NCBI GenBank assembly: GCA_020641055.1
Contig: CP067345.1
Location: 3,465,317-3,529,316 of the forward strand
Length of the DNA: 64,000 nucleotides
Direction of reading: 5' to 3'
Source: Clostridioides sp. ES-S-0010-02
GTDB taxonomy: Bacteria; Bacillota; Clostridia; Peptostreptococcales; Peptostreptococcaceae
A program made the translations under genes and the position numbers. The notes beneath the pieces are model-generated. The model worked only from the letters and a program-made list of their open reading frames with translations, did not search any database and was not told the DNA's origin. Every line of letters begins with the position of its first letter. Position 1 is the first letter of the stretch. Of this stretch, positions 1 through 64,000 are shown one piece after another.

Positions 1-1049
1 GTTTATTGATGGGTATAAATAATCTACTTGCTAACCCAGGAATTTTCTATGAACAACCCTTTTTAGAAGTTCATAGCAATTGGGCTGGTATATCTAATAT
101 GATTAATCTTATAGCAAATACTTCTTTTTCATTTTTACCTGCACTAATAGGTTGGTCAGCTGTTAAAAAGTTTGGAGGAAATCCTGTACTTGGTATTGTA
201 TTAGGTCTTATTTTAATTAATCCAGATTTAATGCCTGGTGCACAATACTCTAAAACACCTGAAGCTGTTACTTACTGGAATATATTAGGTTTTAATATTG
301 CTAAAATAGGCTATCAAGGACAAGTAATCCCTGTTTTATGTTCTTCTTATCTTCTAGCAACAATTGAAAAGTTCTTAACTAAAAAAATTCCTGAGATGGT
401 TCAACTTATTTTTGTTGCTCCTCTTACATTATTAATAACTGGTTTCTTAACATTCTCTATCATAGGTCCTATAACAATGTCATTTGCAAACTTAATTACA
501 AGTGGAATTCTTGGATTATTTGAAATTAATGCAGTCCTTGCAGGAGCACTTTTTGGATTCATATTATCTCCATTGGTTATAACAGGAATGCATCACTTAT
601 TCTTAGGTATAAATTTACAAATGATAGGTACTTTAGGATTTGCTACATTATGGCCAATACAAGTTATGGCTAGCCTTGGTCAAGGTGCAGCAGCTTTGAC
701 AATGTTCTTTATATTAAAAAATAAAAAAATCAAGGGTGTTGCATTAACAGCTTCAATTTCAGCTTGGTTAGGTATTACTGAACCTGCAATATTTGGTATA
801 AACTTACGTTATCGTTTCCCATTCATAGCATCTATGATAGGTGCAGGTATAGCTGGAGGGGTTGTATCTTACTTTAATGTTAAAGCAAGTTCTATAGGTA
901 TATCAGGGTTACCAGCGTTTTTATCTATATTTACAGACCAATGGGGTGTTTACTTCTTGGCAATGGGACTTTCTATAGCCATTACTTGTATCCTTACATA
1001 CATATTCTCAAAGAGCAAATACTTTAATAAAGAATTTATAGAAAATTAA
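1..1049 (+). CDS. PTS sugar permease EIIC domain, trehalose/glucose type (5' end missing)
   Basis: Membrane permease domain of a phosphotransferase system that imports and phosphorylates a sugar. The reading frame is open to the window edge, so the true start and probably the EIIB domain lie outside. The visible protein (about 347 residues) is highly hydrophobic with about eight to ten membrane segments. It carries the EIIC signature GITEPAIFGINL near residue 255, which is typical of the glucose/sucrose/trehalose family. The convergent GntR regulator downstream resembles TreR, which favours trehalose as the substrate; that is inference from context. No EIIA domain follows. Family assignment is firm, sugar specificity is not. 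Confidence 0.85.
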   Translation, partial: LLMGINNLLANPGIFYEQPFLEVHSNWAGISNMINLIANTSFSFLPALIGWSAVKKFGGNPVLGIVLGLILINPDLMPGAQYSKTPEAVTYWNILGFNIAKIGYQGQVIPVLCSSYLLATIEKFLTKKIPEMVQLIFVAPLTLLITGFLTFSIIGPITMSFANLITSGILGLFEINAVLAGALFGFILSPLVITGMHHLFLGINLQMIGTLGFATLWPIQVMASLGQGAAALTMFFILKNKKIKGVALTASISAWLGITEPAIFGINLRYRFPFIASMIGAGIAGGVVSYFNVKASSIGISGLPAFLSIFTDQWGVYFLAMGLSIAITCILTYIFSKSKYFNKEFIEN

Positions 1050-1068
1050 ATAATATATGGTCTAATAA

Positions 1069-1155
1069 AAAAAGAGTGTCTAAATATACTGAAACCCAAT
1101 CATTAGAATTTTGATTTAACAATTGAGGGTACAGTACAAAAAAGACACTCTTTTT
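1069..1155. terminator. Bidirectional terminator between PTS gene and GntR regulator
   Basis: Arms AAAAAGAGTGTC and GACACTCTTTTT pair perfectly around an interior that also pairs imperfectly (TACTG..CCC with GGGTACAGTA). The element is flanked by A and T runs on both sides. It sits exactly between the two convergent genes, so it can stop transcription from either side. Confidence 0.8.
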
Positions 1156-1161
1156 ATATAA

Positions 1162-1875
1162 TTAAAGATTTCTTCTTCTTGCAAAATCTACAAATCTAAA
1201 TGTATCAACTCTATGTCTAGATTCATGATACTGAAATAATCTTGTATCTTCTAAATAAACTTCACTTCGTATCACTACAACATGTGTGTCTGTTCCAACA
1301 TCTAGCAATATTTTATCTTCTTCTGTAACAGGAGCTACTGTTACTTCTTTATTTGCATAACCTATTTTTAGTTCTAAATTTTTCTCTATATAATTAAATA
1401 TTGAACTTTGAACCGCTGTTAATGGTATTTCTGGTATTATTTCAGATATAAAGTAATCTTTATCTAAAATAACAGCTTCTCCATTAATTTTTCTAAGCCT
1501 TTCAACTGCTATAATCTTAGTTTTTGTATCTATATCTAGTTTTTTACAAATTTCTAAAGGCATAATCTCCTTTTTATTTTTTAGTACACTTATTTCTGTA
1601 TCTAAATTTTTATTCTTTTGTAATTCATTGAAACTAATCAACCCTGACCCTTCTATTTCAAATTTATTTATATCTAAAACAATAGCCCCTTTACCTTGTT
1701 TTTTTTGTATAAACCCCTTCTCTAGTAAAAGCGACTGTGCTTTTCTAATAGTTTCTCTTGATACTCGATATTTTTGAGCAAGCTTTACTTCTGTTGGTAA
1801 AAGCTCTCCTACTTCATATACATTATTTCTTATATCTTTCTCTAAATCTAAATATATTTCATAAAATTTCTTCAA
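1162..1875 (-). CDS. treR: GntR/TreR-family transcriptional repressor
   Basis: DNA-binding repressor with an N-terminal winged HTH (GELLPTEVKLAQKYRVSRETIRKA) and a C-terminal UTRA effector domain, the layout of trehalose-6-phosphate-responsive TreR. The ATG at 1890 has no ribosome-binding site. The TTG at 1875 follows GAGAGTGAT at proper spacing and gives the usual N-terminus MKKFYEIYLDL, so I chose the TTG. Length (237 aa) fits the family. It faces a trehalose-type PTS gene, which it likely controls together with itself. The choice between TreR and a related sugar-specific GntR repressor cannot be settled by eye. Confidence 0.8.
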   Translation of the reverse strand: MKKFYEIYLDLEKDIRNNVYEVGELLPTEVKLAQKYRVSRETIRKAQSLLLEKGFIQKKQGKGAIVLDINKFEIEGSGLISFNELQKNKNLDTEISVLKNKKEIMPLEICKKLDIDTKTKIIAVERLRKINGEAVILDKDYFISEIIPEIPLTAVQSSIFNYIEKNLELKIGYANKEVTVAPVTEEDKILLDVGTDTHVVVIRSEVYLEDTRLFQYHESRHRVDTFRFVDFARRRNL

Positions 1876-1982
1876 GTAAATCACTCTCATTCATAATTAG
1901 TTTTAGTTTGTACACTCATCTTATTTTATATAAATATCATATTATTGGCTAACCTGTCAAATAGTCTTCTTAATATTTAAAA

Positions 1983-2013
1983 AAATAAATTGTATAAGTA
2001 ATACAATTTATTT
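1983..2013. promoter_or_regulatory. Perfect inverted repeat upstream of treR, possible operator
   Basis: Two 13-base arms (AAATAAATTGTAT and ATACAATTTATTT) flank a 5-base loop. The core TTGTAT-N5-ATACAA resembles the TTGTATATACAA operator class of TreR-type repressors. It lies about 110 bp upstream of the treR start. It could also act as a hairpin terminator. The rest of the gap between treR and 2199 is AT-rich with no other clear signal. Confidence 0.4.
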
Positions 2014-2107
2014 CTTACTTGTGATAGAAAATATATTTACATTCAATTTGTATTGTAGCAATTTATCCAGTTCTTATATAAATTTATTAAAATAACTTCA
2101 TACAAAA

Positions 2108-2136
2108 AAATAAACTCCAGATACTAGAGTTTATTT
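2108..2136 (-). terminator. Terminator of the CPBP/HTH gene pair
   Basis: Arms AAATAAACTC and GAGTTTATTT form a 10-bp stem with a 9-base loop, flanked by A and T runs. It lies about 60 bp beyond the stop of the minus-strand membrane protein gene. Confidence 0.7.
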
Positions 2137-2198
2137 TATATATGTAGCTATCATTTATTCTCTTCATGCACTTATTACAATTATTTAAGTATATATAA

Positions 2199-2900
2199 TC
2201 ATATTATCTGTCTAGTAAGTATAGTAAACAGACTTCTCAATATTATACAAAAGCTTACATCTTTAAATCTTGACTTAACAATACCAAGTATAATACCAAA
2301 AACAGTACCTATAATAATTTTTGAAATAACAACTTCAAATGTATAGTAAGAGTTATTATATAACATTATGTAATTACGTATAACATCTATATATCCTATA
2401 TTATAAATACCAGATAAGATAGATGTTATACATACAACTTTACTCTTTGATTTTATAAAATTGTTTAAATAATTCCAGATGTACTCTCTAAAAAATAATT
2501 CTTCAAATACTGGAATTATTAATACAGATAAAGTCATCATAGTTACATTAAAAAACATATAGCTTCTATTATAATAAATTGAGATTACAGCTAGAGATAA
2601 GACTACTATAAAAAGTATCAACTTACACCTTTTTATAAGTACACTATCTTTATTTTCCTTGAAAGCTTCTGTAATCTTTCTATTTCTCATTTTATTATAC
2701 AAAGAACTATTTTTCAAAAATAAAATTAATGATAATCCAACTAGTGTAAAAGAAATTAAATTTACAATATTAAAATTTTCAAGAGTAAATTCAAATTGAC
2801 TTAGAAGTATATAATTTAAAATCATTCTTACTATCTGAACTATGAACATCAATGAAATAGAATCTATTATACATTTTTTATAACTATACTTCATCCCCAA
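2199..2900 (-). CDS. CPBP (CAAX-like) family membrane protein, degenerate
   Basis: Multi-pass membrane protein of the CPBP glutamic-type protease family (bacterial relatives of Rce1/CaaX proteases). Motif 1 is present as FEELFFREY near residue 135. The usual FxxxH of motif 2 reads SGIYNIG, and the third motif also lacks its expected His/Asn, so proteolytic activity is doubtful. The start is TTG, preceded by GGGGTGAT at 5 bases; an ATG lies two codons in. It follows a small HTH gene by 22 bp and is probably co-transcribed with it. The role is unknown; some family members act in bacteriocin self-immunity. Confidence 0.65.
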   Translation of the reverse strand: MGMKYSYKKCIIDSISLMFIVQIVRMILNYILLSQFEFTLENFNIVNLISFTLVGLSLILFLKNSSLYNKMRNRKITEAFKENKDSVLIKRCKLILFIVVLSLAVISIYYNRSYMFFNVTMMTLSVLIIPVFEELFFREYIWNYLNNFIKSKSKVVCITSILSGIYNIGYIDVIRNYIMLYNNSYYTFEVVISKIIIGTVFGIILGIVKSRFKDVSFCIILRSLFTILTRQII

Positions 2901-2922
2901 TTTAAATCACCCCATGTGTATA

Positions 2923-3234
2923 CTAATCGTAAAGTCCATTTAGTACTCTACTCACAGTTGCTTTACTCCAACTTGTTTCACTTGAAATTTCTTTATAGCT
3001 TAAACCATCTCTTCTCAAGTTTTTTATATTATTTATATCATCATCAGTAATTTGCTTTTCCTTTGGCTTAAGACTATTTTTATAACTTCTAAGTCTATCT
3101 AATTCTGATTTCAAACTATCTACTTCAAATTGTTTTTTTTGAAGCTTACTCTCATAAGAGTCTCTCATTTCATTAAATTCTTTGATGTAATTTACTTTCC
3201 AATCCTCATCAATTTTTGTTTTAAATATACCCAT
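2923..3234 (-). CDS. Small coiled-coil protein with C-terminal resolvase-like HTH
   Basis: A protein of 103 aa. Residues about 10-55 are charged and heptad-like, predicting a coiled coil. Residues about 66-103 form a helix-turn-helix of the Hin/resolvase type (LRRDGLSYKEISSETSWSKATVSRVL). There is no catalytic domain, so it is more likely a small DNA-binding regulator than a recombinase. It precedes the CPBP-like gene by 22 bp. The start is well placed behind a GGAGG-type site (AGGAGGT). Function is not known. Confidence 0.6.
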   Translation of the reverse strand: MGIFKTKIDEDWKVNYIKEFNEMRDSYESKLQKKQFEVDSLKSELDRLRSYKNSLKPKEKQITDDDINNIKNLRRDGLSYKEISSETSWSKATVSRVLNGLYD

Positions 3235-3423
3235 ATTTGAACCTCCTTAAATTTTGTTACTATAGTTATGTATCGATTATAAACATTAATTTCTATACTT
3301 ATCTTTAAAATCCTTGTACATAACCCTTATATAAGTTAGTAAAATTCAGATATATTTTTACAATTTTAAATATATATTAACAATATCAAAAAAACATACT
3401 GTCTTAATATAATATATTATACA

Positions 3424-3945
3424 TTAAAATTTATTAAAATGGACTTTTTCATAATCCAAATCAGAGTCACAGTATGATTTTTTTTCTTCATCAGGGTAGC
3501 CTATAGAAATTATACATTCTACACTGTACTTATCAGGTATGTTCAGTTCATCTCTAATATATTTATCAGCATCTATACTATCATCATGCATCCTATTTCT
3601 TACCTGTATCCAACAAGAACCTAATCCAAGCTCATGAGATTGAAGCTGTATATATGAAGCAGCAATACTTGCATCTTCTATCCAAACATCATTTTTTTCT
3701 TTATCTCCAATAACTACAATAGCTAAAGGTGCATTTTTTAGGAAAAACCCACCACCTTTAGTCCTACACTGAGATAAATTAGTCAATGTTTCTTTATCGT
3801 CTACCACGATAAATTCCCATGTTCTAAGTCCCTTTGATGATGGTGCTAAAAGAGCCGCTTTTAATATCTTATCTAACTTCTCTTTTTCTACTTCAACATT
3901 TTTATACTTTCTAATACTTCTTCTTTTTTTTAGAAATTCAATCAT
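3424..3945 (-). CDS. Nitroreductase-family FMN oxidoreductase
   Basis: Compact nitroreductase-like flavoprotein (173 aa), expected to use FMN and NAD(P)H to reduce quinones or nitro compounds in the cytoplasm. It shows the family N-terminus FLKKRRSIRKYKNVEVE with the phosphate-binding Arg residues, the LLAPSSKG segment near residue 35, and the C-terminal GYPDEEK-type end. No ferredoxin domain is fused. It is the last gene of a likely marR-GNAT-nitroreductase group, 97 bp after the acetyltransferase. The physiological substrate is unknown. Confidence 0.8.
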   Translation of the reverse strand: MIEFLKKRRSIRKYKNVEVEKEKLDKILKAALLAPSSKGLRTWEFIVVDDKETLTNLSQCRTKGGGFFLKNAPLAIVVIGDKEKNDVWIEDASIAASYIQLQSHELGLGSCWIQVRNRMHDDSIDADKYIRDELNIPDKYSVECIISIGYPDEEKKSYCDSDLDYEKVHFNKF

Positions 3946-4042
3946 CTAAATCAACCCTTTCATAATAGCATACATTTGGCTTACATTATTCCCCTACTAG
4001 TACTAAAAATGTATCCTTTAGCCTTTGTATGATAAATACTTT

Positions 4043-4537
4043 TTATAATATTTTATCATAACAATAGAAAGATTTCTCTTTTCCTAGGAAACTCATTTCA
4101 CCAATTTTAATAAAGCCACATTTTATAAGCAATGAATTCATCTTTGAGTTTATTGAATATGTATCACTCTTTAAATATGATACATCGTTTTCTTTAGCTA
4201 ATTCTTCAGCAAAATTAACTAGTCTAGATGCAATTCCCATCTTTCTAAAACTTGGATTTACTGCCATTCTATGTACTACCATAGCCTTATCATTAGATGA
4301 CCAATTTAAATCTATATATTCTTTAGGTTCATCATAATTAATACATATAAATCCTGCTATTTTTCCATCTACTTCTTCTACATATAAATCTTGTTTCTCA
4401 ATGTCAGAAATAAAGTCTTTATCTGATGGATAATTTTCATCCCACTGTGTATTATTATAGCCTTTCATTTCTTCTACTGTTGATTTTATAATTCCCATAA
4501 TACTATCTAAGTCACTTATATTTGCTTTTCTAATCAT
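4043..4537 (-). CDS. GNAT-family N-acetyltransferase
   Basis: Transfers an acetyl group from acetyl-CoA to an unknown amine. The 164 aa protein begins MIRKANISDLDSIM. It has the acetyl-CoA binding motif A around residues 90-110 (VHRMAVNPSFRKMGIASRLV, with the Q/RxxGxG/A pattern as RKMGIA) and ends in the usual beta strands. It lies 33 bp after the MarR regulator and is probably in one operon with it. The substrate cannot be predicted. Confidence 0.8.
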   Translation of the reverse strand: MIRKANISDLDSIMGIIKSTVEEMKGYNNTQWDENYPSDKDFISDIEKQDLYVEEVDGKIAGFICINYDEPKEYIDLNWSSNDKAMVVHRMAVNPSFRKMGIASRLVNFAEELAKENDVSYLKSDTYSINSKMNSLLIKCGFIKIGEMSFLGKEKSFYCYDKIL

Positions 4538-4570
4538 AAAAATATCTCCTTATATTCATCCATTAATTTA

Positions 4571-5020
4571 TTATCTTTTTACTCTAAACCATTCTTCTTC
4601 TATATTTTTTCTCATTTTCTCTAGTATATTATTTGCTGTTTGCTTCTCTTCATCTGTAAGATTATTAAAACATATTTCTATACTTCTATTTTCTTCTTCA
4701 ATTATTAGCTCATATACTTCTAAAGATTTATTGGTAGGAGTTAAATTGTATCCTCTTTTGTCAAACTCATCTTGCTTTTTATCTACATATCCAGCTTTTA
4801 TTAACTTCTGTATAGCTTTAGTTGTAGTGGCCTTATCTACTTTTAACACATTTGATAATTCTACAAGGTTTATTCCAGGATTTTCACAAATTCGTGTTAA
4901 AAAAGTAAATTGCCCTTTTTGTAACTTTAATTCTTTGTACTTCATATCATTTATTGAATTTACTGCTCTAGATAAAGTACCAACTTCTCTTAATATATTA
5001 CTGTCTAAAGTTTTAATCAA
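4571..5020 (-). CDS. MarR-family transcriptional regulator
   Basis: Winged-helix repressor of 149 aa. The recognition helix region lies near residues 55-75 (LSNVLKVDKATTTKAIQKL) and the wing DKRGYNLTPT follows. The first possible TTG (5032) overlaps the ribosome-binding site. The TTG at 5020 follows GGAGGTGTAT and gives MIKTLDSNILREVG, so I chose it. It is the first gene of a group with a GNAT acetyltransferase and a nitroreductase. Two matching operators flank its promoter, so autorepression is very likely. The ligand is unknown. Confidence 0.85.
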   Translation of the reverse strand: MIKTLDSNILREVGTLSRAVNSINDMKYKELKLQKGQFTFLTRICENPGINLVELSNVLKVDKATTTKAIQKLIKAGYVDKKQDEFDKRGYNLTPTNKSLEVYELIIEEENRSIEICFNNLTDEEKQTANNILEKMRKNIEEEWFRVKR

Positions 5021-5061
5021 ATACACCTCCAATCAATATCTCTAAATTCAAAATATTTTTA

Positions 5062-5114
5062 GTTGAACTTTCAACCATATTTGTATATTACCATATATTG
5101 GTTGAATACTCAAC
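5062..5114 (-). promoter_or_regulatory. marR promoter with two palindromic operators
   Basis: Reading the minus strand, TTGAGT (5113-5108) and TAATAT (5090-5085) form a -35/-10 pair with exactly 17 bp between. The palindrome GTTGAATACTCAAC (5101-5114) covers the -35. A second one, GTTGAACTTTCAAC (5062-5075), lies just past the start of transcription. The two sites share GTTGA-N4-TCAAC and their centres are 39 bp apart, as expected for cooperative MarR-dimer autorepression. Confidence 0.75.
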
Positions 5115-5190
5115 TAAAAAAACAATCTTTTTACATTTATTTTTGTTTTTGACTGGATGTTTACAAATATATCATTACAAAACTAAATTA

Positions 5191-5230
5191 AGAGCTGTTA
5201 ATTGTCCCGTATACAATTAACAGCTCTTTT
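5191..5230 (-). terminator. Terminator of the aksA-acnB-icd operon
   Basis: A perfect 14-bp stem (AGAGCTGTTAATTG with CAATTAACAGCTCT) and a 9-base loop, about 35 bp after the icd stop codon. T-rich DNA lies on both sides, so it may work in both directions. Confidence 0.85.
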
Positions 5231-5262
5231 TAAAACTTACATCATATTATTATAAACAACAA

Positions 5263-6255
5263 CTAAATATACTTACATACCTCATCTGCAAATTCGGTAG
5301 TTGAAGCTGAACCACCTAAATCTACAGTTAATTTGCTTCCATCAAGAAATACTTTTTCTAGAGCTGTTTCTATCTTTTGTGCATTTTCATATTCTCCTAA
5401 ATATCTAAGCATCATTACTGATGATTGAATAAGCGCTGTTGGATTAGCCTTATTTTGCCCAGCTATTTGTGGAGCACTTCCATGAACAGCTTCAAATATA
5501 GCACAATCTTTACCAATGTTTGCACTTGGAATTATACCCAAGCCTCCAACAAGACCAGCTCCTAAATCAGATAGTATATCTCCATAAAGATTTGGCATTA
5601 CCATTACATCATAATTTTCTGGATTTAAAACTAAGTTCATAGCTGCTGCATCTACAATTAAATCATCATACTCAACACCATGTTTTGATGCTACTTCTCT
5701 AAATACATCTAAAAACAAACCATCAGACATTTTCATTATATTCGCTTTATGTATAGCAGTGACTTTTTTTCTCTTGTTATCTTTAACATAGTTACATGCA
5801 AAGTCAACAATTCTCTCACTTGCTCCTCTTGTTATTATCTTTATACTTTCAGCTGCATAATCACCTATCTTATGCTCTATACCAGCATATAAGTCTTCTG
5901 TATTTTCCCTTACTACAACTAAATCAACATCTTCATATCTTGACTTTATACCTTTAAAACTCTTAATTGGTCTTAAATTAACATATAAATCTAATGCTTG
6001 TCTCAAAGTTACATTTACACTTCTAAACCCTTTCCCCACAGGAGTAGTGATTGGACCTTTTATAGCTATTTTGTTCTTTTTTATACTATCTATAATATAT
6101 TGAGGAAGTGGAGTTCCATATTCCTCAATAACTGCTTCTCCTGCATTAACTTCTTCCCATTCTATCTCTACTCCAGTAGCTTCTACAACCTTTTTCATAG
6201 CTTTCGCAACTTCTGGACCTATTCCATCTCCTGGTATAAGTGTCACTTTATACAT
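5263..6255 (-). CDS. icd: Isocitrate dehydrogenase, NAD-type short form
   Basis: Oxidatively decarboxylates isocitrate to 2-oxoglutarate. It belongs to the beta-decarboxylating dehydrogenase family at the short length (about 330 aa) of NAD-linked enzymes. The nucleotide-site start VTLIPGDGIGPEV lies at the N-terminus. RSVNVTLRQ and RENTEDLYAGIEHK are the isocitrate-type rather than isopropylmalate-type signatures. The metal-binding region DAAAMNLVLNPENYDVMV lies near residue 205. The ATG at 6255 is better spaced from AGAGGG than the TTG before it. It is the last gene of the operon, 20 bp after aconitase, and closes a half TCA route to glutamate. Confidence 0.93.
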   Translation of the reverse strand: MYKVTLIPGDGIGPEVAKAMKKVVEATGVEIEWEEVNAGEAVIEEYGTPLPQYIIDSIKKNKIAIKGPITTPVGKGFRSVNVTLRQALDLYVNLRPIKSFKGIKSRYEDVDLVVVRENTEDLYAGIEHKIGDYAAESIKIITRGASERIVDFACNYVKDNKRKKVTAIHKANIMKMSDGLFLDVFREVASKHGVEYDDLIVDAAAMNLVLNPENYDVMVMPNLYGDILSDLGAGLVGGLGIIPSANIGKDCAIFEAVHGSAPQIAGQNKANPTALIQSSVMMLRYLGEYENAQKIETALEKVFLDGSKLTVDLGGSASTTEFADEVCKYI

Positions 6256-6275
6256 CAATATTCCCTCTTTTCATA

Positions 6276-8201
6276 TTAATTAGCTTGATTCTTAGTGTAA
6301 TTTAATTTTCCACCTGCTTTTAATACATCAACTTCTTTTGCTGATAATTCTACTTTAACTTTGAAAGAAGCTCCTTTACTTATATTCTTAACCTCTAAAA
6401 CACCACTATCTAAATTATCTAAAATATTTGGTATTTCCAGATTATCTAAAAGAGATAAATTTTCATAATCTTTTTCATCACAAAACTCCATTGGAATTAT
6501 TCCACTGTTTATTAAATTGGCTTTGTGTATTCTTGCAAAACTTTTTACTATTACTCCTTTAACACCAAGATATAATGGTGCTAAAGCAGCGTGTTCTCTG
6601 CTTGAACCTTGTCCATAGTTGTCTCCACCAATTATAAATCCACCATTATTATCTTTTGCTCTTTGAGGAAACTCTGTATCCACAGTATTAAAACAATAGT
6701 TTGCAAGATATGGTATGTTACTTCTAAAAGGAAGTAACTTGGCATTTGATGGCATTATATGGTCAGTAGTTATATTATCTTCTGTCTTTAATATTACGTT
6801 TCCACTTATAGACTCACTTAGTTCTGTGTTAAGAGGGAAAGGTTTTATATTAGGACCTCTAACTACTTCTACATCACTTCCTACATCAGAAGGCTTTATT
6901 ATCATACTATCATCTATTAAAAATTCACTTACATCTAAGTTTTCAAATTTAACATCAAATTCTCTTGGGTCTGTAAGTTCTCCTTTTATAGCACTTACTG
7001 CTGCTACTTCTGGGCTCACTAAATATACTTGTGCTGATAGAGTTCCACTTCTTCCATAGAAGTTTCTATTGAAAGTTCTTAAGGATACAGAATCAGTTCC
7101 TGGAGATTGCCCCATACCTATACATGGCCCACAAGAGTTTTCTAATATTCTAGCTCCAGCACTTATTATATCTCCTAAAGCTCCATTTCTAGCTATCATT
7201 TCCATAACCTGTCTTGAGCCTGGTGCTATTACCAAACTTACATTCTTATGAACTTTGTTTCCTTTTAAGATTTGAGCTACTTTCATTAAGTCTTCATAAG
7301 AAGAATTTGTACAGCTTCCTATCGCAACTTGGTCTATTTTTATCTTTCCTATATTTTCAACTTCATCTACATTATCTGGACTATGAGGCTTTGCAGCTAA
7401 TGGTTTTAATTCATCTAAGTTTATAGTAATCTCTTCATCATAAACTGCATCTGAATCAGGTTTTAGTTCCATCCATGCATCTTCTCTTCCTTGACTCTTA
7501 AAAAACTCTAATGTTTTTTCATCACTTGGGAATATTGAAGTAGTTGCTCCAAGTTCAGCTCCCATGTTTGTTATTGTGGCTCTTTGTGGAACAGATAGAT
7601 TTTTAACTCCTTCTCCTCCATATTCGTAGACTTTACCTACGCCCCCTTTTACAGTTTGTTTTCTCAACACTTCTAATATTATATCTTTTGAAGATACCAT
7701 ATTATTTAATTTTCCAACTAAGTTTACCTTACAGACGATTGGTGCTTTTATATAGTATGCTCCTCCTGCCATAGCTAGAGCAACATCCAATCCCCCAGCA
7801 CCAATAGCCATCATACCAACACCACCAGCAGTAGGCGTGTGACTATCAGAACCCAAAAGTGTATCTCCTGGTGTTGAAAATCTTTCTAAAAATACTTGAT
7901 GGCAGATACCATTTCCTGGTTTAGAAAAATAAACACCGTATTTGTCAGCTACTGTTTGTATATATTTATGGTCATCTGCATTTTCAAATCCTTGTTGTAA
8001 CATATTATGGTCTACAAATGCAACACTTCTTTTTGTTTTTACTTTATCTATGCCCATAGCTTCTAATTGAAGATATGTCATTGTTCCAGTGGAATCTTGT
8101 GTTAAAGTCTGGTCTATTTTTATCCCAATTGAATTGCCAGCAACAGCCTCTCCATCCACTATATGTTTTTTGATTATTTTATAAACTATATTATCTCCCA
8201 T
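6276..8201 (-). CDS. acnB: Aconitate hydratase (compact Aquifex-type)
   Basis: Isomerises citrate to isocitrate with a [4Fe-4S] cluster. At 641 aa it is shorter than AcnA or AcnB of E. coli and matches the compact LeuC-LeuD-like aconitase group. Cluster cysteines are visible in GSCTNSSYEDL (near residue 297) and ENSCGPCIGMGQ (near 355). The swivel domain (about 480-641) carries GDNYGQGSSREHAALAP. The substrate-side motif DSHTPTAGG lies near 120. It sits between the citrate-forming aksA-type gene and icd, with 20-25 bp gaps, so all three are one operon. The acnB symbol follows usual C. difficile naming. Confidence 0.92.
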   Translation of the reverse strand: MGDNIVYKIIKKHIVDGEAVAGNSIGIKIDQTLTQDSTGTMTYLQLEAMGIDKVKTKRSVAFVDHNMLQQGFENADDHKYIQTVADKYGVYFSKPGNGICHQVFLERFSTPGDTLLGSDSHTPTAGGVGMMAIGAGGLDVALAMAGGAYYIKAPIVCKVNLVGKLNNMVSSKDIILEVLRKQTVKGGVGKVYEYGGEGVKNLSVPQRATITNMGAELGATTSIFPSDEKTLEFFKSQGREDAWMELKPDSDAVYDEEITINLDELKPLAAKPHSPDNVDEVENIGKIKIDQVAIGSCTNSSYEDLMKVAQILKGNKVHKNVSLVIAPGSRQVMEMIARNGALGDIISAGARILENSCGPCIGMGQSPGTDSVSLRTFNRNFYGRSGTLSAQVYLVSPEVAAVSAIKGELTDPREFDVKFENLDVSEFLIDDSMIIKPSDVGSDVEVVRGPNIKPFPLNTELSESISGNVILKTEDNITTDHIMPSNAKLLPFRSNIPYLANYCFNTVDTEFPQRAKDNNGGFIIGGDNYGQGSSREHAALAPLYLGVKGVIVKSFARIHKANLINSGIIPMEFCDEKDYENLSLLDNLEIPNILDNLDSGVLEVKNISKGASFKVKVELSAKEVDVLKAGGKLNYTKNQAN

Positions 8202-8225
8202 ACTTTCCTCCTAAACAATTATATC

Positions 8226-9419
8226 TTAAATATATGAACCTCTAACTGCTTCTTCTTCTGTTGTACCTTTTTCATGTGCTAGTATATCACAATATAATTG
8301 AAGAATCTCTTTATCCATCAAACTTCTTTTCAATCTTATAGATGTAGCTCTTATTGCATTTAATAATTTGGTAGCGTTTTCTGGAGAAATATACATTTCA
8401 TATTCACTCAATTTATTTATTACTGCTGCTCTTCCTGAATGCTTTCCTATTACTATTTTTCTTTCAAGATTTACTTCACTTGGGTCAAATGGTTCATAGT
8501 TATGTGGGTCTTTTAATGCTCCATCAGCATGTATACCAGATTCATGTATAAACATATTATCTCCAACTACTGGTTTCCATGTAGGAAGTATTCTTCCTGA
8601 TGCTTGTGACACATATTCACATATTCCTCTAAATTTTCTAGTATCTACGTTATTTAAATCACATTTATAGATGCATTTAAGTGCCATTAAAACTTCTTCT
8701 AATGCTGCATTTCCAGCTCTTTCGCCTAAGCCATTAACTGTAACTCCAACATAATTTGCTCCTGCTGCTAATCCTGCAAGTGCATTTGCAGTTGCCATAC
8801 CAAAATCATTATGTGTATGCATTTCTATGTCAAAATTAGTTCTTTCGTAAAGAGTTTCTATTGCATTTTTTATAGAAAAAGGATTCATAACTCCTACTGT
8901 ATCACAATATCTAAATCTATCTGCTCCTGCTTGCTTTCCAACATTTATAAACTCAGTTAAGAAGTCGATATCCGCTCTTGAAGCATCTTCTCCATTTACT
9001 GAAACATATAATCCGTTTTTCTTTGCAAATTCAACTGTCTTAGCCATATTCTCTAAAACCCAACCTCTAGAAGTTCTAAGTTTATTTTCTATATGAATAT
9101 CAGATACTGATATTGATATGGCTACTGCATCAACACCACAAGAAATAGATTCTTCAACATCTTTTATCACTGCTCTATTCCAAGCCATTATATCTGCTTT
9201 TAAATTTCTATTACATATGTGCTTTATTACATTTTTTTCGTCTCCACCCATAGTAGGTATACCAACTTCAATTTGGTCAACACCTAAATCACTTAACATT
9301 TCAGCAATCATTATTTTTTCTCTATTCGCAAATACAACCCCAGCTGTTTGTTCCCCATCTCTTAAAGTAGTATCTACTATTTTGATTTCCTTTGCTCTAT
9401 CTTTTGATATAATGCACAT
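8226..9419 (-). CDS. aksA: Homocitrate/isopropylmalate synthase family protein, probable Re-citrate synthase
   Basis: Condenses an acetyl-CoA unit with a 2-oxo acid. The HMGL-like TIM barrel motifs DTTLRDGEQTAG (near residue 15) and HTHNDFGMATANA (near 200) bind the divalent metal; GERAGNAALEEV and IHESGIHADG follow. Such genes are often annotated homocitrate synthase. Placed before aconitase and isocitrate dehydrogenase, it most likely acts as the Re-type citrate synthase known from Clostridium kluyveri; no ordinary citrate synthase is in the window. The ATG at 9419 follows a GGGGGG site at 7 bases and is preferred to the ORF start at 9443. Expected role: carbon flow to glutamate. Confidence 0.85.
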   Translation of the reverse strand: MCIISKDRAKEIKIVDTTLRDGEQTAGVVFANREKIMIAEMLSDLGVDQIEVGIPTMGGDEKNVIKHICNRNLKADIMAWNRAVIKDVEESISCGVDAVAISISVSDIHIENKLRTSRGWVLENMAKTVEFAKKNGLYVSVNGEDASRADIDFLTEFINVGKQAGADRFRYCDTVGVMNPFSIKNAIETLYERTNFDIEMHTHNDFGMATANALAGLAAGANYVGVTVNGLGERAGNAALEEVLMALKCIYKCDLNNVDTRKFRGICEYVSQASGRILPTWKPVVGDNMFIHESGIHADGALKDPHNYEPFDPSEVNLERKIVIGKHSGRAAVINKLSEYEMYISPENATKLLNAIRATSIRLKRSLMDKEILQLYCDILAHEKGTTEEEAVRGSYI

Positions 9420-9893
9420 ATTAATGCCCCCCTTAGTATACATTTAGTTTTAATAATATTAGGTCTTATCTTTCAGTGATGTCTCTAACTTTTGATTATT
9501 TTTTTATTTTTTATTCATTTTAATTTCATTTGCAATTTATTTTTTTAGCTTTTCATATCTTGTAATCTATTATATTACTTTATATTAATTATTGCACTAT
9601 ATTTTTTCCTTTTTGTGAAAACTTCTTAAAAATGAAAGTTATTATGTTTTTCTTGCATTTTAATTTAATTTATAAATAGATTTATTTTCAAAAAACCTTT
9701 TAAAATAAACCTATAAAATTCTAGCTAAAATCTAATTTAATCTACACTATATTTTAAGAGTTATACACTATATTTTTAAACTATATAAATAATAAATAAA
9801 TAATAATCGAAAAAATTACTAAAAATACTTACAAATATGATATTATTAATTGATTAATAAAATAGAAAATTTTTCATGAAAGGTAAGATAATA
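9420..9893. promoter_or_regulatory. Divergent regulatory region of aksA operon and helicase
   Basis: An AT-rich gap between divergent genes. The motif CACTATATTTT occurs three times on the plus strand (9595-9605, 9745-9755, 9766-9776). The last two are 21 bp apart, two helical turns, and share a longer TACACTATATTTT. Nothing else in the gap looks like a gene. The repeats may be binding sites of an unidentified regulator. Confidence 0.4.
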
Positions 9894-11003
9894 ATGGATT
9901 TTAAGAGCTTAGGAATTAGCGAAAATACTATAAATATTATAAAAACATCAGGAATAACAACACCTACACCTATACAAAAAGAAAGTATCCCCTTAATAAA
10001 ATCAGGAAAAGATGTCATAGCCGAAGCGCAGACTGGGACAGGTAAAACACTGGCTTTCCTGCTTCCGATATTTGAGAATATATCATTAGATGTAGATGAT
10101 ATACAAGTACTTGTACTGTCTCCAACTAGAGAACTTGCTATTCAAATAACAGAAGAAGCTACAAAACTTAAAGAATCTAAGGATATAAATATTCTAGCAG
10201 CTTATGGTGGAAAAGACATTGGTTCTCAGATAAAAAAACTAAAAGGAAATATTCATATGATTATAGCTACACCAGGTAGACTTCTAGACCACTTAAATAG
10301 AAAAACAATTGACCTTAGCAAATTAAAAACTTTTGTTTTAGATGAAGCAGACCAAATGTTGCTTATGGGATTTAAAAATGAAGTTGAAGCTATTTTAAAA
10401 GAAACTTCAAATAAAAAACAGACATTATGCTTTTCTGCAACTATGGATTCTCAAGTTAAAAAATTAGCTTATAGATATACAAAAAATCCTGTTGTTGTTT
10501 CTATTGAAAAAGAAGAAATTACTCTTACTAATATAAAGCAGGAAGTAGTAGAAACTACAGATAGAAAGAAATTAGATGCTTTATGCAGTGTTTTAAATGA
10601 AGACAATCCTTTTATGGCTATAATATTCTGTAGAACTAAAAGAAGAGTTGACAACCTTGAAGAGGCTCTTGCTATACGAGGATATAATTGTCAAAAGTTG
10701 CATAGTGATATTGCACAATCAAAGCGAGAAAGAATAATGAAATCATTTAGAAATTTAGAAATACAATATTTAATAGCCACAGATGTAGCTTCTCGAGGTC
10801 TTGATATATCTGGAGTAAGTCACATATATAATTACGATTTACCAGAAACGCCTGAAGACTATATTCATCGTATTGGTAGAACTGGTAGAGCTGGAGAACA
10901 GGGTTATACTTGTGCTTTTATTGACCCTAAAAATGAGAGAATGTTAAGTGAAATTGAAACAGCTATAGAATCTAAAATTAATAGAAGAATTATAGAATTA
11001 TAA
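9894..11003 (+). CDS. DEAD-box ATP-dependent RNA helicase, short form
   Basis: Unwinds RNA duplexes using ATP. Visible motifs: Q motif region PTPIQKESIPL, Walker A AQTGTGKT (near residue 45), PTRELA, TPGR, DEAD in VLDEADQM, SAT as CFSATM, and the C-terminal HRIGRTGRAG. The protein ends soon after the helicase core (369 aa), so it lacks the RNA-binding tail of DbpA/CshA. The ATG at 9894 follows AAAGGTAAG, while the upstream ATG has no site. It stands alone and divergent from aksA. A role in ribosome assembly or cold adaptation is likely but unproven. Confidence 0.88.
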   Translation: MDFKSLGISENTINIIKTSGITTPTPIQKESIPLIKSGKDVIAEAQTGTGKTLAFLLPIFENISLDVDDIQVLVLSPTRELAIQITEEATKLKESKDINILAAYGGKDIGSQIKKLKGNIHMIIATPGRLLDHLNRKTIDLSKLKTFVLDEADQMLLMGFKNEVEAILKETSNKKQTLCFSATMDSQVKKLAYRYTKNPVVVSIEKEEITLTNIKQEVVETTDRKKLDALCSVLNEDNPFMAIIFCRTKRRVDNLEEALAIRGYNCQKLHSDIAQSKRERIMKSFRNLEIQYLIATDVASRGLDISGVSHIYNYDLPETPEDYIHRIGRTGRAGEQGYTCAFIDPKNERMLSEIETAIESKINRRIIEL

Positions 11004-11096
11004 TATATAAGGCAACTATCAAATAATAAAACATATTTTCAATATTTATTGTATAAATAAAGACAGTATAAATAAAAATTGAATAAAGTCATAAAT

Positions 11097-11141
11097 AAAA
11101 ATGTATGCGTACTTATCCTAGATAAATTCACATACATTTTT
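11097..11141. terminator. Terminator after the helicase gene
   Basis: AAAAATGTATG-type arms (11097-11107 and 11131-11141) pair perfectly around a 23-base loop and end in a T run. It lies about 95 bp beyond the helicase stop. It may also serve the convergent YkvI-like gene. Confidence 0.75.
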
Positions 11142-11297
11142 ATATTTTACTTTATTTTCATATCATTTCATTTTAATAATATTGTTAACATCATTTTAAA
11201 TTTTTTCTGCTATTAATATTATATTAATTTTTCACTTAAATCATCATTAATGAATCTTTTCTAGACCATCTTTTTATACTTAAACTACTAATTTATA

Positions 11298-12488
11298 CTA
11301 TAAATTCTCAACATTCTCATCTAAATCAGCTGGCCACTTAGCCTCTGGATGTTCTTTGGCAAATTTCTTATTCTTATAGTGACCTAATGTTAGAAAAGGT
11401 ATAACTATAGTGAATAGACCAAGATAGCCACAATACCCATATCCATACTTAACTATGTTACTTAACCCTGTCAAAGATATAAGCATTGATACTACCATTA
11501 TTGCACATGCTGTAAATACTCTTCTTTTCATTTTTGAAGAAAGGAAAGAAAGCGCTTTATGGTCTTCAAATCTATTTACAAGACCAAATATTGTAGTTAC
11601 TCCTGTAGACATCAAACAAAGGAATAGTGCTACATTATAAATTATGTATATAGTGTTATTTCCAGATTGACCTGCAACATAAAGAGTAGGAAGAGTTGTT
11701 TGCCCAGCAGCAGTAAATTCTCTATACCATCCCATTAACATAGTTACAGCAAGCCCCAACGCAACTGCATTCATAACAAATGAAACTAGCATTGCTTTAG
11801 TAGCTTCTTTGGAATTTTTAAGAAGTGGTCTTGAACAGCTTGCAAGTGTAGGTATAACAACTGATTGGAATCCTGCATAAATAAGAGTATTAAGTATTGG
11901 CTTAAAGTATCCAGGTGTGAAGCTCGTTTTATTTGAAAATATTTCAGATATTTCTGGTACCTTAGCTTTTATACCCACTATGAAAATAGTAAGAGTACAT
12001 ACTAATATAGCTATTGTCATTGCTGTTGCTGCTTTAGATACAAGCATAGCTCCAAATATAGTAAAAACAAGAAGTACAATTCCGATAATAAAGACAGCTA
12101 TAAAATAATTAATTCCTATACTTTGGAAAACTGCTGCTGCACCTGCTATAACAGCACTTACAGCTATTAAAACCATTAAATAATAATATATCTCCCATAT
12201 TATTTCAAGCTTTGGATATGGATTCCAAAGTTCACAAAATAAGTCCTTATAATTCTTACAATTATTATTATTATACATTATAATAACTTCTCTCATAGTG
12301 GCAGTAAGTATAATCATTGCTAAAATTGCCATGAGTGGTGCAATCCATCCATATTGCACATAATACTGTGTTTCTTGATTACCTGTAGCAAACCCTCCAC
12401 CTGCATGCGAACTAAAAAGAACACTTGCAACTCCAAATATAGCTAGAATAGAGCCTGTTGCTTTTGCTTTTTTTACATTTTTTTGCAT
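11298..12488 (-). CDS. YkvI-family membrane transporter
   Basis: Integral membrane protein (396 aa) with about ten hydrophobic segments. The first helix carries SSHAGGGFATGNQETQYYVQYG, the glycine-rich unwound-helix pattern seen in the YkvI group of the LeuT-fold (APC) superfamily. A short soluble tail follows residue 370. Such proteins are presumed cation-coupled amino-acid or small-molecule symporters, but no substrate is established. It is monocistronic and convergent with the upstream helicase. An inverted repeat lies just upstream. Confidence 0.7.
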   Translation of the reverse strand: MQKNVKKAKATGSILAIFGVASVLFSSHAGGGFATGNQETQYYVQYGWIAPLMAILAMIILTATMREVIIMYNNNNCKNYKDLFCELWNPYPKLEIIWEIYYYLMVLIAVSAVIAGAAAVFQSIGINYFIAVFIIGIVLLVFTIFGAMLVSKAATAMTIAILVCTLTIFIVGIKAKVPEISEIFSNKTSFTPGYFKPILNTLIYAGFQSVVIPTLASCSRPLLKNSKEATKAMLVSFVMNAVALGLAVTMLMGWYREFTAAGQTTLPTLYVAGQSGNNTIYIIYNVALFLCLMSTGVTTIFGLVNRFEDHKALSFLSSKMKRRVFTACAIMVVSMLISLTGLSNIVKYGYGYCGYLGLFTIVIPFLTLGHYKNKKFAKEHPEAKWPADLDENVENL

Positions 12489-12539
12489 AAAATCATCCCC
12501 TCTAGAAATAATAGTAAAAATTTATAATTTAACATACAT

Positions 12540-12566
12540 TTGACAAAAGAATAACATTTTTGTCAA
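12540..12566 (-). promoter_or_regulatory. Inverted repeat upstream of the YkvI-like gene
   Basis: TTGACAAAA and TTTTGTCAA form 9-bp arms separated by 9 bases, about 50 bp before the start codon. On the minus strand the distal arm reads TTGACA and could be a -35 element, so the palindrome may be an operator at the promoter. No matching -10 is convincing. Confidence 0.4.
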
Positions 12567-13015
12567 GTTAATTCAACCGTAATTTTTCTAAAAATTTACA
12601 ATTTTAATTTTTTTATTTCTAATTAGGTAAATTTTATATATTTATTTTATTATTATGAATTAATAATATTTTTATATCCTGTTATTTTATATGAAATCGT
12701 TTTTACAGTGTTAAATTTTTTACAAATCAATTTCTATAATTAGAAAATACTTAACATACCTATAATGGTCATAATTATTTATTACTGTATTTGCGTTCTT
12801 ATTGAAATCATTAAGATTTATATATAAAAATAAATTTATATTTAAAATAATATTGTATTTAGATAAACTAATTTAATTTATTTCTCTTATATCATTATTA
12901 TTAATACATGATATAATTATCTACTAATGAAAATACTAAATAATTAAAAATAACTCTTCTTTCAACAAATTAATACTATACATTTCTATTTATCTTAAAA
13001 TAAATACATAATATA
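12567..13015. other. AT-rich gap without visible gene
   Basis: About 450 bases of very AT-rich sequence with stops in all frames and no ribosome-binding site before a plausible ORF. I see no RNA gene, riboswitch or repeat here beyond short AT runs. Confidence 0.5.
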
Positions 13016-13048
13016 AAAAAGATACTTTCTTTTAGAAAGTATCTTTTT
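13016..13048 (-). terminator. Terminator of the MBL-fold hydrolase gene
   Basis: A perfect 15-bp stem (AAAAAGATACTTTCT with AGAAAGTATCTTTTT) and a 3-base loop, with flanking A/T runs, about 90 bp beyond the stop codon. Confidence 0.85.
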
Positions 13049-13134
13049 GCTTTTAATTTATACACCTGTAGTTGTTGTTAATTCCCTTAATTTTTTTAAA
13101 TAAAATTTATTTTTCCAAACTCATTATTAATATA

Positions 13135-13950
13135 CTATATATTTATGGTTAATCCTACTCCAACTTCATTTACATTTAACATTTCATTCATCTTGGCTTT
13201 TACCTTAAAAGAAACACAGTGACAAGGATACAACATTTTTATTTCTTCTTTTTTTAAATATTGAATAGTACTATCTAGTCTATCATCCAATTCAAAAAGA
13301 TGAAAACCACCCAAGATTCCAGCAATTCTATCATCACCACATAATTTTTTGGCATACTCCACTATATTACAAATTCCACTATGAGAACATCCTGTAACAA
13401 TAAAAACACCTTTATCGGTCTTACATGCTATAGCTGAATCATCTAAAACATAATCATCCTCCCATAAATCTTCTGATTTATATTTTCCTATTTTAGCTCT
13501 TTTTTCAAAATTATTTACAGATGGAATCTCTCCTAAGAATATACAATTTTCACTTATCTTAAAAGGTTTGTTAGTTGGTTCATACATAAAAGTATTTCTA
13601 ACTTTCTCAATAGAAAATGGTGCTCCTATATTATCCTCCCCACATTTTTTAGGTTCAAAACAATTAGGGTGTGCTATAAGTTTAACTTTAGATAAATCAT
13701 ATTTATTTTCTAAAAATTGAATACCCCTTGTATGGTCATTATGTCCATGAGAAAAAATAATATGAGTCAAGTCACCTAAATCTATATCCATTTTTTCAGC
13801 ATTTGATATAAATATTTCTGAATATCCTGCATCAAATAAAATTCTATTTCCATCAATTTCAATATAGTAACTAACTGCTGGTTCTCCAACAAAGTATCTA
13901 TCAATATATGTATTATTATCAACGAGAACTTGTATCTGCATTTTTTCCAT
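13135..13950 (-). CDS. MBL-fold metallohydrolase
   Basis: Beta-lactamase-fold hydrolase of about 271 aa. The metal-binding motif SHGHNDHTRG (near residue 66) matches HxHxDH; a further metal-site segment VTGCSHSGICN lies near 190, and CHCVSF is near the C-terminus. The layout resembles the dihydropteridine-type MBL group found in anaerobes and methanogens. The ATG at 13950 follows AAGGAG at 8 bases; the upstream GTG lies inside that site. It stands next to the oxidative-stress operon but has its own terminator. The substrate is unknown. Confidence 0.8.
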   Translation of the reverse strand: MEKMQIQVLVDNNTYIDRYFVGEPAVSYYIEIDGNRILFDAGYSEIFISNAEKMDIDLGDLTHIIFSHGHNDHTRGIQFLENKYDLSKVKLIAHPNCFEPKKCGEDNIGAPFSIEKVRNTFMYEPTNKPFKISENCIFLGEIPSVNNFEKRAKIGKYKSEDLWEDDYVLDDSAIACKTDKGVFIVTGCSHSGICNIVEYAKKLCGDDRIAGILGGFHLFELDDRLDSTIQYLKKEEIKMLYPCHCVSFKVKAKMNEMLNVNEVGVGLTINI

Positions 13951-14035
13951 ACTAATCACTCCTTAAATTGTTGTTTAGTTTAATAGTACGATATTACAAG
14001 GTATTTTACAATTTAATCTCTCCAATTTTCACATT

Positions 14036-14071
14036 AAAAAAGAGAATTCTATAATATAAAATTCTCTTTTT
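14036..14071 (-). terminator. Terminator of the rbr-perR-dfx-gltB-like operon
   Basis: AAAAAAGAGAATT pairs with AATTCTCTTTTT around an 11-base loop that also pairs in part (TAT/ATA). It lies about 57 bp beyond the last stop codon of the operon. Confidence 0.8.
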
Positions 14072-14127
14072 ATAAAATCTATTTTCTTTTATAAACTCAT
14101 ATTTTTAAATAGTTTTCTTTATAAAAT

Positions 14128-15579
14128 TTATACATGTTGTATATTCGTATAATTTGATATTTCAGAGTTAACTGTATATAAATCATCAACGCTCAAATCA
14201 TGTATATCTTTATGACCAGAAATTCTAGCAAAAGTCTTAAGTTCTTCTAGACTAACATTTAAGAAATTTGCCACTCTATTTGCACTATTTTCTATATGTA
14301 ATCTTTTTCTTAACTCCTCATCTTGAGTAGCTACTCCTACAGGACACTTACCAGAACCACATATACGATATTGTTGACACGCTGCTGCCATAAGTGCAGA
14401 ACTAGCAATAGCAATTGCATCAGCTCCCATAGCTATAGCCTTAGCAAAGTCAGTAGATATACGAAGCCCACCTGTTATAACTAAATCTATATCTAATCCA
14501 TGTGTATCTATGTATTTTCTAGCACGATAAAGAGCAAATATTGTTGGAACTGAAGTTGCATCCTTAAGTAACTTTGGACTTGCTCCAGTAGCTCCACCAC
14601 GTCCATCAATAGTCATAAAATCAGGTTTAGCATAAGCTATAAATTCCATATCTCTCTCAATGTGCCCTGCTGAAATTTTAATACCAATTGGACGTCCTTC
14701 TGAAACTTCTCTAAGTTCATCTACAAGTTTCTTTAAGTCTTCTTTTGATTGTATTTCTTCAAAACAAGATGGGCTTATAACATCTTGCCCCACAGGTTTA
14801 TTTCTAACTTTTGCAATTTCTTCAGTTACTTTTTCACCAGGAAGATGACCTCCCATTCCAGGCTTTGTTCCCTGACCAATTTTTATCTCTATAGCATCAG
14901 AATTTTTAAGATTTTCTTCAGTTACACTATATTTATTTGGTACATATTCAAAAATATACTTATATGAAGCTTCCTTTTCTTCTGGTAATATACCACCTTC
15001 ACCACTACACATAGCTGTTTTATTTTTAGCTGCACCTTTTGCTAAAGCTATTTTTAACTCTTTAGACAAAGCACCAAATGACATGTGAGAAATATAAACT
15101 GGATTTTCTATTACCATAGGCTTTTTTGCTTTTTTTCCTATTATCGTTGTTGTATTTACTTCATCATGTTCATTTAGCGGTAATGGATTTAATTGAGCTC
15201 CCATAATTAAAATATCATCCCAAGAAATTACTGGTAGTTTAGTTTTCATAGGCTCTATTATAGACTTTCCTGTAACAGCCATTTCATGAATTATATCCAT
15301 ATGTTGTTCAACTTCATCATCTCTTCTTAAATATGTATTTAAATAATTTAAATCGCCTGTTTTTTCACTACTCACATCAGATTTTTCTTGAACAGATGCT
15401 TCTATTTTATTTTCTTTCTTTTCTTCACCTTCAAAATACACTGTACTTATTTTTCCAAAATAACTACGACCCTTTGTACATACAGGACATGTCCAGTCTT
15501 CACTTAACTCATCCCATGTTTTATCATTTTTAGATTCATCATAAATATATCCACAAACACTACATTTATAAATTGACAT
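14128..15579 (-). CDS. Rubredoxin-glutamate synthase-like FMN domain fusion
   Basis: Fusion protein of 483 aa. Residues 1-45 are a rubredoxin-type iron domain (CSVCGYIYDE and CPVCTKG). From about residue 95 to the end it is the FMN/Fe-S synthase domain of glutamate synthase (GltB central part): MTIDGRGGATGASPK, the glycine-rich FMN segment, and the cluster motif CQQYRICGSGKCPVGV. The glutaminase domain is absent, so it is not a complete glutamate synthase; it more likely passes electrons between NAD(P)H-linked flavin and rubredoxin partners. As last gene after rbr, perR and dfx, it may supply electrons for peroxide or superoxide reduction (inference). Confidence 0.82.
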   Translation of the reverse strand: MSIYKCSVCGYIYDESKNDKTWDELSEDWTCPVCTKGRSYFGKISTVYFEGEEKKENKIEASVQEKSDVSSEKTGDLNYLNTYLRRDDEVEQHMDIIHEMAVTGKSIIEPMKTKLPVISWDDILIMGAQLNPLPLNEHDEVNTTTIIGKKAKKPMVIENPVYISHMSFGALSKELKIALAKGAAKNKTAMCSGEGGILPEEKEASYKYIFEYVPNKYSVTEENLKNSDAIEIKIGQGTKPGMGGHLPGEKVTEEIAKVRNKPVGQDVISPSCFEEIQSKEDLKKLVDELREVSEGRPIGIKISAGHIERDMEFIAYAKPDFMTIDGRGGATGASPKLLKDATSVPTIFALYRARKYIDTHGLDIDLVITGGLRISTDFAKAIAMGADAIAIASSALMAAACQQYRICGSGKCPVGVATQDEELRKRLHIENSANRVANFLNVSLEELKTFARISGHKDIHDLSVDDLYTVNSEISNYTNIQHV

Positions 15580-15644
15580 ATTATTTTCTCCTTATACGCT
15601 ATTAATCTCAAAATAAATTAAGATTTGAGATTATATAAATTTAT

Positions 15645-15692
15645 AGGAGGCTATTTTTATAGAAATAAATTTCTATTTTTTAGCCTCCTTTT
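15645..15692 (-). terminator. Internal hairpin between dfx and the rubredoxin-GltB gene
   Basis: AGGAGGCTA pairs with TAGCCTCCT, and the inner parts ATAGAAAT and ATTTCTAT also pair, giving a stable stem. On the minus strand it is followed by a mixed A/T tract rather than a pure T run. It may act as a partial terminator that lowers expression of the last operon gene. Confidence 0.55.
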
Positions 15693-15712
15693 TAATTCAG
15701 TTTATTTAAATA

Positions 15713-16099
15713 TTACAATTCAGCTTTCCATAATCCATGTAAATTACAATAAGCATATGCAGATATTACTTTATCGTCATCATTCAAAGCAAATTTAACT
15801 ACAGGTTCTCCATCTACTGCTAGACATTTACGTTGACCACCTTGTTCAGTCATAAGATACACCCATGCTATATGATGTTCTTTAGTCATTGGATGAGCAA
15901 CACTACTCACTTTAACAGTAACATTATTTCCATCTACTTCAATCACAGGCACATGTTTTTCAACTGCTGCATCTGTTGTATTAGGAACAAGCTCTTTCAT
16001 AGGCTTTCCACAACAGAAAACAGGAACACCTGCACTGTGTATCATCCCTATAAGATTACCACAAGTCTCACATATAAAAAATCTTTTTTCACTACACAT
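15713..16099 (-). CDS. dfx: Desulfoferrodoxin (superoxide reductase)
   Basis: Reduces superoxide to hydrogen peroxide in the cytoplasm without making oxygen. The 128 aa protein has both iron centres. The N-terminal desulforedoxin domain has Cys10, Cys13, Cys29 and Cys30. The catalytic domain has the E47-K48-H49 segment, His69, His75, Cys118 and His121, the expected centre II ligands. The complete set indicates an active 2Fe-type enzyme. It is the third gene of the rbr-perR-dfx operon, 37 bp after perR, so PerR control is expected. Rubrerythrin in the same operon can remove the peroxide it produces. Confidence 0.95.
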   Translation of the reverse strand: MCSEKRFFICETCGNLIGMIHSAGVPVFCCGKPMKELVPNTTDAAVEKHVPVIEVDGNNVTVKVSSVAHPMTKEHHIAWVYLMTEQGGQRKCLAVDGEPVVKFALNDDDKVISAYAYCNLHGLWKAEL

Positions 16100-16136
16100 A
16101 AACTCACCTCATTAATTATTTTTAGAATTTGAAAAG

Positions 16137-16526
16137 TTAACCTACTTGACTACACTTTCTACAATTATTACAAATCCCTTTAAAACTTATGTTATAAGAT
16201 GTTATTTTTATGTCTGTTTCTTCTGATATTGATTCTTTTAAATTGCTAAGAATTTCAGATTCTAAATCGTACACCTCTCCACATACTTCACATATAATAT
16301 GATAGTGATTTTCTATTCTACCATCAAATCTATCTGGATTTCCTGGAATACTAACTTTTTTTATAAAACCATGTTCTGTTAGCTGAGCTAAATTTCTATA
16401 CACAGTCCCTAAGCTTAAACTCGGATTATCTTTTTTTAGACTTTCATACAAACAATCAGCAGTAGGATGAACTGGATTATTTAATATTTCATTTAAAATC
16501 AGTTCTCTTTGTTTAGAAAATTTCAT
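16137..16526 (-). CDS. perR: PerR, Fur-family peroxide-sensing repressor
   Basis: Metal-dependent repressor of peroxide-defence genes. It has a winged-helix domain (residues 1-75) and a dimerisation domain with two structural zinc pairs (C79EVC82 and C119NNC122). The sensing histidines appear as His20 (HPTAD) and His74/His76. The ATG at 16526 follows AAAGGA at 9 bases; the earlier in-frame ATG lies in that site. With this start, Thr41 in LGTVYRN is intact, whereas C. difficile 630-delta-erm is reported to carry T41A. It is cotranscribed with rbr and dfx, and a matching palindrome lies in the promoter. Confidence 0.93.
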   Translation of the reverse strand: MKFSKQRELILNEILNNPVHPTADCLYESLKKDNPSLSLGTVYRNLAQLTEHGFIKKVSIPGNPDRFDGRIENHYHIICEVCGEVYDLESEILSNLKESISEETDIKITSYNISFKGICNNCRKCSQVG

Positions 16527-16557
16527 AGTTAACATTCCTTTTTAATTATAATAATTT

Positions 16558-17094
16558 TTAATAGTTTTCAGCTTTTATATTGAAATAAGCTTTTGGATGG
16601 TCACATACAGGGCATTTTTCTGGTGCTTCAGTACCTACATACACATGACCACAGTTTTGACATTGCCAAACAACTTCTTCTTCTCTTTTAAATATTTTTC
16701 CTTCATTTAGGTTTTCTAAAAGTTTTAAGTATCTTTCTTCATGTTCTTTTTCTATTCTTCCAACAGCTTCAAATAAATAAGCTATTTTGTCAAATCCTTC
16801 TTCTCTAGCTTCTTTAGCAAATGTTGCATACATGTCAGTCCACTCATAATTTTCACCTGCTGCTGCATCTTTTAAATTTTCTTCTGTTGAAGGCATTCCA
16901 TCATGTAAAAGTTTAAACCATAGTTTTGCATGTTCTTTTTCATTGTTAGCAGTTTCCTCAAATATAGCAGCTATTTGATTGTAACCTTCTTTTTTAGCTT
17001 TTGATGCATAGTATGTATATTTATTTCTTGCTTCTGATTCCCCTGCAAATCCTGCCATTAAATTCTTTTCTGTTTTAGTTCCTTTTAAGTTCAT
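16558..17094 (-). CDS. rbr: Rubrerythrin
   Basis: Reduces hydrogen peroxide to water at a non-haem diiron site. The ferritin-like domain (about residues 1-135) shows the repeated Glu-rich helices with [27 protein letters not shown] and [11 protein letters not shown]. The C-terminal rubredoxin domain has CQNCGHVY and CPVCDHP (about residues 144-165). Length (178 aa) is that of classical rubrerythrin. It is the first gene of the operon, with a strong GGGGAGG site, a consensus promoter and a PerR-type box. An in vivo electron donor may be the rubredoxin-GltB fusion encoded last in the operon (inference). Confidence 0.95.
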
Positions 17095-17117
17095 AATTAA
17101 TTCCTCCCCTTTTTAAT

Positions 17118-17176
17118 AATAGTAATGATTACTATTTCTATATTTATATAGTATATTAATTTCCACATTTTGTCAA
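17118..17176 (-). promoter_or_regulatory. rbr operon promoter with PerR box
   Basis: On the minus strand TTGACA (17176-17171) and TACTAT (17153-17148) are separated by exactly 17 bp. Downstream, AATAGTAATGATTACTATT (17118-17136) is a perfect 9-1-9 palindrome with the 7-1-7 spacing of Fur/PerR boxes; the core TA-TAAT-N-ATTA-TA agrees with the Bacillus PerR consensus. PerR bound here would block early elongation or open-complex formation. Confidence 0.85.
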
Positions 17177-17214
17177 CTATATATAATATTATTTTTTTTA
17201 TTTAAATATTCTCA

Positions 17215-17550
17215 TTTTCTAATATATTATTTAACATATAATTTTTAGAATTATATTCTGGATATAAATTTGGTATCAGTTCTGGATAAAATGTTTCTAC
17301 AAACTTAACCCAAGCTGGACAGCAACTTGTAAATTTAGTGATTTATCATTCTTTGTTATAAGCTCTATTAATTCAGATGCTTCTTCCATAATGGTTAAAT
17401 CAGCTGAAAATGTAGTATCAAATACATAATCTGCCCCTAATTTTCTTAAAGCAGAAACCATCTTTTCTTCAACATATATTCATCCCTAAGTATTGCAGGA
17501 TTGTCCTTTTCAATAGAAATTCTAACTTCAGTAAATGAGTGTTTCATCTA
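17215..17550 (-). pseudogene. Remnant of an [FeFe]-hydrogenase gene
   Basis: No intact ORF, but minus-strand frames read in sequence as hydrogenase H-cluster domain. One segment (about 17345-17464) gives MVSALRKLGADYVFDTTF then ADLTIMEEASELIELI. A second, in another frame (about 17221-17335), gives FTSCCPAWVKFVETFYPELI. These are the classic L1/L2 motifs around the H-cluster cysteines. An upstream piece in a third frame begins MKHSFTEVRISIE. At least two frameshifts plus loss of both ends make this a dead gene. It sits between the rbr promoter and the EIIB-like gene. Confidence 0.75.
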
Positions 17551-17592
17551 AATATTGTCTAATAACAAATATAATTTAATCCTCAATATTAA

Positions 17593-17629
17593 AAAAGCTT
17601 CAAGTAAATACTATTTACTTGAAGCTTTT
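17593..17629 (-). terminator. Terminator of the usp/EIIB-like pair
   Basis: A perfect 17-bp stem (17593-17609 with 17613-17629) and a 3-base loop, ending in a T run, 16 bp beyond the EIIB-like stop codon. Confidence 0.88.
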
Positions 17630-17644
17630 CCTATATTTTTAAGA

Positions 17645-17947
17645 TTAATTTAAATCTATTAAAATTTCATTTACTATAGATTTTGCATCACTTATTATAT
17701 ATTTTGGTTCGACCTCATAAAACTCCCTATCTATAAATCTATCAATCTTTTCTATACCCTCTATAGAATCACTTGTAACAAATAACACTATAGATGCATC
17801 TTCTATATCATACATAGAAAGTTCATTTTTTATACTTCCATCGTTTTGAATTTCATAAACTAAGTCAAACCCTAAAATATTTGCAGCTTCTTTAAGAGAA
17901 TTTGAACTTTTTTCACTTTCACAAACTGCTGCTATTTTTTTATTCAT
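17645..17947 (-). CDS. Small PTS fructose-EIIB-like protein
   Basis: A protein of 100 aa resembling the fructose-type EIIB domain: an N-terminal strand ending in Cys9, the middle pattern GSIKNELSMYDIEDASIVLFVTS (compare QGSxGxENxLTxxDIxxADxVI), and a C-terminal helix. The phosphocysteine loop CPTGIAHT is replaced by CESEKSSN, so normal phosphotransfer is doubtful though the Cys remains. There is no EIIC or EIIA nearby. It follows a universal stress protein by 21 bp in one operon, suggesting a regulatory or stress function. Function is unproven. Confidence 0.6.
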   Translation of the reverse strand: MNKKIAAVCESEKSSNSLKEAANILGFDLVYEIQNDGSIKNELSMYDIEDASIVLFVTSDSIEGIEKIDRFIDREFYEVEPKYIISDAKSIVNEILIDLN

Positions 17948-17968
17948 ATTTCAGATACCTCACTAATT

Positions 17969-18379
17969 CTACTCCGGTACAATCATTACTATACACTTTG
18001 CTTGTTTAACTACACTTGCTGTTACTGAACCTATCATTCTTGTTAGACCTTTTTTAGTAGATTTTGTCATAACTATAATATCTACATTATCTTCTTTTGC
18101 TTTTCTAATTATTTCATCTCCTGGATAACCAAAAGTAAAATGAACTTTAACATCATACTCTCCCATTATCTCTGCTGCTCTGTCCAGGATTCGTCTTCCT
18201 AAGTTCTCAGAATTCTTTATCTCTTCAGCTAGGGATATGCCATCAATAAATACTAGTTCTTTTACATTCATTATTTCCACTTCGACTTCATCTTTTTTGA
18301 ATATTCCTTGTATAAATTCCAAAGAATGCATACTTCTTTCTGTTCCATCAATTGGTACTAATATTTTCTTTTTATTCAT
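17969..18379 (-). CDS. Universal stress protein (UspA family)
   Basis: Single-domain Usp of 136 aa. It starts KKILVPIDGTERSMHSLEF and ends with the nucleotide-binding loop MTKSTKKGLTRMIGSVTASVV, close to the ATP-binding G-x2-G-x9-G-S/T pattern, so it may bind ATP. Family members are induced by starvation, oxidative or other stress; the molecular role is unknown. It is the first gene of a pair with the EIIB-like gene. The upstream gap (18380-18584) is AT-rich with no further gene. Confidence 0.85.
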   Translation of the reverse strand: MNKKKILVPIDGTERSMHSLEFIQGIFKKDEVEVEIMNVKELVFIDGISLAEEIKNSENLGRRILDRAAEIMGEYDVKVHFTFGYPGDEIIRKAKEDNVDIIVMTKSTKKGLTRMIGSVTASVVKQAKCIVMIVPE

Positions 18380-18584
18380 GTCACATCTTCCTTTCTTACA
18401 TTAGAATAATTAAGTAAAATATATATTTTAAGCTATAAAAATATATAATAAATCTTTACTCTAGGAATTAATAATAAATATTAATAATATATATAATAAT
18501 TTTAATATTTATTATTGTGTTAATTTTATAATATTTAGCTAATAGTGTCAATGAACAAAATTGTAATTAAAAAAATAAAGGGTA

Positions 18585-20513
18585 TTAAACTGTAAAAGCA
18601 TTTTCTCTCAACAAATCCCTTAAAATTTCCTCTGGAACAGGTTTAGAAAAATAATACCCTTGTAAATATTCACAATTCATAGACTTTAAATCTTTAGCGT
18701 ATTCAATGGTTTCAACACCTTCTGCTACAGCTTTCATATTTAATTTATTTATAAGAGATATAATAGTTTCAACTGTGAGTTTATGCTTACTATCTTCATT
18801 CATAGACCAAATCAGACTCTTATCTAACTTAATTACTGAAAATGGTAAGGAAAGTATATTAGTAACTCCAGAATAACCTATCCCAAAATCGTCAAGTGCA
18901 AATTTAACCCCTAAAGTAATTAATTTTTCCATTGTCTCTCTAATTATATTAAATGAACCTGATGCCACAGTTTCTGTAATTTCAAGTTTAAATTTATTTG
19001 GTGACACTTTGTATTTTTTCATAATATCAAACAAATCATCAGCTAAATTCTTTTGCATGCATTGTACTACAGAAAGATTGACAGCTATGGTATCTAACTT
19101 TAAATCTTCAAAATCATCACTAGCTATAAATTTACACACCTTCTCAAAAACCACTAACCCAATTGAATTAATAAGACCTGTCTGCTCTGCAATTGGTATA
19201 AATTCATCTGGTGGTATAAACCCTAACTCTTTATGTTCTAGCCTAATCAAAGCCTCTGCTAAAGCAAATCTATCTTTACTAGTAGAAAATATAGGCTGAT
19301 AATATACATCAAAGCCATCATTTTCTAGAGCTTCTTTCAAACAATTTTTTATTATATGTTTTTTCTTTATCTTTTCACTTATAGATGCATCTGCATAAAT
19401 AACTTGTCTTGATTCAGAGCGTTTTGCTTCATGTATAGAGAAATCAATTGCAACTATAACATCTTCTGTCGTTTCAGCATTTTCTGGAAAAGAAACAACT
19501 GCAATACTAGTTGATAAGTTAAAACTTATCTCTTCTATTAGCCATGCTTTTTTAAATCTTTCTTCTATCTGTTTAGTAATTTTCTCTGGAGATATACCTA
19601 ACTGGCTATTAACAACAATAGAAAATATATCTCCTCCTATTCTATACACATGATTTACATCATGAATATGAATCAAATATTTACCAACCTCTTTTAATGC
19701 AATATCTCCATTTTTAGTTCCAAAGGTTTCATTCATAAATTTGAAATCATCAAGAGCAATTGTAATGATAAATCCTGATTGTTCAGTATTTATATTTAAA
19801 TCTAGTTCTTGAATAAAGGATTGTCTATTAAGTACACCAGTAAGGTCATCAATGATAAGACCTCTATTCTGCATGGAGAGATATGTCAAGAGCAAACTAC
19901 ATGCACATGCTGTTCCTGTAAGAAGATACTGTAAAAAAATTGCCTGCAAAATAATTGCTATAATTGAAACTATGAGAAAACCTCTAATAGCCCATATTTT
20001 AGATTCATGCATTGCTTTTTTGTATTTAAAAGATAAAAATGCCGAATATATTGCATAAAAGAAAAATGATAAAAAAGTTGCAGCATATCCATAACCACGT
20101 ACATAACCTGTTTCTTTTGACAGTCCAAATAAAATGTGTGTAAAAGGATTAGTTATAGATAGAATCATACAAATTATAAGTGGTATAGATAAAAATAAAA
20201 GCTTTTTTTTCATATATCTAATATCTTGATAAATAATAGCCATGACATAAAATAATACAAGAGCCGCTGGTATTGGCAATAAAAATAAATATATTTGATT
20301 CAATGAAGCAGTTAAAAAAATTGGAAGTTTGTCTATATTATTTAGACAAAGTGAGCCTAAAACATTTGAAATTATGAATAAAAATGAACAAATTAAAAGT
20401 GCACAATATATTTTATTTTGTAAAGTAGGTATAAATTTACTTTTAAAAAAGTATACCATCAAAAAAATAACTATAATTGCAGAAAAAATTTCATATTCTA
20501 TATGCCATACCAT
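18585..20513 (-). CDS. Membrane GGDEF-EAL protein, probable c-di-GMP phosphodiesterase
   Basis: A protein of 642 aa. Residues 1-215 hold about seven membrane helices. Residues about 220-375 are a GGDEF domain whose signature reads GGDIF, so cyclase activity is unlikely, though GTP binding may persist. Residues about 390-640 are an EAL domain with the catalytic set intact: EALIRLEH, AVNLS, EITET, DDFGIGYSG, KLDKS, EGVET and QGYYFSKP. It should therefore degrade c-di-GMP, possibly gated by the membrane sensor or the inactive GGDEF domain, as in C. difficile PdcA-type proteins. It is monocistronic. Confidence 0.88.
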   Translation of the reverse strand: MVWHIEYEIFSAIIVIFLMVYFFKSKFIPTLQNKIYCALLICSFLFIISNVLGSLCLNNIDKLPIFLTASLNQIYLFLLPIPAALVLFYVMAIIYQDIRYMKKKLLFLSIPLIICMILSITNPFTHILFGLSKETGYVRGYGYAATFLSFFFYAIYSAFLSFKYKKAMHESKIWAIRGFLIVSIIAIILQAIFLQYLLTGTACACSLLLTYLSMQNRGLIIDDLTGVLNRQSFIQELDLNINTEQSGFIITIALDDFKFMNETFGTKNGDIALKEVGKYLIHIHDVNHVYRIGGDIFSIVVNSQLGISPEKITKQIEERFKKAWLIEEISFNLSTSIAVVSFPENAETTEDVIVAIDFSIHEAKRSESRQVIYADASISEKIKKKHIIKNCLKEALENDGFDVYYQPIFSTSKDRFALAEALIRLEHKELGFIPPDEFIPIAEQTGLINSIGLVVFEKVCKFIASDDFEDLKLDTIAVNLSVVQCMQKNLADDLFDIMKKYKVSPNKFKLEITETVASGSFNIIRETMEKLITLGVKFALDDFGIGYSGVTNILSLPFSVIKLDKSLIWSMNEDSKHKLTVETIISLINKLNMKAVAEGVETIEYAKDLKSMNCEYLQGYYFSKPVPEEILRDLLRENAFTV

Positions 20514-20702
20514 AAACTTACCTCACTATTATCGTTTAATTTTATCTATTTTATTTAATATAATATGTTTACAATCATATTATAATTCATATTGATAGCA
20601 TATTGAGTAATTTTATGGAAAATTTTTATTTGTATACAATTTTTACCTTAAATCCCCATTAAAACATTAAACTTATTTCAAGCATTGTTATGTATATAGA
20701 AA

Positions 20703-21191
20703 TTAAGCAAATAATTCTTTTGCTTTTGTAGCAATTCTTTCTCCAAATATTACAGCTTTTTCGTCTTGTATTTCTGGTCCTTCAATTGAATGTACATGTC
20801 CTAAATGTATAAATGGTTTTCCTAAAGAGCCACCTCCAGAGTACACAAGCATTCCCTTAACCATTAAATGCCCTACTATAGTAAGAATTGCTACATCAGG
20901 ACCTCCACAGACATAGTCACATGTAGCAAAAACTGCTCCCAACTTGCCAGCTAGATTTATCTTTTTTGAATCCTCATCAAACCATTTTTTTACTTCCCAA
21001 GTTGTATTAGCTAAATATGTTGGTGTTCCAAATATTACTGCTTTACTTTCATTTAAATACTCTGTATCAATACTATCTAATCTCATAAGTCTAACTTCTA
21101 TTCCGTCTACCTTTTTAGCACCATCTTCTATTAACTTAGCTACCCTTTCTGTGTTTCCACTTCTTGTTTGATACAATATTGTAATTTTCAA
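20703..21191 (-). CDS. Flavodoxin/WrbA-like NAD(P)H oxidoreductase
   Basis: FMN-binding flavodoxin-fold protein of 163 aa. The phosphate loop TRSGNTERVAK lies near residue 10, the isoalloxazine loop GTPTYLANTTWEVK near 70, and ATCDYVCGGPD near 108. The TTG at 21191 follows AAGGAGGGATTGAAA at ideal spacing and makes the protein begin with the first beta strand, so the longer ORF start at 21239 is rejected. It probably reduces quinones or nitro compounds or acts as an electron carrier. It is monocistronic. Confidence 0.82.
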   Translation of the reverse strand: MKITILYQTRSGNTERVAKLIEDGAKKVDGIEVRLMRLDSIDTEYLNESKAVIFGTPTYLANTTWEVKKWFDEDSKKINLAGKLGAVFATCDYVCGGPDVAILTIVGHLMVKGMLVYSGGGSLGKPFIHLGHVHSIEGPEIQDEKAVIFGERIATKAKELFA

Positions 21192-21305
21192 TTTCAATCC
21201 CTCCTTAATGTGTAATAAAAATAATTTATTATATGTCAAATTATAGCACTTATTTTACTATCCTACAAAGAACTATCCAATTATTATTTAATTAACTATT
21301 TTATA

Positions 21306-22316
21306 TTAAAAAATCCCCAAACTCACCTTTAACTTATTTATTTCAATCTCAACTATATCTGATATATCTTCAAAAGACATGCCTCTATCATGAAGTTTTC
21401 CTGCAATTTTGATTTTTGCATTTTCTTCTCCTTTTTTAATCAAAGCTCTATTTTCTTTTTCTATTACATTTCTAACGTATCTTTTTGCAAATGGCTCATT
21501 GCCATCGCATAAAACTTTATACTTTTCTTTATCTCCTTTGACAAAACTAAGAGCTCTTTTATCTTGTTTAACAGCCTCTGTGCAAATTTCTTCTGTTTGT
21601 TCTTTCACAAATTTTAGAGCCATTCCATATTGTCTCACTGCTTTCAAGCATATTCCAACAGTCTGTTCCTTTACAAATTCTAAAGCCATACCGTTTTGTC
21701 TTACAGCTCTTAGACATATTGTTTCTGTCTGATTTTTTACAAACTTCAAATCAAGCCCATTTTGTCTTACTGCTTCCATACATATTTCTTCTGTCTGATT
21801 TTCCACCCATTTTAGGTTATAACTACATTGTTTAACTGCTTCCATACATATTTTATCTGTTTGATTTTTTACCCTTGCTAATCCAAATTCACTATTTCTA
21901 ACTGCTTCTATACATATTTCTTCTGTTTGCTCTTTTACAAATGCTAAAGCTGTGCCATTTTTTTCAACAGCTCTTAAACATAATTCTTCTGTCTGATTTT
22001 CTATATATTTTAATGCTGTTCCATCTTGACTAAGTGCTAACATACATATTTCTTCTGTTGGATCTTCAACAAATTCTAACATTCTCCAATCTTGCTTGAC
22101 TGCTTCTATACATATTTTTTCTGTTTGATTATCAACACACTTTATTGCATTACAATTTTGTTTAACAGCCTCCAGACATATCTTTTCTGTTTGATTTTTT
22201 ATGTATATTAAATTTAATCCATTTTGCTTTACTATTTCTAAATACTCATCTTCTGTTTTATTGTCAAAGTCATCATTATCTATTGATTCAAATATATCAT
22301 TTTTATTCTCTTGCAT
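21306..22316 (-). CDS. DUF4116 repeat protein, 11 tandem 22-residue repeats
   Basis: Residues about 25-265 consist of eleven 22-residue repeats with consensus EAVKQNGxALKFVKNQTEEIC, ten of them ending in Ile/Leu-Cys. This is the DUF4116 type. The repeat DNA is diverged, not recently duplicated. The C-terminus (about 285-336: KKGEENAKIKIAGKL, GMSFEDISDIVEIEINKL) resembles the tail of Rpn/PD-(D/E)XK transposase-like proteins, but no nuclease domain is present. The repeats probably form an alpha-helical solenoid for protein contacts. No signal peptide and no partner gene. Function unknown. Confidence 0.75.
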   Translation of the reverse strand: MQENKNDIFESIDNDDFDNKTEDEYLEIVKQNGLNLIYIKNQTEKICLEAVKQNCNAIKCVDNQTEKICIEAVKQDWRMLEFVEDPTEEICMLALSQDGTALKYIENQTEELCLRAVEKNGTALAFVKEQTEEICIEAVRNSEFGLARVKNQTDKICMEAVKQCSYNLKWVENQTEEICMEAVRQNGLDLKFVKNQTETICLRAVRQNGMALEFVKEQTVGICLKAVRQYGMALKFVKEQTEEICTEAVKQDKRALSFVKGDKEKYKVLCDGNEPFAKRYVRNVIEKENRALIKKGEENAKIKIAGKLHDRGMSFEDISDIVEIEINKLKVSLGIF

Positions 22317-22828
22317 ATTTTAAGTTCACTCCTTATAAATTTTATAAAATTCAATAAATTTACTATCATTTTTATTTTATCAAATAATATAAGAATTTTT
22401 CAGTCTTGTTTTTTTTTATAAAATCATTTGTGTGTTAAAAAATAAATTAATTGCTTTAATTCCAGTATACAATACCCAAAATATGTGGTATATTTTAACT
22501 ATAATATATTTTTATATATTACAGTTGAGATATTTAAAGTTAAATTTATATAAAATACCTTTATTTATATATCATCTTTATTTATATATCATTTAGATTG
22601 GATATATTTTTTATTTTCTTTTTTAGTTTTTCGGGTTAGTAAGGGGTTAGTAATTTAGATTTTCATAGGAAATTATTTTTAAAATTAGTTTTTATTTATA
22701 GCTAATTTATTTATGTTGTAATTAAATAAAACTAAATATAATTTAAATAATTCCTTGAGATAAATTTAATAAAACTTAGAGTCCTTATCTAAGCTTAAAA
22801 TACTAAAATTATTAGGAGGATATAAATT
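22317..22828. other. AT-rich intergenic region with short direct repeat
   Basis: A gap of about 510 bases between divergent genes. A TTTATTTATATATCAT unit occurs twice in tandem near 22559-22590. No ORF with a ribosome-binding site and no structured RNA is evident; promoters of both flanking genes must lie here. Confidence 0.4.
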
Positions 22829-23173
22829 ATGGACCAAATTAAGCGCTTACACGAATTGCAACAAAAGTCATACTTAACTAAAGAAGAATTTGAGGAGTTA
22901 AAAAACAACACATATATTGAAAAATTTGAATTGAGAGATGAATGTGACAACTCTTATATTTATAATTTTTACACTAATGATAAATGTAATGATATAAAAT
23001 TTATAAAATCACAATTTATTGTTACTCTTATAAAAAACGGTTTTTTATGTGATTGTGGTGGTGTATTTAGACAAAAGAAAATAGTTGATGAATATGATTA
23101 CGGATATAATGCTATATATAAATGTGATTCTTGTGGAAAAGAACTTGATAAAGAAGTGGAAAATTATGATTAA
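22829..23173 (+). CDS. Small hypothetical protein with C-terminal zinc ribbon
   Basis: A protein of 114 aa with a strong AGGAGG site. Residues 3-27 resemble a short SHOCT-like helix pair (IKRLHELQQKSYLTKEEFEELK). Near the C-terminus, CDCGGVF and CDSCGKEL give two Cys pairs about 25 residues apart, likely a zinc ribbon. No family is recognised with confidence. It is monocistronic and convergent with the sigma-54 activator. Confidence 0.6.
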   Translation: MDQIKRLHELQQKSYLTKEEFEELKNNTYIEKFELRDECDNSYIYNFYTNDKCNDIKFIKSQFIVTLIKNGFLCDCGGVFRQKKIVDEYDYGYNAIYKCDSCGKELDKEVENYD

Positions 23174-23222
23174 ATAATAAGATAAATATTTTAAAACATT
23201 TTTTATAAATATTAAATAAAGT

Positions 23223-23306
23223 AAAAATCACTCTAATTTTGAACTATACCCACTGTTTTGTACAGTTAAAACAGTGGGTATGGTTCACTGTATAAGGGTG
23301 ATTTTT
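23223..23306. terminator. Long nested bidirectional terminator
   Basis: Outer arms AAAAATCAC (23223-23231) and GTGATTTTT (23298-23306) enclose an inner hairpin with arms 23241-23259 and 23268-23286 that pair over 19 positions with one mismatch. It lies between the convergent zinc-ribbon gene and the sigma-54 activator and can serve both. Confidence 0.85.
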
Positions 23307-23335
23307 TGTGTGCCTTAATCTTAATTCAAGTCATC

Positions 23336-24712
23336 TTAATTGTTTAATTCAATTTCATACTTTTTTATTTTCTTATACAAAAGACTTTTGTGTATTCCCA
23401 TAACCTCTGCTGCCTTGGAACATTTCCAATTGTACTTCCTTAACACATCAATAATTAAACTCTTCTCATAATTTTCAACCATTTCATGAATTGAGCAATT
23501 ACTATCCACATTACATTGAGCTACTCTGCTTATATTATCCATTTTAGATGGAAGGTCACACATCATAATGACCATATCATCACTTACAGCATAAGCACTT
23601 TTTATTACATTTTGCAGTTCTCTTATATTTCCTGGCCAAATATAGTTAATAAAACAATTTTTAACTTTATCACTTAAAACCTTCAATTCCTTATATTCAA
23701 CATTTAATTTATTTAGTATATAATTTGCTAACAATAAAATATCATCTTGTCTGTCCTTTAATTCCATCATATGAATATTTATTACATTTAACCTATAGTA
23801 TAAATCTTCTCTAAATAATCCCTCTTCAACCATTTTACTTAAATTCTTTCTTGTAGCAGAGATTACTCTTACATCTATTTTTATAGTTTTAAGACCTCCA
23901 ACTGGTTCTATTTCACTTTCCTGAAGAACTCTTAAAAGTTTTGCTTGCATGGTCAAAGGCATGTCACCTATTTCATCTAAGAAGATTGTGCCATTATTTG
24001 CAACTAAAAACTTACCTTTTTTGCCTCCTTTTTTTGCTCCTGTAAAAGCTCCTTCGTCATACCCAAATAGCTCTGATTCTAATAGTTCTTCTGGTATTGC
24101 AGCACAGTTTATACTAACCATAGGCTTGTCTGCTCTACTGCTATTATTGTGAATTGCTCTAGCAAAGACTTCTTTACCTGTACCTGTTTCACCTGTTAAA
24201 AGCACTGAGAAGTTCGTTTTAGAAGCTTTCATACCTGTTTTCTTAAGTTCTATGAAATCTCTATTTTCACCTATGAGCTTGTCAAAACTACATTTATCCT
24301 TGAACTGTTCTTTATAATATTGGAGTTCCATATATTCTGACATTAACTTTTTAGCTACATCAAAGGATTGTAATCTAAATTTAACTTGAGCTACCCCTGC
24401 AACTACTTCTCCATTATCATTCTCCACATAAGACCTACTTACTATTACACTTTTTTCTTTTGTTTTTCCACCTGAGTAATGGTGTATAGCTCCTTCTTCA
24501 CAATATTTATCTCTCATAATATCTAACATTTTTGTATTTGGTATAATACTTTGTATATTGTGTCCTATTATATCGTCTCTTTCTTTCCCTAAGAAGTCAC
24601 AATATTTATCGTTAATATCTATGATTACTCCATCTTTATTTACAACAATAAAACCATCATCAGTCATGGATAATACTCTTGCAAATATATCCTTATACCA
24701 GTGCTCTTTCAT
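23336..24712 (-). CDS. Sigma-54-dependent activator (PAS-AAA+-Fis HTH)
   Basis: Enhancer-binding activator of 458 aa. A PAS domain (about 10-120) probably senses a small molecule. The AAA+ domain (about 145-380) has Walker A GETGTGKE and the sigma-54 contact loop GAFTGA in [14 protein letters not shown]. The Fis-type HTH is at the end ([19 protein letters not shown]). It lies just downstream of, and on the same strand as, the acyl-CoA cluster. A -24/-12 promoter with three palindromic upstream sites precedes that cluster, so it is the likely activator. The PAS ligand may be the substrate or its CoA ester (inference). Confidence 0.92.
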
Positions 24713-24810
24713 TGTTTCATCCCTCCACTATAACCTTCAGCAAAAATAATAAGTCTTACAATACAATATTATAAGACTTACCATTCTATATATTCAATGT
24801 TTTCTAGAAG

Positions 24811-25833
24811 TTACCTATTTAATGATTCTATCATTTCAGGTAGAATTTCATATAAATCCCCTACAATTCCATAGTCACATATACTGAAAATAGGTGCCTT
24901 TGAATCTTTATTTATAGCAACTATATATTTAGAATCACTCATACCTGCTAAATGCTGTATTGCTCCAGATATCCCGCACGCAATGTATAACTCTGGTCTA
25001 ACAGTAGTTCCTGTTTGTCCCACTTGATGAGAATGTTCTATCCACCCTGAATCTACTGCCGCTCTTGAAGCACCAATTTCTGCCCCCAATTTATCAGCTA
25101 ATTCTTTTATTAGTTCAAATCCTTCTGCCCTCTTTAATCCTCTTCCTGCTGATACTATTATTCTAGCATCAGTTAGATTTATAGATTTCTTTTCTTTTGG
25201 AAGAATTTCTACTAATCTAGTTCTAATCATTTTTTCATTAAGTTCTGGAGTAACAACCTCTAAAACTCCAGTCTTTGATTCAGTTCTTACAGCTTTTGCC
25301 ATAACACCTGGTCGAACTGTTGACATCTGTGGTCTATTTTTTGGACAAACAATAGTAGCCATTAAATTTCCACCAAAGGCTGGTCTTGTTTGTAATAACT
25401 TATTATCTGTTGAATCTATTTCAAGTTTTGTACAGTCAGCAGTTAGACCTGTTCCAACTTTACCTGCAATTCTAGGTGCGATATCTCTTCCTATAGAAGT
25501 AGCTCCAACTAGTACAACCTCTGGCTTTTTCTCTTCAATTAAACCTGCAATTGAAATTGCATATCCATCAGTTGTGAAATCTTTAAGAAGAGGGTCGTTG
25601 ATATAATAAGCTTTATCAACACTATAGTGAAGTAACTCCTTTACTTCTTTCTCTACTTCATATCCAGCTATTACAACTGCAAGCTCTTTTCCTAATTGGT
25701 CAGCAAGCTTTCTTCCTTCACCAATAAGTTCTATAGTAACAGGATTTATTTTACCTTCCCTTTGCTCTCCTATTACCCAAACACCATTATAATCATTTAA
25801 ATTTATACCTTGATTAACTTTTGCTCTCATCAT
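24811..25833 (-). CDS. etfA: Electron transfer flavoprotein alpha subunit
   Basis: FAD-binding subunit of an EtfAB dimer that exchanges electrons with the acyl-CoA dehydrogenase encoded beside it. 340 aa. The C-terminal FAD domain shows AGRGLKRAEGFELI, GASRAAVDSGWIEHSHQVGQTG, and PELYIACGISGAIQHLAGM. There is no N-terminal ferredoxin domain, unlike the caffeate-reducing CarE. Gap to etfB is 10 bp. With etfB and the dehydrogenase it could form a bifurcating or a simple electron-transfer complex; the sequence does not decide which. Confidence 0.93.
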   Translation of the reverse strand: MMRAKVNQGINLNDYNGVWVIGEQREGKINPVTIELIGEGRKLADQLGKELAVVIAGYEVEKEVKELLHYSVDKAYYINDPLLKDFTTDGYAISIAGLIEEKKPEVVLVGATSIGRDIAPRIAGKVGTGLTADCTKLEIDSTDNKLLQTRPAFGGNLMATIVCPKNRPQMSTVRPGVMAKAVRTESKTGVLEVVTPELNEKMIRTRLVEILPKEKKSINLTDARIIVSAGRGLKRAEGFELIKELADKLGAEIGASRAAVDSGWIEHSHQVGQTGTTVRPELYIACGISGAIQHLAGMSDSKYIVAINKDSKAPIFSICDYGIVGDLYEILPEMIESLNR

Positions 25834-25843
25834 CTTAACACTC

Positions 25844-26638
25844 CTATACTAGTTTCAAATCGAATAGTATTTCTATTAGTTTCTCAGCTTTTTCCTTTTT
25901 ATTTATACCTTCGATTATTTCATTATGCTTGTCTTTAACTGGTACAAAAGACTTGTAAACATTTGTAGGCGAACCCTTTAATCCAATTTGAGTTGTATCA
26001 ACAGCTAAGTCTTCAAGTGTTAACACAGTAATCTTTGCATCTCCATTATTGTAAGCTTCTAAGATTCCTTTGACACTTGGATATCTTGGATTATTTAACT
26101 CTTTTATAGCAGTTAATAAAACTGGCATCTTTGCTTCTATTAAATAATCTCCTGTCTCTGTATAACGAGTTACTAGTAATTTATCATCTTGAACCTTTAC
26201 TTCTTTTGCATATGTAACCTGTGGGACACCTAAGAATTCTGCAACCTCTGGTCCAACCTGAGCTGTATCTCCATCTATAGCTTGTCTTCCACAGAATATT
26301 ACATCATACTTTCCAACCTTCTCTATAGCAGCAGCAATAATTGTAGATGTAGCCCAAGTGTCTGAACCACCAAAAGCTCTATCTGAAATTAAATATGCTT
26401 CGTCAGCACCCATTGCCAAAGCTTCTTTTAAAGCACTTTTAGCTTGAGGGGGTCCCATGCTTACAACCTTAATCACTGCTCCTAGTTCATCTTTTATTTT
26501 TAAAGCTTCTTCTAAAGCATTTCTATCATCTGGATTGATTATACTTGGTACACCATCTCTTATTAGAGTACCTGTCTCTTTATTTATTTTAACTTCGTTA
26601 GTATCTGGAACTTGCTTTAAACAAACAACTATATTCAT
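25844..26638 (-). CDS. etfB: Electron transfer flavoprotein beta subunit
   Basis: Small Etf subunit of 264 aa, partner of EtfA. It starts MNIVVCLKQVPDT and shows the nucleotide-site segments VVSMGPPQAKSALKEALAMGADEA and CGRQAIDGDTAQVGPEVA (near 125). In bifurcating Etfs this subunit holds a second FAD and binds NADH; the glycine-rich ADEAYLISDRAFGGSDTWAT loop is compatible with that. Order acd-etfB-etfA with gaps of 10 bp each shows one transcript. Confidence 0.93.
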   Translation of the reverse strand: MNIVVCLKQVPDTNEVKINKETGTLIRDGVPSIINPDDRNALEEALKIKDELGAVIKVVSMGPPQAKSALKEALAMGADEAYLISDRAFGGSDTWATSTIIAAAIEKVGKYDVIFCGRQAIDGDTAQVGPEVAEFLGVPQVTYAKEVKVQDDKLLVTRYTETGDYLIEAKMPVLLTAIKELNNPRYPSVKGILEAYNNGDAKITVLTLEDLAVDTTQIGLKGSPTNVYKSFVPVKDKHNEIIEGINKKEKAEKLIEILFDLKLV

Positions 26639-26648
26639 GCTCTTCCTC

Positions 26649-27791
26649 CTATCCTAGTACTGCTCTTGAAATAACAACCTTGTGTATTTCTGAAGTACCT
26701 TCGTAAATTTCTGTTATCTTGGCATCTCTGTACATTCTCTCTAATGGATAATCCTTCATATATCCATATCCTCCATGGATTTGAAGAGCTAGGTTTGTAA
26801 CCTCTCTTGCAGTACGTGACGCATTGTATTTTGCCATAGCAGCTTCTTTAGTGTGTCTTTCCCCTCTAGCTTTCAAGTCTGCAGCATAATATACTAACAA
26901 CTTTGCTGATTCCACCATAGTCGCCATATCTGCTATATACCATTGAATACCTTGCAAAGCTGAAATTGGCTTGCCAAACTGAACTCTTTCTTTAGAATAT
27001 TTGATACTCTCTTCTAAAGCACCTTCCGCAATTCCTACAGCTTGAGCTCCAACTCCAATTCTTGCTCCATCTAGACAAGTCATAGCTATGTTAAAGCCTT
27101 TCCCTTCTTTTCCTAATAAATTAGACTTTGGAACTCTACAATTATCAAATATTAACTCTGCAGTTTCTGAACCATGGATACCCATTTTTTCTTCAATTTT
27201 TCCTATTGAAAAACCTGGCGTACCTTTGTCAACGATGATAGCAGACATGCCCTTTATTCCCTTTGATGGCTCTGTCAATGCAAATATTATTAATGATTCT
27301 GCTTGACCTCCACCAGAAATAAAACACTTAGTCCCATTTAAGACGTATTCATCAGTTGCTTCATCAATAATTGCAGTTGTTGCAGCTCTTGCAGCATCTG
27401 AACCAGCATTAGGCTCAGTTAAAGCAAAGGCACCTACACACCCACCTTCAGCCATCATTGGAAGGTATTTTTTCTTTTGTTCCTCAGTACCAAATTTCAA
27501 AATAGCTTGAGCGTATATTGTGTGTATTGATAATATTGCTGCAGATGCTGCACATTTTTTGGCAACCTCAGTAACAACAATTACCTTTTCTATATCTGCT
27601 CCACCAGAACCGCCATACTCTACAGGTGTTCCAATACCATTAAAGCCTATTTTAGCCATTTTGCTAAAAAGCTCTCTTGGAAAAATACCTGTTCTATCTG
27701 TTTCAGCAGCTATTGGTGCTATTTCATTCTCTGCAAATTCTTTTGCTACTCTTTGAAGCATTAGTTGTGCTTCTGTTAATCTAAAATCCAT
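26649..27791 (-). CDS. Acyl-CoA dehydrogenase
   Basis: FAD enzyme (380 aa) that interconverts acyl-CoA and 2-enoyl-CoA with Etf as partner. Signature motifs: GAFALTEPNAGSDA (near 125), TKCFISGGGQAE, and near the C-terminus QIHGGYGYMKDYPLERMYRDAKITEIYEGTSEI; the Glu in YEGTSE is the usual catalytic base of short-chain enzymes. In a fermenter with EtfAB it probably runs in the reductive direction, as butyryl-CoA or crotonobetainyl-CoA reductases do. It is the fourth gene of the cluster, 18 bp after the CoA-transferase. Substrate unknown. Confidence 0.92.
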   Translation of the reverse strand: MDFRLTEAQLMLQRVAKEFAENEIAPIAAETDRTGIFPRELFSKMAKIGFNGIGTPVEYGGSGGADIEKVIVVTEVAKKCAASAAILSIHTIYAQAILKFGTEEQKKKYLPMMAEGGCVGAFALTEPNAGSDAARAATTAIIDEATDEYVLNGTKCFISGGGQAESLIIFALTEPSKGIKGMSAIIVDKGTPGFSIGKIEEKMGIHGSETAELIFDNCRVPKSNLLGKEGKGFNIAMTCLDGARIGVGAQAVGIAEGALEESIKYSKERVQFGKPISALQGIQWYIADMATMVESAKLLVYYAADLKARGERHTKEAAMAKYNASRTAREVTNLALQIHGGYGYMKDYPLERMYRDAKITEIYEGTSEIHKVVISRAVLG

Positions 27792-27809
27792 AAAATTTCC
27801 TCCTATTCA

Positions 27810-29042
27810 TTAACGTACTTCACATGTTTCTTTATTCATTGCTACAATTCCAGACTCAATTAGAACTTCTATATCAGAATCACTGTATCCAAGCTCTCTC
27901 AATATCTCATCTGAATGTTCTCCTATAAGTGGAGCATCACAAGTCATGTTAACTTCAATGTTCCCAAACTTAACTGGAGTGGATGCAAGCATTGTCTTAT
28001 TTCCATTTTTACTTGTATGTTCATATATATAGTTATTAGCAATAGCTTGTTCATCAGTTACCACATCATTAACATGTTGAATTCTCTCATGGGCTATATC
28101 CGCAGTAGTAAGCTTTTCAACCATCTCATTTTGAGTAAATTTTGCAAATTCACCATCCAAAATATTAATAAGTTCTGTAGCATTTTTCTTACTTTCTACT
28201 GAAGATGCAAATTTCTCTTCTTTTATTAAATCTTCTCTTCCAAATAATCTGCAAAGTGCCTCAAAATATCTTTCATGCTCTAGAATGCTTAAGAATATCC
28301 ACTTTCCATCCTTACAACGATAAGAGTTTATTACTGGAGAAATTGCATTTTTTCTAGTTTTTGGATACTCATCGCTAAACTGTGTAGATGCTAATAAAGA
28401 TGATGCATTCCATATTGCTTGTCCAAATAAAGATGCCATTACTTTTTGTCCTTTTCCAGTCTTAGCTTGTTGGTATAAAGCTGCACATATACCTCCAGAT
28501 AAACTGCAAGAAGTTGTGGCATCTCCAAAGGCTATAGGTGGGTTTATTGGACTTGTATCCTTCTCTGCAATATCAAGCATAGCTCCACTTCTTGCCCAAA
28601 AAGCAACTGTATCAAAACCTGCATTATCCTTAGCAGGTCCGAAATCACCAAACCCATTTATTTGTCCCCAGATAAGATGTGGATGCTTTTTACTTAATGA
28701 TTCATAATCAAGACCTAGTCTTTTTAGCGCTCCTGTTCTATAGCTTGAAACAAATACGTTTGCTTCACTTAAAAGCTTATCCATAATTTCAATTCCAGCC
28801 TCACTCTTAAGATTTATAGACAAGCCTCTTTTATTTGAATTATATGTGCTGTAAAAAGGATTATTATAATCATCTATTGGCATTGTCATTGTTGCCCCTG
28901 TCTTTCTTCCTGGGTCTCCAAAGCTTGGTTCTACCTTAATAACATCAGCACCCCAGTCAGCTAATATTTTAGAAGTACCTGGACCTGCTACAAAATATGT
29001 TAAGTCAATGACCTTAACTCCTTCTAATGGTTTATTTAACAC
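27810..29042 (-). CDS. Class III CoA-transferase (CaiB/BaiF family)
   Basis: Moves CoA between carboxylic acids, activating the substrate of the pathway. Typical family N-terminus LEGVKVIDLTYFVAGPGTSKILADWG, the KVEPSFGDPGR loop, the SNKRGLSINLKS segment, and FGDATTSCSLSGG where the Asp (about residue 174) aligns with the catalytic Asp of formyl-CoA and crotonobetaine transferases. The GTG at 29042 is correctly spaced from AAGGAGG, whereas the TTG at 29048 is too close. Acceptor unknown; a CaiB-like role in CoA recycling fits the CaiABD-FixAB-like neighbours. Confidence 0.9.
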   Translation of the reverse strand: MLNKPLEGVKVIDLTYFVAGPGTSKILADWGADVIKVEPSFGDPGRKTGATMTMPIDDYNNPFYSTYNSNKRGLSINLKSEAGIEIMDKLLSEANVFVSSYRTGALKRLGLDYESLSKKHPHLIWGQINGFGDFGPAKDNAGFDTVAFWARSGAMLDIAEKDTSPINPPIAFGDATTSCSLSGGICAALYQQAKTGKGQKVMASLFGQAIWNASSLLASTQFSDEYPKTRKNAISPVINSYRCKDGKWIFLSILEHERYFEALCRLFGREDLIKEEKFASSVESKKNATELINILDGEFAKFTQNEMVEKLTTADIAHERIQHVNDVVTDEQAIANNYIYEHTSKNGNKTMLASTPVKFGNIEVNMTCDAPLIGEHSDEILRELGYSDSDIEVLIESGIVAMNKETCEVR

Positions 29043-29179
29043 TTTCAATTCCTCCTTATACTGTCAACTTGTTATTTTAAATATGGTATTTATGTTATTA
29101 AAACATAAAATTTATTATACATACTTTGAAAATTGATTCTACAATATCAAAATATAATTTATACTTTTTATCTTTTCTG

Positions 29180-30520
29180 TTATGGTAATCCTGGGAACAT
29201 CGTAAACAGAAGAACTGCTACTACAGTTCCAATAATCGGGGTTAAAACAGTTACCCAGAATATTGGCATATAAGCATCCTTATGTGATTCATTACATAGA
29301 CCATTTGTTACAGTAACGATATATCCATTATGTGGAAGCGAATCTAATGCTGCTGACGAAATTGCCATAGTTCTAGTTAATGCAGCAGCAGAAACACCCT
29401 TAGCTAAAAATACTGGTCCAAGAAGTGGAGCCGCAATTCCAAGTCCACCTGAAGCTGACCCACAGATACCTGCAATAACTGTAGTCCCAACTGCAGCCCC
29501 TGCAATAGGAGGTCCAGGAATATTAGTCATAGCATTAACTATGAAGTCAAAACCAACTGCTGATTTTACAACTGAGCCAAATGCAACTACAGCACAAGTA
29601 TTACATATTGCTACTACTGTAGTTTTACATGCATCACCAACATGTCCAACTATTTTGGTATTATCTTGATATTTATTTAACAATAAATACACTAATAAAG
29701 CTCCAATAAATACTCCTACCTCAATTGGTACTATTGCTTTTCCATTAATTTTCACATTGATTATCAAGATTGATACTATTAATGGAATTAATGCAATTAG
29801 ACCATTAGGACCATTTTCTCTCTTGGAATTAGTTGCTGCTACTTCATCAAATGTATCTGATTCATGTGCTATAAAATGCCCACCATTAGCCTTTTCTTTT
29901 GAAACCATTTTGTATAAAATAATGCTTCCAACTATAAACATTACTGCACATGATATAAATCCATTTACTGCTCCAGCCATAATATCTGTTCCTAATGTTG
30001 AAGCTGGGACAATATTCTGAATCTGAGGTGCCCCTGGTGCAACCATAGCAAAAGTTGAACATCCAAAAGTCAAGGCTGCTGGTATAAATCGTCGTGGCAA
30101 ATCAGCTTCTTTAAAAATTTCTAAAGCTATCGGAAACACAGCAAAACTTACAACAAAAACGCTTACTCCCCCATAGGCTAATATTCCACACGCTATTGGA
30201 ATAGAAAGTAATGCTTTATCCTTCCCAATCCATCTTACAATCATCTTAGCAATAGATTTTGCTCCTCCAGTAATCTCCATTATTTTTCCCATTAAGGTAC
30301 CTGTTAGGAAAATAAAGAAATTTGCCTGAAGAAATCCAACAAATCCTGTCATATAATCCACCTTAAGTGCATCATACACATTTAAATTTCCTGTTATAGC
30401 AACTAATAATGAACATACAATTGCTATTATAAAAATATTTACGCCCTTCATAACCATTACAACTAGAAGGGATAGGGCTATGATAATCCCTACTAAACTT
30501 ATAATTACTCCCGTATTCAT
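29180..30520 (-). CDS. GntP-family carboxylate permease
   Basis: Integral membrane transporter (446 aa) with about twelve hydrophobic segments, of the gluconate permease (GntP) family. Typical stretches are FFIFLTGTLMGKIMEITGGAKSIA, FGCSTFAMVAPGAPQIQN, and GICGSASGGLGIAAPLLGPVFL. Family members import gluconate, hydroxybutyrate or other hydroxy acids with protons. Lying between the crotonase and the CoA-transferase in a sigma-54-driven cluster, it most likely imports the carboxylic acid that is then activated and reduced. Substrate is unknown. Confidence 0.85.
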   Translation of the reverse strand: MNTGVIISLVGIIIALSLLVVMVMKGVNIFIIAIVCSLLVAITGNLNVYDALKVDYMTGFVGFLQANFFIFLTGTLMGKIMEITGGAKSIAKMIVRWIGKDKALLSIPIACGILAYGGVSVFVVSFAVFPIALEIFKEADLPRRFIPAALTFGCSTFAMVAPGAPQIQNIVPASTLGTDIMAGAVNGFISCAVMFIVGSIILYKMVSKEKANGGHFIAHESDTFDEVAATNSKRENGPNGLIALIPLIVSILIINVKINGKAIVPIEVGVFIGALLVYLLLNKYQDNTKIVGHVGDACKTTVVAICNTCAVVAFGSVVKSAVGFDFIVNAMTNIPGPPIAGAAVGTTVIAGICGSASGGLGIAAPLLGPVFLAKGVSAAALTRTMAISSAALDSLPHNGYIVTVTNGLCNESHKDAYMPIFWVTVLTPIIGTVVAVLLFTMFPGLP

Positions 30521-30620
30521 AAATTAACTCCTTTTAAAATTAAACTATAAAACTATATGTATTTTTTCACGAAATTTAGATTTTAAATATGTTCTATATT
30601 TGTTTCAATAGTTATAATAG

Positions 30621-31415
30621 CTACTTATTTTCAAAAATCGGTTTTCTCTTTTCTATAAAGGCATTCATTCCTTCTTGCTTATCTCTTGTAGCAAAAGTTA
30701 AACCTGCAATATCTTTCTCTAATTCAAGAGCATTTTTTAAATCCATATCTATCCCCTTATTAATAACAACTTTTGCATATCTTATTGCTATTGGTGCTTT
30801 TTCAACTATTTGGTTCATCATATTCATCGACTCTTGTAAAAGCAAATCACTTGGAACCACTTTATTAATAAGACCAATAGATTTAGCTTCTTCTGCATCT
30901 ACTTGCCTTCCTGTAAAAATTAATTCTTTGGCTATCCCAGTTCCAACAAGTCTTGATAATCTTTGAGTTCCACCAAAACATGGAATGACTCCTAAATTAA
31001 CTTCAGGTTGCCCAAATATAGCCTTTTCTGATGCAATTCTAATGTCACAGCTCATAGCAAGTTCACATCCACCACCTAATGCATATCCATTAACTGCTGC
31101 TATTACTGTTTTCTCAAGAGCTTCAATTTTATCGAAAATCCCTTGGGCATAACCTGCATATTTTCTGCCTTCTTCACTTTTATAGTTTTGCATCTGACGT
31201 ATGTCAGCTCCAGCTACAAAAACTTTGCCTTCTCCAGTAATAATAACTCCTAATATTTCATCCTTTTCTGATACTACATCAATAACTTGAGATAATTCTC
31301 TAAGAGTGTCATTGTTAAGAGCATTTAAAGCTTTAGGTCTATTTATAGTAATAACACAGACTTTATCCTTAACTTCCACCTTAAGATTTTTCAAATTGTC
31401 CATTACAAATCCCAT
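30621..31415 (-). CDS. Enoyl-CoA hydratase/isomerase (crotonase family)
   Basis: Adds or removes water at the double bond of an enoyl-CoA. 264 aa. The oxyanion-hole segments are VAGADIRQM (near 65) and NGYALGGGCELAMSCDIRIAS (near 105); GQPEVNLGVIPCFGGTQRLSRLVG carries both catalytic Glu positions in the hydratase pattern, so it is an active hydratase. First gene of the cluster, directly behind the sigma-54 promoter. Of three nearby ATGs, the one at 31415 is best spaced from GGGGGG; a later start at MDNLKNL is also possible. Confidence 0.9.
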   Translation of the reverse strand: MGFVMDNLKNLKVEVKDKVCVITINRPKALNALNNDTLRELSQVIDVVSEKDEILGVIITGEGKVFVAGADIRQMQNYKSEEGRKYAGYAQGIFDKIEALEKTVIAAVNGYALGGGCELAMSCDIRIASEKAIFGQPEVNLGVIPCFGGTQRLSRLVGTGIAKELIFTGRQVDAEEAKSIGLINKVVPSDLLLQESMNMMNQIVEKAPIAIRYAKVVINKGIDMDLKNALELEKDIAGLTFATRDKQEGMNAFIEKRKPIFENK

Positions 31416-31472
31416 CATATTCCCCCCATTATTTATTGTTATTTTTTCTACACTTTCTTGTTAATATATAGT

Positions 31473-31488
31473 AGCAAGTTCTACGCCA
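31473..31488 (-). promoter_or_regulatory. Sigma-54 (-24/-12) promoter of the acyl-CoA cluster
   Basis: The minus strand reads TGGCGTAGAACTTGCT, matching TGGCAC-N5-TTGCW with the invariant GG and GC at the right spacing. It lies about 60 bp before the crotonase start codon. Together with the nearby sigma-54 activator gene and upstream palindromes, it is convincing. Confidence 0.88.
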
Positions 31489-31657
31489 ACTTATATTTAA
31501 TTTCTCTATTTTTGTTAAAAAACTGTTTTTTTTGATAAAATAAACAAAATATACATAAATTTCACTGAATTTTTAATAGTTTTTAACTTTAGAATTGATT
31601 AGATTGTAATTCACGAAAGAATTTTTATCCAACAAAACCCATAAAACAATATTTTTG

Positions 31658-31724
31658 TCTCATTTTCGAGAAAATACTTAAAAAACACAGTCTCATTTTT
31701 GAGAATGCGGTCTCACTTTTGATA
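31658..31724 (-). promoter_or_regulatory. Three upstream activator sites (probable enhancer)
   Basis: TCTCATTTTCGAGA (31658-31671), TCTCATTTTTGAGA (31691-31704) and TCTCACTTTTGATA (31711-31724) share one palindromic pattern, TCTCA-N4/5-GAGA, the third being degenerate. They begin about 170 bp upstream of the -24/-12 element, the normal distance for sigma-54 enhancers. The intervals of 33 and 20 bp suggest binding of several activator dimers. Confidence 0.72.
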
Positions 31725-31891
31725 TTTTCACTAAAATAGTTTAGGTAATATATTCACAAGTTTATTTGAACTCTAATAAGGAGGCCTTTATTCAACATAT
31801 AAATAGTTTATTCTCTATTAATTTAAATTGTTAATACTTTAGTTTAGTACATCTATGTACCTGTTCTAATAGTATAAATTTTTTAACGAAA

Positions 31892-31936
31892 ATAGGAAAA
31901 TCCAAAAAGACTTAGTGTCTAAATAGATTTTCCTAT
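31892..31936 (-). terminator. Hairpin downstream of the CoA-transferase remnant
   Basis: ATAGGAAAATC pairs with GATTTTCCTAT, with an inner AGAC/GTCT. It lies 85 bp beyond the stop codon of the pseudogene and probably is its old terminator, isolating the sigma-54 control region. Confidence 0.6.
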
Positions 31937-32020
31937 CTTAAATGCTTCTGATAATTTTAGATTTGATTTACAATTCTTAGAAGATAATGAATATTATATT
32001 TATACTTTTCCTCTAAAATT

Positions 32021-32213
32021 AGATAACTCCATTTTCTTTTAAATAATTTATTTTACCACTATCAAAGCCAAGCCAACTTCTATAAATCTCCTCATTATTT
32101 TCTCCTAAAGATGGCGCTGGTACATTAATTTGAGCTTTTGTTGTCATTAACTTAACTGGATTTCCATTGACTCTCATGTCTCCTATAATAGGATGTTTAA
32201 TATCTACAATATT
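32021..32213 (-). pseudogene. 3' remnant of a class III CoA-transferase gene
   Basis: A 64-codon open stretch without start codon, bounded upstream by a stop. It reads as the C-terminus of a CaiB/BaiF transferase: VDIKHPIIGDMRVNGNPVKL, then APSLGENNEEIYRSWLGF, ending LKENGVI. The GENNEEIY box is the family's typical end. The upstream 85 percent of the gene is gone. The intact relative at 27810-29042 is too different at its C-terminus to be the direct source. Confidence 0.8.
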
Positions 32214-32256
32214 TTATAAGATATATTTTTATAGAACAATTTTTATAGACATAAAA

Positions 32257-32308
32257 ACACCTCTGAACCATATTAACATATTATTATGCAAACATGGCTC
32301 AGAGGTGT
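32257..32308 (-). terminator. Terminator of the yebC-like gene
   Basis: ACACCTCTGA-type arm pairs with TCAGAGGTGT, extended by CCAT/ATGG after one mismatch, 26 bp beyond the stop codon, with a T-rich stretch on the minus strand. Confidence 0.85.
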
Positions 32309-32333
32309 ATACATTTCTAAGATATTAGAATAT

Positions 32334-33056
32334 TTATTCTTCCATTTCCCAGTTATGATATATATCTTGAACATCATCATCTTCTTCAAGCATATCAACT
32401 AATTTATTCATCATTTTTAAATGAGATTCTTCAGTTAGTACAGTTGTAGTTTGAGGTATCATCTTTACATCAGCAGATATAAATTCATACCCTTTTGCTT
32501 TTAATTCATCACGAACACTAGAAAAATCTTCTGGTGTAGTTATTATTTCATAACCATCTTCTTCTGTTATAAAATCTTCAGCACCTGCTTCTAATGCAAC
32601 ATCCATTAATTCTTCCTCTGAAACGCCATCTCCTGCACCAACTAATATTTGTCCTTTGTTATCAAACATAAAAGACACACATCCAGTAGTTCCTAGGTTT
32701 CCTCCGTTTTTATCAAAGTAATATCTTACATTACCAGCAGTTCTATTTTTATTGTCAGTTAAAGTCTCTACTATAACAGCAACCCCACCAGGTCCATATC
32801 CTTCATAAACTATAGTTTCATAGTCTTCTCCAGCACCTGCACCAGCACCTTTAGCAACAGCTCTATCTATATTATCATTTGGCATATTATCTGCCTTAGC
32901 TTTTTCTATAGCTGTTTTTAATGCTGCATTATATTCTGGGTCTGCTCCACCTTCTTTAGCTGCAACGGCTATTGCTCTAGCATGTTTAGTAAATATTTTT
33001 GCTCTTTGAGCATCTTGTTTACCTTTTCTATTAATTATATTTCCTATACGTCCCAT
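32334..33056 (-). CDS. yebC: YebC/PmpR-family DNA-binding or translation factor
   Basis: Conserved cytoplasmic protein (240 aa from this start). Family hallmarks: [20 protein letters not shown] at the N-terminus, [31 protein letters not shown], and [23 protein letters not shown]. The ATG at 33056 follows AAGGAG at 8 bases and gives the standard N-terminus. YebC proteins were named transcriptional regulators; recent work on YebC2/TACO1-type members links them to translation through proline stretches. Which activity this one has is not visible. It is monocistronic, followed by a terminator. Confidence 0.92.
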
Positions 33057-33138
33057 ATTTCCACTCCTTAATACGTACAATTAATTATTCTAATTTTTAT
33101 CACTTGTAAATTTTATCACAAATCTTGAAAATAGTAAA

Positions 33139-33894
33139 TTAGAACTTAGGAGGTTGTGCAGGCGTTTTTCTCTTGTGTTCACTTATTCTATGAAGTCTTT
33201 CTATTATCTCTTGGTCTCTTTGAGGAACTTCATCTAATCTACCTTCTAATACAGCATCTATCATATTGTAAGTAGTTCCCATTTCATTTTCATCTGTTTG
33301 TCCTTCCCAAAGACCTGCTGAAGGAGCTTTATTTATTAAATCTTCATGAACACCAAGTTCTTTTGCCCATTCGTATACTTCAGCTTTAGTTAAATTTGCA
33401 ATTGGTAAAATGTCAACTCCACCATCACCAAACTTAGTAAAGTATCCAGTGTGTATTTCTGCAGCATTATCTGTACCAACAACTAAATATCCTAAGTTAT
33501 TAGCAATTGTGTAAATAGTACTCATTCTTACTCTTGCTCTTAAATTTGCATCTGTCATTTTTAAATATTCTTCTCTATATAAATGTTTCTCTTTTAAATT
33601 TCCTACCACCATGTCTAATATAGCACTTTGTGGTTCTATAAGGTCTAAATCAAGATATTCTATATCACATCCTTCTATAACCTTAAGTGCATCTTCTCTA
33701 TCTTGAGGATTACTTTTTATGCTCATTATAACTCCCATAGAGTTTTCTGGAAAAGCTTTTTTAATTAAATTGGCAACTACTGCTGAATCAATTCCTCCAG
33801 ATACACCAACAATTAATCCTTTTGCATTTGCCTCATTAACCTTATTTTTAAGCCATTCTACAGTTTTGTCTATTTGTATTTTTATATTCGACAT
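33139..33894 (-). CDS. nadE: NH3-dependent NAD+ synthetase
   Basis: Converts deamido-NAD to NAD with ammonia and ATP, last step of NAD synthesis. 251 aa, the length of the ammonia-dependent form; no glutaminase domain. The ATP pyrophosphatase P-loop GVSGGIDSAVVANL lies near residue 30. YTKFGDGGVDILPIANLTKAEVY and KAPSAGLWEGQTDENEMG are the usual substrate loops. Start ATG sits behind a GAGGAG site. It lies upstream of yebC by about 80 bp, perhaps separately transcribed. Confidence 0.95.
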   Translation of the reverse strand: MSNIKIQIDKTVEWLKNKVNEANAKGLIVGVSGGIDSAVVANLIKKAFPENSMGVIMSIKSNPQDREDALKVIEGCDIEYLDLDLIEPQSAILDMVVGNLKEKHLYREEYLKMTDANLRARVRMSTIYTIANNLGYLVVGTDNAAEIHTGYFTKFGDGGVDILPIANLTKAEVYEWAKELGVHEDLINKAPSAGLWEGQTDENEMGTTYNMIDAVLEGRLDEVPQRDQEIIERLHRISEHKRKTPAQPPKF

Positions 33895-34071
33895 TGTTAT
33901 CTCCTCTCAATTTACTACTTTGTTTTAATATATTATACCATATATTAATATGTTGTTTTAACATGTTTTTTTTTATTCAAATTTAAGCAAAAATGAAAGA
34001 TTATATTTAATATTATTTTATATAAATATAATTTGCCTATTTTGGTAAAACTATTTTAGAAGGTGGTTTTT

Positions 34072-34458
34072 ATGAAAAATACTAATAACTTAAGGAAAAA
34101 ATATTTTGATTTCAATATAAAAAATACGATAATTGGAGTATTTACAGGATTTATAAACGGAGTATTTGGCTCTGGAGGTGGTACTCTTTTAGTCCCAATA
34201 TTAAATGATATTGTGAAGGTAGAAGAACATAAATCTCATGCAACAGCTCTTTCTATAATCATTTTCTTGACAACAGCAAGTTCTGTTTTATATGTTTCTA
34301 AAGGAACTTACGACATTAACTTAACAATAAAAGTTGCGGCAGGAAGTATTGTTGGTGGTATTATAGGGGCTAAATTACTAAATAAAGTTACTGGAAAGTT
34401 TCTTAGGATTTCTTTTGGCTTGATTATGATAATTGCAGCATTAAGGATGGTGTTTTAA
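34072..34458 (+). CDS. TauE/SafE-type membrane exporter, N-terminal half protein
   Basis: A protein of 128 aa with about four membrane helices. It carries the family motif FINGVFGSGGGTLLVPILN (near residue 30) and HATALSIIIFLTTASS. Complete TauE/SafE (DUF81) proteins are about 250 aa and contain two such halves; this gene encodes only one. Its stop overlaps the start of the next gene (TAATG), which encodes the matching half, so the two very likely form one heteromeric transporter of sulfur or organic anions. The ATG at 34072 is well placed behind AAGGTGG. Confidence 0.82.
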   Translation: MKNTNNLRKKYFDFNIKNTIIGVFTGFINGVFGSGGGTLLVPILNDIVKVEEHKSHATALSIIIFLTTASSVLYVSKGTYDINLTIKVAAGSIVGGIIGAKLLNKVTGKFLRISFGLIMIIAALRMVF

Positions 34459-34829
34459 TGTTATTTGCTTTAATTGGATTTTTTGCAGGAATTATTGGAG
34501 GAATGGGAATGGGCGGTGGAACTATTCTTATTCCTGCTCTCGTTTTACTTGCTGGTATAGATACTAAAATAGCACAGAGTGTAAACTTACTTTCCTCCAT
34601 ACCTATGACTTTGATAGCATTAGCTATACATATCAAAAATAAAAACGTAATTTTCAAATTAGTTATTCCAATAGCTGTATTTGGAGTGTTAGGAGCTATA
34701 TTTGGCTCACTATTAGCTAATTATTTATCGTCTGATATATTGAAGAAAATATTTGGAGTGTTTTTACTTTTAGTTGGTTTATTTGAAGTTAAAAAAGGAT
34801 TCTGTGCAAAGTCTGATAAAAGCCATTAA
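34458..34829 (+). CDS. TauE/SafE-type membrane exporter, C-terminal half protein
   Basis: A protein of 123 aa with about four membrane helices. FFAGIIGGMGMGGGTILIPALVLLAG repeats the family motif seen in the first half; QSVNLLSSIPMTLIALAIH matches the second conserved region. Translation is coupled to the preceding gene by the TAATG overlap. The two halves mirror the internal duplication of the full-length family. Substrate unknown; a sulfite, taurine or thiosulfate-like anion is typical. Confidence 0.82.
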   Translation: MLFALIGFFAGIIGGMGMGGGTILIPALVLLAGIDTKIAQSVNLLSSIPMTLIALAIHIKNKNVIFKLVIPIAVFGVLGAIFGSLLANYLSSDILKKIFGVFLLLVGLFEVKKGFCAKSDKSH

Positions 34830-34857
34830 ATTATTTTAATATAAATTAATGGCTTTT
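34818..34857 (+). terminator. Terminator of the split TauE gene pair
   Basis: AAAAGCCATTAA pairs with TTAATGGCTTTT (12 bp); the 5' arm includes the stop codon of the second gene, and the stem is followed by a T-rich tract. Confidence 0.85.
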
Positions 34858-34947
34858 ATTTTCTATATAACTATTCTATTTTTATGCTTTTATCTTCTAT
34901 ATTGCTACTCTACTTTTTTACTTTTAGCTTAAATTACAGTAAGATTT

Positions 34948-35592
34948 TTATAGTAAAATTTCTCCATCCTGTTCAGATAAATAAAATTCTTCTCCTAAAA
35001 CTATCTTTCCTGTTCCACTTGTTATATCAATCATTTTCTCTGATAGTTTTTCCACATCTTCTAACTTTGAATATACTATTATCTCAACATTATCCTCATA
35101 TATGGTATCTTTTATAAAGTACCCTAAATTCATCAGTTCATTTTGTACCTTTCCAAGTTGAGTATAATCTATCTTAACTTTAACTTCTTGGTACATTACC
35201 TTACTGATTATTTTTCCAGCTTCTAAGCCTAATTTAGCACCTTTTGTATAAGCTCTAACCAGACCACCTGCACCTAATTTTATACCACCAAAATATCTAG
35301 TGACAACTACTACTACATCTCTCAAGTCCTCTTTTTTTATAACTTCTAATGTTGGTATCCCTGCTGTTCCTTGTGGCTCTCCATCATCACTATACCTTTG
35401 TATATTCATATTTTGTCCAACTGTATAAGCCCACACATTATGATTTGCATCTTTGTGTTTTTTCTTTATTTCATTTATAAATTCTACTGCTTCTTCTTCA
35501 CTTTGTATAGGCTTAGCATATCCAATAAAAACAGATTTTTCAATTGTTATTTCATCTGTTCCAAATTCGTGTAATGTCCTATAATTACTCAT
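34948..35592 (-). CDS. YigZ/IMPACT-family protein
   Basis: A protein of 214 aa of the UPF0029 (IMPACT/YigZ) family. The N-terminal domain shows KKHKDANHNVWAYTVG, YSDDGEPQGTAGIPTLEVI and VVTRYFGGIKLGAGGLVRAYT, the strongly conserved core. A C-terminal DUF1949-type ferredoxin-like domain (about 135-205) follows. The ATG at 35592 follows AGGAGG; the ORF start at 35616 overlaps that site. The biochemical role in bacteria is not settled; a regulatory or RNA-related function is suspected. Confidence 0.9.
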   Translation of the reverse strand: MSNYRTLHEFGTDEITIEKSVFIGYAKPIQSEEEAVEFINEIKKKHKDANHNVWAYTVGQNMNIQRYSDDGEPQGTAGIPTLEVIKKEDLRDVVVVVTRYFGGIKLGAGGLVRAYTKGAKLGLEAGKIISKVMYQEVKVKIDYTQLGKVQNELMNLGYFIKDTIYEDNVEIIVYSKLEDVEKLSEKMIDITSGTGKIVLGEEFYLSEQDGEILL

Positions 35593-35839
35593 TATAACTC
35601 CTCCTATTTTTGTCATTTGCTAAAATATATCTTTATTTATAAAAATTACTCCAATTAAAATGTAAATAGAATTTTTAGTATTCATTTAGTTAGCATTATA
35701 AGATAATTATATAATAAAATCACAAGATTTTTAATTTTTATTTTTAATATAATTTATTGATACATAAATCAATATAATTTATTAAAATACAAATCAGATA
35801 AACTATAAAGTATACATTTCTAAAACTTGGAATTAAAAA

Positions 35840-35860
35840 AGGAAGGGTCTATCCCTTCCT
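35840..35860 (-). terminator. Terminator of the Nudix-like gene
   Basis: AGGAAGGG pairs with CCCTTCCT around a 5-base loop, followed by a T6 run on the minus strand, 22 bp beyond the stop codon. Confidence 0.88.
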
Positions 35861-35881
35861 CAAAACTCTATAAATTCACTA

Positions 35882-36325
35882 CTAGTTTGCTGGAACATCG
35901 TCGCCCTCTGAAACTAATTTCTTTAATTCTTTAAACTTTTTATAAGATACTTCAACTAAAGCTTGCTCTTTATGATGTGACAACATTTCTAAAGCATCTT
36001 TTATCTTGTAAAATCCACCTTCTTGGAATTCAGGAGCAAGTACACATTCAGTATTACAAGCTTCCATAACATACCACATTATCGCATTGCAAACTTCTTG
36101 TTGTCTACTTCTTGAGAAAAATTCATACATAGTATCGCCAGCTACATCTATCATTTTAGCGTCTATGCCAGTTTCTACTTTAACTCTTTCAACAGCACTT
36201 TCATATGGAAGTCCTCCTCCAAGTATCTTTCCTTTTGGAAGTGTCCATTCACCTCTATCATTTTTTACAATAAGTACTTTATTAGCATAAAACACTACTC
36301 CACCTGCACAACGTCTTACTATCAT
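35882..36325 (-). CDS. Nudix-fold protein with degenerate Nudix box
   Basis: A protein of 147 aa with the Nudix fold start RRCAGGVVFYANKVLIVKNDRGEWTLPKGKI. The box GX5EX7REUXEEXGU is altered: GGGLPYESAVERVKVETG is shortened between the first Glu and the RE pair, and REVxEE reads ERVKVE, losing one metal-binding Glu. Pyrophosphatase activity is therefore doubtful, and a binding or regulatory role is possible. It is probably monocistronic. The family call is firm, the activity is not. Confidence 0.75.
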   Translation of the reverse strand: MIVRRCAGGVVFYANKVLIVKNDRGEWTLPKGKILGGGLPYESAVERVKVETGIDAKMIDVAGDTMYEFFSRSRQQEVCNAIMWYVMEACNTECVLAPEFQEGGFYKIKDALEMLSHHKEQALVEVSYKKFKELKKLVSEGDDVPAN

Positions 36326-36410
36326 TTGAAACCCCTCCCATTAATTTATTAATTACCTTGTTAAACTCCATAAATAAATCATTAAGTAAACAAATTGCTT
36401 TAATAAAAAA

Positions 36411-37079
36411 TTACTTTTTCAAATTTAATAATGCTTCAATGGCTTCATCATAAGCTCTAAGCACGTACTCTTTTTCAAAATTCTTATTCTTATCTTTTAA
36501 CTGCTGTAAAATCTTTAAACTGTTTTCATCTCCTAATTTTGAAAGAGCTTTTGCACAATATTGTCTAGTTTGTGCATTTTTATCGTAGAGACCTTTTTGT
36601 AAGACTTCTCTACTACTTGGTGACTCAATCTTTCTTATTGCTGAATAAGTTATTCTTCTAATATCTGAGTGTCTGTGGTTTGTGAGCTGATGGAGTAACT
36701 TCAAAAATCTATCATCTTTTAGCTCACCTGTTGCCCAAATTAAAACAATCAAATCTTCAGCATTTTTTTCTACAAGGATTCTTTTGAAAACCTTTCTCTT
36801 AAAGTATACCATTTTTTCGTCATCTAAGCTATCCATAAAATCAAGTCTCTTAATTTTATCTAATTCTAAAAATTTATCTAAAATGTCCTTAGATGCCTCA
36901 AAATCATCTTTTTGCATTTCTTTTATCTTCAACTTTGCTTGTATAAGTTGCTCACTTGCTTCAACATTTGAAATGTTTCTAATTTTACTAATTTGAGATA
37001 CTGTTTTAGATTCTTTGTAAAGAAGATAGGTTATAAAATAATCTTCAAGATTATCTATATTTTCCCAATTTATATCCAT
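36411..37079 (-). CDS. HEAT-repeat protein
   Basis: A protein of 222 aa. The N-terminal third is helical and charged (WENIDNLEDYFITYLLYKE). Residues about 120-215 contain HEAT/PBS-lyase-like repeats: LHQLTNHRHSDIRRITYSAI, then VLQKGLYDKNAQTRQYCAKAL, then KDKNKNFEKEYVLRAYDEAI. Such solenoids mediate protein-protein contact. It begins 7 bp after hflX, so it is cotranscribed and may assist that ribosome-binding GTPase; this is inference. No enzymatic motif is seen. Confidence 0.72.
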   Translation of the reverse strand: MDINWENIDNLEDYFITYLLYKESKTVSQISKIRNISNVEASEQLIQAKLKIKEMQKDDFEASKDILDKFLELDKIKRLDFMDSLDDEKMVYFKRKVFKRILVEKNAEDLIVLIWATGELKDDRFLKLLHQLTNHRHSDIRRITYSAIRKIESPSSREVLQKGLYDKNAQTRQYCAKALSKLGDENSLKILQQLKDKNKNFEKEYVLRAYDEAIEALLNLKK

Positions 37080-37086
37080 ATCAAAC

Positions 37087-38370
37087 CTATTTTTCTAATA
37101 TGTACTCTCTATAGATATTAAAATCTTCTTCATCTAAATTTACATCTAATGTTACACCATTTTCCCCATACTCAAAATTCTCCACATTGTATTTATCTTT
37201 TATTCTACTAAATATATCACCTCTTTCATAAGGTAACATCAAACTTACTGAATAAGTATTTTCCATTAAAGCAATTTCTATCATATTTAATAGTTTATCC
37301 ATATTTATGCCTTGTTTTGCAGATATATACACAATATCTTCTTGACTCTTAGGATATATATCTAACTCTAGCTTATCTACTTTATTGTATACAAGTATAT
37401 GTTTTTTATCATTTGCACCAAGTTCTTTTAATACACCTTCAGTTGTACTTTTTTGCAATTCATAACTAGTGTTCGTTGTGTCAATTACGTGTAAAATTAA
37501 ATCTGCATATTGTACTTCTTCTAGTGTAGCCTTAAATGCCTCTACTAAATCATGGGGAAGTTTACTAACAAATCCAACAGTATCTACTACTAAAAATTCT
37601 TTCTTGTTTGGCAAAAGGGCTTTTCTTAAAGTTACATCTAAAGTTGCAAAAAGCATATCTTTTACAAAAACTTCTTTTTCTTGTTCATAATCCTTGTGTG
37701 TCTTTATTAATTCGTTTAGTAAGGTCGATTTTCCTGCATTTGTATATCCAACAAGTGCTACAATTGGTATATTTGATTTTAAACGCTTAACTCTTTGTGT
37801 CTCTCTATTCTTTTTTACCTCTTTAAGTTCACGTCTTATATCCGCTGCTTTATTAAGTATATGTCTTTTATCTACTTCTAACTTTTGTTCACCAGGTCCT
37901 CTCGTTCCAATTCCTGCACCAGTTCTACTCATTTCACCACCCATTCCATAAAGTCGTGGTAATCTGTATTTTAATTGTGCTAATTCGACCTGTAATTTAC
38001 CTTCTTTACTAAGTGCTCTTTGAGCAAATATATCTAAAATTAAGGTAGTTCTATCTATTACTTTTTTTCCAACAACATTTTCAATATTCCTAATTTGAGC
38101 GCCAGATAATTCATCATTAAAAATTACTAAAGTAGCATCTAATGATTCACTATATGCTCTTATTTCCTCTACCTTACCTTTTCCTATATAATAAGCTGCA
38201 TCAACAGCTTGCTTATTTTGAATTAAGCTACCTACAACCTCTGCTCCAGCAGCCTTCGCTAATTCTTTTAGTTCTTCCATGGATTCGTTAGTGTCTATAT
38301 CATCACTTTTTTTAACTATTGTTGTCAAATTCAGACCTACAAGAAGTGCTCTTTCTTGAATTTCTTTCAC
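37087..38370 (-). CDS. hflX: GTPase HflX
   Basis: Ribosome-associated GTPase that splits or rescues stalled 70S ribosomes under stress. The N-terminal HflX domain (about 20-195) includes YYIGKGKVEEIRAY, the NDELSGAQIRNIENV region and GMGGEMSRTGAGIGTRGPGE. The G domain (about 200-365) shows G1 GYTNAGKST, G3 DTVGF and G4 NKVD. A short C-terminal domain ends the protein at 427 aa, normal for the family. The start is GTG behind GAGGTGATT. It is in an operon with a HEAT-repeat gene. Confidence 0.95.
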   Translation of the reverse strand: MKEIQERALLVGLNLTTIVKKSDDIDTNESMEELKELAKAAGAEVVGSLIQNKQAVDAAYYIGKGKVEEIRAYSESLDATLVIFNDELSGAQIRNIENVVGKKVIDRTTLILDIFAQRALSKEGKLQVELAQLKYRLPRLYGMGGEMSRTGAGIGTRGPGEQKLEVDKRHILNKAADIRRELKEVKKNRETQRVKRLKSNIPIVALVGYTNAGKSTLLNELIKTHKDYEQEKEVFVKDMLFATLDVTLRKALLPNKKEFLVVDTVGFVSKLPHDLVEAFKATLEEVQYADLILHVIDTTNTSYELQKSTTEGVLKELGANDKKHILVYNKVDKLELDIYPKSQEDIVYISAKQGINMDKLLNMIEIALMENTYSVSLMLPYERGDIFSRIKDKYNVENFEYGENGVTLDVNLDEEDFNIYREYILEK

Positions 38371-38578
38371 TTAATCACCTCATTTTTTGTTATAAAACAT
38401 AATCTAATTGTATTAAAAACACTTACATTATTTCTCTGTTGACTAATTATACCATTAATAATATGATTAAGAGTACTATATTATCAACTATTAATAAAAA
38501 TATTGTATAATTATATTATCACCAAAATCTTATATAGTTATAAAAGATTTCATATTTTATTTAAATTAGGAGGAAAAT

Positions 38579-38839
38579 ATGGGCGAAAATTATAAATTTT
38601 TTAATCACAAAGATTGTGAGTTTTTCCCTTGTCATAAAACTGATAAACCAGAAGAATTTAACTGTTTATTTTGCTATTGTCCTTTATATGCTTTAGGAGA
38701 AAATTGTGGAGGAAACTTTAAGTACACAGAGAAAGGCATTAAAGATTGCAGTAGCTGTATACTACCTCATAAAAAAGATAATTATAATTATATTATGGGA
38801 AAATTTCAAGACTTAGTTAAAATTACTTGCAAAAAATAA
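38579..38839 (+). CDS. Cysteine-rich small domain protein
   Basis: A protein of 86 aa with ten Cys residues, in the order FFNHKDCEFFPCHK, FNCLFCYCPLYALGENCGGN, and GIKDCSSCILPHK. This is the cysteine-rich small domain family common in anaerobes and sometimes found beside corrinoid genes; it probably binds metal or an Fe-S cluster. It has a good AGGAGG site and its own terminator. Role unknown. Confidence 0.85.
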   Translation: MGENYKFFNHKDCEFFPCHKTDKPEEFNCLFCYCPLYALGENCGGNFKYTEKGIKDCSSCILPHKKDNYNYIMGKFQDLVKITCKK

Positions 38840-38848
38840 TTTTTTATT

Positions 38849-38914
38849 AAAAATAGCTATGCATAAATATTTTTTGACTCCTTTTCGTCTAAATAATATT
38901 ACATAGCTATTTTT
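38849..38914. terminator. Bidirectional terminator
   Basis: AAAAATAGCTATG and CATAGCTATTTTT pair perfectly (13 bp) around a 40-base loop between two convergent genes; both flanks are A/T runs. Confidence 0.8.
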
Positions 38915-38946
38915 ATTATATAAGTTTTAATTTATATCGCTCTACC

Positions 38947-39588
38947 TTATATCTTTCTACTTTTAAATAATTTACATAATTTATACATTGCAAAAATCAA
39001 CATGCTTACTGCAAAAATCAATATTAAAATCATCATTCCAGCATGAAAGAAAAATTCTTCTGGAAGCATATTTATAACTGGGTCTAAATCAGGATTAAAT
39101 ATCCAATAATCATTTCTAAATAATAATTTATGAAAAATAATAAATGATTTTTCAAAATTCAACAAAATAGGAAGTGCCAACACTACTGGCATTATTATCA
39201 ATGTCATTGATATAGTTTTTAGTAGTTTTATATTTTTATTTTTTATACTTAATATAATTCCCACCAAAGAAATTATCATTAATAACTTAGCTAATTTATT
39301 GATATTTTGAAATATATTTCTCACTTCTTCAAAATGTATTTTCCCTTCTGGAGAAGATTCTAATGTTGGTAACTTAAACTCAGATACATCCTTACTTAGG
39401 TTGTAATCTATTAAGTAATCATAATTTAATTTTATATCATCTTTAGATAAACCAGATAACTCTGATATGTTTAAATAATCAATATCAAAATAATAAAGTT
39501 GCTTAAATCCAACAGTAAAATTAATAGCACCTACTATTACAACCACACTTATACACACTGAAAAAATTATATTTAGAAACTTTTTCAT
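38947..39588 (-). CDS. TIGR01906-type integral membrane protein
   Basis: A protein of 213 aa with about four membrane helices: one at the N-terminus (FLNIIFSVCISVVVIVGAI), two in the middle (about 95-150) and one near the end (about 180-205). The loop between helices 1 and 2 carries the family-like YLNISELSGLSKDDIKLNYDYLIDYN, and FRNDYWIFNPDLDPVINMLPEEFF precedes the last helix. This matches the poorly characterised TIGR01906 family of Firmicutes. No function is known. It lies 30 bp after the ABC-F gene. Confidence 0.7.
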   Translation of the reverse strand: MKKFLNIIFSVCISVVVIVGAINFTVGFKQLYYFDIDYLNISELSGLSKDDIKLNYDYLIDYNLSKDVSEFKLPTLESSPEGKIHFEEVRNIFQNINKLAKLLMIISLVGIILSIKNKNIKLLKTISMTLIIMPVVLALPILLNFEKSFIIFHKLLFRNDYWIFNPDLDPVINMLPEEFFFHAGMMILILIFAVSMLIFAMYKLCKLFKSRKI

Positions 39589-39616
39589 GAAATCCCCCCA
39601 GTAACAAATTAATTAC

Positions 39617-41167
39617 CTAAACGATTTTAGTCGTGAAATCTTCTATATTCCATACATCATCGACAATTTCTGAATAGAATTCTGGCTCATGGCATACTAA
39701 AAGAACTGTACCTTTAAATTCTTTTATAGCTTTCTTTAATTCGTCTTTTGCATCTACATCTAAGTGGTTTGTAGGCTCGTCTAGTACTAAAAAGTTTATA
39801 TTTTTTAGCATAACTTTACAAAGTCTAACCTTGGCAGCTTCGCCTCCACTTAATACTCTCATTTGACTAGTTATATGCTCATTAGTAAGTCCGCATTTTG
39901 CAAGGACTTGTCTAACTTCAAAATTCGTAAGACCAGGGAATTCACTCCAAACTTCATCCATAGGTGTATTATTATTTTCTCTTGAACTCTCTTGCTCAAA
40001 ATATCCAACTTCTAAATAGTCTCCCAATCTAACATTTCCACCAAATGGTTTTATTATTCCAAGTAATGTTTTTAATAATGTAGATTTACCAATACCATTC
40101 ATCCCTTTTAAAGCAACCTTCTTTCCTCTTTCTAAATGGAAGTTAAGTGGTTTTGTTAACGCTTCATCATAACCTAAAACTAAGTCTTCTGTTTCAAAGA
40201 TTATCTTGCTTGCTGCTCTGGCATCTTTAAAAGAAAAAGTAGGTTTTATCTTTTCCTTTGGTCTTTCTAGTATTTCCATCTTATCTAGTTGTTTTTGTCT
40301 ACTATTAGCCATTCCTCTTGTTGCAACTCTAGCTTTATTTCTGGCTACAAAATCTTCTAACCTTTTTCTTTCTTCAACTTGTTTATCATAAGCTTGCTCT
40401 TCTTGACGTTTCTTTATATCATTCAGTCTTACAAATTCATCATAATTACCTTTATATCTATTTAACTCGCCATTTTCCATATGATATATTACATTACAAG
40501 TATTATTTATAAAGTCAATATCATGTGATACTAGAACAAAACTGTTTTCATATTCCTGAAGATATCTAGTAAGCCATGTTATATGTTCCTCATCTAAATA
40601 GTTTGTAGGCTCATCCAGTATAAGAATAGTTGGATTTTCAAGTAAAAGTTTAGTCAGAAGTACTTTTGTTCTTTGACCTCCACTTAAATCAGTTACATCC
40701 TTATCAAGACCAATCTCTCCAAGACCAAGACCATTTGCAACTTCTTGTATCTTTGCATCTATCATATAAAAACCACTATTTTCAAGTATAGTTTGTATTT
40801 CTGCTGTTTCTTCAAGAAGCTTACTCATCTCATCATCACTAGCTTCTCCCATCTTGTCATACATAGCAATCATTTCTTGCTCTAAATCAAACATATGCTT
40901 AAAAGCTTCTCTAAGCACTTCTCTTATACTTTTACCTTTACTTAATACTGTATGTTGGTCTAAGTAACCTACTGTAGCTCTTGAAGACCATTTTATATTT
41001 CCAGCATCAGGCATAAGCTTTTTCGTTATTATATTTAAAAAACTCGATTTTCCTTCTCCATTAGCGCCAACTAGTGCAATATGTTCACCTTTTCTAAGTC
41101 TAAAGGATACATTTTCTAATATTGTTCTTGCTCCAAATCCGTGGCTTACGTTTTCTACTACTAGCAT
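39617..41167 (-). CDS. ABC-F family ATPase
   Basis: Soluble protein with two ABC domains and no membrane part (516 aa). First domain: Walker A GANGEGKSS, signature LSGGQRTKVLL, Walker B ILILDEPTNYLD. Second domain: GMNGIGKST, LSGGEAAKVRL, FLVLDEPTNHLD. The linker between them (about 240-310) is charged. ABC-F proteins bind the ribosomal E site and help stalled ribosomes; some give antibiotic resistance, but the linker here does not let me claim that. The ATG at 41167 follows GAGAGGTG; the longer ORF start is rejected. Confidence 0.93.
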   Translation of the reverse strand: MLVVENVSHGFGARTILENVSFRLRKGEHIALVGANGEGKSSFLNIITKKLMPDAGNIKWSSRATVGYLDQHTVLSKGKSIREVLREAFKHMFDLEQEMIAMYDKMGEASDDEMSKLLEETAEIQTILENSGFYMIDAKIQEVANGLGLGEIGLDKDVTDLSGGQRTKVLLTKLLLENPTILILDEPTNYLDEEHITWLTRYLQEYENSFVLVSHDIDFINNTCNVIYHMENGELNRYKGNYDEFVRLNDIKKRQEEQAYDKQVEERKRLEDFVARNKARVATRGMANSRQKQLDKMEILERPKEKIKPTFSFKDARAASKIIFETEDLVLGYDEALTKPLNFHLERGKKVALKGMNGIGKSTLLKTLLGIIKPFGGNVRLGDYLEVGYFEQESSRENNNTPMDEVWSEFPGLTNFEVRQVLAKCGLTNEHITSQMRVLSGGEAAKVRLCKVMLKNINFLVLDEPTNHLDVDAKDELKKAIKEFKGTVLLVCHEPEFYSEIVDDVWNIEDFTTKIV

Positions 41168-41592
41168 TCTAACACCTCTCAAAAAAATTTTACACATTCT
41201 ATACTATAATATATTCTTTTTAAACTTAAATCAAGTATTACCAATATTTTTAGTTATATTTACAATAATTTAACTGAGAATAAACTTTATAGCTGTATTA
41301 TGTAAAATAAAAATAGATACTTTCATCAATGATAGAACTTCTTTATCGACTAAAAAATACATGCATGCTATAATTTCTTTGTATCCTGTTTAATCTTGAA
41401 ATTATAAAATGGTTTCTGATTGATTCTCAAATAAACAAAATTTCTTATGAACATTAATATAAGGTTTTGACACAATGCAAATCATTTGATATTTACAGAC
41501 ACAATTATTAGAATAGAATAAAACCAATTTACGTTTGCTTGCCTTAGGCGATAAGTGGTGCTACAGGTTATTTATCTAAACGGAGGTGAAAA
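41168..41592. other. Long leader/intergenic region before a small membrane ORF
   Basis: About 425 bases without a gene. A possible plus-strand promoter TTGACA (41468-41473) with a TATTTA 17 bp downstream lies in it. Near 41536-41570 a more GC-rich stretch (CTTGCCTTAGGCGATAAG) stands out from the AT-rich surround and can form small hairpins. The region ends with a strong GGAGGTGA at 41582. Confidence 0.35.
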
Positions 41593-41928
41593 ATAGTTAT
41601 TAAACAGAAAAAATATTTCATTATTATTTATATTATTTATGCATTGCCAATTCCATTTTCTCTAATAACATGGATTGGAACTATCATTTCTGTTGCTGAT
41701 TTAGGAATGGTAAACTGGAAGATTTTAAGTGAGATTATACAATCTGTGATTGCTTTAATTACTATGCTACTTGCTGGTTTATATCCTATCTCATATATTA
41801 TTTCATTAATCAAAACTCGTGATAGTAAAAAGTTTTCTTTATTTAGTTTTCTTCCTATAATACACATAATTCTTTTTGTTGTTTTCTTCTTTTTTTGGTC
41901 TTTTCTTAATAAAGTATATCAGCTTTAA
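41593..41928 (+). CDS. Small membrane protein ORF with non-standard start codon
   Basis: From 41590 the frame is open to a stop at 41926-41928. An ideal site GGAGGTG (41582-41588) is followed at the right distance by ATA (41593), then VIKQKKYFIIIYIIYALPIPF. The first in-frame usual start is a TTG at 41644, far from the site. The product has three or four membrane segments ending FVVFFFFWSFL. Either translation begins at ATA, or an ATG has mutated and the gene is failing. No family recognised. Confidence 0.5.
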   Translation: MVIKQKKYFIIIYIIYALPIPFSLITWIGTIISVADLGMVNWKILSEIIQSVIALITMLLAGLYPISYIISLIKTRDSKKFSLFSFLPIIHIILFVVFFFFWSFLNKVYQL

Positions 41929-42097
41929 ATTCTTCCTAAATATTATCTAACTTTACAAAACTATATAGTTAGGGTTTATTATGAAAATATAGTCATATAT
42001 GTAAATGTCTATTTTTCCATTTAATGTAGGTTTGTAGTCTCTTATACAAACAGGTATGTAGCCTTGTAATTTGCTTTTTCACTATTATTTGAATAAA

Positions 42098-42150
42098 AAA
42101 TAGAGATAAAAATTAGGAAAATAGTACCATCCCAATTTTTTTCTCTATTT
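42098..42150. terminator. Terminator between small membrane ORF and amidase
   Basis: AAATAGAGA pairs with TCTCTATTT, then AAAAATT with AATTTTT, around a loop. It lies just past the amidase stop codon and downstream of the convergent small ORF, so it can act on both. Confidence 0.75.
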
Positions 42151-42155
42151 ATGTT

Positions 42156-43040
42156 TTATTTAAAATATTCATCTAATCCATCTGCTACACATTGCATCAT
42201 TTTTCTTTGATATTCTGGATTTGACATCATTTGGTCTTCATTATAGTTGCTCATAAATCCCATCTCTACTAATACAGCTGGCACTTTTGACCAGTTAAAT
42301 CCAGTCAAATCTCCTCTTTGAACAATTCCATTTATCTGTATCCCAGCTTGTTCCATGTTTGTTTTGATGAATTCTGCACATCTATTACTATCTTCATATA
42401 TAGGAGCTGTATATTTTCCATCCTTCTCAGGAACTAATATAGATGCACCAGTCTTTGAAGAATTATTTAAACTATCTGCATGTATTCTTACAACCATATC
42501 TGCTTTTTTCTCATTAGCAAGTATTGCTCTTTCTGAGTTACTTATATTTACATCATGTGTTTCTCTAGTCATTATTACATTGTAACCTTTAGATTCTAAT
42601 ATATTTTTTAAAACTACAGATGCTTCAAGATTTAAAACATACTCTGCTTTCTTTGTAGCTATACCTTCTGTTCCTGAAGATACTCTTGCTTTTTGAGATG
42701 AAGAACCTGGAGCTACTGGTTCTAAATTACTATCCCCTTTTCCTTGATGCCCTGGGTCTATACAAATTAAAAACTTTTTATTTTTTTGAGTTTCTGTTTT
42801 ATTATCTGATTTATTATCCTCTGACTTATTATCATTTTTGCTTTTTGAATTTGATTTATTTTCATCTTTATCTTTATCTTTTATATTTTTATTTTCATCT
42901 TTATCTGTTTTTTCATTTTTAGTAGTGCCTGAATTAATTAAATTTGTTGTCTTGTAAAAATTGGTAACTGGATTTGATGTACCTATAATTATAATTCCCA
43001 TGGCAATTATACAAGTAACTAACAATCTATATTTTTTCAT
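42156..43040 (-). CDS. N-acetylmuramoyl-L-alanine amidase (Amidase_3), secreted
   Basis: Zinc enzyme that cuts the bond between MurNAc and the stem peptide of peptidoglycan. The N-terminus has a membrane anchor (about 6-22), then a Lys/Asp/Ser/Asn-rich linker (about 35-90). The catalytic domain (about 92-294) shows CIDPGHQGKGD with the zinc His, ATKKAEYVLNLEASV with its Glu, RIHADSLNN with the second His, and VLVEMGFMSN with the catalytic Glu. It resembles CwlD/CwlC-type amidases. A sporulation role is plausible, given the sporulation genes beyond it, but not shown. Confidence 0.9.
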   Translation of the reverse strand: MKKYRLLVTCIIAMGIIIIGTSNPVTNFYKTTNLINSGTTKNEKTDKDENKNIKDKDKDENKSNSKSKNDNKSEDNKSDNKTETQKNKKFLICIDPGHQGKGDSNLEPVAPGSSSQKARVSSGTEGIATKKAEYVLNLEASVVLKNILESKGYNVIMTRETHDVNISNSERAILANEKKADMVVRIHADSLNNSSKTGASILVPEKDGKYTAPIYEDSNRCAEFIKTNMEQAGIQINGIVQRGDLTGFNWSKVPAVLVEMGFMSNYNEDQMMSNPEYQRKMMQCVADGLDEYFK

Positions 43041-43138
43041 CTTTTGCTCCTTTCAATGATATACAGCTATTATCTATTTTAAATTTATATGAATATGTAT
43101 CTATTTTATCATATACCTTGTTTATTTTATTTATTTTT

Positions 43139-43240
43139 ATGAAAACTAAGGAGTTATTGCGTCAGTTTTCCAAGCATCAAAAACTAATTCTTGAGCAACA
43201 TAATATTGAAGCAGCAAGAAAATTTCAATTTTATTATTAA
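43139..43240 (+). CDS. Possible 33-residue peptide upstream of spoIVB2
   Basis: ATG at 43139 opens a frame ending at 43240, reading MKTKELLRQFSKHQKLILEQ and then HNIEAARKFQFYY. The composition looks protein-like, with amphipathic helix potential, and it ends 27 bp before the next gene. No clear ribosome-binding site precedes it. It could be a small peptide, a leader or a gene fragment. No family recognised. Confidence 0.3.
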   Translation: MKTKELLRQFSKHQKLILEQHNIEAARKFQFYY

Positions 43241-43267
43241 AATATTTTAATAAGAAAGAGGTGTTCT

Positions 43268-44275
43268 ATGCAATTTAAAAATTTTTATTTTAAAGATAAA
43301 TCTTTAAGTAAAAGAAACAACTTAGCTAAGTCAAAATTTACAATTGTTTTAACATTTTTATTTTTATTATATTTTTTCTCAAATAATTTAATTTATGCAC
43401 AAAATTTACAAAAAAGTGAACCTCAATATTTAATACCTATAGGAAATGTTCTTCAAATTGATGCAGAACTAAAAAATATCATCGTTAGAAGTCCTGGTGA
43501 AGCATCTCCATTTAGATTAGGTGATGCTATAATCAAAGTAAATAATATAGAAGTTGATGGATATAGTGATTTTGCTAATACACTAAATGCTTTACCAGAA
43601 GAAAAACCAGTGTCTATTTTATTAAATAGAGGTGGTCAACTTTTAACAATGAAAACAACTAAACACATATTAGAAAAAATTAGTTTTAATAACTTACTTT
43701 CTGGATTTGCTACTTTGACTTATATCAATCCAGAAACCTCAGAATTTGGTGCCGTAGGTCACCCAATAAGTGTTGGTAATTCAAGAAAAATACCTATAAA
43801 ATCAGGTTCAATTTCTACAACTAAGCACCTCGACATAGAAAAATCCTATCGAGGTAGTGTTGGATGTATAAATGCAAAAAGAGAAAATATTATTGGTAGT
43901 TTTACAGAAAACACTGATTTTGGAATAAGAGGTCAAATTAATAACTTTGATATTTCTAGCTTAAAAAAATATAAGGTAGCTTCACTAAATGAAGTTAAGC
44001 TGGGAAAAGCTCAAATAATTTTACAAAACAACTCTAATGAATGTAAAAAATATAATATTGAAATTATAGATATAGAAAACCAAAACCATCCTGAGAGTAA
44101 AAGTTTTAAAATTAAAATCACTGACAAAAACCTTTTAGCTCAAACTGGTGGTATTGTACAAGGTATGAGTGGTACTCCAATAGTACAAGATGATAAAATA
44201 ATAGGAGCAGTTTCTCATGCCATTGAAAATGACCCAGCTGTAGGTTATGGTGTATTTATTAAATGGATGCTTTAG
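43268..44275 (+). CDS. spoIVB2: SpoIVB-family S55 serine protease (PDZ-S55)
   Basis: Membrane-anchored sporulation protease. An N-terminal helix (about 25-43) anchors it. A PDZ domain (about 60-130) includes PFRLGDAIIKVNNIEVDG. The S55 domain follows: SEFGAVGHPISVG with the catalytic His and QGMSGTPIVQDDKIIGAVSHA with the catalytic Ser. In Bacillus, SpoIVB is secreted by the forespore to trigger SpoIVFB and activate sigma-K. C. difficile is reported to have two copies; I take this for the second (spoIVB2) from its place near pbp1, which is inference. Good site AGAGGTG. Confidence 0.88.
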   Translation: MQFKNFYFKDKSLSKRNNLAKSKFTIVLTFLFLLYFFSNNLIYAQNLQKSEPQYLIPIGNVLQIDAELKNIIVRSPGEASPFRLGDAIIKVNNIEVDGYSDFANTLNALPEEKPVSILLNRGGQLLTMKTTKHILEKISFNNLLSGFATLTYINPETSEFGAVGHPISVGNSRKIPIKSGSISTTKHLDIEKSYRGSVGCINAKRENIIGSFTENTDFGIRGQINNFDISSLKKYKVASLNEVKLGKAQIILQNNSNECKKYNIEIIDIENQNHPESKSFKIKITDKNLLAQTGGIVQGMSGTPIVQDDKIIGAVSHAIENDPAVGYGVFIKWML

Positions 44276-44332
44276 ATAATAAATTATATAAGTAATTTGT
44301 AACTCTTAAATCATCATTAAATAAATGTTTAT

Positions 44333-44383
44333 AATATATTTGGTCTGAAGACATATTTCTTCACTCTACAGACCAAATATATT
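44333..44383. terminator. Bidirectional terminator after spoIVB2 and yunB
   Basis: A perfect 15-bp stem (AATATATTTGGTCTG with CAGACCAAATATATT) whose loop also contains a GAAGA/TCTTC pair. It lies between the convergent spoIVB2 and yunB-like genes. The remaining stretch to 44536 is plain AT-rich DNA. Confidence 0.88.
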
Positions 44384-44536
44384 AAATATTTTACATACTT
44401 TAAAACATAAATTTTTATTACAATTATATTAATTTTTATTACAACTATATTGATTCTTATTTATTACTTATTATTGACATAATTTTTATTTATAAACTAT
44501 TATTTCAAATTTATTAAAAAATAAATATCATTAATA

Positions 44537-45235
44537 TTACTTGTTAGCATTTTTTCCAGTGTTAGGTAAAACATTGCCAAGGTTCTTTTCAGGTATATTT
44601 ACATAACTTTCTGGAACATCACCTACTATTATAGTCTCACAGATAGGTATCTGAGCTTTAATTTGTTTTGTTGAAGTTATAAGTGGGATTACTACTTTCA
44701 CTTGAGTTTGAGCTTCTAAATATATCCTATGTCTTGTTTGATTTATGCCTGAAGACTCAAATTCCGTTTTAAAGTTTACTGATACTGTTCCTATAGGTTC
44801 AATAGATACTTCAAGTTTAGGGCCGTATTTAGCTAATATAGGACTTCCTAATGCTGTTCCTATAGGTATGTAAGAATCTGCTGTTTTACCTTTTTTTAAT
44901 TCATCTTGTATTTCTAAAGCTATTGCAGATGCAATTTCATTCATCATAATAGTATTTGCTTGTATCATAGTTATTTTTCCGTTATTATCAAGCTGTATAT
45001 CCATTAAATCTTCATAATTTATTTTCCCTTCTACCATTTCAGCAACAGCTTTATTTATAGACCTGTTTGCCAATTCAAGAGCTTTTGTTTCTGCTAAAAC
45101 TGTAATTGTTGGTCTTAAACTTTTATCTATATATATGAAACTGCCTATAAATACAGACAAGAAAAGAATTAACAAGAAAATAGCTACAATTTTTCTAAAT
45201 TCATTTTTCTTTTTTCTATCTACTATCCTATTCAA
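44537..45235 (-). CDS. yunB: Sporulation protein YunB
   Basis: Membrane-anchored protein of 232 aa. One N-terminal membrane helix (about 14-32) is followed by an extracytoplasmic domain with the YunB pattern: AETKALELANRSINKAV, MQANTIMMNEIASAIA, YIPIGTALGSPILAKYGP, GINQTRHRIYLEAQ, PICETIIVGDVPESY. Bacillus YunB is made in the mother cell under sigma-E; its exact role is unclear. The start is TTG behind GGAGGGG. It lies divergent from pbp1, in a stretch rich in spore and wall genes. Confidence 0.88.
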   Translation of the reverse strand: MNRIVDRKKKNEFRKIVAIFLLILFLSVFIGSFIYIDKSLRPTITVLAETKALELANRSINKAVAEMVEGKINYEDLMDIQLDNNGKITMIQANTIMMNEIASAIALEIQDELKKGKTADSYIPIGTALGSPILAKYGPKLEVSIEPIGTVSVNFKTEFESSGINQTRHRIYLEAQTQVKVVIPLITSTKQIKAQIPICETIIVGDVPESYVNIPEKNLGNVLPNTGKNANK

Positions 45236-45449
45236 ATTTATCCCCTCCTATTTATTTATATGTAACTTTGGCATAATTTTTATAATATTTGTCAAAAATA
45301 AATAAATAAAAATATAGACTTATTAATACATTTTGTTTATACATATCTACAATGTACAGAATATTATAGCAAATTCATTTTTTCTATTAATTACAAAATT
45401 ACTCCTATTTGTGTTATAATATTGCATTAAGTAAGGAGGTTAAAATCTT

Positions 45450-48125
45450 ATGAATAACGATAATGATAAAAATGGAAATAAAATAAGAAGAAAAAAGGTT
45501 AGTTCATCTAGTAGCTCAAATAAACCAGTTAATAGAAATTCAGCTAACAAAACTCATTCAACTAAAAGCAAGAAGAAATCTAAGAAAAGCGATAAATTTA
45601 AAAAACTAAGAGTATTTGGTATAGTATTTTTAGTTTTATTAGTTGTTGGTGCAGCAGGTACTGCTGGATTAGTATTTGCATCATTAAGAGATGTCTCTCC
45701 AGTTACAGAAGCTGTTTTAGACAAGCAAACAAACCAGACAACTACAATTAAATACGCTAATGGAAAAACATTATCTACTGCTCCAAGTGTAAATAAAAAG
45801 ACACCCGTTCCATTAGATAAAATTTCAACTCATCTTCAACATGCAGTAATTGCAATAGAAGATGAACGTTTTTATGAACACAAGGGTGTTGACATTAAAG
45901 GTTTATTTAGATCAGTATTAAAAACTCTTACTGGTACTAAGCAAGGTGGTAGTACTATTCCTATGCAGGTATCTAAGATGTTATTGACTACTGAGCAACA
46001 AACTCTACCTCGTAAAATAAAAGATATTTATTATGCATATGAGATGAGTAAGACAGTAAGTAAAGACAAAATACTAGAAACTTATTTAAATAACTTCTTC
46101 GTTGGAAAGGGTCTTGCAGGAGCTGAGGCTGGCGCACGTGGTTATTTTGATAAGTCTGCATCTGACCTTACTATAGCTGAGTCAGCACTTCTTGCTGGTT
46201 CAACTAAAAATCCATCTAGGTTTTCAGCTTACAAAACTTCTAAATTAGATGGAAATGAAACTAAGAGTGACTTAGAGAATAAGTTGTTATTTTTTGTTAA
46301 TACAACTGATGATGATTTAGATGACCCAACTCAAGTAGACTTTGATATGATTGAGAAATTAAAAACTTGGGAACTTATATCTAGTGATACTTATAGACAG
46401 CTAAAAGCAGGTACATTAGTTGTTAGAAAAGCTATAAACAACCCTGAAGCTAAGAAAAGACAAGAAATTGTTCTAAAGAAAATGTTAGACCTAGGATATA
46501 TAAAACAAAAAGAATATGATGAAGCAATTAATGCTAAGATAGAAATAAAATTACCTAAATCAGCAGATAAAGTTTCTTCATCTGTAGAAGACCTTATTGA
46601 AAGTGAAGTTATAAATGCCCTAATGGAACAAGGACATACAAATGATGAAGCTCAAAACTTATTCTACAATGGTGGTCTAATTGTAAATACAACTATAGAC
46701 CCTAAAATGCAGGATGCTTTGGAAGAAGAATTTGATAAAAATAGCAATTTCCCAGGACATATGGTTGGACCTGATGGAGTTAGCCAGCCACAGTCTGCAA
46801 TGGTAATTTTAGATTACAAAAATGGTGAAATAAGAGCACTAGCTGGAGGCCGAAACATAAGTGGCAGAAAAACTTTAAATCGTGCTACTAGCCCTCATCA
46901 GCCAGGTTCTTCTATAAAACCTCTAGCAATTTATACACCAGCTATTGATACTTTAAAGATTACACAATCAACTGCTCTAAATGATGTTAGAGGAGGATAT
47001 AAATTTGAAGAAAACACTAAATGGAATCCAAGAACTACCACTAGTGGTCATGGCTCTATGAGTTTACGTAAAGCTCTTGCTAAATCTTCAAATACAATAG
47101 CAGTTAAAACTGCTGAGATGCTTGGAGATTCTTATGATGAATGTATAGATATAATGATGGACTACTTAAAGAACTTTGGTATAACAACTGTTAAAAATAG
47201 CCAAACAGGAGCAACTGATAGACAGTTCCCAGCATTAACACTTGGTGGTATGGCAAGTGGTATTACTCCACTTCAGATGGCTGCTGCTTATGGTACATTA
47301 GCAAATCAAGGAGTTTATGTAGAACCATCTATTTACACTACTATAACTACTTTTGATGGGCAATTATTAGTTAAAAACGCTCCTGAAGAGCATAAAGTTG
47401 TAGACCCAGAAGTAGCTTATGTTGTTACAGATATGTTAGAAAGTGTAATTACTGAAGGTACAGGTGGTATTGCATCACTTCCTAAAGGAATGCCTGTTGC
47501 AGGTAAAACAGGTACTACAAATAGCGCATATGATGCTTGGTTTGTTGGTTATACACCTTATTATGTAGGAGCAACATACATTGGAGATGATGCTGGTAGA
47601 AAAGATGATGCTGGTAACACTATAAAACGTAGAGATGTTCCACATGGAAGTACTAGTACAGCAAAACTTTGGCAAAAAATCATGGCAAAAATACATGCAA
47701 ATTTAACAGTTACTGAATTTGAAGTTCCTAAAAATGTATATTTTACAAAAATTAATTTAGAAGATGGAGGAAAGCAATCTTCTGGCTCTAAAGCAGCATT
47801 TATTGAAGGTACTGCTCCTTCTAGAGTAAGTTCTCAGCCATCTCCTGAAGATACAAAGAAACCAGATAATAATCAACAAGAAGAAGAAAACAATAATAAC
47901 AACAATAATTCAGGTAATAATGGTGGTGGCTCTACTCCTCCTGATAACGGTGGAAATAGTGGTGGTACTACTACTCCTCCTGACAATGGTGGAAACAGTG
48001 GCGGTACTACTAACCCTCCTGACAATGGTGGAAACAGTGGTGGTACTACTAACCCTCCTGACAATGGTGGAAACAGTGGTGGTACTGTCACCCCTCCTGA
48101 TGGTGGTGGAAATACAACACCATAG
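45450..48125 (+). CDS. pbp1: Class A penicillin-binding protein PBP1
   Basis: Bifunctional wall synthase of 891 aa. A basic cytoplasmic N-terminus is followed by a membrane helix (about 52-75). The GT51 glycosyltransferase (about 110-300) shows EDERFYEHKGVD and GGSTIPMQVSK. The transpeptidase (about 430-740) shows the active Ser in PGSSIKPL, SSN, and AGKTGTTN. From about residue 800 a tail rich in Asn, Gly, Pro and Thr has four 13-residue repeats of PPDNGGNSGGTT type. It is likely the main, perhaps only, class A PBP of the species. Strong site AAGGAGG; terminator follows. Confidence 0.95.
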   Translation: MNNDNDKNGNKIRRKKVSSSSSSNKPVNRNSANKTHSTKSKKKSKKSDKFKKLRVFGIVFLVLLVVGAAGTAGLVFASLRDVSPVTEAVLDKQTNQTTTIKYANGKTLSTAPSVNKKTPVPLDKISTHLQHAVIAIEDERFYEHKGVDIKGLFRSVLKTLTGTKQGGSTIPMQVSKMLLTTEQQTLPRKIKDIYYAYEMSKTVSKDKILETYLNNFFVGKGLAGAEAGARGYFDKSASDLTIAESALLAGSTKNPSRFSAYKTSKLDGNETKSDLENKLLFFVNTTDDDLDDPTQVDFDMIEKLKTWELISSDTYRQLKAGTLVVRKAINNPEAKKRQEIVLKKMLDLGYIKQKEYDEAINAKIEIKLPKSADKVSSSVEDLIESEVINALMEQGHTNDEAQNLFYNGGLIVNTTIDPKMQDALEEEFDKNSNFPGHMVGPDGVSQPQSAMVILDYKNGEIRALAGGRNISGRKTLNRATSPHQPGSSIKPLAIYTPAIDTLKITQSTALNDVRGGYKFEENTKWNPRTTTSGHGSMSLRKALAKSSNTIAVKTAEMLGDSYDECIDIMMDYLKNFGITTVKNSQTGATDRQFPALTLGGMASGITPLQMAAAYGTLANQGVYVEPSIYTTITTFDGQLLVKNAPEEHKVVDPEVAYVVTDMLESVITEGTGGIASLPKGMPVAGKTGTTNSAYDAWFVGYTPYYVGATYIGDDAGRKDDAGNTIKRRDVPHGSTSTAKLWQKIMAKIHANLTVTEFEVPKNVYFTKINLEDGGKQSSGSKAAFIEGTAPSRVSSQPSPEDTKKPDNNQQEEENNNNNNNSGNNGGGSTPPDNGGNSGGTTTPPDNGGNSGGTTNPPDNGGNSGGTTNPPDNGGNSGGTVTPPDGGGNTTP
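47935..48120 (+). repeat. 39-bp tandem repeats coding the PBP1 tail
   Basis: Four nearly identical 39-base units encode PPDNGGNSGGTT(T/N), followed by a partial unit. Third and fourth copies are almost identical at DNA level, so copy number probably varies between strains. Confidence 0.85.
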
Positions 48126-48182
48126 TTTAATAAAAGATTACATTTAAATATTAATAAATAATTAAAATTAAAACAAAAATAT

Positions 48183-48232
48183 AAGGAGTTGCCTCAAAGT
48201 GATTTTTAGAAATCCTCGATGAGACACTCCTT
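48183..48232 (+). terminator. Terminator of pbp1
   Basis: AAGGAGT pairs with ACTCCTT, then TCA with TGA, and the stem is followed by T6, about 60 bp beyond the pbp1 stop. Confidence 0.8.
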
Positions 48233-48277
48233 TTTTAGTAATTATAATTAATGTGGCGATTGTTATAATATTTATAT

Positions 48278-48317
48278 ATTACAAACTATATAAACTTATT
48301 ACAAACTATATAAACTT
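48278..48317. repeat. 20-bp exact tandem duplication
   Basis: The 20-base unit starting ATTACAAACTATATAAACTT occurs twice back to back, just beyond the stop of the DUF1177 gene. It looks like a slippage duplication; no function is evident. Confidence 0.8.
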
Positions 48318-48329
48318 TATATTTTTTGC

Positions 48330-49265
48330 TTATTGTATACCAAAAGTTTGGAATGCGTTTAATTTCCCATATCTTTTGATAAGTATATCCCATTCTTCCT
48401 TATCATAAAAATCACACTTATTTACACCAAATAATTTGCCAACTTCAATTGCAAATCTACCAGCTGACTCTAAATCACTAAAATGAGTTGCACCTGTAGC
48501 ACATCCAGCAACAGGCATTTCTGTAGTAATTGCTACTCCAACTACTGGAGAATTTGTAGCAACTGCTGGCTGTAAAATACTATTCAAGTGATACAGGTCA
48601 TTTCCATATGGTGTTATATCTTGAATAGATAAAGGAAATACAAATGGAGATTTTCCAGTTACAGTCTGTATAATATCTAAAAGATTATCACTAGTTTTCA
48701 ATATGTACCCTTCTTTGACAGTTGGCGATATTGCAAATCCTCTAGTATTGATTATTCTATTACCTTTAGTAGTATCGATTGAAAGTATTGCATCACAACT
48801 ACTGTCAACTTCATTTTCATTCATAGTTGTCATATCTATTGGTGAATCCATAAAAGGTGTAGGATAATGCTCTTTAGTTGGAGCATCTGGACAAATATGA
48901 GTAGAAATTATAATATCTCCTTCTAGCACATCTCCTTTTCGTTGCATATCTAAAAGTTTCGCTGCTACTGAAATTGCTACTAATGCTCCATCACCATCTG
49001 AAACAAAACCTATTACATCTGGTCTTGCTCCAATACCTCCAAGTCTGCCTAAAATACCTAGAGTAGGGGCATTTCCTCCGTTTAATTTACCATTCTTACC
49101 AGCAATTGTAAGCTTAACTAAGTCTGTAGAACCTTTACTTGATGATAGCTTTTTTACTATTATATTTTCTCCACCATAGCTTTGTAAGTATGTCTTCACT
49201 TCTTCTCCACTTGCAGTTGATTTGTCTAAAATGTCATAAACCTCTAATACTTGTTTTAATATCAT
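48330..49265 (-). CDS. DUF1177 family protein
   Basis: Soluble protein of 311 aa of the uncharacterised DUF1177 family. Conserved stretches are GRLGGIGARPDVIGFVSDGDGAL (near 92), GDIIISTHICPDAPT (near 137) and GVAITTEMPVAGCATGATH (near 248). The Asp/His-rich IISTHICPD segment could bind metal, but no catalytic mechanism is known. It is the last gene of an operon with an M20 amidohydrolase and two membrane proteins, 39 bp after the amidohydrolase, so a role in catabolism of the same imported compound is likely. Confidence 0.8.
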   Translation of the reverse strand: MILKQVLEVYDILDKSTASGEEVKTYLQSYGGENIIVKKLSSSKGSTDLVKLTIAGKNGKLNGGNAPTLGILGRLGGIGARPDVIGFVSDGDGALVAISVAAKLLDMQRKGDVLEGDIIISTHICPDAPTKEHYPTPFMDSPIDMTTMNENEVDSSCDAILSIDTTKGNRIINTRGFAISPTVKEGYILKTSDNLLDIIQTVTGKSPFVFPLSIQDITPYGNDLYHLNSILQPAVATNSPVVGVAITTEMPVAGCATGATHFSDLESAGRFAIEVGKLFGVNKCDFYDKEEWDILIKRYGKLNAFQTFGIQ

Positions 49266-49304
49266 ATTTAGTCTCCTTTCTTCATGTATTTTTTTAGTAA
49301 TACA

Positions 49305-50450
49305 TTATTTACTGTACAAAACATCTACACCACACATTGCTAGTACTTTAATTGCTTTTATAAGTGCTATTTTTCCTTCTTCGCCACCAGCAGCTACAGC
49401 AAATTCTTCTGTATGAGTTGCAGTGTTTTCTTTTAATTTTATATATGCTTGTATTGCAGGTATTTCATGAGTTAAATTTCCAGTATCAGTTGAACCAATA
49501 CCTTGAGTTAAATCTCTTTCAATATAATCTTCACCCAATACTTCAAAATTTTCTCTAACTATATTTACCAATCTTGAATCATTTTTTATCTCTTTATATA
49601 TTTCATCTAATTGAATTACTTCTACACTAGTTCCTGTAGAAATTGCAGCTCCCTTAGCACAATCTTTAAGCATATCACAAATTTCATTTAGGTATTCTAT
49701 ACTTAATGCTCTTACATTAAATATAGCTATAGATTTTTCAGGAATTATGTTATGTATACTACCTCCATCAGTTATAATTCCATGTACTCTTGCATAATCT
49801 TTAAGATGTAATCTCATGCTATTTACACTATTGAATAATGCTATTACTCCACTTAATGCACTTCTTCCTTCCCAAGGATAAGCAGCAGCATGAGAAGCTT
49901 TTCCACTAAAATCAAATTTTAAGTTAACTTGAGCAAATGATATATCATCAGGTATTGAAGCATCACATGGATGTAAAATTAATGCAGCATCTACATCTTT
50001 AAATACCCCTTCTCTAATCATAGTTATTTTTCCACCTACTCTTTCTTCTGCAGGTGTTCCAAATACTTTTACAGTTCCTTCTATATCATATTTTTTTATA
50101 ACTTCTTTTAAAATAATACCCGCTCCAACAGAACTTGTACCTATTATATTATGTCCACAAGCATGTCCCATACCTGGAAGTGCATCATATTCAGCTAGAA
50201 AAGCTACTGTCTTTCCACCAGTTCCATTTGAGTAGACTGCCTCAAAAGATGTTTCTAATCCTCCTACCCCCTTTGTCACATCAAATCCATTTTCTTCTAA
50301 TAAATTACATAATGCTTTTTGTGATTTAAATTCTTCAAATGCTAATTCTGGATTTTCAAATAAAGATTTGGATACCTTTTCAAATGATGCTTTTTTCTCA
50401 TCAGATAACAGCTTTATATCTTCTTTGATTTTTAATTTTAATTCTTTCAT
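49305..50450 (-). CDS. M20-family amidohydrolase/peptidase
   Basis: Metal-dependent hydrolase of 381 aa that cleaves an amide such as an N-acyl amino acid or dipeptide. Visible: FENPELAFEEFKS near the start, metal site GHACGHN (near 113), EERVGGK with the catalytic Glu, ILHPCD, the dimerisation domain KASHAAAYPWEGRSAL, and the last metal site IQAYIKLKENTATHTEEF. Similar to AbgB and amidohydrolase-type aminoacylases. It lies between the transporter-like genes and DUF1177, suggesting that the imported compound is split here. Confidence 0.9.
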   Translation of the reverse strand: MKELKLKIKEDIKLLSDEKKASFEKVSKSLFENPELAFEEFKSQKALCNLLEENGFDVTKGVGGLETSFEAVYSNGTGGKTVAFLAEYDALPGMGHACGHNIIGTSSVGAGIILKEVIKKYDIEGTVKVFGTPAEERVGGKITMIREGVFKDVDAALILHPCDASIPDDISFAQVNLKFDFSGKASHAAAYPWEGRSALSGVIALFNSVNSMRLHLKDYARVHGIITDGGSIHNIIPEKSIAIFNVRALSIEYLNEICDMLKDCAKGAAISTGTSVEVIQLDEIYKEIKNDSRLVNIVRENFEVLGEDYIERDLTQGIGSTDTGNLTHEIPAIQAYIKLKENTATHTEEFAVAAGGEEGKIALIKAIKVLAMCGVDVLYSK

Positions 50451-50463
50451 ACTTACTACCTCC

Positions 50464-50928
50464 TTAAATCATTCCATTTATTTTTAGAACTGTTTGAGAT
50501 ATAAAAGCAGAACCAAAATAAGTAGATGTCATAACTATAAATGATATAACTACTAGCTTCCAACTCAAAGTCTTTAATATGTCTAATTGGTTACCTACAG
50601 AAATTCCTGCAAAAGCTAATAATGGTGTTACTGTAGACATAAAATTGATTTTTCCTATATTACTTGCTATAAAATCTCCAACTGGTGATATTGGAAGTGA
50701 TAATACAAACGCAACTAAAGTCGCCCATGCAAAACCTGGTAAATTTGGTCTCTTAACAAAATTCTTTATTACAATAGCAATTATTACTAATATAAACCCA
50801 AATACACTTCCAATCAACAAATCTTTAGCCTGTGTTTTAAGTGCTATAGCCTGTCCAAAGCAAATAATAATATATATGAACATTACTATTTTTATCTGTT
50901 CCATAATAGTCTTCAAAGTCTTTTCCAT
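50464..50928 (-). CDS. Small membrane protein, putative transporter subunit
   Basis: A protein of 154 aa with about five membrane helices. Recognisable stretches are GFAWATLVAFVLSLPISPVGDF (near 85) and TVTPLLAFAGISVGNQLDILKTLSWKLVVISFIV (near 110). The pattern resembles the second half of several carboxylate or amino-acid carriers, but I cannot name the family. It lies 14 bp after the DUF3100 gene and 13 bp before M20, so both membrane proteins probably form one transporter. Confidence 0.6.
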   Translation of the reverse strand: MEKTLKTIMEQIKIVMFIYIIICFGQAIALKTQAKDLLIGSVFGFILVIIAIVIKNFVKRPNLPGFAWATLVAFVLSLPISPVGDFIASNIGKINFMSTVTPLLAFAGISVGNQLDILKTLSWKLVVISFIVMTSTYFGSAFISQTVLKINGMI

Positions 50929-50942
50929 CTATACATCCTCCA

Positions 50943-51776
50943 TTATAAGACATCTCTTGTTTTTCTTTTTTTTCTACTTCTAAACTTCTCAATAATCGGA
51001 GCCACTTTACTATAATAATAATTAGCAACTGGTAATGATAAAAATAATTCTATGTATATTCCAGTAACGGCTGTAATCAATCCACTGGTAGCTGAATAAG
51101 CTAAAATCTGTTCAGACATATTTGGGACAGTATTCATCAATGATGCTGTTGCAGCCCCCATCATAGAACCACTTCCCATTCCTGATGCCATTGCTAAAGC
51201 ATATGGATGAAAGCCTATAAGAACACCCAGTGGTGCCAAAAATGAAAATAATAATGTTCCAAAGATACTACCACTTATATAAGTTCCCAATGTTCCTATA
51301 CCTTCTGGTGAATTTAATCCATACTTATCCCCAATAATTCCTAGTGCTGTGTCACGACATAATGAAAAAGTCCCTCCTAATGCACTTCTTCCAAGACCTA
51401 GTGCTACTCCAACAGGTAATGCTATCAACATTGTACCCATATGACCAAACTCTTGTAATAAAAGTGCTGGTCCTGCTTGAAGTAATATACCAACTTTAGG
51501 ACCTGCGTTAATTCCAAACATTATTCCTAATGGATATAGAGTTAAAGATAAAAGATATGGAGATACATTTATTTCATTATCTCCTATAAACTTTTTTAAA
51601 GCTGGTATAACCCTTCCTAACAAATGAGGGGAAACAGCCATACCTATAAAGATAGCCCATAGTATACTAAGTAAAGTTATATTAATACCCATAACTTTAA
51701 ATGAAATAGGCCCAATTAATTCAGCCAATACTGTAATTATACAGGCTGCTATCAGAGCATTTTTAATTCCTTTCAT
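50943..51776 (-). CDS. DUF3100 membrane protein, putative transporter
   Basis: A protein of 277 aa with about eight membrane helices and glycine-rich stretches (GPKVGILLQAGPALLLQEFGH, GMGSGSMMGAATASLM), as in DUF3100 proteins. The ATG at 51776 follows AAGGAGG; the ORF start at 51794 lies before that site. It is first in an operon with a second small membrane protein, an M20 amidohydrolase and DUF1177, divergent from a LysR regulator. It probably imports the compound cleaved by the M20 enzyme; substrate unknown. Confidence 0.72.
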   Translation of the reverse strand: MKGIKNALIAACIITVLAELIGPISFKVMGINITLLSILWAIFIGMAVSPHLLGRVIPALKKFIGDNEINVSPYLLSLTLYPLGIMFGINAGPKVGILLQAGPALLLQEFGHMGTMLIALPVGVALGLGRSALGGTFSLCRDTALGIIGDKYGLNSPEGIGTLGTYISGSIFGTLLFSFLAPLGVLIGFHPYALAMASGMGSGSMMGAATASLMNTVPNMSEQILAYSATSGLITAVTGIYIELFLSLPVANYYYSKVAPIIEKFRSRKKRKTRDVL

Positions 51777-51833
51777 TTTTATACCTCCTTGCAATTTTTA
51801 TAATTTTCTTACAATATAAGTATTAGTGATTTA

Positions 51834-51864
51834 ATTATATATTCTCTCATCGATAATGTATAAT
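51834..51864. promoter_or_regulatory. Divergent promoter region of lysR and the DUF3100 operon
   Basis: ATTATA (51834-51839) and TATAAT (51859-51864) form an inverted repeat with 19 bases between. Each arm reads as a -10 hexamer for one direction, so the two promoters overlap. A LysR protein bound here could control both. Confidence 0.45.
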
Positions 51865-51924
51865 ATAAATGTTTCATTATTTTTATATGCTTTTAGTCAT
51901 AAAGCAAAAGGAGGATTAAGCATC

Positions 51925-52797
51925 ATGGATTTATTACAATTAAAATATTTTCAAGTTGTAGCTTGTACTGAAAATATGACTAATGCTGCTAAGCAATTAC
52001 ATGTAACACAGTCAGCACTTAGCAAAAGTATAGCTCTACTTGAAATGGATTTAGGTGTAAAATTATTTGACAGGAAAGGAAAATCTATTAAATTAAACTA
52101 TTGTGGAAATATTTTTCTTAAAAGAGTTGATTCTATACTTAATTTATTAGATACATCAACTAAAGAAATAAAAGATTTAGCTTGTAGTGAATTTGACCAA
52201 ATCAAATTAATCGTACTTACTGCATCAGGGTTAATTTTAGATGTACTTAGTGAATTTAAAAAATTACATCCAAATATTTCATTCAAATTAATGCAACATA
52301 TTCCAAAATCAACATTTGACTACGATTTTGATATATGTATTACTTCATATTGCTTTGAATTTAAGTCATCAAATTATGAAGTATTAACTAGTGAAGAAAT
52401 ATTTATAGGTGTACCTTACAGCAATCCACTATCAGAGCTTAATAGTGTGTATTTTAAAGATGTACAAGATGAGAATTTTATATGTTTAGATGAAGGTACA
52501 AATTTCAGAAAAATTACAGATAGATTTTGTAACTATGCTGACTTTGAACCTAATGTAGGTTTTGAATGTGATTCTCCTTCAACCGTTTATAATTTGATAA
52601 AAGAAGGTCATGGAGTTGGATTTATTCCTGAAAAATCATGGTGTATAGATTATGAATCTTCTATTAAACTATTACCTATTAATGATATAAGATGTGAGCA
52701 ATTTATTGAGCTATATTGGACAGATAATAAATTTTTAAACAAGTCAACAAGAATGTTTATTGATTTTATAAAAAACTATCTTAATGAAACTACTTAA
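51925..52797 (+). CDS. LysR-family transcriptional regulator
   Basis: Regulator of 290 aa. The HTH is at residues about 3-60 (LKYFQVVACTENMTNAAKQLHVTQSALSKSIALLE). The effector domain (about 90-285) ends with EGHGVGFIPEKSW. The ATG at 51925 follows AAAGGAGG and gives the usual MDLLQLKYF start; the longer ORF is rejected. It is divergent from the DUF3100-M20-DUF1177 operon, so it most likely senses the imported compound and controls that operon. Confidence 0.9.
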   Translation: MDLLQLKYFQVVACTENMTNAAKQLHVTQSALSKSIALLEMDLGVKLFDRKGKSIKLNYCGNIFLKRVDSILNLLDTSTKEIKDLACSEFDQIKLIVLTASGLILDVLSEFKKLHPNISFKLMQHIPKSTFDYDFDICITSYCFEFKSSNYEVLTSEEIFIGVPYSNPLSELNSVYFKDVQDENFICLDEGTNFRKITDRFCNYADFEPNVGFECDSPSTVYNLIKEGHGVGFIPEKSWCIDYESSIKLLPINDIRCEQFIELYWTDNKFLNKSTRMFIDFIKNYLNETT

Positions 52798-52844
52798 AAA
52801 ATAATAAATCTCAATGTTGTACCGAGACTCAAAAGTTAGATTTT

Positions 52845-52872
52845 ATACTGGAATGAACTTTCATTCCAGTAT
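52845..52872 (+). terminator. Terminator between lysR and lacI-type genes
   Basis: A perfect 12-bp stem (ATACTGGAATGA with TCATTCCAGTAT) and a 4-base loop, followed by T5 on the plus strand. Confidence 0.88.
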
Positions 52873-52927
52873 TTTTATTTATTCAAGTTTTTATTGATAT
52901 TAAATTCTATAATCAACTGGATTACTT

Positions 52928-53947
52928 TTAGTCTTTTATTCTATTAACGCTGTTTCTTATAATTAGTCTTGGATAAAGTTTTCTTGGGATATGTTCTGTG
53001 CTCTTTTTATTTATTGTATTTACTAAACTATCTACTCCATTTTTTATAACTTGCTCTCTTGGGTCATCTATTGTCGATAAGTGTGACCTAAAGTAAGATA
53101 TTAATTCAATATTATTATATCCTATTACAGATAAGTCTTCTGGTACATTTATACCATAAGTAGTTTTTAATTCTTGTATTATAGAAATAGCTGGTACATC
53201 TTGTTGCACAAATATAGCTGAAGCCTTTTTTATTTTATCAATATGATTTCTTAATAGTTCAACTTGAGATTCAAAATCCATTTTAGATTCAATTACATCT
53301 GTCTTTAAATTAGCTTCTTCCATAGCATTTAAATACCCTTTTGTTCTATCTTCATGCATTTTTGAACTCTTATCTTCTGAAGTTATTGTTATTATATTTT
53401 TATGACCATGGTCGATTAAATGTTTAGTAGCTATATAGCCTCCATATACGTTATCGTCCCAAAAGAAGTTATCTACCTCTCCTACAAAAGATGGCTTAAA
53501 ATATATGAATACGTGTGGAAAATTATTGTCTTTTAAAAACTCATACTCTTCTTTTTTTATTGATTGAGACACTATTACTAATCCATCAACCATTTGTCCA
53601 TTAACCATTTTATAGACATTACTATCACCACTAATGTTGTTATTGGGCTGTATTATAAAGTCGTACTTATTAGTCTCAATAGAATTTATAGAACTGTCCA
53701 TTATATCACTGAAAAATTTTCTAGTGTCTTGATGATTAAAATTATTTGAAAAGATTACCCCTATTCTATTTGTTTCTTTTTTTGCTAGATTTCTCGCATT
53801 TACATTAAAATGAAACCCTAGCCTGTTAGCCTCTTCCACTACCTTCTTTTTTGTTTTTTCAGATACATTAGGATTATTGTTTAAGCACCTAGAAACAGTT
53901 GAATAGCTAATGCCTAGGTTCCTTGCAATATCTTTAATAGTTACCAT
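52928..53947 (-). CDS. LacI/GalR-family transcriptional regulator
   Basis: Repressor of 339 aa. The HTH and hinge are canonical at the N-terminus (MVTIKDIARNLGISYSTVSRCLN, then ARNLAKKETNRIGVIF). The periplasmic-binding-like sugar domain (about 60-335) has GYNNIELISYF near 280 and ends RLIIRNSV. No sugar gene is next to it, so the regulon is elsewhere or it is autogenous; a matching operator lies just upstream of its own promoter. Effector sugar unknown. Confidence 0.88.
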   Translation of the reverse strand: MVTIKDIARNLGISYSTVSRCLNNNPNVSEKTKKKVVEEANRLGFHFNVNARNLAKKETNRIGVIFSNNFNHQDTRKFFSDIMDSSINSIETNKYDFIIQPNNNISGDSNVYKMVNGQMVDGLVIVSQSIKKEEYEFLKDNNFPHVFIYFKPSFVGEVDNFFWDDNVYGGYIATKHLIDHGHKNIITITSEDKSSKMHEDRTKGYLNAMEEANLKTDVIESKMDFESQVELLRNHIDKIKKASAIFVQQDVPAISIIQELKTTYGINVPEDLSVIGYNNIELISYFRSHLSTIDDPREQVIKNGVDSLVNTINKKSTEHIPRKLYPRLIIRNSVNRIKD

Positions 53948-54012
53948 CTTTATCCCCTACTTCACTTCATTTTATTTTTGCTAATATAATACTACACCAT
54001 GTTGTAAATAAT

Positions 54013-54040
54013 TGTCAACTTGATTATGTAAACGCTTGTA
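54013..54040 (-). promoter_or_regulatory. LacI-type operator and -35 upstream of the lacI-family gene
   Basis: ATGTAAACGCTTGTAA (54026-54041) matches the LacI/CcpA operator pattern WTGNNANCGNWNNCAW with one mismatch. On the minus strand it is followed after 8 bp by TTGACA (54018-54013), with a TAGTAT 18 bp further. CcpA or the protein itself may bind. Confidence 0.55.
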
Positions 54041-54052
54041 AGTATAAAAAAA

Positions 54053-54081
54053 TAGGTAGAATCTAAAAAGATATCTACCTA
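54053..54081 (-). terminator. Terminator of the spoVA genes
   Basis: TAGGTAGA pairs with TCTACCTA, followed on the minus strand by a T7 run, 35 bp beyond the spoVAE stop. Confidence 0.85.
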
Positions 54082-54116
54082 CTTTATACAAAAAATTATC
54101 ATATATTTAAGTGGTT

Positions 54117-54479
54117 TTATGGTTTTGCTTTTGGTGTAAATACTACCGACATAATATATCCAAAAAATATAGCTGCGGCTATCCCACCAGCTGTAGCAGT
54201 TGTTCCACCTAGGAAAATACCTAAAAATCCATCACTTTGTATTGATTTTATTACTCCTTTGGCAAGTGAATATCCAAATCCTATTATAGGAACTGTTGCA
54301 CCTGCTGCTGCAAACTTAACTAATGGTTCATAAAGTCCTAGAAAAGTTAAAACTACACCAGTTGTTACATATGTCACCATAACATATGGAGTTTGCATTT
54401 TAAAGTAGTCCATCATTACTTGAGCTATTAAACATATAATTCCACCTACAATAAATACTCTTACGTATTCCATTAACAT
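54117..54479 (-). CDS. spoVAE: Stage V sporulation protein AE
   Basis: Small membrane protein (120 aa, about four helices) of the SpoVA channel that moves dipicolinic acid into the forespore and out at germination. Conserved VRVFIVGGIICLIAQ, LVKFAAAGATVPIIGFGYSLAKG and GGTTATAGGIAAAIFFGY. The ATG at 54479 follows AGGAAG at 8 bases. It starts 12 bp after spoVAD, so they are cotranscribed. With spoVAC and spoVAD, this is the full short set expected for C. difficile. Confidence 0.93.
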   Translation of the reverse strand: MLMEYVRVFIVGGIICLIAQVMMDYFKMQTPYVMVTYVTTGVVLTFLGLYEPLVKFAAAGATVPIIGFGYSLAKGVIKSIQSDGFLGIFLGGTTATAGGIAAAIFFGYIMSVVFTPKAKP

Positions 54480-54491
54480 ATATATCACTTC

Positions 54492-55505
54492 CTACTCATT
54501 TACTATTACTACTGCATGTGCAACACAAGGTATTGTTTGCTTTTGTAGTGTACTTGTTGGTGATAATAGTGCTCCTGTTGATACAAGCATTACTTTGTTA
54601 AATTCTTTTTTTCTTAATTTTTCATATATATATCCTGCAAATACTGTAGCTGAACATCCACATCCACTCCCACCACAGTGAACATCTTGCTCTTTAAGGT
54701 TAAACATTTCTATACCACAATCAGTATAACACTTTGAAATATCTACACCCTTCTCTTTCAAAAAGTCTTCTGCTATTTGTTTGCCAAGTGTACCTAAATC
54801 GCCAGTAGCAATTATGTCAAAGCTATTTGGGTCATCATTAGTATCTTCAAAATAAGAATATATAGTATCTATTGCTGCTGGAGCCATGGCTGGTCCCATA
54901 TTATTACCATCATCAATACCTTTATCTATTACTTTTCCAACTGTAACATATTTTACTTTAGGACCTTCTCCATTAGGAGCTAATAAAACACTTCCTGCTC
55001 CTGTAACTGTCCATTGAGCTGTCATTGGCTTTTGATTTCCTAATTCTAGTGGAAATCTAAATTGTCTTTCTGCTGTACAATAATGGCTTGATGTTCCTGA
55101 TAGCACTAAATCTGCAAAACCACCATCTACAAGCATAGAACCTATGCAAAGTCCTTCTGCCATTGTAGAACAAGCGCCATATATACCCAAAAATGGAATT
55201 GCTAATTCTCTTGCAGCAAAAGATGCTGGTACTATTTGATTGATTAAATCCCCGCCTAGCATATAATTTACATCTGACAGTTTTTTTCCTGCCTTCTGTA
55301 TGGCTTTCTGAGATGCAGTCTCTACCATTTTACTTTCAGCCAATTCCCAAGTCTTTTCACCATATAAATCATCAGTCATAATCATATCAAAATAATCTTT
55401 TAATGGTCCTTCACCTTCTTTAGAACCTACTATAGTACCAGCGGATATTATTGTTGGTTTATTCTCTAGCTTGACTGTTCTTTTTCCAATTCTTTTATTT
55501 TTCAT
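54492..55505 (-). CDS. spoVAD: Stage V sporulation protein AD
   Basis: Soluble, thiolase-fold protein of 337 aa that binds dipicolinic acid for uptake into the spore. Family segments: TIVGSKEGEGPLKDYFD, GGDLINQIVPASFAARELAIPFLGIYGACSTMAEG, SSHYCTAERQFRFPLE, and CGGSGCGCSATVF. No catalytic thiolase role is expected. Good AAAGGTG site. It lies 168 bp after spoVAC; the AT-rich gap between them has only AATATTAATT-type palindromes and no gene. Confidence 0.95.
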   Translation of the reverse strand: MKNKRIGKRTVKLENKPTIISAGTIVGSKEGEGPLKDYFDMIMTDDLYGEKTWELAESKMVETASQKAIQKAGKKLSDVNYMLGGDLINQIVPASFAARELAIPFLGIYGACSTMAEGLCIGSMLVDGGFADLVLSGTSSHYCTAERQFRFPLELGNQKPMTAQWTVTGAGSVLLAPNGEGPKVKYVTVGKVIDKGIDDGNNMGPAMAPAAIDTIYSYFEDTNDDPNSFDIIATGDLGTLGKQIAEDFLKEKGVDISKCYTDCGIEMFNLKEQDVHCGGSGCGCSATVFAGYIYEKLRKKEFNKVMLVSTGALLSPTSTLQKQTIPCVAHAVVIVNE

Positions 55506-55673
55506 ATTTTCACACCTTTTTAATTTTGCATTTTAATATTTAATTTTTTAATATTAATTAAAAATATTAATTAAAATCTGCATGATTATTTCCTAACTAA
55601 CTACTTCCATAACTATTTTTCAGATTTCATATCTTCTTCATAATTAATAAAATTTAAATTAAATAAAAATCCT

Positions 55674-56111
55674 CTAAAACATCTTAAAAATATAATAAAT
55701 AATTCCACATAAAATAGAAGAACCTATACCATAAACTAAAACTGGCCCTGCAATTTTAAATAAGTTTGCACCTACACCTAATACATATCCTTCTCTTTTA
55801 TACTCCATAGCAGGAGATACTATTGAGTTAGCAAAACCTGTTATTGGTATTATAGAACCAGCTCCTGCTCTTTTTCCGATTAGGTCATAAACTCCTAATC
55901 CAGTTAGAAATGCCCCTATAAATATCAGTGTTATTGATGTAGCAGAACTAGCACCTAATTTATCAAGACCTCCAACTTTCATGTATAAATCACTTATGGC
56001 TTGCCCTATCATACAAATAATTCCACCTACAATAAATGCAAGTGTATAGTTTTTTAAATATGTAGGTTTTGGGCTTATTTGGTCTACATATTTTTTATAA
56101 TTTTTATCCAT
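55674..56111 (-). CDS. spoVAC: Stage V sporulation protein AC
   Basis: Membrane protein of 145 aa with about four helices, the mechanosensitive part of the SpoVA channel in Bacillus. Conserved LAFIVGGIICMIGQAISD, GVYDLIGKRAGAGSIIPITGFANSIVSPAMEYKREG. The ATG at 56111 follows GAGAGG; the first ORF codon (56120) lies in the site. In C. difficile SpoVAC is reported to respond to osmotic change during bile-salt-triggered germination. First gene of the spoVAC-D-E group. Confidence 0.94.
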   Translation of the reverse strand: MDKNYKKYVDQISPKPTYLKNYTLAFIVGGIICMIGQAISDLYMKVGGLDKLGASSATSITLIFIGAFLTGLGVYDLIGKRAGAGSIIPITGFANSIVSPAMEYKREGYVLGVGANLFKIAGPVLVYGIGSSILCGIIYYIFKMF

Positions 56112-56202
56112 ACTAAACACCTCTCTAAAGTATTATTTGTTAATTTTAAAAAAATAAACCTATTATTTATTTTAGACACTCAAAGTTTTGTCAAAAAATA
56201 AA

Positions 56203-56255
56203 AAAGATGCCTAATAAAGAAAATAATTTATTTTCTATCATAAAGACACCTTGTT
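56203..56255 (-). terminator. Terminator of the spoIIA operon
   Basis: AGAAAAT and ATTTTCT form the inner stem, with the imperfectly pairing GATGCC and GACACC outside, followed on the minus strand by a long T run. It lies about 95 bp beyond the sigF stop. Confidence 0.65.
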
Positions 56256-56349
56256 TTTTAATATTTTTTATTTGAACTTATAATTTTTTAATAGTAACTT
56301 AAAAACTTAATATAAAAATTCTAAAAAGTTTAATATATCATAAGTATTA

Positions 56350-57114
56350 TCATGATATATATTCTTTTAACTTAGATAATACTTTTTTCTCTATTCTTGA
56401 TACTTGAACCTGTGATATATTGAGCATTTCTCCTATTTCACTTTGAGTCATATCTTCAAAATATCTGAGAACTATTATTTGACGTTCTCTCTTATCCAGT
56501 CTTCCAAGTATATCCTTTAATAATATATTATCTACAACTTTTTCTTCCTCACTTTCTCCTTTCATGCTTATCTTATCAATAAGGCATATTGGAGAACCTT
56601 CTTCTTCATGAATAACACCTTGCAAATACTCTACATTAAAATTAGCTTCCATAGCCATTACTAAATCTTCTTTTTCTACATCTAATGCTTGAGCTATTTC
56701 TTCTATACTTGGTTCTCTGCCTAGCTTTTTAGTTAAAGCTTCACTTTCCATCTTGGCCTTTACAGCTATTTGCTTCAATGACCTTGATACTTTTATCATA
56801 CCATCATCTCTTAAGTATCTCTTTATTTCACCTAGAATCATTGGTACTGCATAAGTAGAGAATTTAACATTAAATTTAGGGTCAAATTTATATATTGATT
56901 TTATTAAACCTATAGAACCTAATTGAAATAAATCTTCTCTATCATACCCTATATTTAAAAATCTAGATACAACGCTCCTAACTAGACCTAAATTACTTGA
57001 TATTAATATTTCTTTTGCCTCTTCATCTCCATTTTGAACTTTATCAATAAGTTCTAGAGTCTCTTCATGACTAAGAAGAGGTTTTTTTTCTTCTCTGGCA
57101 ACAGTTACTTCCAT
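56350..57114 (-). CDS. sigF: RNA polymerase sigma-F factor
   Basis: First forespore-specific sigma factor. 254 aa. Region 2 is clear: SNLGLVRSVVSRFLNIGYDREDLFQLGSIGLIKSIYKFD and FSTYAVPMILGEIKRYLRDD. Region 3 includes EIAQALDVEKEDLVMAME. Region 4 ends DILGRLDKRERQIIVLRYFEDMTQSEIGEMLNISQVQVSRIEKKVL. It is held inactive by SpoIIAB, encoded directly upstream. Third gene of the spoIIAA-spoIIAB-sigF operon, 22 bp after spoIIAB, transcribed from a sigma-H promoter. Confidence 0.97.
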   Translation of the reverse strand: MEVTVAREEKKPLLSHEETLELIDKVQNGDEEAKEILISSNLGLVRSVVSRFLNIGYDREDLFQLGSIGLIKSIYKFDPKFNVKFSTYAVPMILGEIKRYLRDDGMIKVSRSLKQIAVKAKMESEALTKKLGREPSIEEIAQALDVEKEDLVMAMEANFNVEYLQGVIHEEEGSPICLIDKISMKGESEEEKVVDNILLKDILGRLDKRERQIIVLRYFEDMTQSEIGEMLNISQVQVSRIEKKVLSKLKEYIS

Positions 57115-57136
57115 AATAAAACCTCACTTTTGGACT

Positions 57137-57565
57137 TTATTTAGGCAAATTTATTTTTTTAGTCATTTCAATTCTAGTGCCATTATCTTTTCTAGAACTT
57201 ACCTCTACATCGTCCATAAAGCTTTTCATAACTGTGAATCCCATTCCTGATCTATCAAGTTCTGGTTTTGATGTATAAAGTGGTTCCATTGCCTTCTCCA
57301 CATTTTCTATTCCATACCCTTCATCTTCAACTACGATTTTTATAGTATTTCCCTCTATCTCACATTTCAAAAAAACAAACTTAGAACTGTCTTCTTCATA
57401 TCCATGTATTATAGCATTTGTAACAGCCTCAGAGACAGCAGTCTTTATATCAACTAATTCATCTACTGTTGGGTCTAATTTTGCTGCAAATGATGCTACT
57501 ATAACTCTTGCTAAACTTTCATTTTCTGATAGTGCCGAAAATTTAACTTCCATAATATTATTCAT
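57137..57565 (-). CDS. spoIIAB: Anti-sigma F factor / SpoIIAA kinase
   Basis: Binds sigma-F and phosphorylates SpoIIAA. GHKL ATPase fold of 142 aa: N box DIKTAVSEAVTNAIIHGY, G1 box VEDEGYGIENVEKAM, and GMGFTVMKSFMD. Start at 57565 (ATG after GTG) is best spaced from GGAGG; a later ATG giving MEVKFSAL is also possible. It lies between spoIIAA (gap about 14 bp) and sigF in the classic order. Confidence 0.96.
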   Translation of the reverse strand: MNNIMEVKFSALSENESLARVIVASFAAKLDPTVDELVDIKTAVSEAVTNAIIHGYEEDSSKFVFLKCEIEGNTIKIVVEDEGYGIENVEKAMEPLYTSKPELDRSGMGFTVMKSFMDDVEVSSRKDNGTRIEMTKKINLPK

Positions 57566-57578
57566 CACATACTCCTCC

Positions 57579-57914
57579 CTACAAAGAACTTAGAGCTTCT
57601 TCATACGTATCATAAATGCCAATAATTTTATTTAACCCAGATAAATCAAAAATTTTCTTAACTCGTGAACTTATATTAATTACTGAAACTCGTCCCCCTT
57701 CATTAGAAATTTTTTTATATCTACCTATGATGACACCTATACCTGAAGAATCCATAAAATTAATATTTCCAAAATCAAATACAACATTTTTTACTTGATT
57801 AACACTTAATAAGTTATCTATTTCTTCCCTTATTTCATTAGCTACATGGTGGTCTAGTTCTGAGCACATAAATTCTATGTATAGATTCTTATGTTCTAAG
57901 GAATATTTTACCAT
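57579..57914 (-). CDS. spoIIAA: Anti-anti-sigma F factor
   Basis: STAS-domain protein of 111 aa that frees sigma-F when unphosphorylated. The phosphorylation-site motif FMDSSGIGVIIGRYK lies near residue 57. The ATG at 57914 follows AAGGAGGG and gives MVKYSLEHKNLYIEF; the longer ORF start is rejected. First gene of the operon, with a near-perfect sigma-H promoter upstream. Confidence 0.96.
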   Translation of the reverse strand: MVKYSLEHKNLYIEFMCSELDHHVANEIREEIDNLLSVNQVKNVVFDFGNINFMDSSGIGVIIGRYKKISNEGGRVSVINISSRVKKIFDLSGLNKIIGIYDTYEEALSSL

Positions 57915-57961
57915 CAAAATCCCTCCTTCAATAGTTTTGTAAAAATAGTAACTTTTAATCA

Positions 57962-57988
57962 ATTCTATAATCGCATTTCTATTCCTTC
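57962..57988 (-). promoter_or_regulatory. Sigma-H promoter of the spoIIA operon
   Basis: On the minus strand GAAGGAATA (57988-57980) matches the -35 RNAGGAWWW, and after 11 bases ATAGAAT (57968-57962) matches the -10 RNNGAAT. It lies about 48 bp before the spoIIAA start codon, where sigma-H/Spo0A control is known in Bacillus and Clostridia. Confidence 0.85.
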
Positions 57989-58000
57989 AATGAAATTTAA

Positions 58001-60091
58001 CTAGTTTTGTCGTATTATTTCTACCATCGTTTCATTATATGTTACTTGACCACCAATATCAGATATACCAGTATCTGTTAAACTATTAGGATTGCCATGT
58101 TTCTTCCACCATCCAACATACATTTTTACTATATAATCACTTACTCCACTATCTATATTTATCTGTACATCTATTTTTGTTTTTTTTGACTTTAAAGTTA
58201 CAATATCCTTATTGTTAACACCTATTTTTCTAGCCATAATTTGATTTATATACGCTTGAGCTATAGATGTCTTATCCATAAAGTGTTGACTAAACAAAGT
58301 ATCTGCATGGTGATTAGTTAGCAGTCTAAAAATATTTTTCCTATTTTCATCTTCAAAGTTTCTAGTTTTATTACTTATATACACTGGAATTGGACTAATT
58401 CCTAAATCTCTTATCCTTTCTGAATAAAGTTCATATTTTCCAGATGGAGTTTCGAACTTCTTATCTTCCCAAGCAATAGGATTATGTATAGTAAAATAAC
58501 TATTTTTAAGTTTCTCTATATCTAGACTTTTCTCAAAACGTTTAAGTGGCTCAATTACTTTTTCTAAGTATTCTTTTTTTGTTACAAAAGGATAACCTTC
58601 TAGTTTCATCTTTTTAGCTAACTCCATAAAAAAATAATACTCATCCATCAATTCATGCTTTGGTGTTACTGCTCTTTCATTGTATGTTATATATGGATTG
58701 GTCATTGAACTATAAATTATATCTTCACTTTCAAGCGTATTTGTACAAGGTATAAATAAGTCACATAAAGTAGCTGTGTCAGTCATAAACATATCAAAGC
58801 ATACTTTAAATTCAATCTTTGAAAAAACTCTTTCTAACTCTACTAAATCTGGCAATTGATTTAACATATTACTTTTAGTTATTACTGCCATCTTTATAGG
58901 AATATTTCCTTTTAGTGATTTACTTGACATCTTATCAAACTTGTTCAATGTATTATTTGGTTTCTCTAATGTATTATTAACTTCATCTGATATATTGTCT
59001 TTTAAGGATTCTTCTATAAACTTGCTAATATTACTTACATAAAACTCCCTATCTTCGCCATATGATTGGCTATTATAAGGGTCAGCATCTATCACATTTG
59101 GATAAACCTTATTAGCATAATTCACTCCACCACCACTAAATCCTATTTGACCTGTTATAGCTCCTAATGCATCTATCGCTCTTATTGTATTTCCTCCATT
59201 TTTATACTTTTGAAGACCATAACCTACATTTATACTTGAATATTTATTAGCATATAAATCAACTAACGCACTTATATCCTTTTCTTTAACACCACATTCA
59301 TCACATAAAAAGTTTAAATCTAGTGAATCCAAATATTTTTTATATTCCTCAAAACCAACAACATACGAATTTATATATTCTTCGTCCTGCAGGTTATCTT
59401 CTATTATAATTTTTGCCATAGCCATAGCTAATGCTCCATCTGTTCCAGGGTTCACTTGTATGTACTTATCTGCCATTTGAGCAGTCTTTGTATATATAGG
59501 GTCAATGACTACTATTTTTATCCCTTTTTCTTTGGCTTTTTTAATTATTTGCATAGTATGAATGGTAGTATATGCTGGATTTTTTCCCCATATAAATATA
59601 CTCTTGCTGTTTAGCATATCTTCTATAGCATGTCCCTTAGCTACTCCAAAGTCATACTTTTGGGCATGCATTCCTGCACTCCAACATGGCCCACCCTTAT
59701 GCCTACTAACTCCTCCATAAAAATTAAAAAATACATCTCCTATATATTTTAATATAGACCCACTTCCATATTGGTCATAGTGCATAATAGATTTTGATGT
59801 ATAGTGTTCTTTATAAAATAGGAGTTTATCTGCCATTATCTCTAATGCTTCATCAAAAGAAATCTTTTTCCATATACCATCTACCTTTAACATTGGAGTC
59901 TCTATCCTATCTTTATGATTTAATCTATCTAAATGAGCAAACCCCTTTTTACATATAAATCCTTTTGTATAAGGATGATTTCTATCTCCTTCAATTTTTA
60001 TCACATTATTTCCTTTAGTATAAACATTAAATTTACAACAATCATGGCAATCTAGTGTACATCCATGACTTAATTTCTTTATTGTATCCAT
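58001..60091 (-). CDS. Molybdopterin oxidoreductase, DMSO-reductase superfamily
   Basis: A molybdenum or tungsten enzyme of 696 aa. The N-terminal [4Fe-4S] motif is CTLDCHDCCKF with a fourth Cys in GFICKKG. The segment GGVSRHKGGPCWSAG (near residue 130) has a Cys where the metal ligand sits in the nitrate/formate/polysulfide group. FIWGKNPAYT and VIDPIYTKTAQMADKYIQVNPGTDGALAMAM bind the two pterins, and the C-terminal domain has RLLTNHHADTLFSQH. No signal peptide, no electron-transfer or membrane subunit nearby, so it is a lone cytoplasmic enzyme. Substrate unknown. Confidence 0.88.
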   Translation of the reverse strand: MDTIKKLSHGCTLDCHDCCKFNVYTKGNNVIKIEGDRNHPYTKGFICKKGFAHLDRLNHKDRIETPMLKVDGIWKKISFDEALEIMADKLLFYKEHYTSKSIMHYDQYGSGSILKYIGDVFFNFYGGVSRHKGGPCWSAGMHAQKYDFGVAKGHAIEDMLNSKSIFIWGKNPAYTTIHTMQIIKKAKEKGIKIVVIDPIYTKTAQMADKYIQVNPGTDGALAMAMAKIIIEDNLQDEEYINSYVVGFEEYKKYLDSLDLNFLCDECGVKEKDISALVDLYANKYSSINVGYGLQKYKNGGNTIRAIDALGAITGQIGFSGGGVNYANKVYPNVIDADPYNSQSYGEDREFYVSNISKFIEESLKDNISDEVNNTLEKPNNTLNKFDKMSSKSLKGNIPIKMAVITKSNMLNQLPDLVELERVFSKIEFKVCFDMFMTDTATLCDLFIPCTNTLESEDIIYSSMTNPYITYNERAVTPKHELMDEYYFFMELAKKMKLEGYPFVTKKEYLEKVIEPLKRFEKSLDIEKLKNSYFTIHNPIAWEDKKFETPSGKYELYSERIRDLGISPIPVYISNKTRNFEDENRKNIFRLLTNHHADTLFSQHFMDKTSIAQAYINQIMARKIGVNNKDIVTLKSKKTKIDVQINIDSGVSDYIVKMYVGWWKKHGNPNSLTDTGISDIGGQVTYNETMVEIIRQN

Positions 60092-60269
60092 AAAATATCT
60101 TTATCTCCTTATAAAAGTTACATATTCACTATATTTTCATTAAATTTCATATACTTAAAATACTCTGTTTAAGACATAAGTATATTTTATCAAAATAAAT
60201 TTAAAAATACCTTATAAATATGATATTCATATAAAATTACTTTTAAGCAAATTAAATTGAGAAAGTACT

Positions 60270-60455
60270 ATGCTATCATTAGAATTACAAGAAAATGAGG
60301 AAAAAGGATATACAGCTATTGAGCTATGTGCTGGTTTCGGCAATGAGGGTATTTATAGAATTAAAAAGGCTGTTGGACCTAAGGTTGCTGTGGGTGCAGT
60401 TAAATTTGATTTTCATCCAGCCTTTGGCTTTAAGAGTGGCGATGAAATATTCTAG
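60270..60455 (+). pseudogene. DUF6506-like gene fragment (N-terminus missing)
   Basis: A 61-codon frame whose second half reads CAGFGNEGIYRIKKAVG, then AVGAVKFDFHPAFGFKSGDEIF, the C-terminal part of DUF6506-type proteins, which are about 100 aa. The N-terminal 40 or so residues are absent and no ribosome-binding site precedes the ATG, so it looks like a remnant. The rest of the gap (60092-60269 and 60456-60644) is AT-rich with no gene. Confidence 0.6.
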
Positions 60456-60648
60456 TAAGTGGTGTTTTTCTCTATACATGTGCCTATCATAAAGTGATAA
60501 ATCAATCTCTTACTTCCATTATCAAATGAAAATCATATATTAATTTTTATTTGATTATTTATTTTCTAATATATTTTTTATACTTATGTAAATAAAGCAC
60601 AAACAAAATTTAAAATGTCTTTAATAATACTATTATATAAAACAATAA

Positions 60649-60714
60649 AAGCCTTATGTTGTTGACTCTTACAGATTATTTATCATCTGTTTTGAAAACA
60701 CATTAGGCTTTTTA
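60649..60714 (-). terminator. Terminator of the DbpA-type helicase gene
   Basis: AAAAGCCT pairs with AGGCTTTT, extended by partial ATGT/ACAT pairing, with an inner ACAGAT/ATCTGT hairpin. It lies about 55 bp beyond the stop and has A/T runs on both sides. Confidence 0.75.
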
Positions 60715-60769
60715 AATATTCAATATACTATTTTATATATCTTTCGATTATATTTTTATATACTATATA

Positions 60770-62383
60770 TTATTTTTTCTTTTTATTGGCTTTTTCTATA
60801 TTAATTTTGTTACCTTTTATCTTAATATCTTTCATTTTTTCAATTACTGTTTTTGCATCTTTTTTAGGTATTTCAACAAAAGTATACTTATCATATATAT
60901 CTATAGTTCCTACCATTTTACCTGGTATTCCAACTTCTCCAGCTATAGCACCAACGATATCTTTAGCTTGTATTCTTTGATTTCTACCAATATTGATAAA
61001 CAATCTAATCATACCATCTTTAGCTCCAGTAGCACCTTTTCTATCTCCACGTTCTCTTCTAGGTTTTTCTTCTATTATTTCTTCTTTCATTTCTTCCCCT
61101 AGAGATAACTTAACAAGTGCAGCAGCAATATCAACCATTGCATAATCTTCATCATTACAGAAACTTTCTAACCATTGTAATTGTTTAGTTAAATGACCTT
61201 CTTCTATAGTTTGTTTAACTTGTGCAAAGAAAGAGCCTACTTTTTTCTCTTCAACATCAGTTATTGTTGGTATATTATGCTTGATTAATTTAGATTTAGT
61301 ATATCTTTCTATATCTTTCATCTTTCTCATTTCTTTTCCAAATACAAAAGTAAATGACATACCTTCTCTACCAGCACGACCAGTTCTACCAATTCTATGA
61401 ACATAGTACTCTTCATCTTGTGGTAAATCATAGTTAAATACACATTCAACATCATCAACATCTATACCTCTAGCCGCAACATCAGTAGCAACAAGTATAT
61501 CTATTGTACCATTTCTAAACTTATCCATTACTATATCTCTTTGTGTTTGTTTTAAGTCACCATGTAATGCATCTGCAAAATATCCTCTTGCTTGTAAATC
61601 TCCTACTAACTCATCTGCTTTTCTTTTAGTATTACAGAAAACAACAGATAATTTAGGGTCATACACATCAACTAATCTACATAATACTTCCAATTTATTT
61701 GATGATCTAGTTTCTATATAATATTGTTTTGTATTTGAAACTGTAAGTTCTTTTCTAACAACTTTTATATGTTCTGGGTCTTTTTGATATCTCTTAGTTA
61801 AATCTAAAATTCCTCTTGGCATAGTTGCTGAAAAGAAAGTTGTTTGTCTTTCTTCAGGAATCTTACTTAAAATCATTTCTATGTCTTCTCTAAATCCCAT
61901 ATCTAGCATTTCATCTGCTTCATCTAGTATAATCATTTTTACATTATCCATCTTTAATGTTTTACGATTAATATGGTCTATTGTACGTCCAGGTGTACCT
62001 ATTACAACTTGCACACCACTCTTTAGAGATTTTATTTGTCTATCTATTGGTTGACCACCATATATAGGTAATGTCTTTATTCCGTGCGAGTATTTAGCTA
62101 GTTTTCTTATTTCTGTAGATACTTGTATTGCAAGCTCTCTTGTTGGGCAAAGTACTACAGCTTGTAAACTTCTATTATTTGGGTCTATTGTTTCTAGTAT
62201 AGGTATACTAAAAGCTGCTGTTTTCCCCGTACCAGTTTGTGCTTGTCCTATAACGTCTTTACCTGACAAAATTGCAGGTATAGACTGTGCTTGTATAGGA
62301 GATGGCTCTTCAAACCCCATTTCAGCTATAGCTTTTTTTATTCCCTCACTTATTGGTAAATCTTCAAACTTTGTTATATTCAT
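60770..62383 (-). CDS. DEAD-box RNA helicase with DbpA-type RNA-binding tail
   Basis: ATP-dependent RNA helicase of 537 aa. Helicase core motifs: AQTGTGKTAAF (near 49), PTRELA, TPGR, DEAD in ILDEADEML, SAT, and HRIGRTGRAG. After an extended region (about 375-450) the C-terminal domain (about 455-530: IRLFINIGRNQRIQAKDIVGAI, DKYTFVEIP) is a DbpA/CsdA-type RNA-binding fold; a lysine run ends the protein. Likely CshA/DeaD-like, acting in ribosome assembly, RNA decay and cold growth. Confidence 0.93.
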   Translation of the reverse strand: MNITKFEDLPISEGIKKAIAEMGFEEPSPIQAQSIPAILSGKDVIGQAQTGTGKTAAFSIPILETIDPNNRSLQAVVLCPTRELAIQVSTEIRKLAKYSHGIKTLPIYGGQPIDRQIKSLKSGVQVVIGTPGRTIDHINRKTLKMDNVKMIILDEADEMLDMGFREDIEMILSKIPEERQTTFFSATMPRGILDLTKRYQKDPEHIKVVRKELTVSNTKQYYIETRSSNKLEVLCRLVDVYDPKLSVVFCNTKRKADELVGDLQARGYFADALHGDLKQTQRDIVMDKFRNGTIDILVATDVAARGIDVDDVECVFNYDLPQDEEYYVHRIGRTGRAGREGMSFTFVFGKEMRKMKDIERYTKSKLIKHNIPTITDVEEKKVGSFFAQVKQTIEEGHLTKQLQWLESFCNDEDYAMVDIAAALVKLSLGEEMKEEIIEEKPRRERGDRKGATGAKDGMIRLFINIGRNQRIQAKDIVGAIAGEVGIPGKMVGTIDIYDKYTFVEIPKKDAKTVIEKMKDIKIKGNKINIEKANKKKK

Positions 62384-62473
62384 ATATTATTCCTCTCCGT
62401 TATCAATTAATCTTAACCTATCCATTATATACTTTTTTAGGATATTCTGCAATTAATATTTTTAACAGTATGA

Positions 62474-63469
62474 TTAAATAATATACATAAAATACAAAAT
62501 TGATATATATATAAAATATGTAAATAACATTAATACACCTTGTAGTCTACTAAGTCTATTTGATTTAAGAGTTGGTACTATTACTAATAACAATAATAAT
62601 ATCATGAATGGTATATCAAGTTTTCTATTTTGAGATAATATTGGTATGTTATTTGGTATTGCTGATACAGCTATTACTGATACTATATTCAATATATTTG
62701 CACCCAGAATATTTCCTACAGATATTTCATGATGATTTTTTCTTATGGCAGTAATTGAAGACACTATCTCTGGTAAAGAAGTTCCAAGTGCTATTATAGT
62801 CAAACTCACTATACCTTGAGGTATATTAAGAAAACTAGCTATTCTTACACCACTCTCTATAAGAATTTGAGAACCTATTATCATCATTATTAAACCTGTA
62901 GCAAAAAGTATTAGTATTTTTATAATTTCTGCTATAGAAAAACCTCTGTACTGTTTACTCTTCTTTATAGGTATTTCTTTAATAGTATCTTTTTGAATAC
63001 CTCTATTTTTAGTATTCGATTTTCCTACAACACTCTTATAGTTATTAACCATATAAAAAATCAATATTATTATAAGTAATAATGAATCTCCTCTTGTTAT
63101 AACTCCATCTAACCCCAATAAAATTAAAACTATAACAGATACTATTAATAGTAAAGACTTAGAAAAAAACATTTTTTTATCTACATTAAATGGACTTAGA
63201 AAAACAACTAAACCTAATGCTAACCCTGTATTACATATTATAGAACCAATTGCATTTCCTAAACTCATTGTAGTGTGACCATCAATAGAAGCAAGTAATG
63301 ACACTGTAAATTCAGGCAATGTTGTTGCAAAACTAACAATAGTTGCTCCAAGTATAATTTCTGAAATATTCGTTTTTCTACCTATCTCTACAGTACAATT
63401 TATAAAGATATCTGCGCCTTTAGTAATTAATAGGAAACCTACTAAAAATAATATCACTGTGATAAACAA
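62474..63469 (-). CDS. CaCA-family sodium/calcium exchanger (YrbG type)
   Basis: Membrane cation antiporter of 332 aa with about ten helices. The two alpha repeats are visible: GATIVSFATTLPEFTVSLLAS (near 45) and ALGTSLPEIVSSITAI with GNILGANILNIVSV (near 230). Both contain the ion-binding Glu. The TTG at 63469 follows GGGGGAGGTGATATA and is much better than the ORF start at 63502. It probably exports Ca2+ in exchange for Na+ or H+. Confidence 0.88.
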   Translation of the reverse strand: MFITVILFLVGFLLITKGADIFINCTVEIGRKTNISEIILGATIVSFATTLPEFTVSLLASIDGHTTMSLGNAIGSIICNTGLALGLVVFLSPFNVDKKMFFSKSLLLIVSVIVLILLGLDGVITRGDSLLLIIILIFYMVNNYKSVVGKSNTKNRGIQKDTIKEIPIKKSKQYRGFSIAEIIKILILFATGLIMMIIGSQILIESGVRIASFLNIPQGIVSLTIIALGTSLPEIVSSITAIRKNHHEISVGNILGANILNIVSVIAVSAIPNNIPILSQNRKLDIPFMILLLLLVIVPTLKSNRLSRLQGVLMLFTYFIYISILYFMYII

Positions 63470-63829
63470 TATATCACCTCCCCCTATTAAATAAATATTC
63501 AAGTTATCAAGATGTATGCTTTTTCTTTTTTGTACTGAGATTTATTTATTTCTAATTTATAATTTTTTCAAATATTACCTTATTATTTTAGATATTTATT
63601 TGTTTCATTTTATTAATATATGGGTATAATTTCATCACATTACTAACATATAATTTGTTTTATACTTTAAAACGACATTTTTTTATTTTTCTTGTATACA
63701 GAATACGCATAATATGTTATTATTATATTAGAAAATATATTTTTAAAAAAATATATAAAACAAATTAAGTATATAAAAATTAATTTTAACAACATTATTT
63801 ATCATTTAAATCTAAGGAGGAAATACTTA
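63470..63829. other. AT-rich divergent intergenic region upstream of pfl-type gene
   Basis: About 360 bases between the exchanger and the pyruvate formate-lyase-type gene. It is very AT-rich, with no ORF or structured element that I can support; the promoters of both genes must lie here. AAGGAGG stands at 63813-63821 before the pfl start. Confidence 0.4.
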
Positions 63830-64000
63830 ATGAATGCATGGCAAGGATTTAAAACAGGAAGATGGACTAAAGAAGTAAATGTCAGAGAGTTTATACAATT
63901 AAACTATTCTCCATATGAAGGAAATGACTCTTTCTTAGCTGGTGCTACTGAAAACACTAAAAAACTATGGGACAAAGCAATGGTCTTATTTAAAAAAGAA
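63830..64000 (+). CDS. pflD: Pyruvate formate-lyase-type glycyl radical enzyme (3' end outside window)
   Basis: The first 57 codons read MNAWQGFKTGRWTKEVNVRE, then FIQLNYSPYEGNDSFLAGATE, the highly conserved start of PflB, which splits pyruvate and CoA into formate and acetyl-CoA. Strong AAGGAGG site. The glycyl radical loop and active-site cysteines are beyond the window. The symbol pflD follows naming in C. difficile; the activating enzyme gene is expected downstream. Confidence 0.88.
   Translation, partial: MNAWQGFKTGRWTKEVNVREFIQLNYSPYEGNDSFLAGATENTKKLWDKAMVLFKKE

Follow-up and report, generated by a model that had tools for sequence, protein, structure and literature searches.

In Clostridioides, an operon for the uptake, CoA activation and reduction of an organic acid is, somewhat probably, a substrate-induced three-carbon electron sink that would import 3-hydroxypropionate and reduce it to propionate. 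The operon and its regulatory circuit have been described previously; the evidence on the substrate is new. Gene content, motifs, conservation, enzyme clade and enzyme signature, as given below, were observed directly in the sequences. The first-pass annotation had proposed a dedicated electron sink for a hydroxy or enoyl acid. The analysis supports such a sink and this kind of substrate, which we take most likely to be a C3 acid.

The operon and its sigma-54 circuit

The window, that is, the whole stretch of DNA analyzed (64 kb), contains the following features.

23336..24712, minus strand: YctR, PAS-AAA+-Fis sigma-54 activator (Pfam domains)
24811..25833, minus strand: EtfA, ETF domains only
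25844..26638, minus strand: EtfB, nearest solved chains are Etfs of bifurcating complexes
26649..27791, minus strand: acyl-CoA dehydrogenase (ACD) of the acryloyl-CoA-reductase type (AcrC), NF042972, 696 bits
27810..29048, minus strand: class III (CaiB/Frc-type) CoA-transferase, Pfam CoA_transf_3, 315 bits
29180..30520, minus strand: GntP-family permease, putative hydroxy-acid importer
30621..31418, minus strand: crt, crotonase, enoyl-CoA hydratase / 3-hydroxyacyl-CoA dehydratase
31473..31489, minus strand: -24/-12 sigma-54 promoter of crt, TTGGCGTAGAACTTGCT
31657..31671, minus strand: activator-site repeat 1, presumed YctR site, TMTCRAAARTGAGAC
31690..31704, minus strand: activator-site repeat 2, presumed YctR site, TMTCRAAARTGAGAC
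31710..31724, minus strand: activator-site repeat 3, presumed YctR site, TMTCRAAARTGAGAC

All seven reading frames, those of the six genes and that of the activator, are open; strand, order and families agree with the first-pass annotation. Its statement that the genes run without interruption holds for the order but not for strict contiguity, given gaps of 100 bp between crt and gntP and 131 bp between gntP and the CoA-transferase gene. The order crt-gntT-caiB-bcd-etfAB with an adjacent EBP was found in all eight Clostridioides genomes examined, including this one. Searches of viral contigs and plasmids returned no relative, but CoA-transferases alone, all below 60% identity.

The crt product matched Pfam ECH_1 with 248 bits and the NCBIfam model for short-chain-enoyl-CoA hydratase with 352 bits (cut-off 394), and the permease matched Pfam GntP_permease with 41 bits (cut-off 22.5) and the gntP model TIGR00791 with just 36 of 293. 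The CoA-transferase reached no NCBIfam cut-off, the best model being formyl-CoA transferase (217 of 442), so that its substrate cannot be read from the families. Its residue D176 within GDAT, which we take to be the catalytic aspartate, is invariant among the three aligned sequences. An alternative start of this gene is the GTG at 29042, preceded by AGGAGG. ORF and domain searches of the operon found neither a thiolase nor a 3-hydroxybutyryl-CoA dehydrogenase, and no 2-hydroxyacyl-CoA dehydratase lies within it.

EtfB scored 208–291 bits against five solved Etfs of bifurcating complexes and 87–97 bits against four others. By this comparison EtfB is nearest to Etfs of bifurcating complexes, and NADH/ferredoxin coupling is plausible. 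For EtfA, the Pfam search detected ETF domains only and no ferredoxin domain, and the alignment to CarE begins at CarE residue 64; both results agree with the earlier observation that EtfA has no ferredoxin fusion. Both subunits missed the cut-offs of the AcrB and AcrA models (EtfB, 308 of 475 with NF042971; EtfA, 410 of 600 with NF042970).

The predicted adjacent PAS-type sigma-54 activator was confirmed: YctR has a PAS domain, a sigma-54 interaction domain and an HTH domain of the Fis type (Pfam), together with a GAFTGA loop. It is not PrdR, because it reached 417 bits with model NF041552, for which the cut-off is 795. The promoter TTGGCGTAGAACTTGCT is the sole exact match of TTGGCN7TTGCW in the window; chance predicts 0.20 such matches, and one or more turned up in 19 of 100 shuffles, so that the motif alone is modest evidence. 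A -24/-12 motif is present at the crt start in 28 of 33 regions (7/8 in the genus, 21/25 outside; C. cadaveris is entered twice, as L055 and L251, and the motif positions lie between -242 and +12 relative to the called start). Moreover, the transcript start of crt was mapped in C. difficile 630, where the promoter is TTGGCATAGTACTTGCTAT (Soutourina et al., 2020, PMC7438776). The promoter proposed before rests on an exact motif, its retention in most relatives examined and a mapped start.

The three palindromes noted upstream are three copies, in direct orientation, of the imperfect dyad TMTCRAAARTGAGAC. In the window, 0.10 copies were expected and none of 100 shuffles reached three, a figure that is optimistic because the pattern was drawn up after the copies had been seen. 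With up to one mismatch, the genome contains four sites, three of which are the exact window copies, and a reversed control pattern gave five; therefore, the clustering of the repeats is notable, not their number. The presumed YctR sites are located 168–235 bp upstream of the promoter, which by position fits the published range of 100–250 bp. Taken together, activator, promoter and repeats support the sigma-54 circuit.

The same operon has been published as the YctR regulon, crt-gntT-caiB-bcd-etfAB (Nie et al., 2019, PMC6615313). That study labelled it butyrate/butanol synthesis and predicted the same circuit, with a distinct site motif for this activator. The available text of that paper lists the regulon for Clostridioides only, whereas we found relatives of the same layout in many Clostridia and argue for a C3 substrate. 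C. cadaveris carries the operon as well, and Dethiosulfatibacter (L071) has a relative of it. In C. difficile 630 the operon is CD0800/crt1-CD0801-catB-bcd-etfBA2 with CD0806/YctR, for which the text consulted names no substrate (Soutourina et al., 2020, PMC7438776). In TY medium, the same source reports no sigma-54 effect on CD0800-CD0806 and NR in qRT-PCR, and states that TY probably lacks the inducers of most such genes. The first-pass annotation had regarded an unchanged cluster in a sigma-54 mutant as contrary evidence; this result for TY medium counts against the circuit but does not refute it, since the inducer was probably lacking. In searches of one literature library for C. difficile with 3-hydroxypropionate or acryloyl-CoA, and for YctR, no assignment of the operon to 3-hydroxypropionate was seen among the matches listed.

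The acyl-CoA dehydrogenase and the contexts of its relatives

Among the three ACDs of the genome, the window ACD alone exceeds the curated cut-off of 640 bits of NF042972, the model for the catalytic subunit of acryloyl-CoA reductase (695.6 bits; the other two, 551 and 481). In the tree, ACDs of the above-cut-off type form one clade (47 rows, support 99/95), and the beta-alanine-type ACDs L175 and L231 nest within an operon fork (support 99/98). The ACD of L080, a Crt-GntP-CoA-transferase locus, is placed among the beta-alanine-type rows. All 47 rows of the clade share a one-residue deletion that occurs in none of 18 Bcd-type and none of 7 Had-type rows, counts that leave out L078, L091 and L148. 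The deletion is also found in all six near-miss ACDs (624–631 bits). Three near-misses of the GntP type retain Val89 and Gly243, the latter being the Bcd residue; thus, the deletion is the sole mark common to all. Going by acyl-CoA dehydrogenase structures, the deletion presumably lies near the acyl chain, as do positions 89 and 243, and together with Ile89 and Ala243 it might shorten the pocket. Loci of Megasphaera (L078) and Pelotomaculum (L091) are alike in gene content, but their ACDs are not members of the clade and do not carry the deletion, which is also absent from the ACD of L148.

The contexts of 37 other ACDs above 640 bits from outside the genus were compared with those of 18 lower-scoring ACDs; the counts are raw with respect to shared descent, and five of the 37 contexts and two of the lower-scoring 18 end within 5 kb of the ACD. 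Beta-alanine-type genes (ammonia-lyase-like plus CoA-transferase) are present in 19 of the 37 contexts, seven of which also contain dihydropyrimidine dehydrogenase or dihydropyrimidinase genes. These contexts may represent a beta-alanine route that would require acryloyl-CoA reduction, a reading based on their context and on matches of 62–66 bits, far below the cut-off of 160. The Crt-GntP layout accounts for 11 contexts, a MaoC-like dehydratase without GntP and beta-alanine-type genes for five, and two are partial (L232, L243). Hbd or thiolase occurs in 0/37 above-cut-off and 0/6 near-miss contexts (624–631 bits), and adjoins 14 of the 18 lower-scoring ACDs; for the reference proteins, the designations Hbd, Thl, MaoC and Had were confirmed by models.

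In two Lachnospiraceae (L063, L064) the module sits inside an inositol cluster. In L063, Crt-CoA-transferase-ACD-EtfBA lies beside IolN (above cut-off), an IolO-like gene and a reductase gene, for which the best model is 2-hydroxy-3-oxopropionate reductase (240 of 341 bits), with 3-hydroxyisobutyrate dehydrogenase at 199 of 292. The layout of L064, judged by gene lengths, is the same, with IolN above cut-off. In Mitsuokella, a reductase annotated as 2-hydroxy-3-oxopropionate reductase has been assigned to the formation of 3-hydroxypropionate, according to the available text of the source.

Two neighboring elements were set aside. The gene that separates crt from gntP in L056 encodes a transposase and gives no clue. 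A CoA-transferase/CitMHS/HMG-CoA-lyase-like/LacI block in four other Clostridioides genomes was rejected as part of the pathway because it has its own regulator, is intact in 4/8 genomes and is represented in the window by a remnant only.

Proposed pathway and alternative substrates

We infer the substrate, each reaction and its direction, the YctR ligand and bifurcation as follows. 3-Hydroxypropionate would enter via the GntP-type permease and receive CoA from propionyl-CoA or another acyl-CoA through the class III CoA-transferase. The crotonase would dehydrate 3-hydroxypropionyl-CoA to acryloyl-CoA, which the AcrC-type ACD with the bifurcation-type EtfAB would reduce with NADH to propionyl-CoA, probably with concomitant reduction of ferredoxin. 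Propionate would then be set free by the CoA-transferase. The PAS domain of YctR may sense the acid or its CoA ester and thereby elicit sigma-54 transcription from the crt promoter. An importer and a crotonase without a 2-hydroxyacyl-CoA dehydratase suggest a 3-hydroxy acid.

The main rival, a C4 sink in which imported 3-hydroxybutyrate or crotonate is activated and reduced to butyrate, is unlikely. It would agree with the published label of butyrate synthesis (Nie et al., 2019, PMC6615313) and with the Bcd residue Gly243 kept in three GntP-type near-misses. Distant GntP relatives (31–39% identity) are found together with a class I CoA-transferase, Hbd, thiolase, MaoC and a Bcd-like ACD, and among them are C4-type clusters that have a PrdR-like activator. 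In addition, 8 of the 11 GntP-type above-cut-off relatives have a CoA-transferase of the class I type, with 50–53% identity to one of the C4-type cluster L137. This kinship and the distant GntP relatives in C4-type clusters count against a C3 substrate. However, in the two Hbd-bearing GntP clusters examined (L179, the same place as L137, and L268) the ACD is below the cut-off and lacks the deletion, Hbd and thiolase are missing from the above-cut-off and near-miss contexts, and the genome already owns a separate bcd-etfBA-crt-hbd-thl cluster (L255).

That the module serves acrylate itself, or a route from pyruvate or lactate to propionate, is quite improbable. In the text available, reviews and models of C. 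difficile presuppose the route from pyruvate or lactate and an acryloyl-CoA reductase, and the window ACD is the only AcrC-type enzyme of the genome; yet the operon has no 2-hydroxyacyl-CoA dehydratase for lactate, for which importer and crotonase would be superfluous, as the crotonase would be for acrylate. A branched C4 route from 3-hydroxyisobutyrate via methacrylyl-CoA to isobutyrate has very little probability. The L063 reductase also matches the 3-hydroxyisobutyrate dehydrogenase model, and pyrimidine clusters could also process thymine-derived 3-aminoisobutyrate, but that reductase scores higher as 2-hydroxy-3-oxopropionate reductase and the inositol context would suggest straight C3 units. 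Reduction of carnitine, betaines or caffeate-like aryl enoates shares the reaction logic and is nevertheless barely conceivable. The kinship with carnitine CaiABD seen by the first-pass annotation fails at the CaiA (200 of 540 bits) and CaiB (122 of 413 bits) models, and the importer is of the GntP type, not a betaine carrier. Against caffeate, the window ACD matches CarC with 341 bits and 5ol2_C, which we take to be C. difficile Bcd, with 421 bits, and EtfA lacks a ferredoxin domain.

Returning to 3-hydroxypropionate, this acid is a specific candidate inducer of an operon published in 2019 under a generic butyrate label. We tentatively extend the proposal, with less than even confidence: the C. 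difficile group and many gut anaerobes may inducibly import 3-hydroxypropionate, an antimicrobial released by commensals from phytate or inositol, as an electron acceptor and so turn a compound thought to restrain competitors into a sink for them, and the ACD deletion may mark C3-type enoyl-CoA reductases in uptake operons and pyrimidine/beta-alanine clusters alike. If true, dietary phytate and inositol would be linked to the C. difficile group by cross-feeding, the gene name bcd would be corrected for the window dehydrogenase, and the deletion would help annotation to separate acryloyl-CoA from butyryl-CoA reductases.

Relation to known systems

In Anaerostipes rhamnosivorans, AR1Y2_1112-1117 was assigned to the conversion of 3-hydroxypropionate to propionate and rose up to 19-fold in co-culture (PMC7618129). 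Compared by description, both operons have permease, CoA-transferase, dehydratase, ACD and Etf. The Anaerostipes CoA-transferase groups with propionate CoA-transferases (PMC8355322). The two operons differ in this enzyme, which is of class I in Anaerostipes and class III in the window. We take the propionate CoA-transferases in that group to be of class I.

For Clostridium propionicum, the acryloyl-CoA reductase AcrC-EtfAB was reportedly described by Hetzel in 2003. The window ACD reaches this family's cut-off, but EtfB and EtfA miss those of AcrB and AcrA, and the operon has no lactoyl-CoA dehydratase. The cai and car systems have CoA activation and Etf-linked enoyl-CoA reduction in common with the operon, but their models and domain layout do not fit it. 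The XcgR and CrbR regulons combine gntT with bcd-etfAB or with crt-hbd-thl under sigma-54; compared by gene names, their CoA-transferases are named differently, and CrbR includes hbd and thl (Nie et al., 2019, PMC6615313). The genome itself also harbors the reductive Stickland operon hadAIBC-acdB-etfBA (L049), with HadB and HadC above cut-off. Like the window operon, it has a class III CoA-transferase, ACD, EtfBA and an activator of its own, which is PrdR-like, but a 2-hydroxyacyl-CoA dehydratase replaces crotonase and permease, and its ACD belongs to another clade.

Operon, promoter and regulatory circuit

The window covers bases 3,465,317–3,529,316 of a single-contig genome of 4.26 Mb. On its minus strand, genes for a crotonase (crt), a GntP permease, a class III CoA-transferase, an acyl-CoA dehydrogenase (ACD), EtfB and EtfA are followed by that of a PAS/AAA+/Fis activator. 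This set and order of genes had been proposed in the first-pass annotation, as had a −24/−12 promoter and three upstream palindromes, and all of these elements are present, the palindromes as repeats of an imperfect dyad:

31473-31489, minus strand: −24/−12 motif TTGGCGTAGAACTTGCT, upstream of crt (start at 31418)
168-235 bp upstream of the −24/−12 motif, minus strand: three copies of TMTCRAAARTGAGAC, presumed activator sites

The TMTCRAAARTGAGAC pattern, which was derived from these same three copies, has four genome-wide matches with at most one mismatch, three of them being the copies upstream of crt, and the reversed control pattern has five; thus, the clustering of the motif is what stands out. 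The three copies are kept in the six relatives of the genus whose upstream sequences were inspected by eye. With two spacings allowed on one strand, 28 of the 33 regions scanned carry a −24/−12 motif at crt (genus, 7 of 8; outside the genus, 21 of 25), a count in which Clostridium cadaveris enters twice and two matches lie 11–12 bases inside the called ORF. The motif is missing at crt in L036, L063, L075, L079 and L111. The crt promoter of the window differs from the published promoter of strain 630, to which that of relative L038 is identical over the 15 bases compared.

Two features were noted nearby. A 336-aa protein with seven DUF4116 repeats (21306-22316, minus strand) is also found near the operon in the seven other genomes of the genus. 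At 32022-32210 (minus strand), 63 aa remain of the C-terminal end of a second class III CoA-transferase, with 82.5% identity; in four of eight Clostridioides genomes the block to which it belongs (CoA-transferase, CitMHS transporter, HMG-CoA-lyase-like protein and LacI regulator) is intact between yebC and crt.

The sigma-54 circuit is already known, and the substrate is the point at issue. The YctR regulon crt-gntT-caiB-bcd-etfAB was described with butyrate/butanol synthesis as its function and Clostridioides as its distribution (Nie et al., 2019, PMC6615313). For CD0800/crt1-CD0801-catB-bcd-etfBA2, with the EBP CD0806/YctR, the transcript start was mapped by 5′-end RNA-seq (Soutourina et al., 2020, PMC7438776). 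The same paper reports no SigL regulation of this operon in TY, which we count against our reading; for most SigL-unresponsive genes in TY, its authors suppose that the inducer was missing. An rpoN study of 2025 reported had and proline genes (PMC12069270), and its main text does not contain the words crotonase, etfA, crt, gluconate or ‘CoA transferase’. In a differential-expression table of an antibiotic/community study (PMC10174544), C. difficile R20291 CDR20291_0731 (crt1) is listed with the values −4.20 and −2.81.

The dehydrogenase and its genomic contexts

Against the acryloyl-CoA reductase (AcrC) model NF042972 (cut-off 640), the operon ACD scored 695.6, and the two other ACDs of the genome scored 551.1 and 481.3. 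The latter lie in a bcd-etfBA-crt-hbd-thl cluster (L255) and in a had cluster (L049:1481-11051), whose HadB and HadC both pass the cut-offs of their models. This had cluster is of the hadAIBC reductive Stickland type and parallels the operon in having its own activator, which is PrdR-like. The cut-off was passed in 5 of 391 genomes class-wide (own included; next best, 596), in 10 of 225 in the order of genome G286 and in 33 of 393 in the window's order, with six near-misses at 624–631 bits occupying the gap below 640 in the two order-level scans. The AcrC type is not wholly unforeseen in C. difficile, because a review mentions an acryloyl-CoA dehydrogenase for pyruvate-to-propionate (PMC6384274).

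A tree of 75 rows placed all ACDs of the AcrC type in a single clade (47 rows, 99/95) and separated them from the Bcd, Had and 3HB-type sequences (26 rows, 96/89). All 47 clade rows have a one-residue deletion after position 90 or 91 (window ACD numbering), a residue present in 18/18 Bcd and 7/7 Had rows. Position 89 is Ile in 46/47 clade rows and Ala in 17/18 Bcd rows; position 243 is Ala in 46/47 and Gly in 18/18 Bcd and 7/7 Had rows. These sites presumably lie by the acyl chain in known structures, and the clade changes would shorten the acyl pocket. The near-misses all have the deletion, and three of them (GntP type) have Val89 and Gly243.

Outside the genus, 39 ACDs exceeded the cut-off; for two of these (G100, G126) the context is the same operon as in the window, and the remaining 37 contexts were classified from BLAST comparisons with reference proteins. 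Reductive breakdown of pyrimidines and beta-alanine proceeds via acryloyl-CoA. Ammonia-lyase-like proteins with a CoA-transferase occur in 19 of the 37 contexts, seven of them also with PreA/PreT or dihydropyrimidinase, and from this context we read the 19 as such breakdown; three lyase-like proteins scanned reached 62–66 of the 160 bits required by the 3-aminobutyryl-CoA ammonia lyase model. Loci L175, L176, L178, L231, L233, L235 and L240, which combine PreA/PreT or dihydropyrimidinase, an ammonia-lyase-like protein, CoA-transferase, AcrC-type ACD and EtfBA, appear to lead from uracil/beta-alanine to propionate, and some of them occur in the family of the window. Eleven contexts are Crt-GntP-CoA-transferase-ACD, eight of them with a class I, FadX-like CoA-transferase (one scanned) in place of class III; these class I enzymes are 50–53% identical to one of a C4-type cluster. 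A MaoC-like dehydratase without GntP occurs in five contexts, L232 has dihydropyrimidinase and BrnQ, and L243 is cut. In the tree, the beta-alanine-type ACDs of L175 and L231 are nested in an operon fork (6 rows, 99/98), and that of L080, a Crt-GntP-CoA-transferase locus, is placed among beta-alanine rows. The near-misses comprise three of beta-alanine type and three of GntP type with class I CoA-transferase. Just 3′ of the Crt-GntP-class I CoA-transferase-ACD-EtfBA operon of L247, positions 13454-16343 encode an amidase of the hydantoinase/carbamoylase family and a dihydropyrimidinase.

Substrate and electron transfer

The main alternative is a four-carbon substrate, as in the published label. 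Hbd or thiolase was found in none of the 37 contexts and none of the six near-misses, compared with 14 of 18 controls (17 lower-scoring ACDs of the class-wide scan plus L255; Fisher 7e-10 for the 37 against the 18, kinship ignored; contexts ending within 5 kb of the ACD, 5/37 and 2/18). In favor of four carbons, the nearest other GntP proteins include members of C4-type clusters; also counted against a three-carbon substrate are EtfA and EtfB scores below the AcrA/AcrB cut-offs and the dependence of the beta-alanine assignment of relatives on context.

An operon of similar content (permease, CoA-transferase, dehydratase, ACD, Etf) in Anaerostipes rhamnosivorans was assigned to conversion of 3-hydroxypropionate, described in that paper as antimicrobial, to propionate and was up to 19-fold higher in co-culture (PMC7618129). 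In Lachnospiraceae CE91-St61 (L063), Crt-CoAT-ACD-EtfBA without GntP is preceded by IolO-like, transaldolase-like and IolN genes (IolN, 294 bits; cut-off, 245) and followed by a gene best matching 2-hydroxy-3-oxopropionate reductase (240 of 341) and by sugar ABC transporter genes. Judged from gene lengths, the arrangement in Dorea D27 (L064) is the same, and the IolN of this locus also passes the cut-off. In Mitsuokella, a gene annotated as 2-hydroxy-3-oxopropionate reductase was assigned to 3-hydroxypropionate formation from inositol (PMC7618129). In our reading, the module would draw on a C3 hydroxy acid that is imported through GntP or supplied by an inner pathway.

Taken together, the operon is ordinary in kind, with a circuit already described, but the published four-carbon label is probably wrong, the sink more likely being a three-carbon one. 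On sequence evidence, a three-carbon substrate in general appears quite likely, and 3-hydroxypropionate in particular is the one that we modestly favor.

EtfB scored 208–291 bits against five solved Etfs that we take to be of the bifurcating kind and 87–97 against four others. EtfA is closest to CarE of the caffeate system but lacks its extra N-terminal domain, in agreement with the earlier description of an EtfA without fused ferredoxin domain. Coupling to ferredoxin reduction is likely; the C. propionicum enzyme is able to act without bifurcation, according to a C. difficile model paper (PMC5377389).

Distribution

The complete operon is present in all eight Clostridioides genomes, own included, with the CoA-transferase 98–99% identical in the other seven. 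In one scan, 43 of 60 named loci had a CoA-transferase of at least 50% identity, with crotonase and GntP nearby on the same strand in 26 and all six genes in 13, several incomplete loci being cut by contig ends. Operon-type loci include Peptoniphilus, Anaerovorax, Dethiosulfatibacter, [Eubacterium] yurii and Oscillospiraceae MAGs, and thus widen the published Clostridioides-only distribution. No crotonase was found within reach in the Fusobacteriaceae MAGs L057 and L061.

The operon of C. cadaveris (L055/L251) is 85–95% identical to that of the window and its YebC only 55%, which points to horizontal transfer. Its etfA reads as two slightly overlapping pieces. In L223, L225, L226, L245 and L247-L250, the same operon carries a FadX-like CoA-transferase of class I where the window has one of class III.
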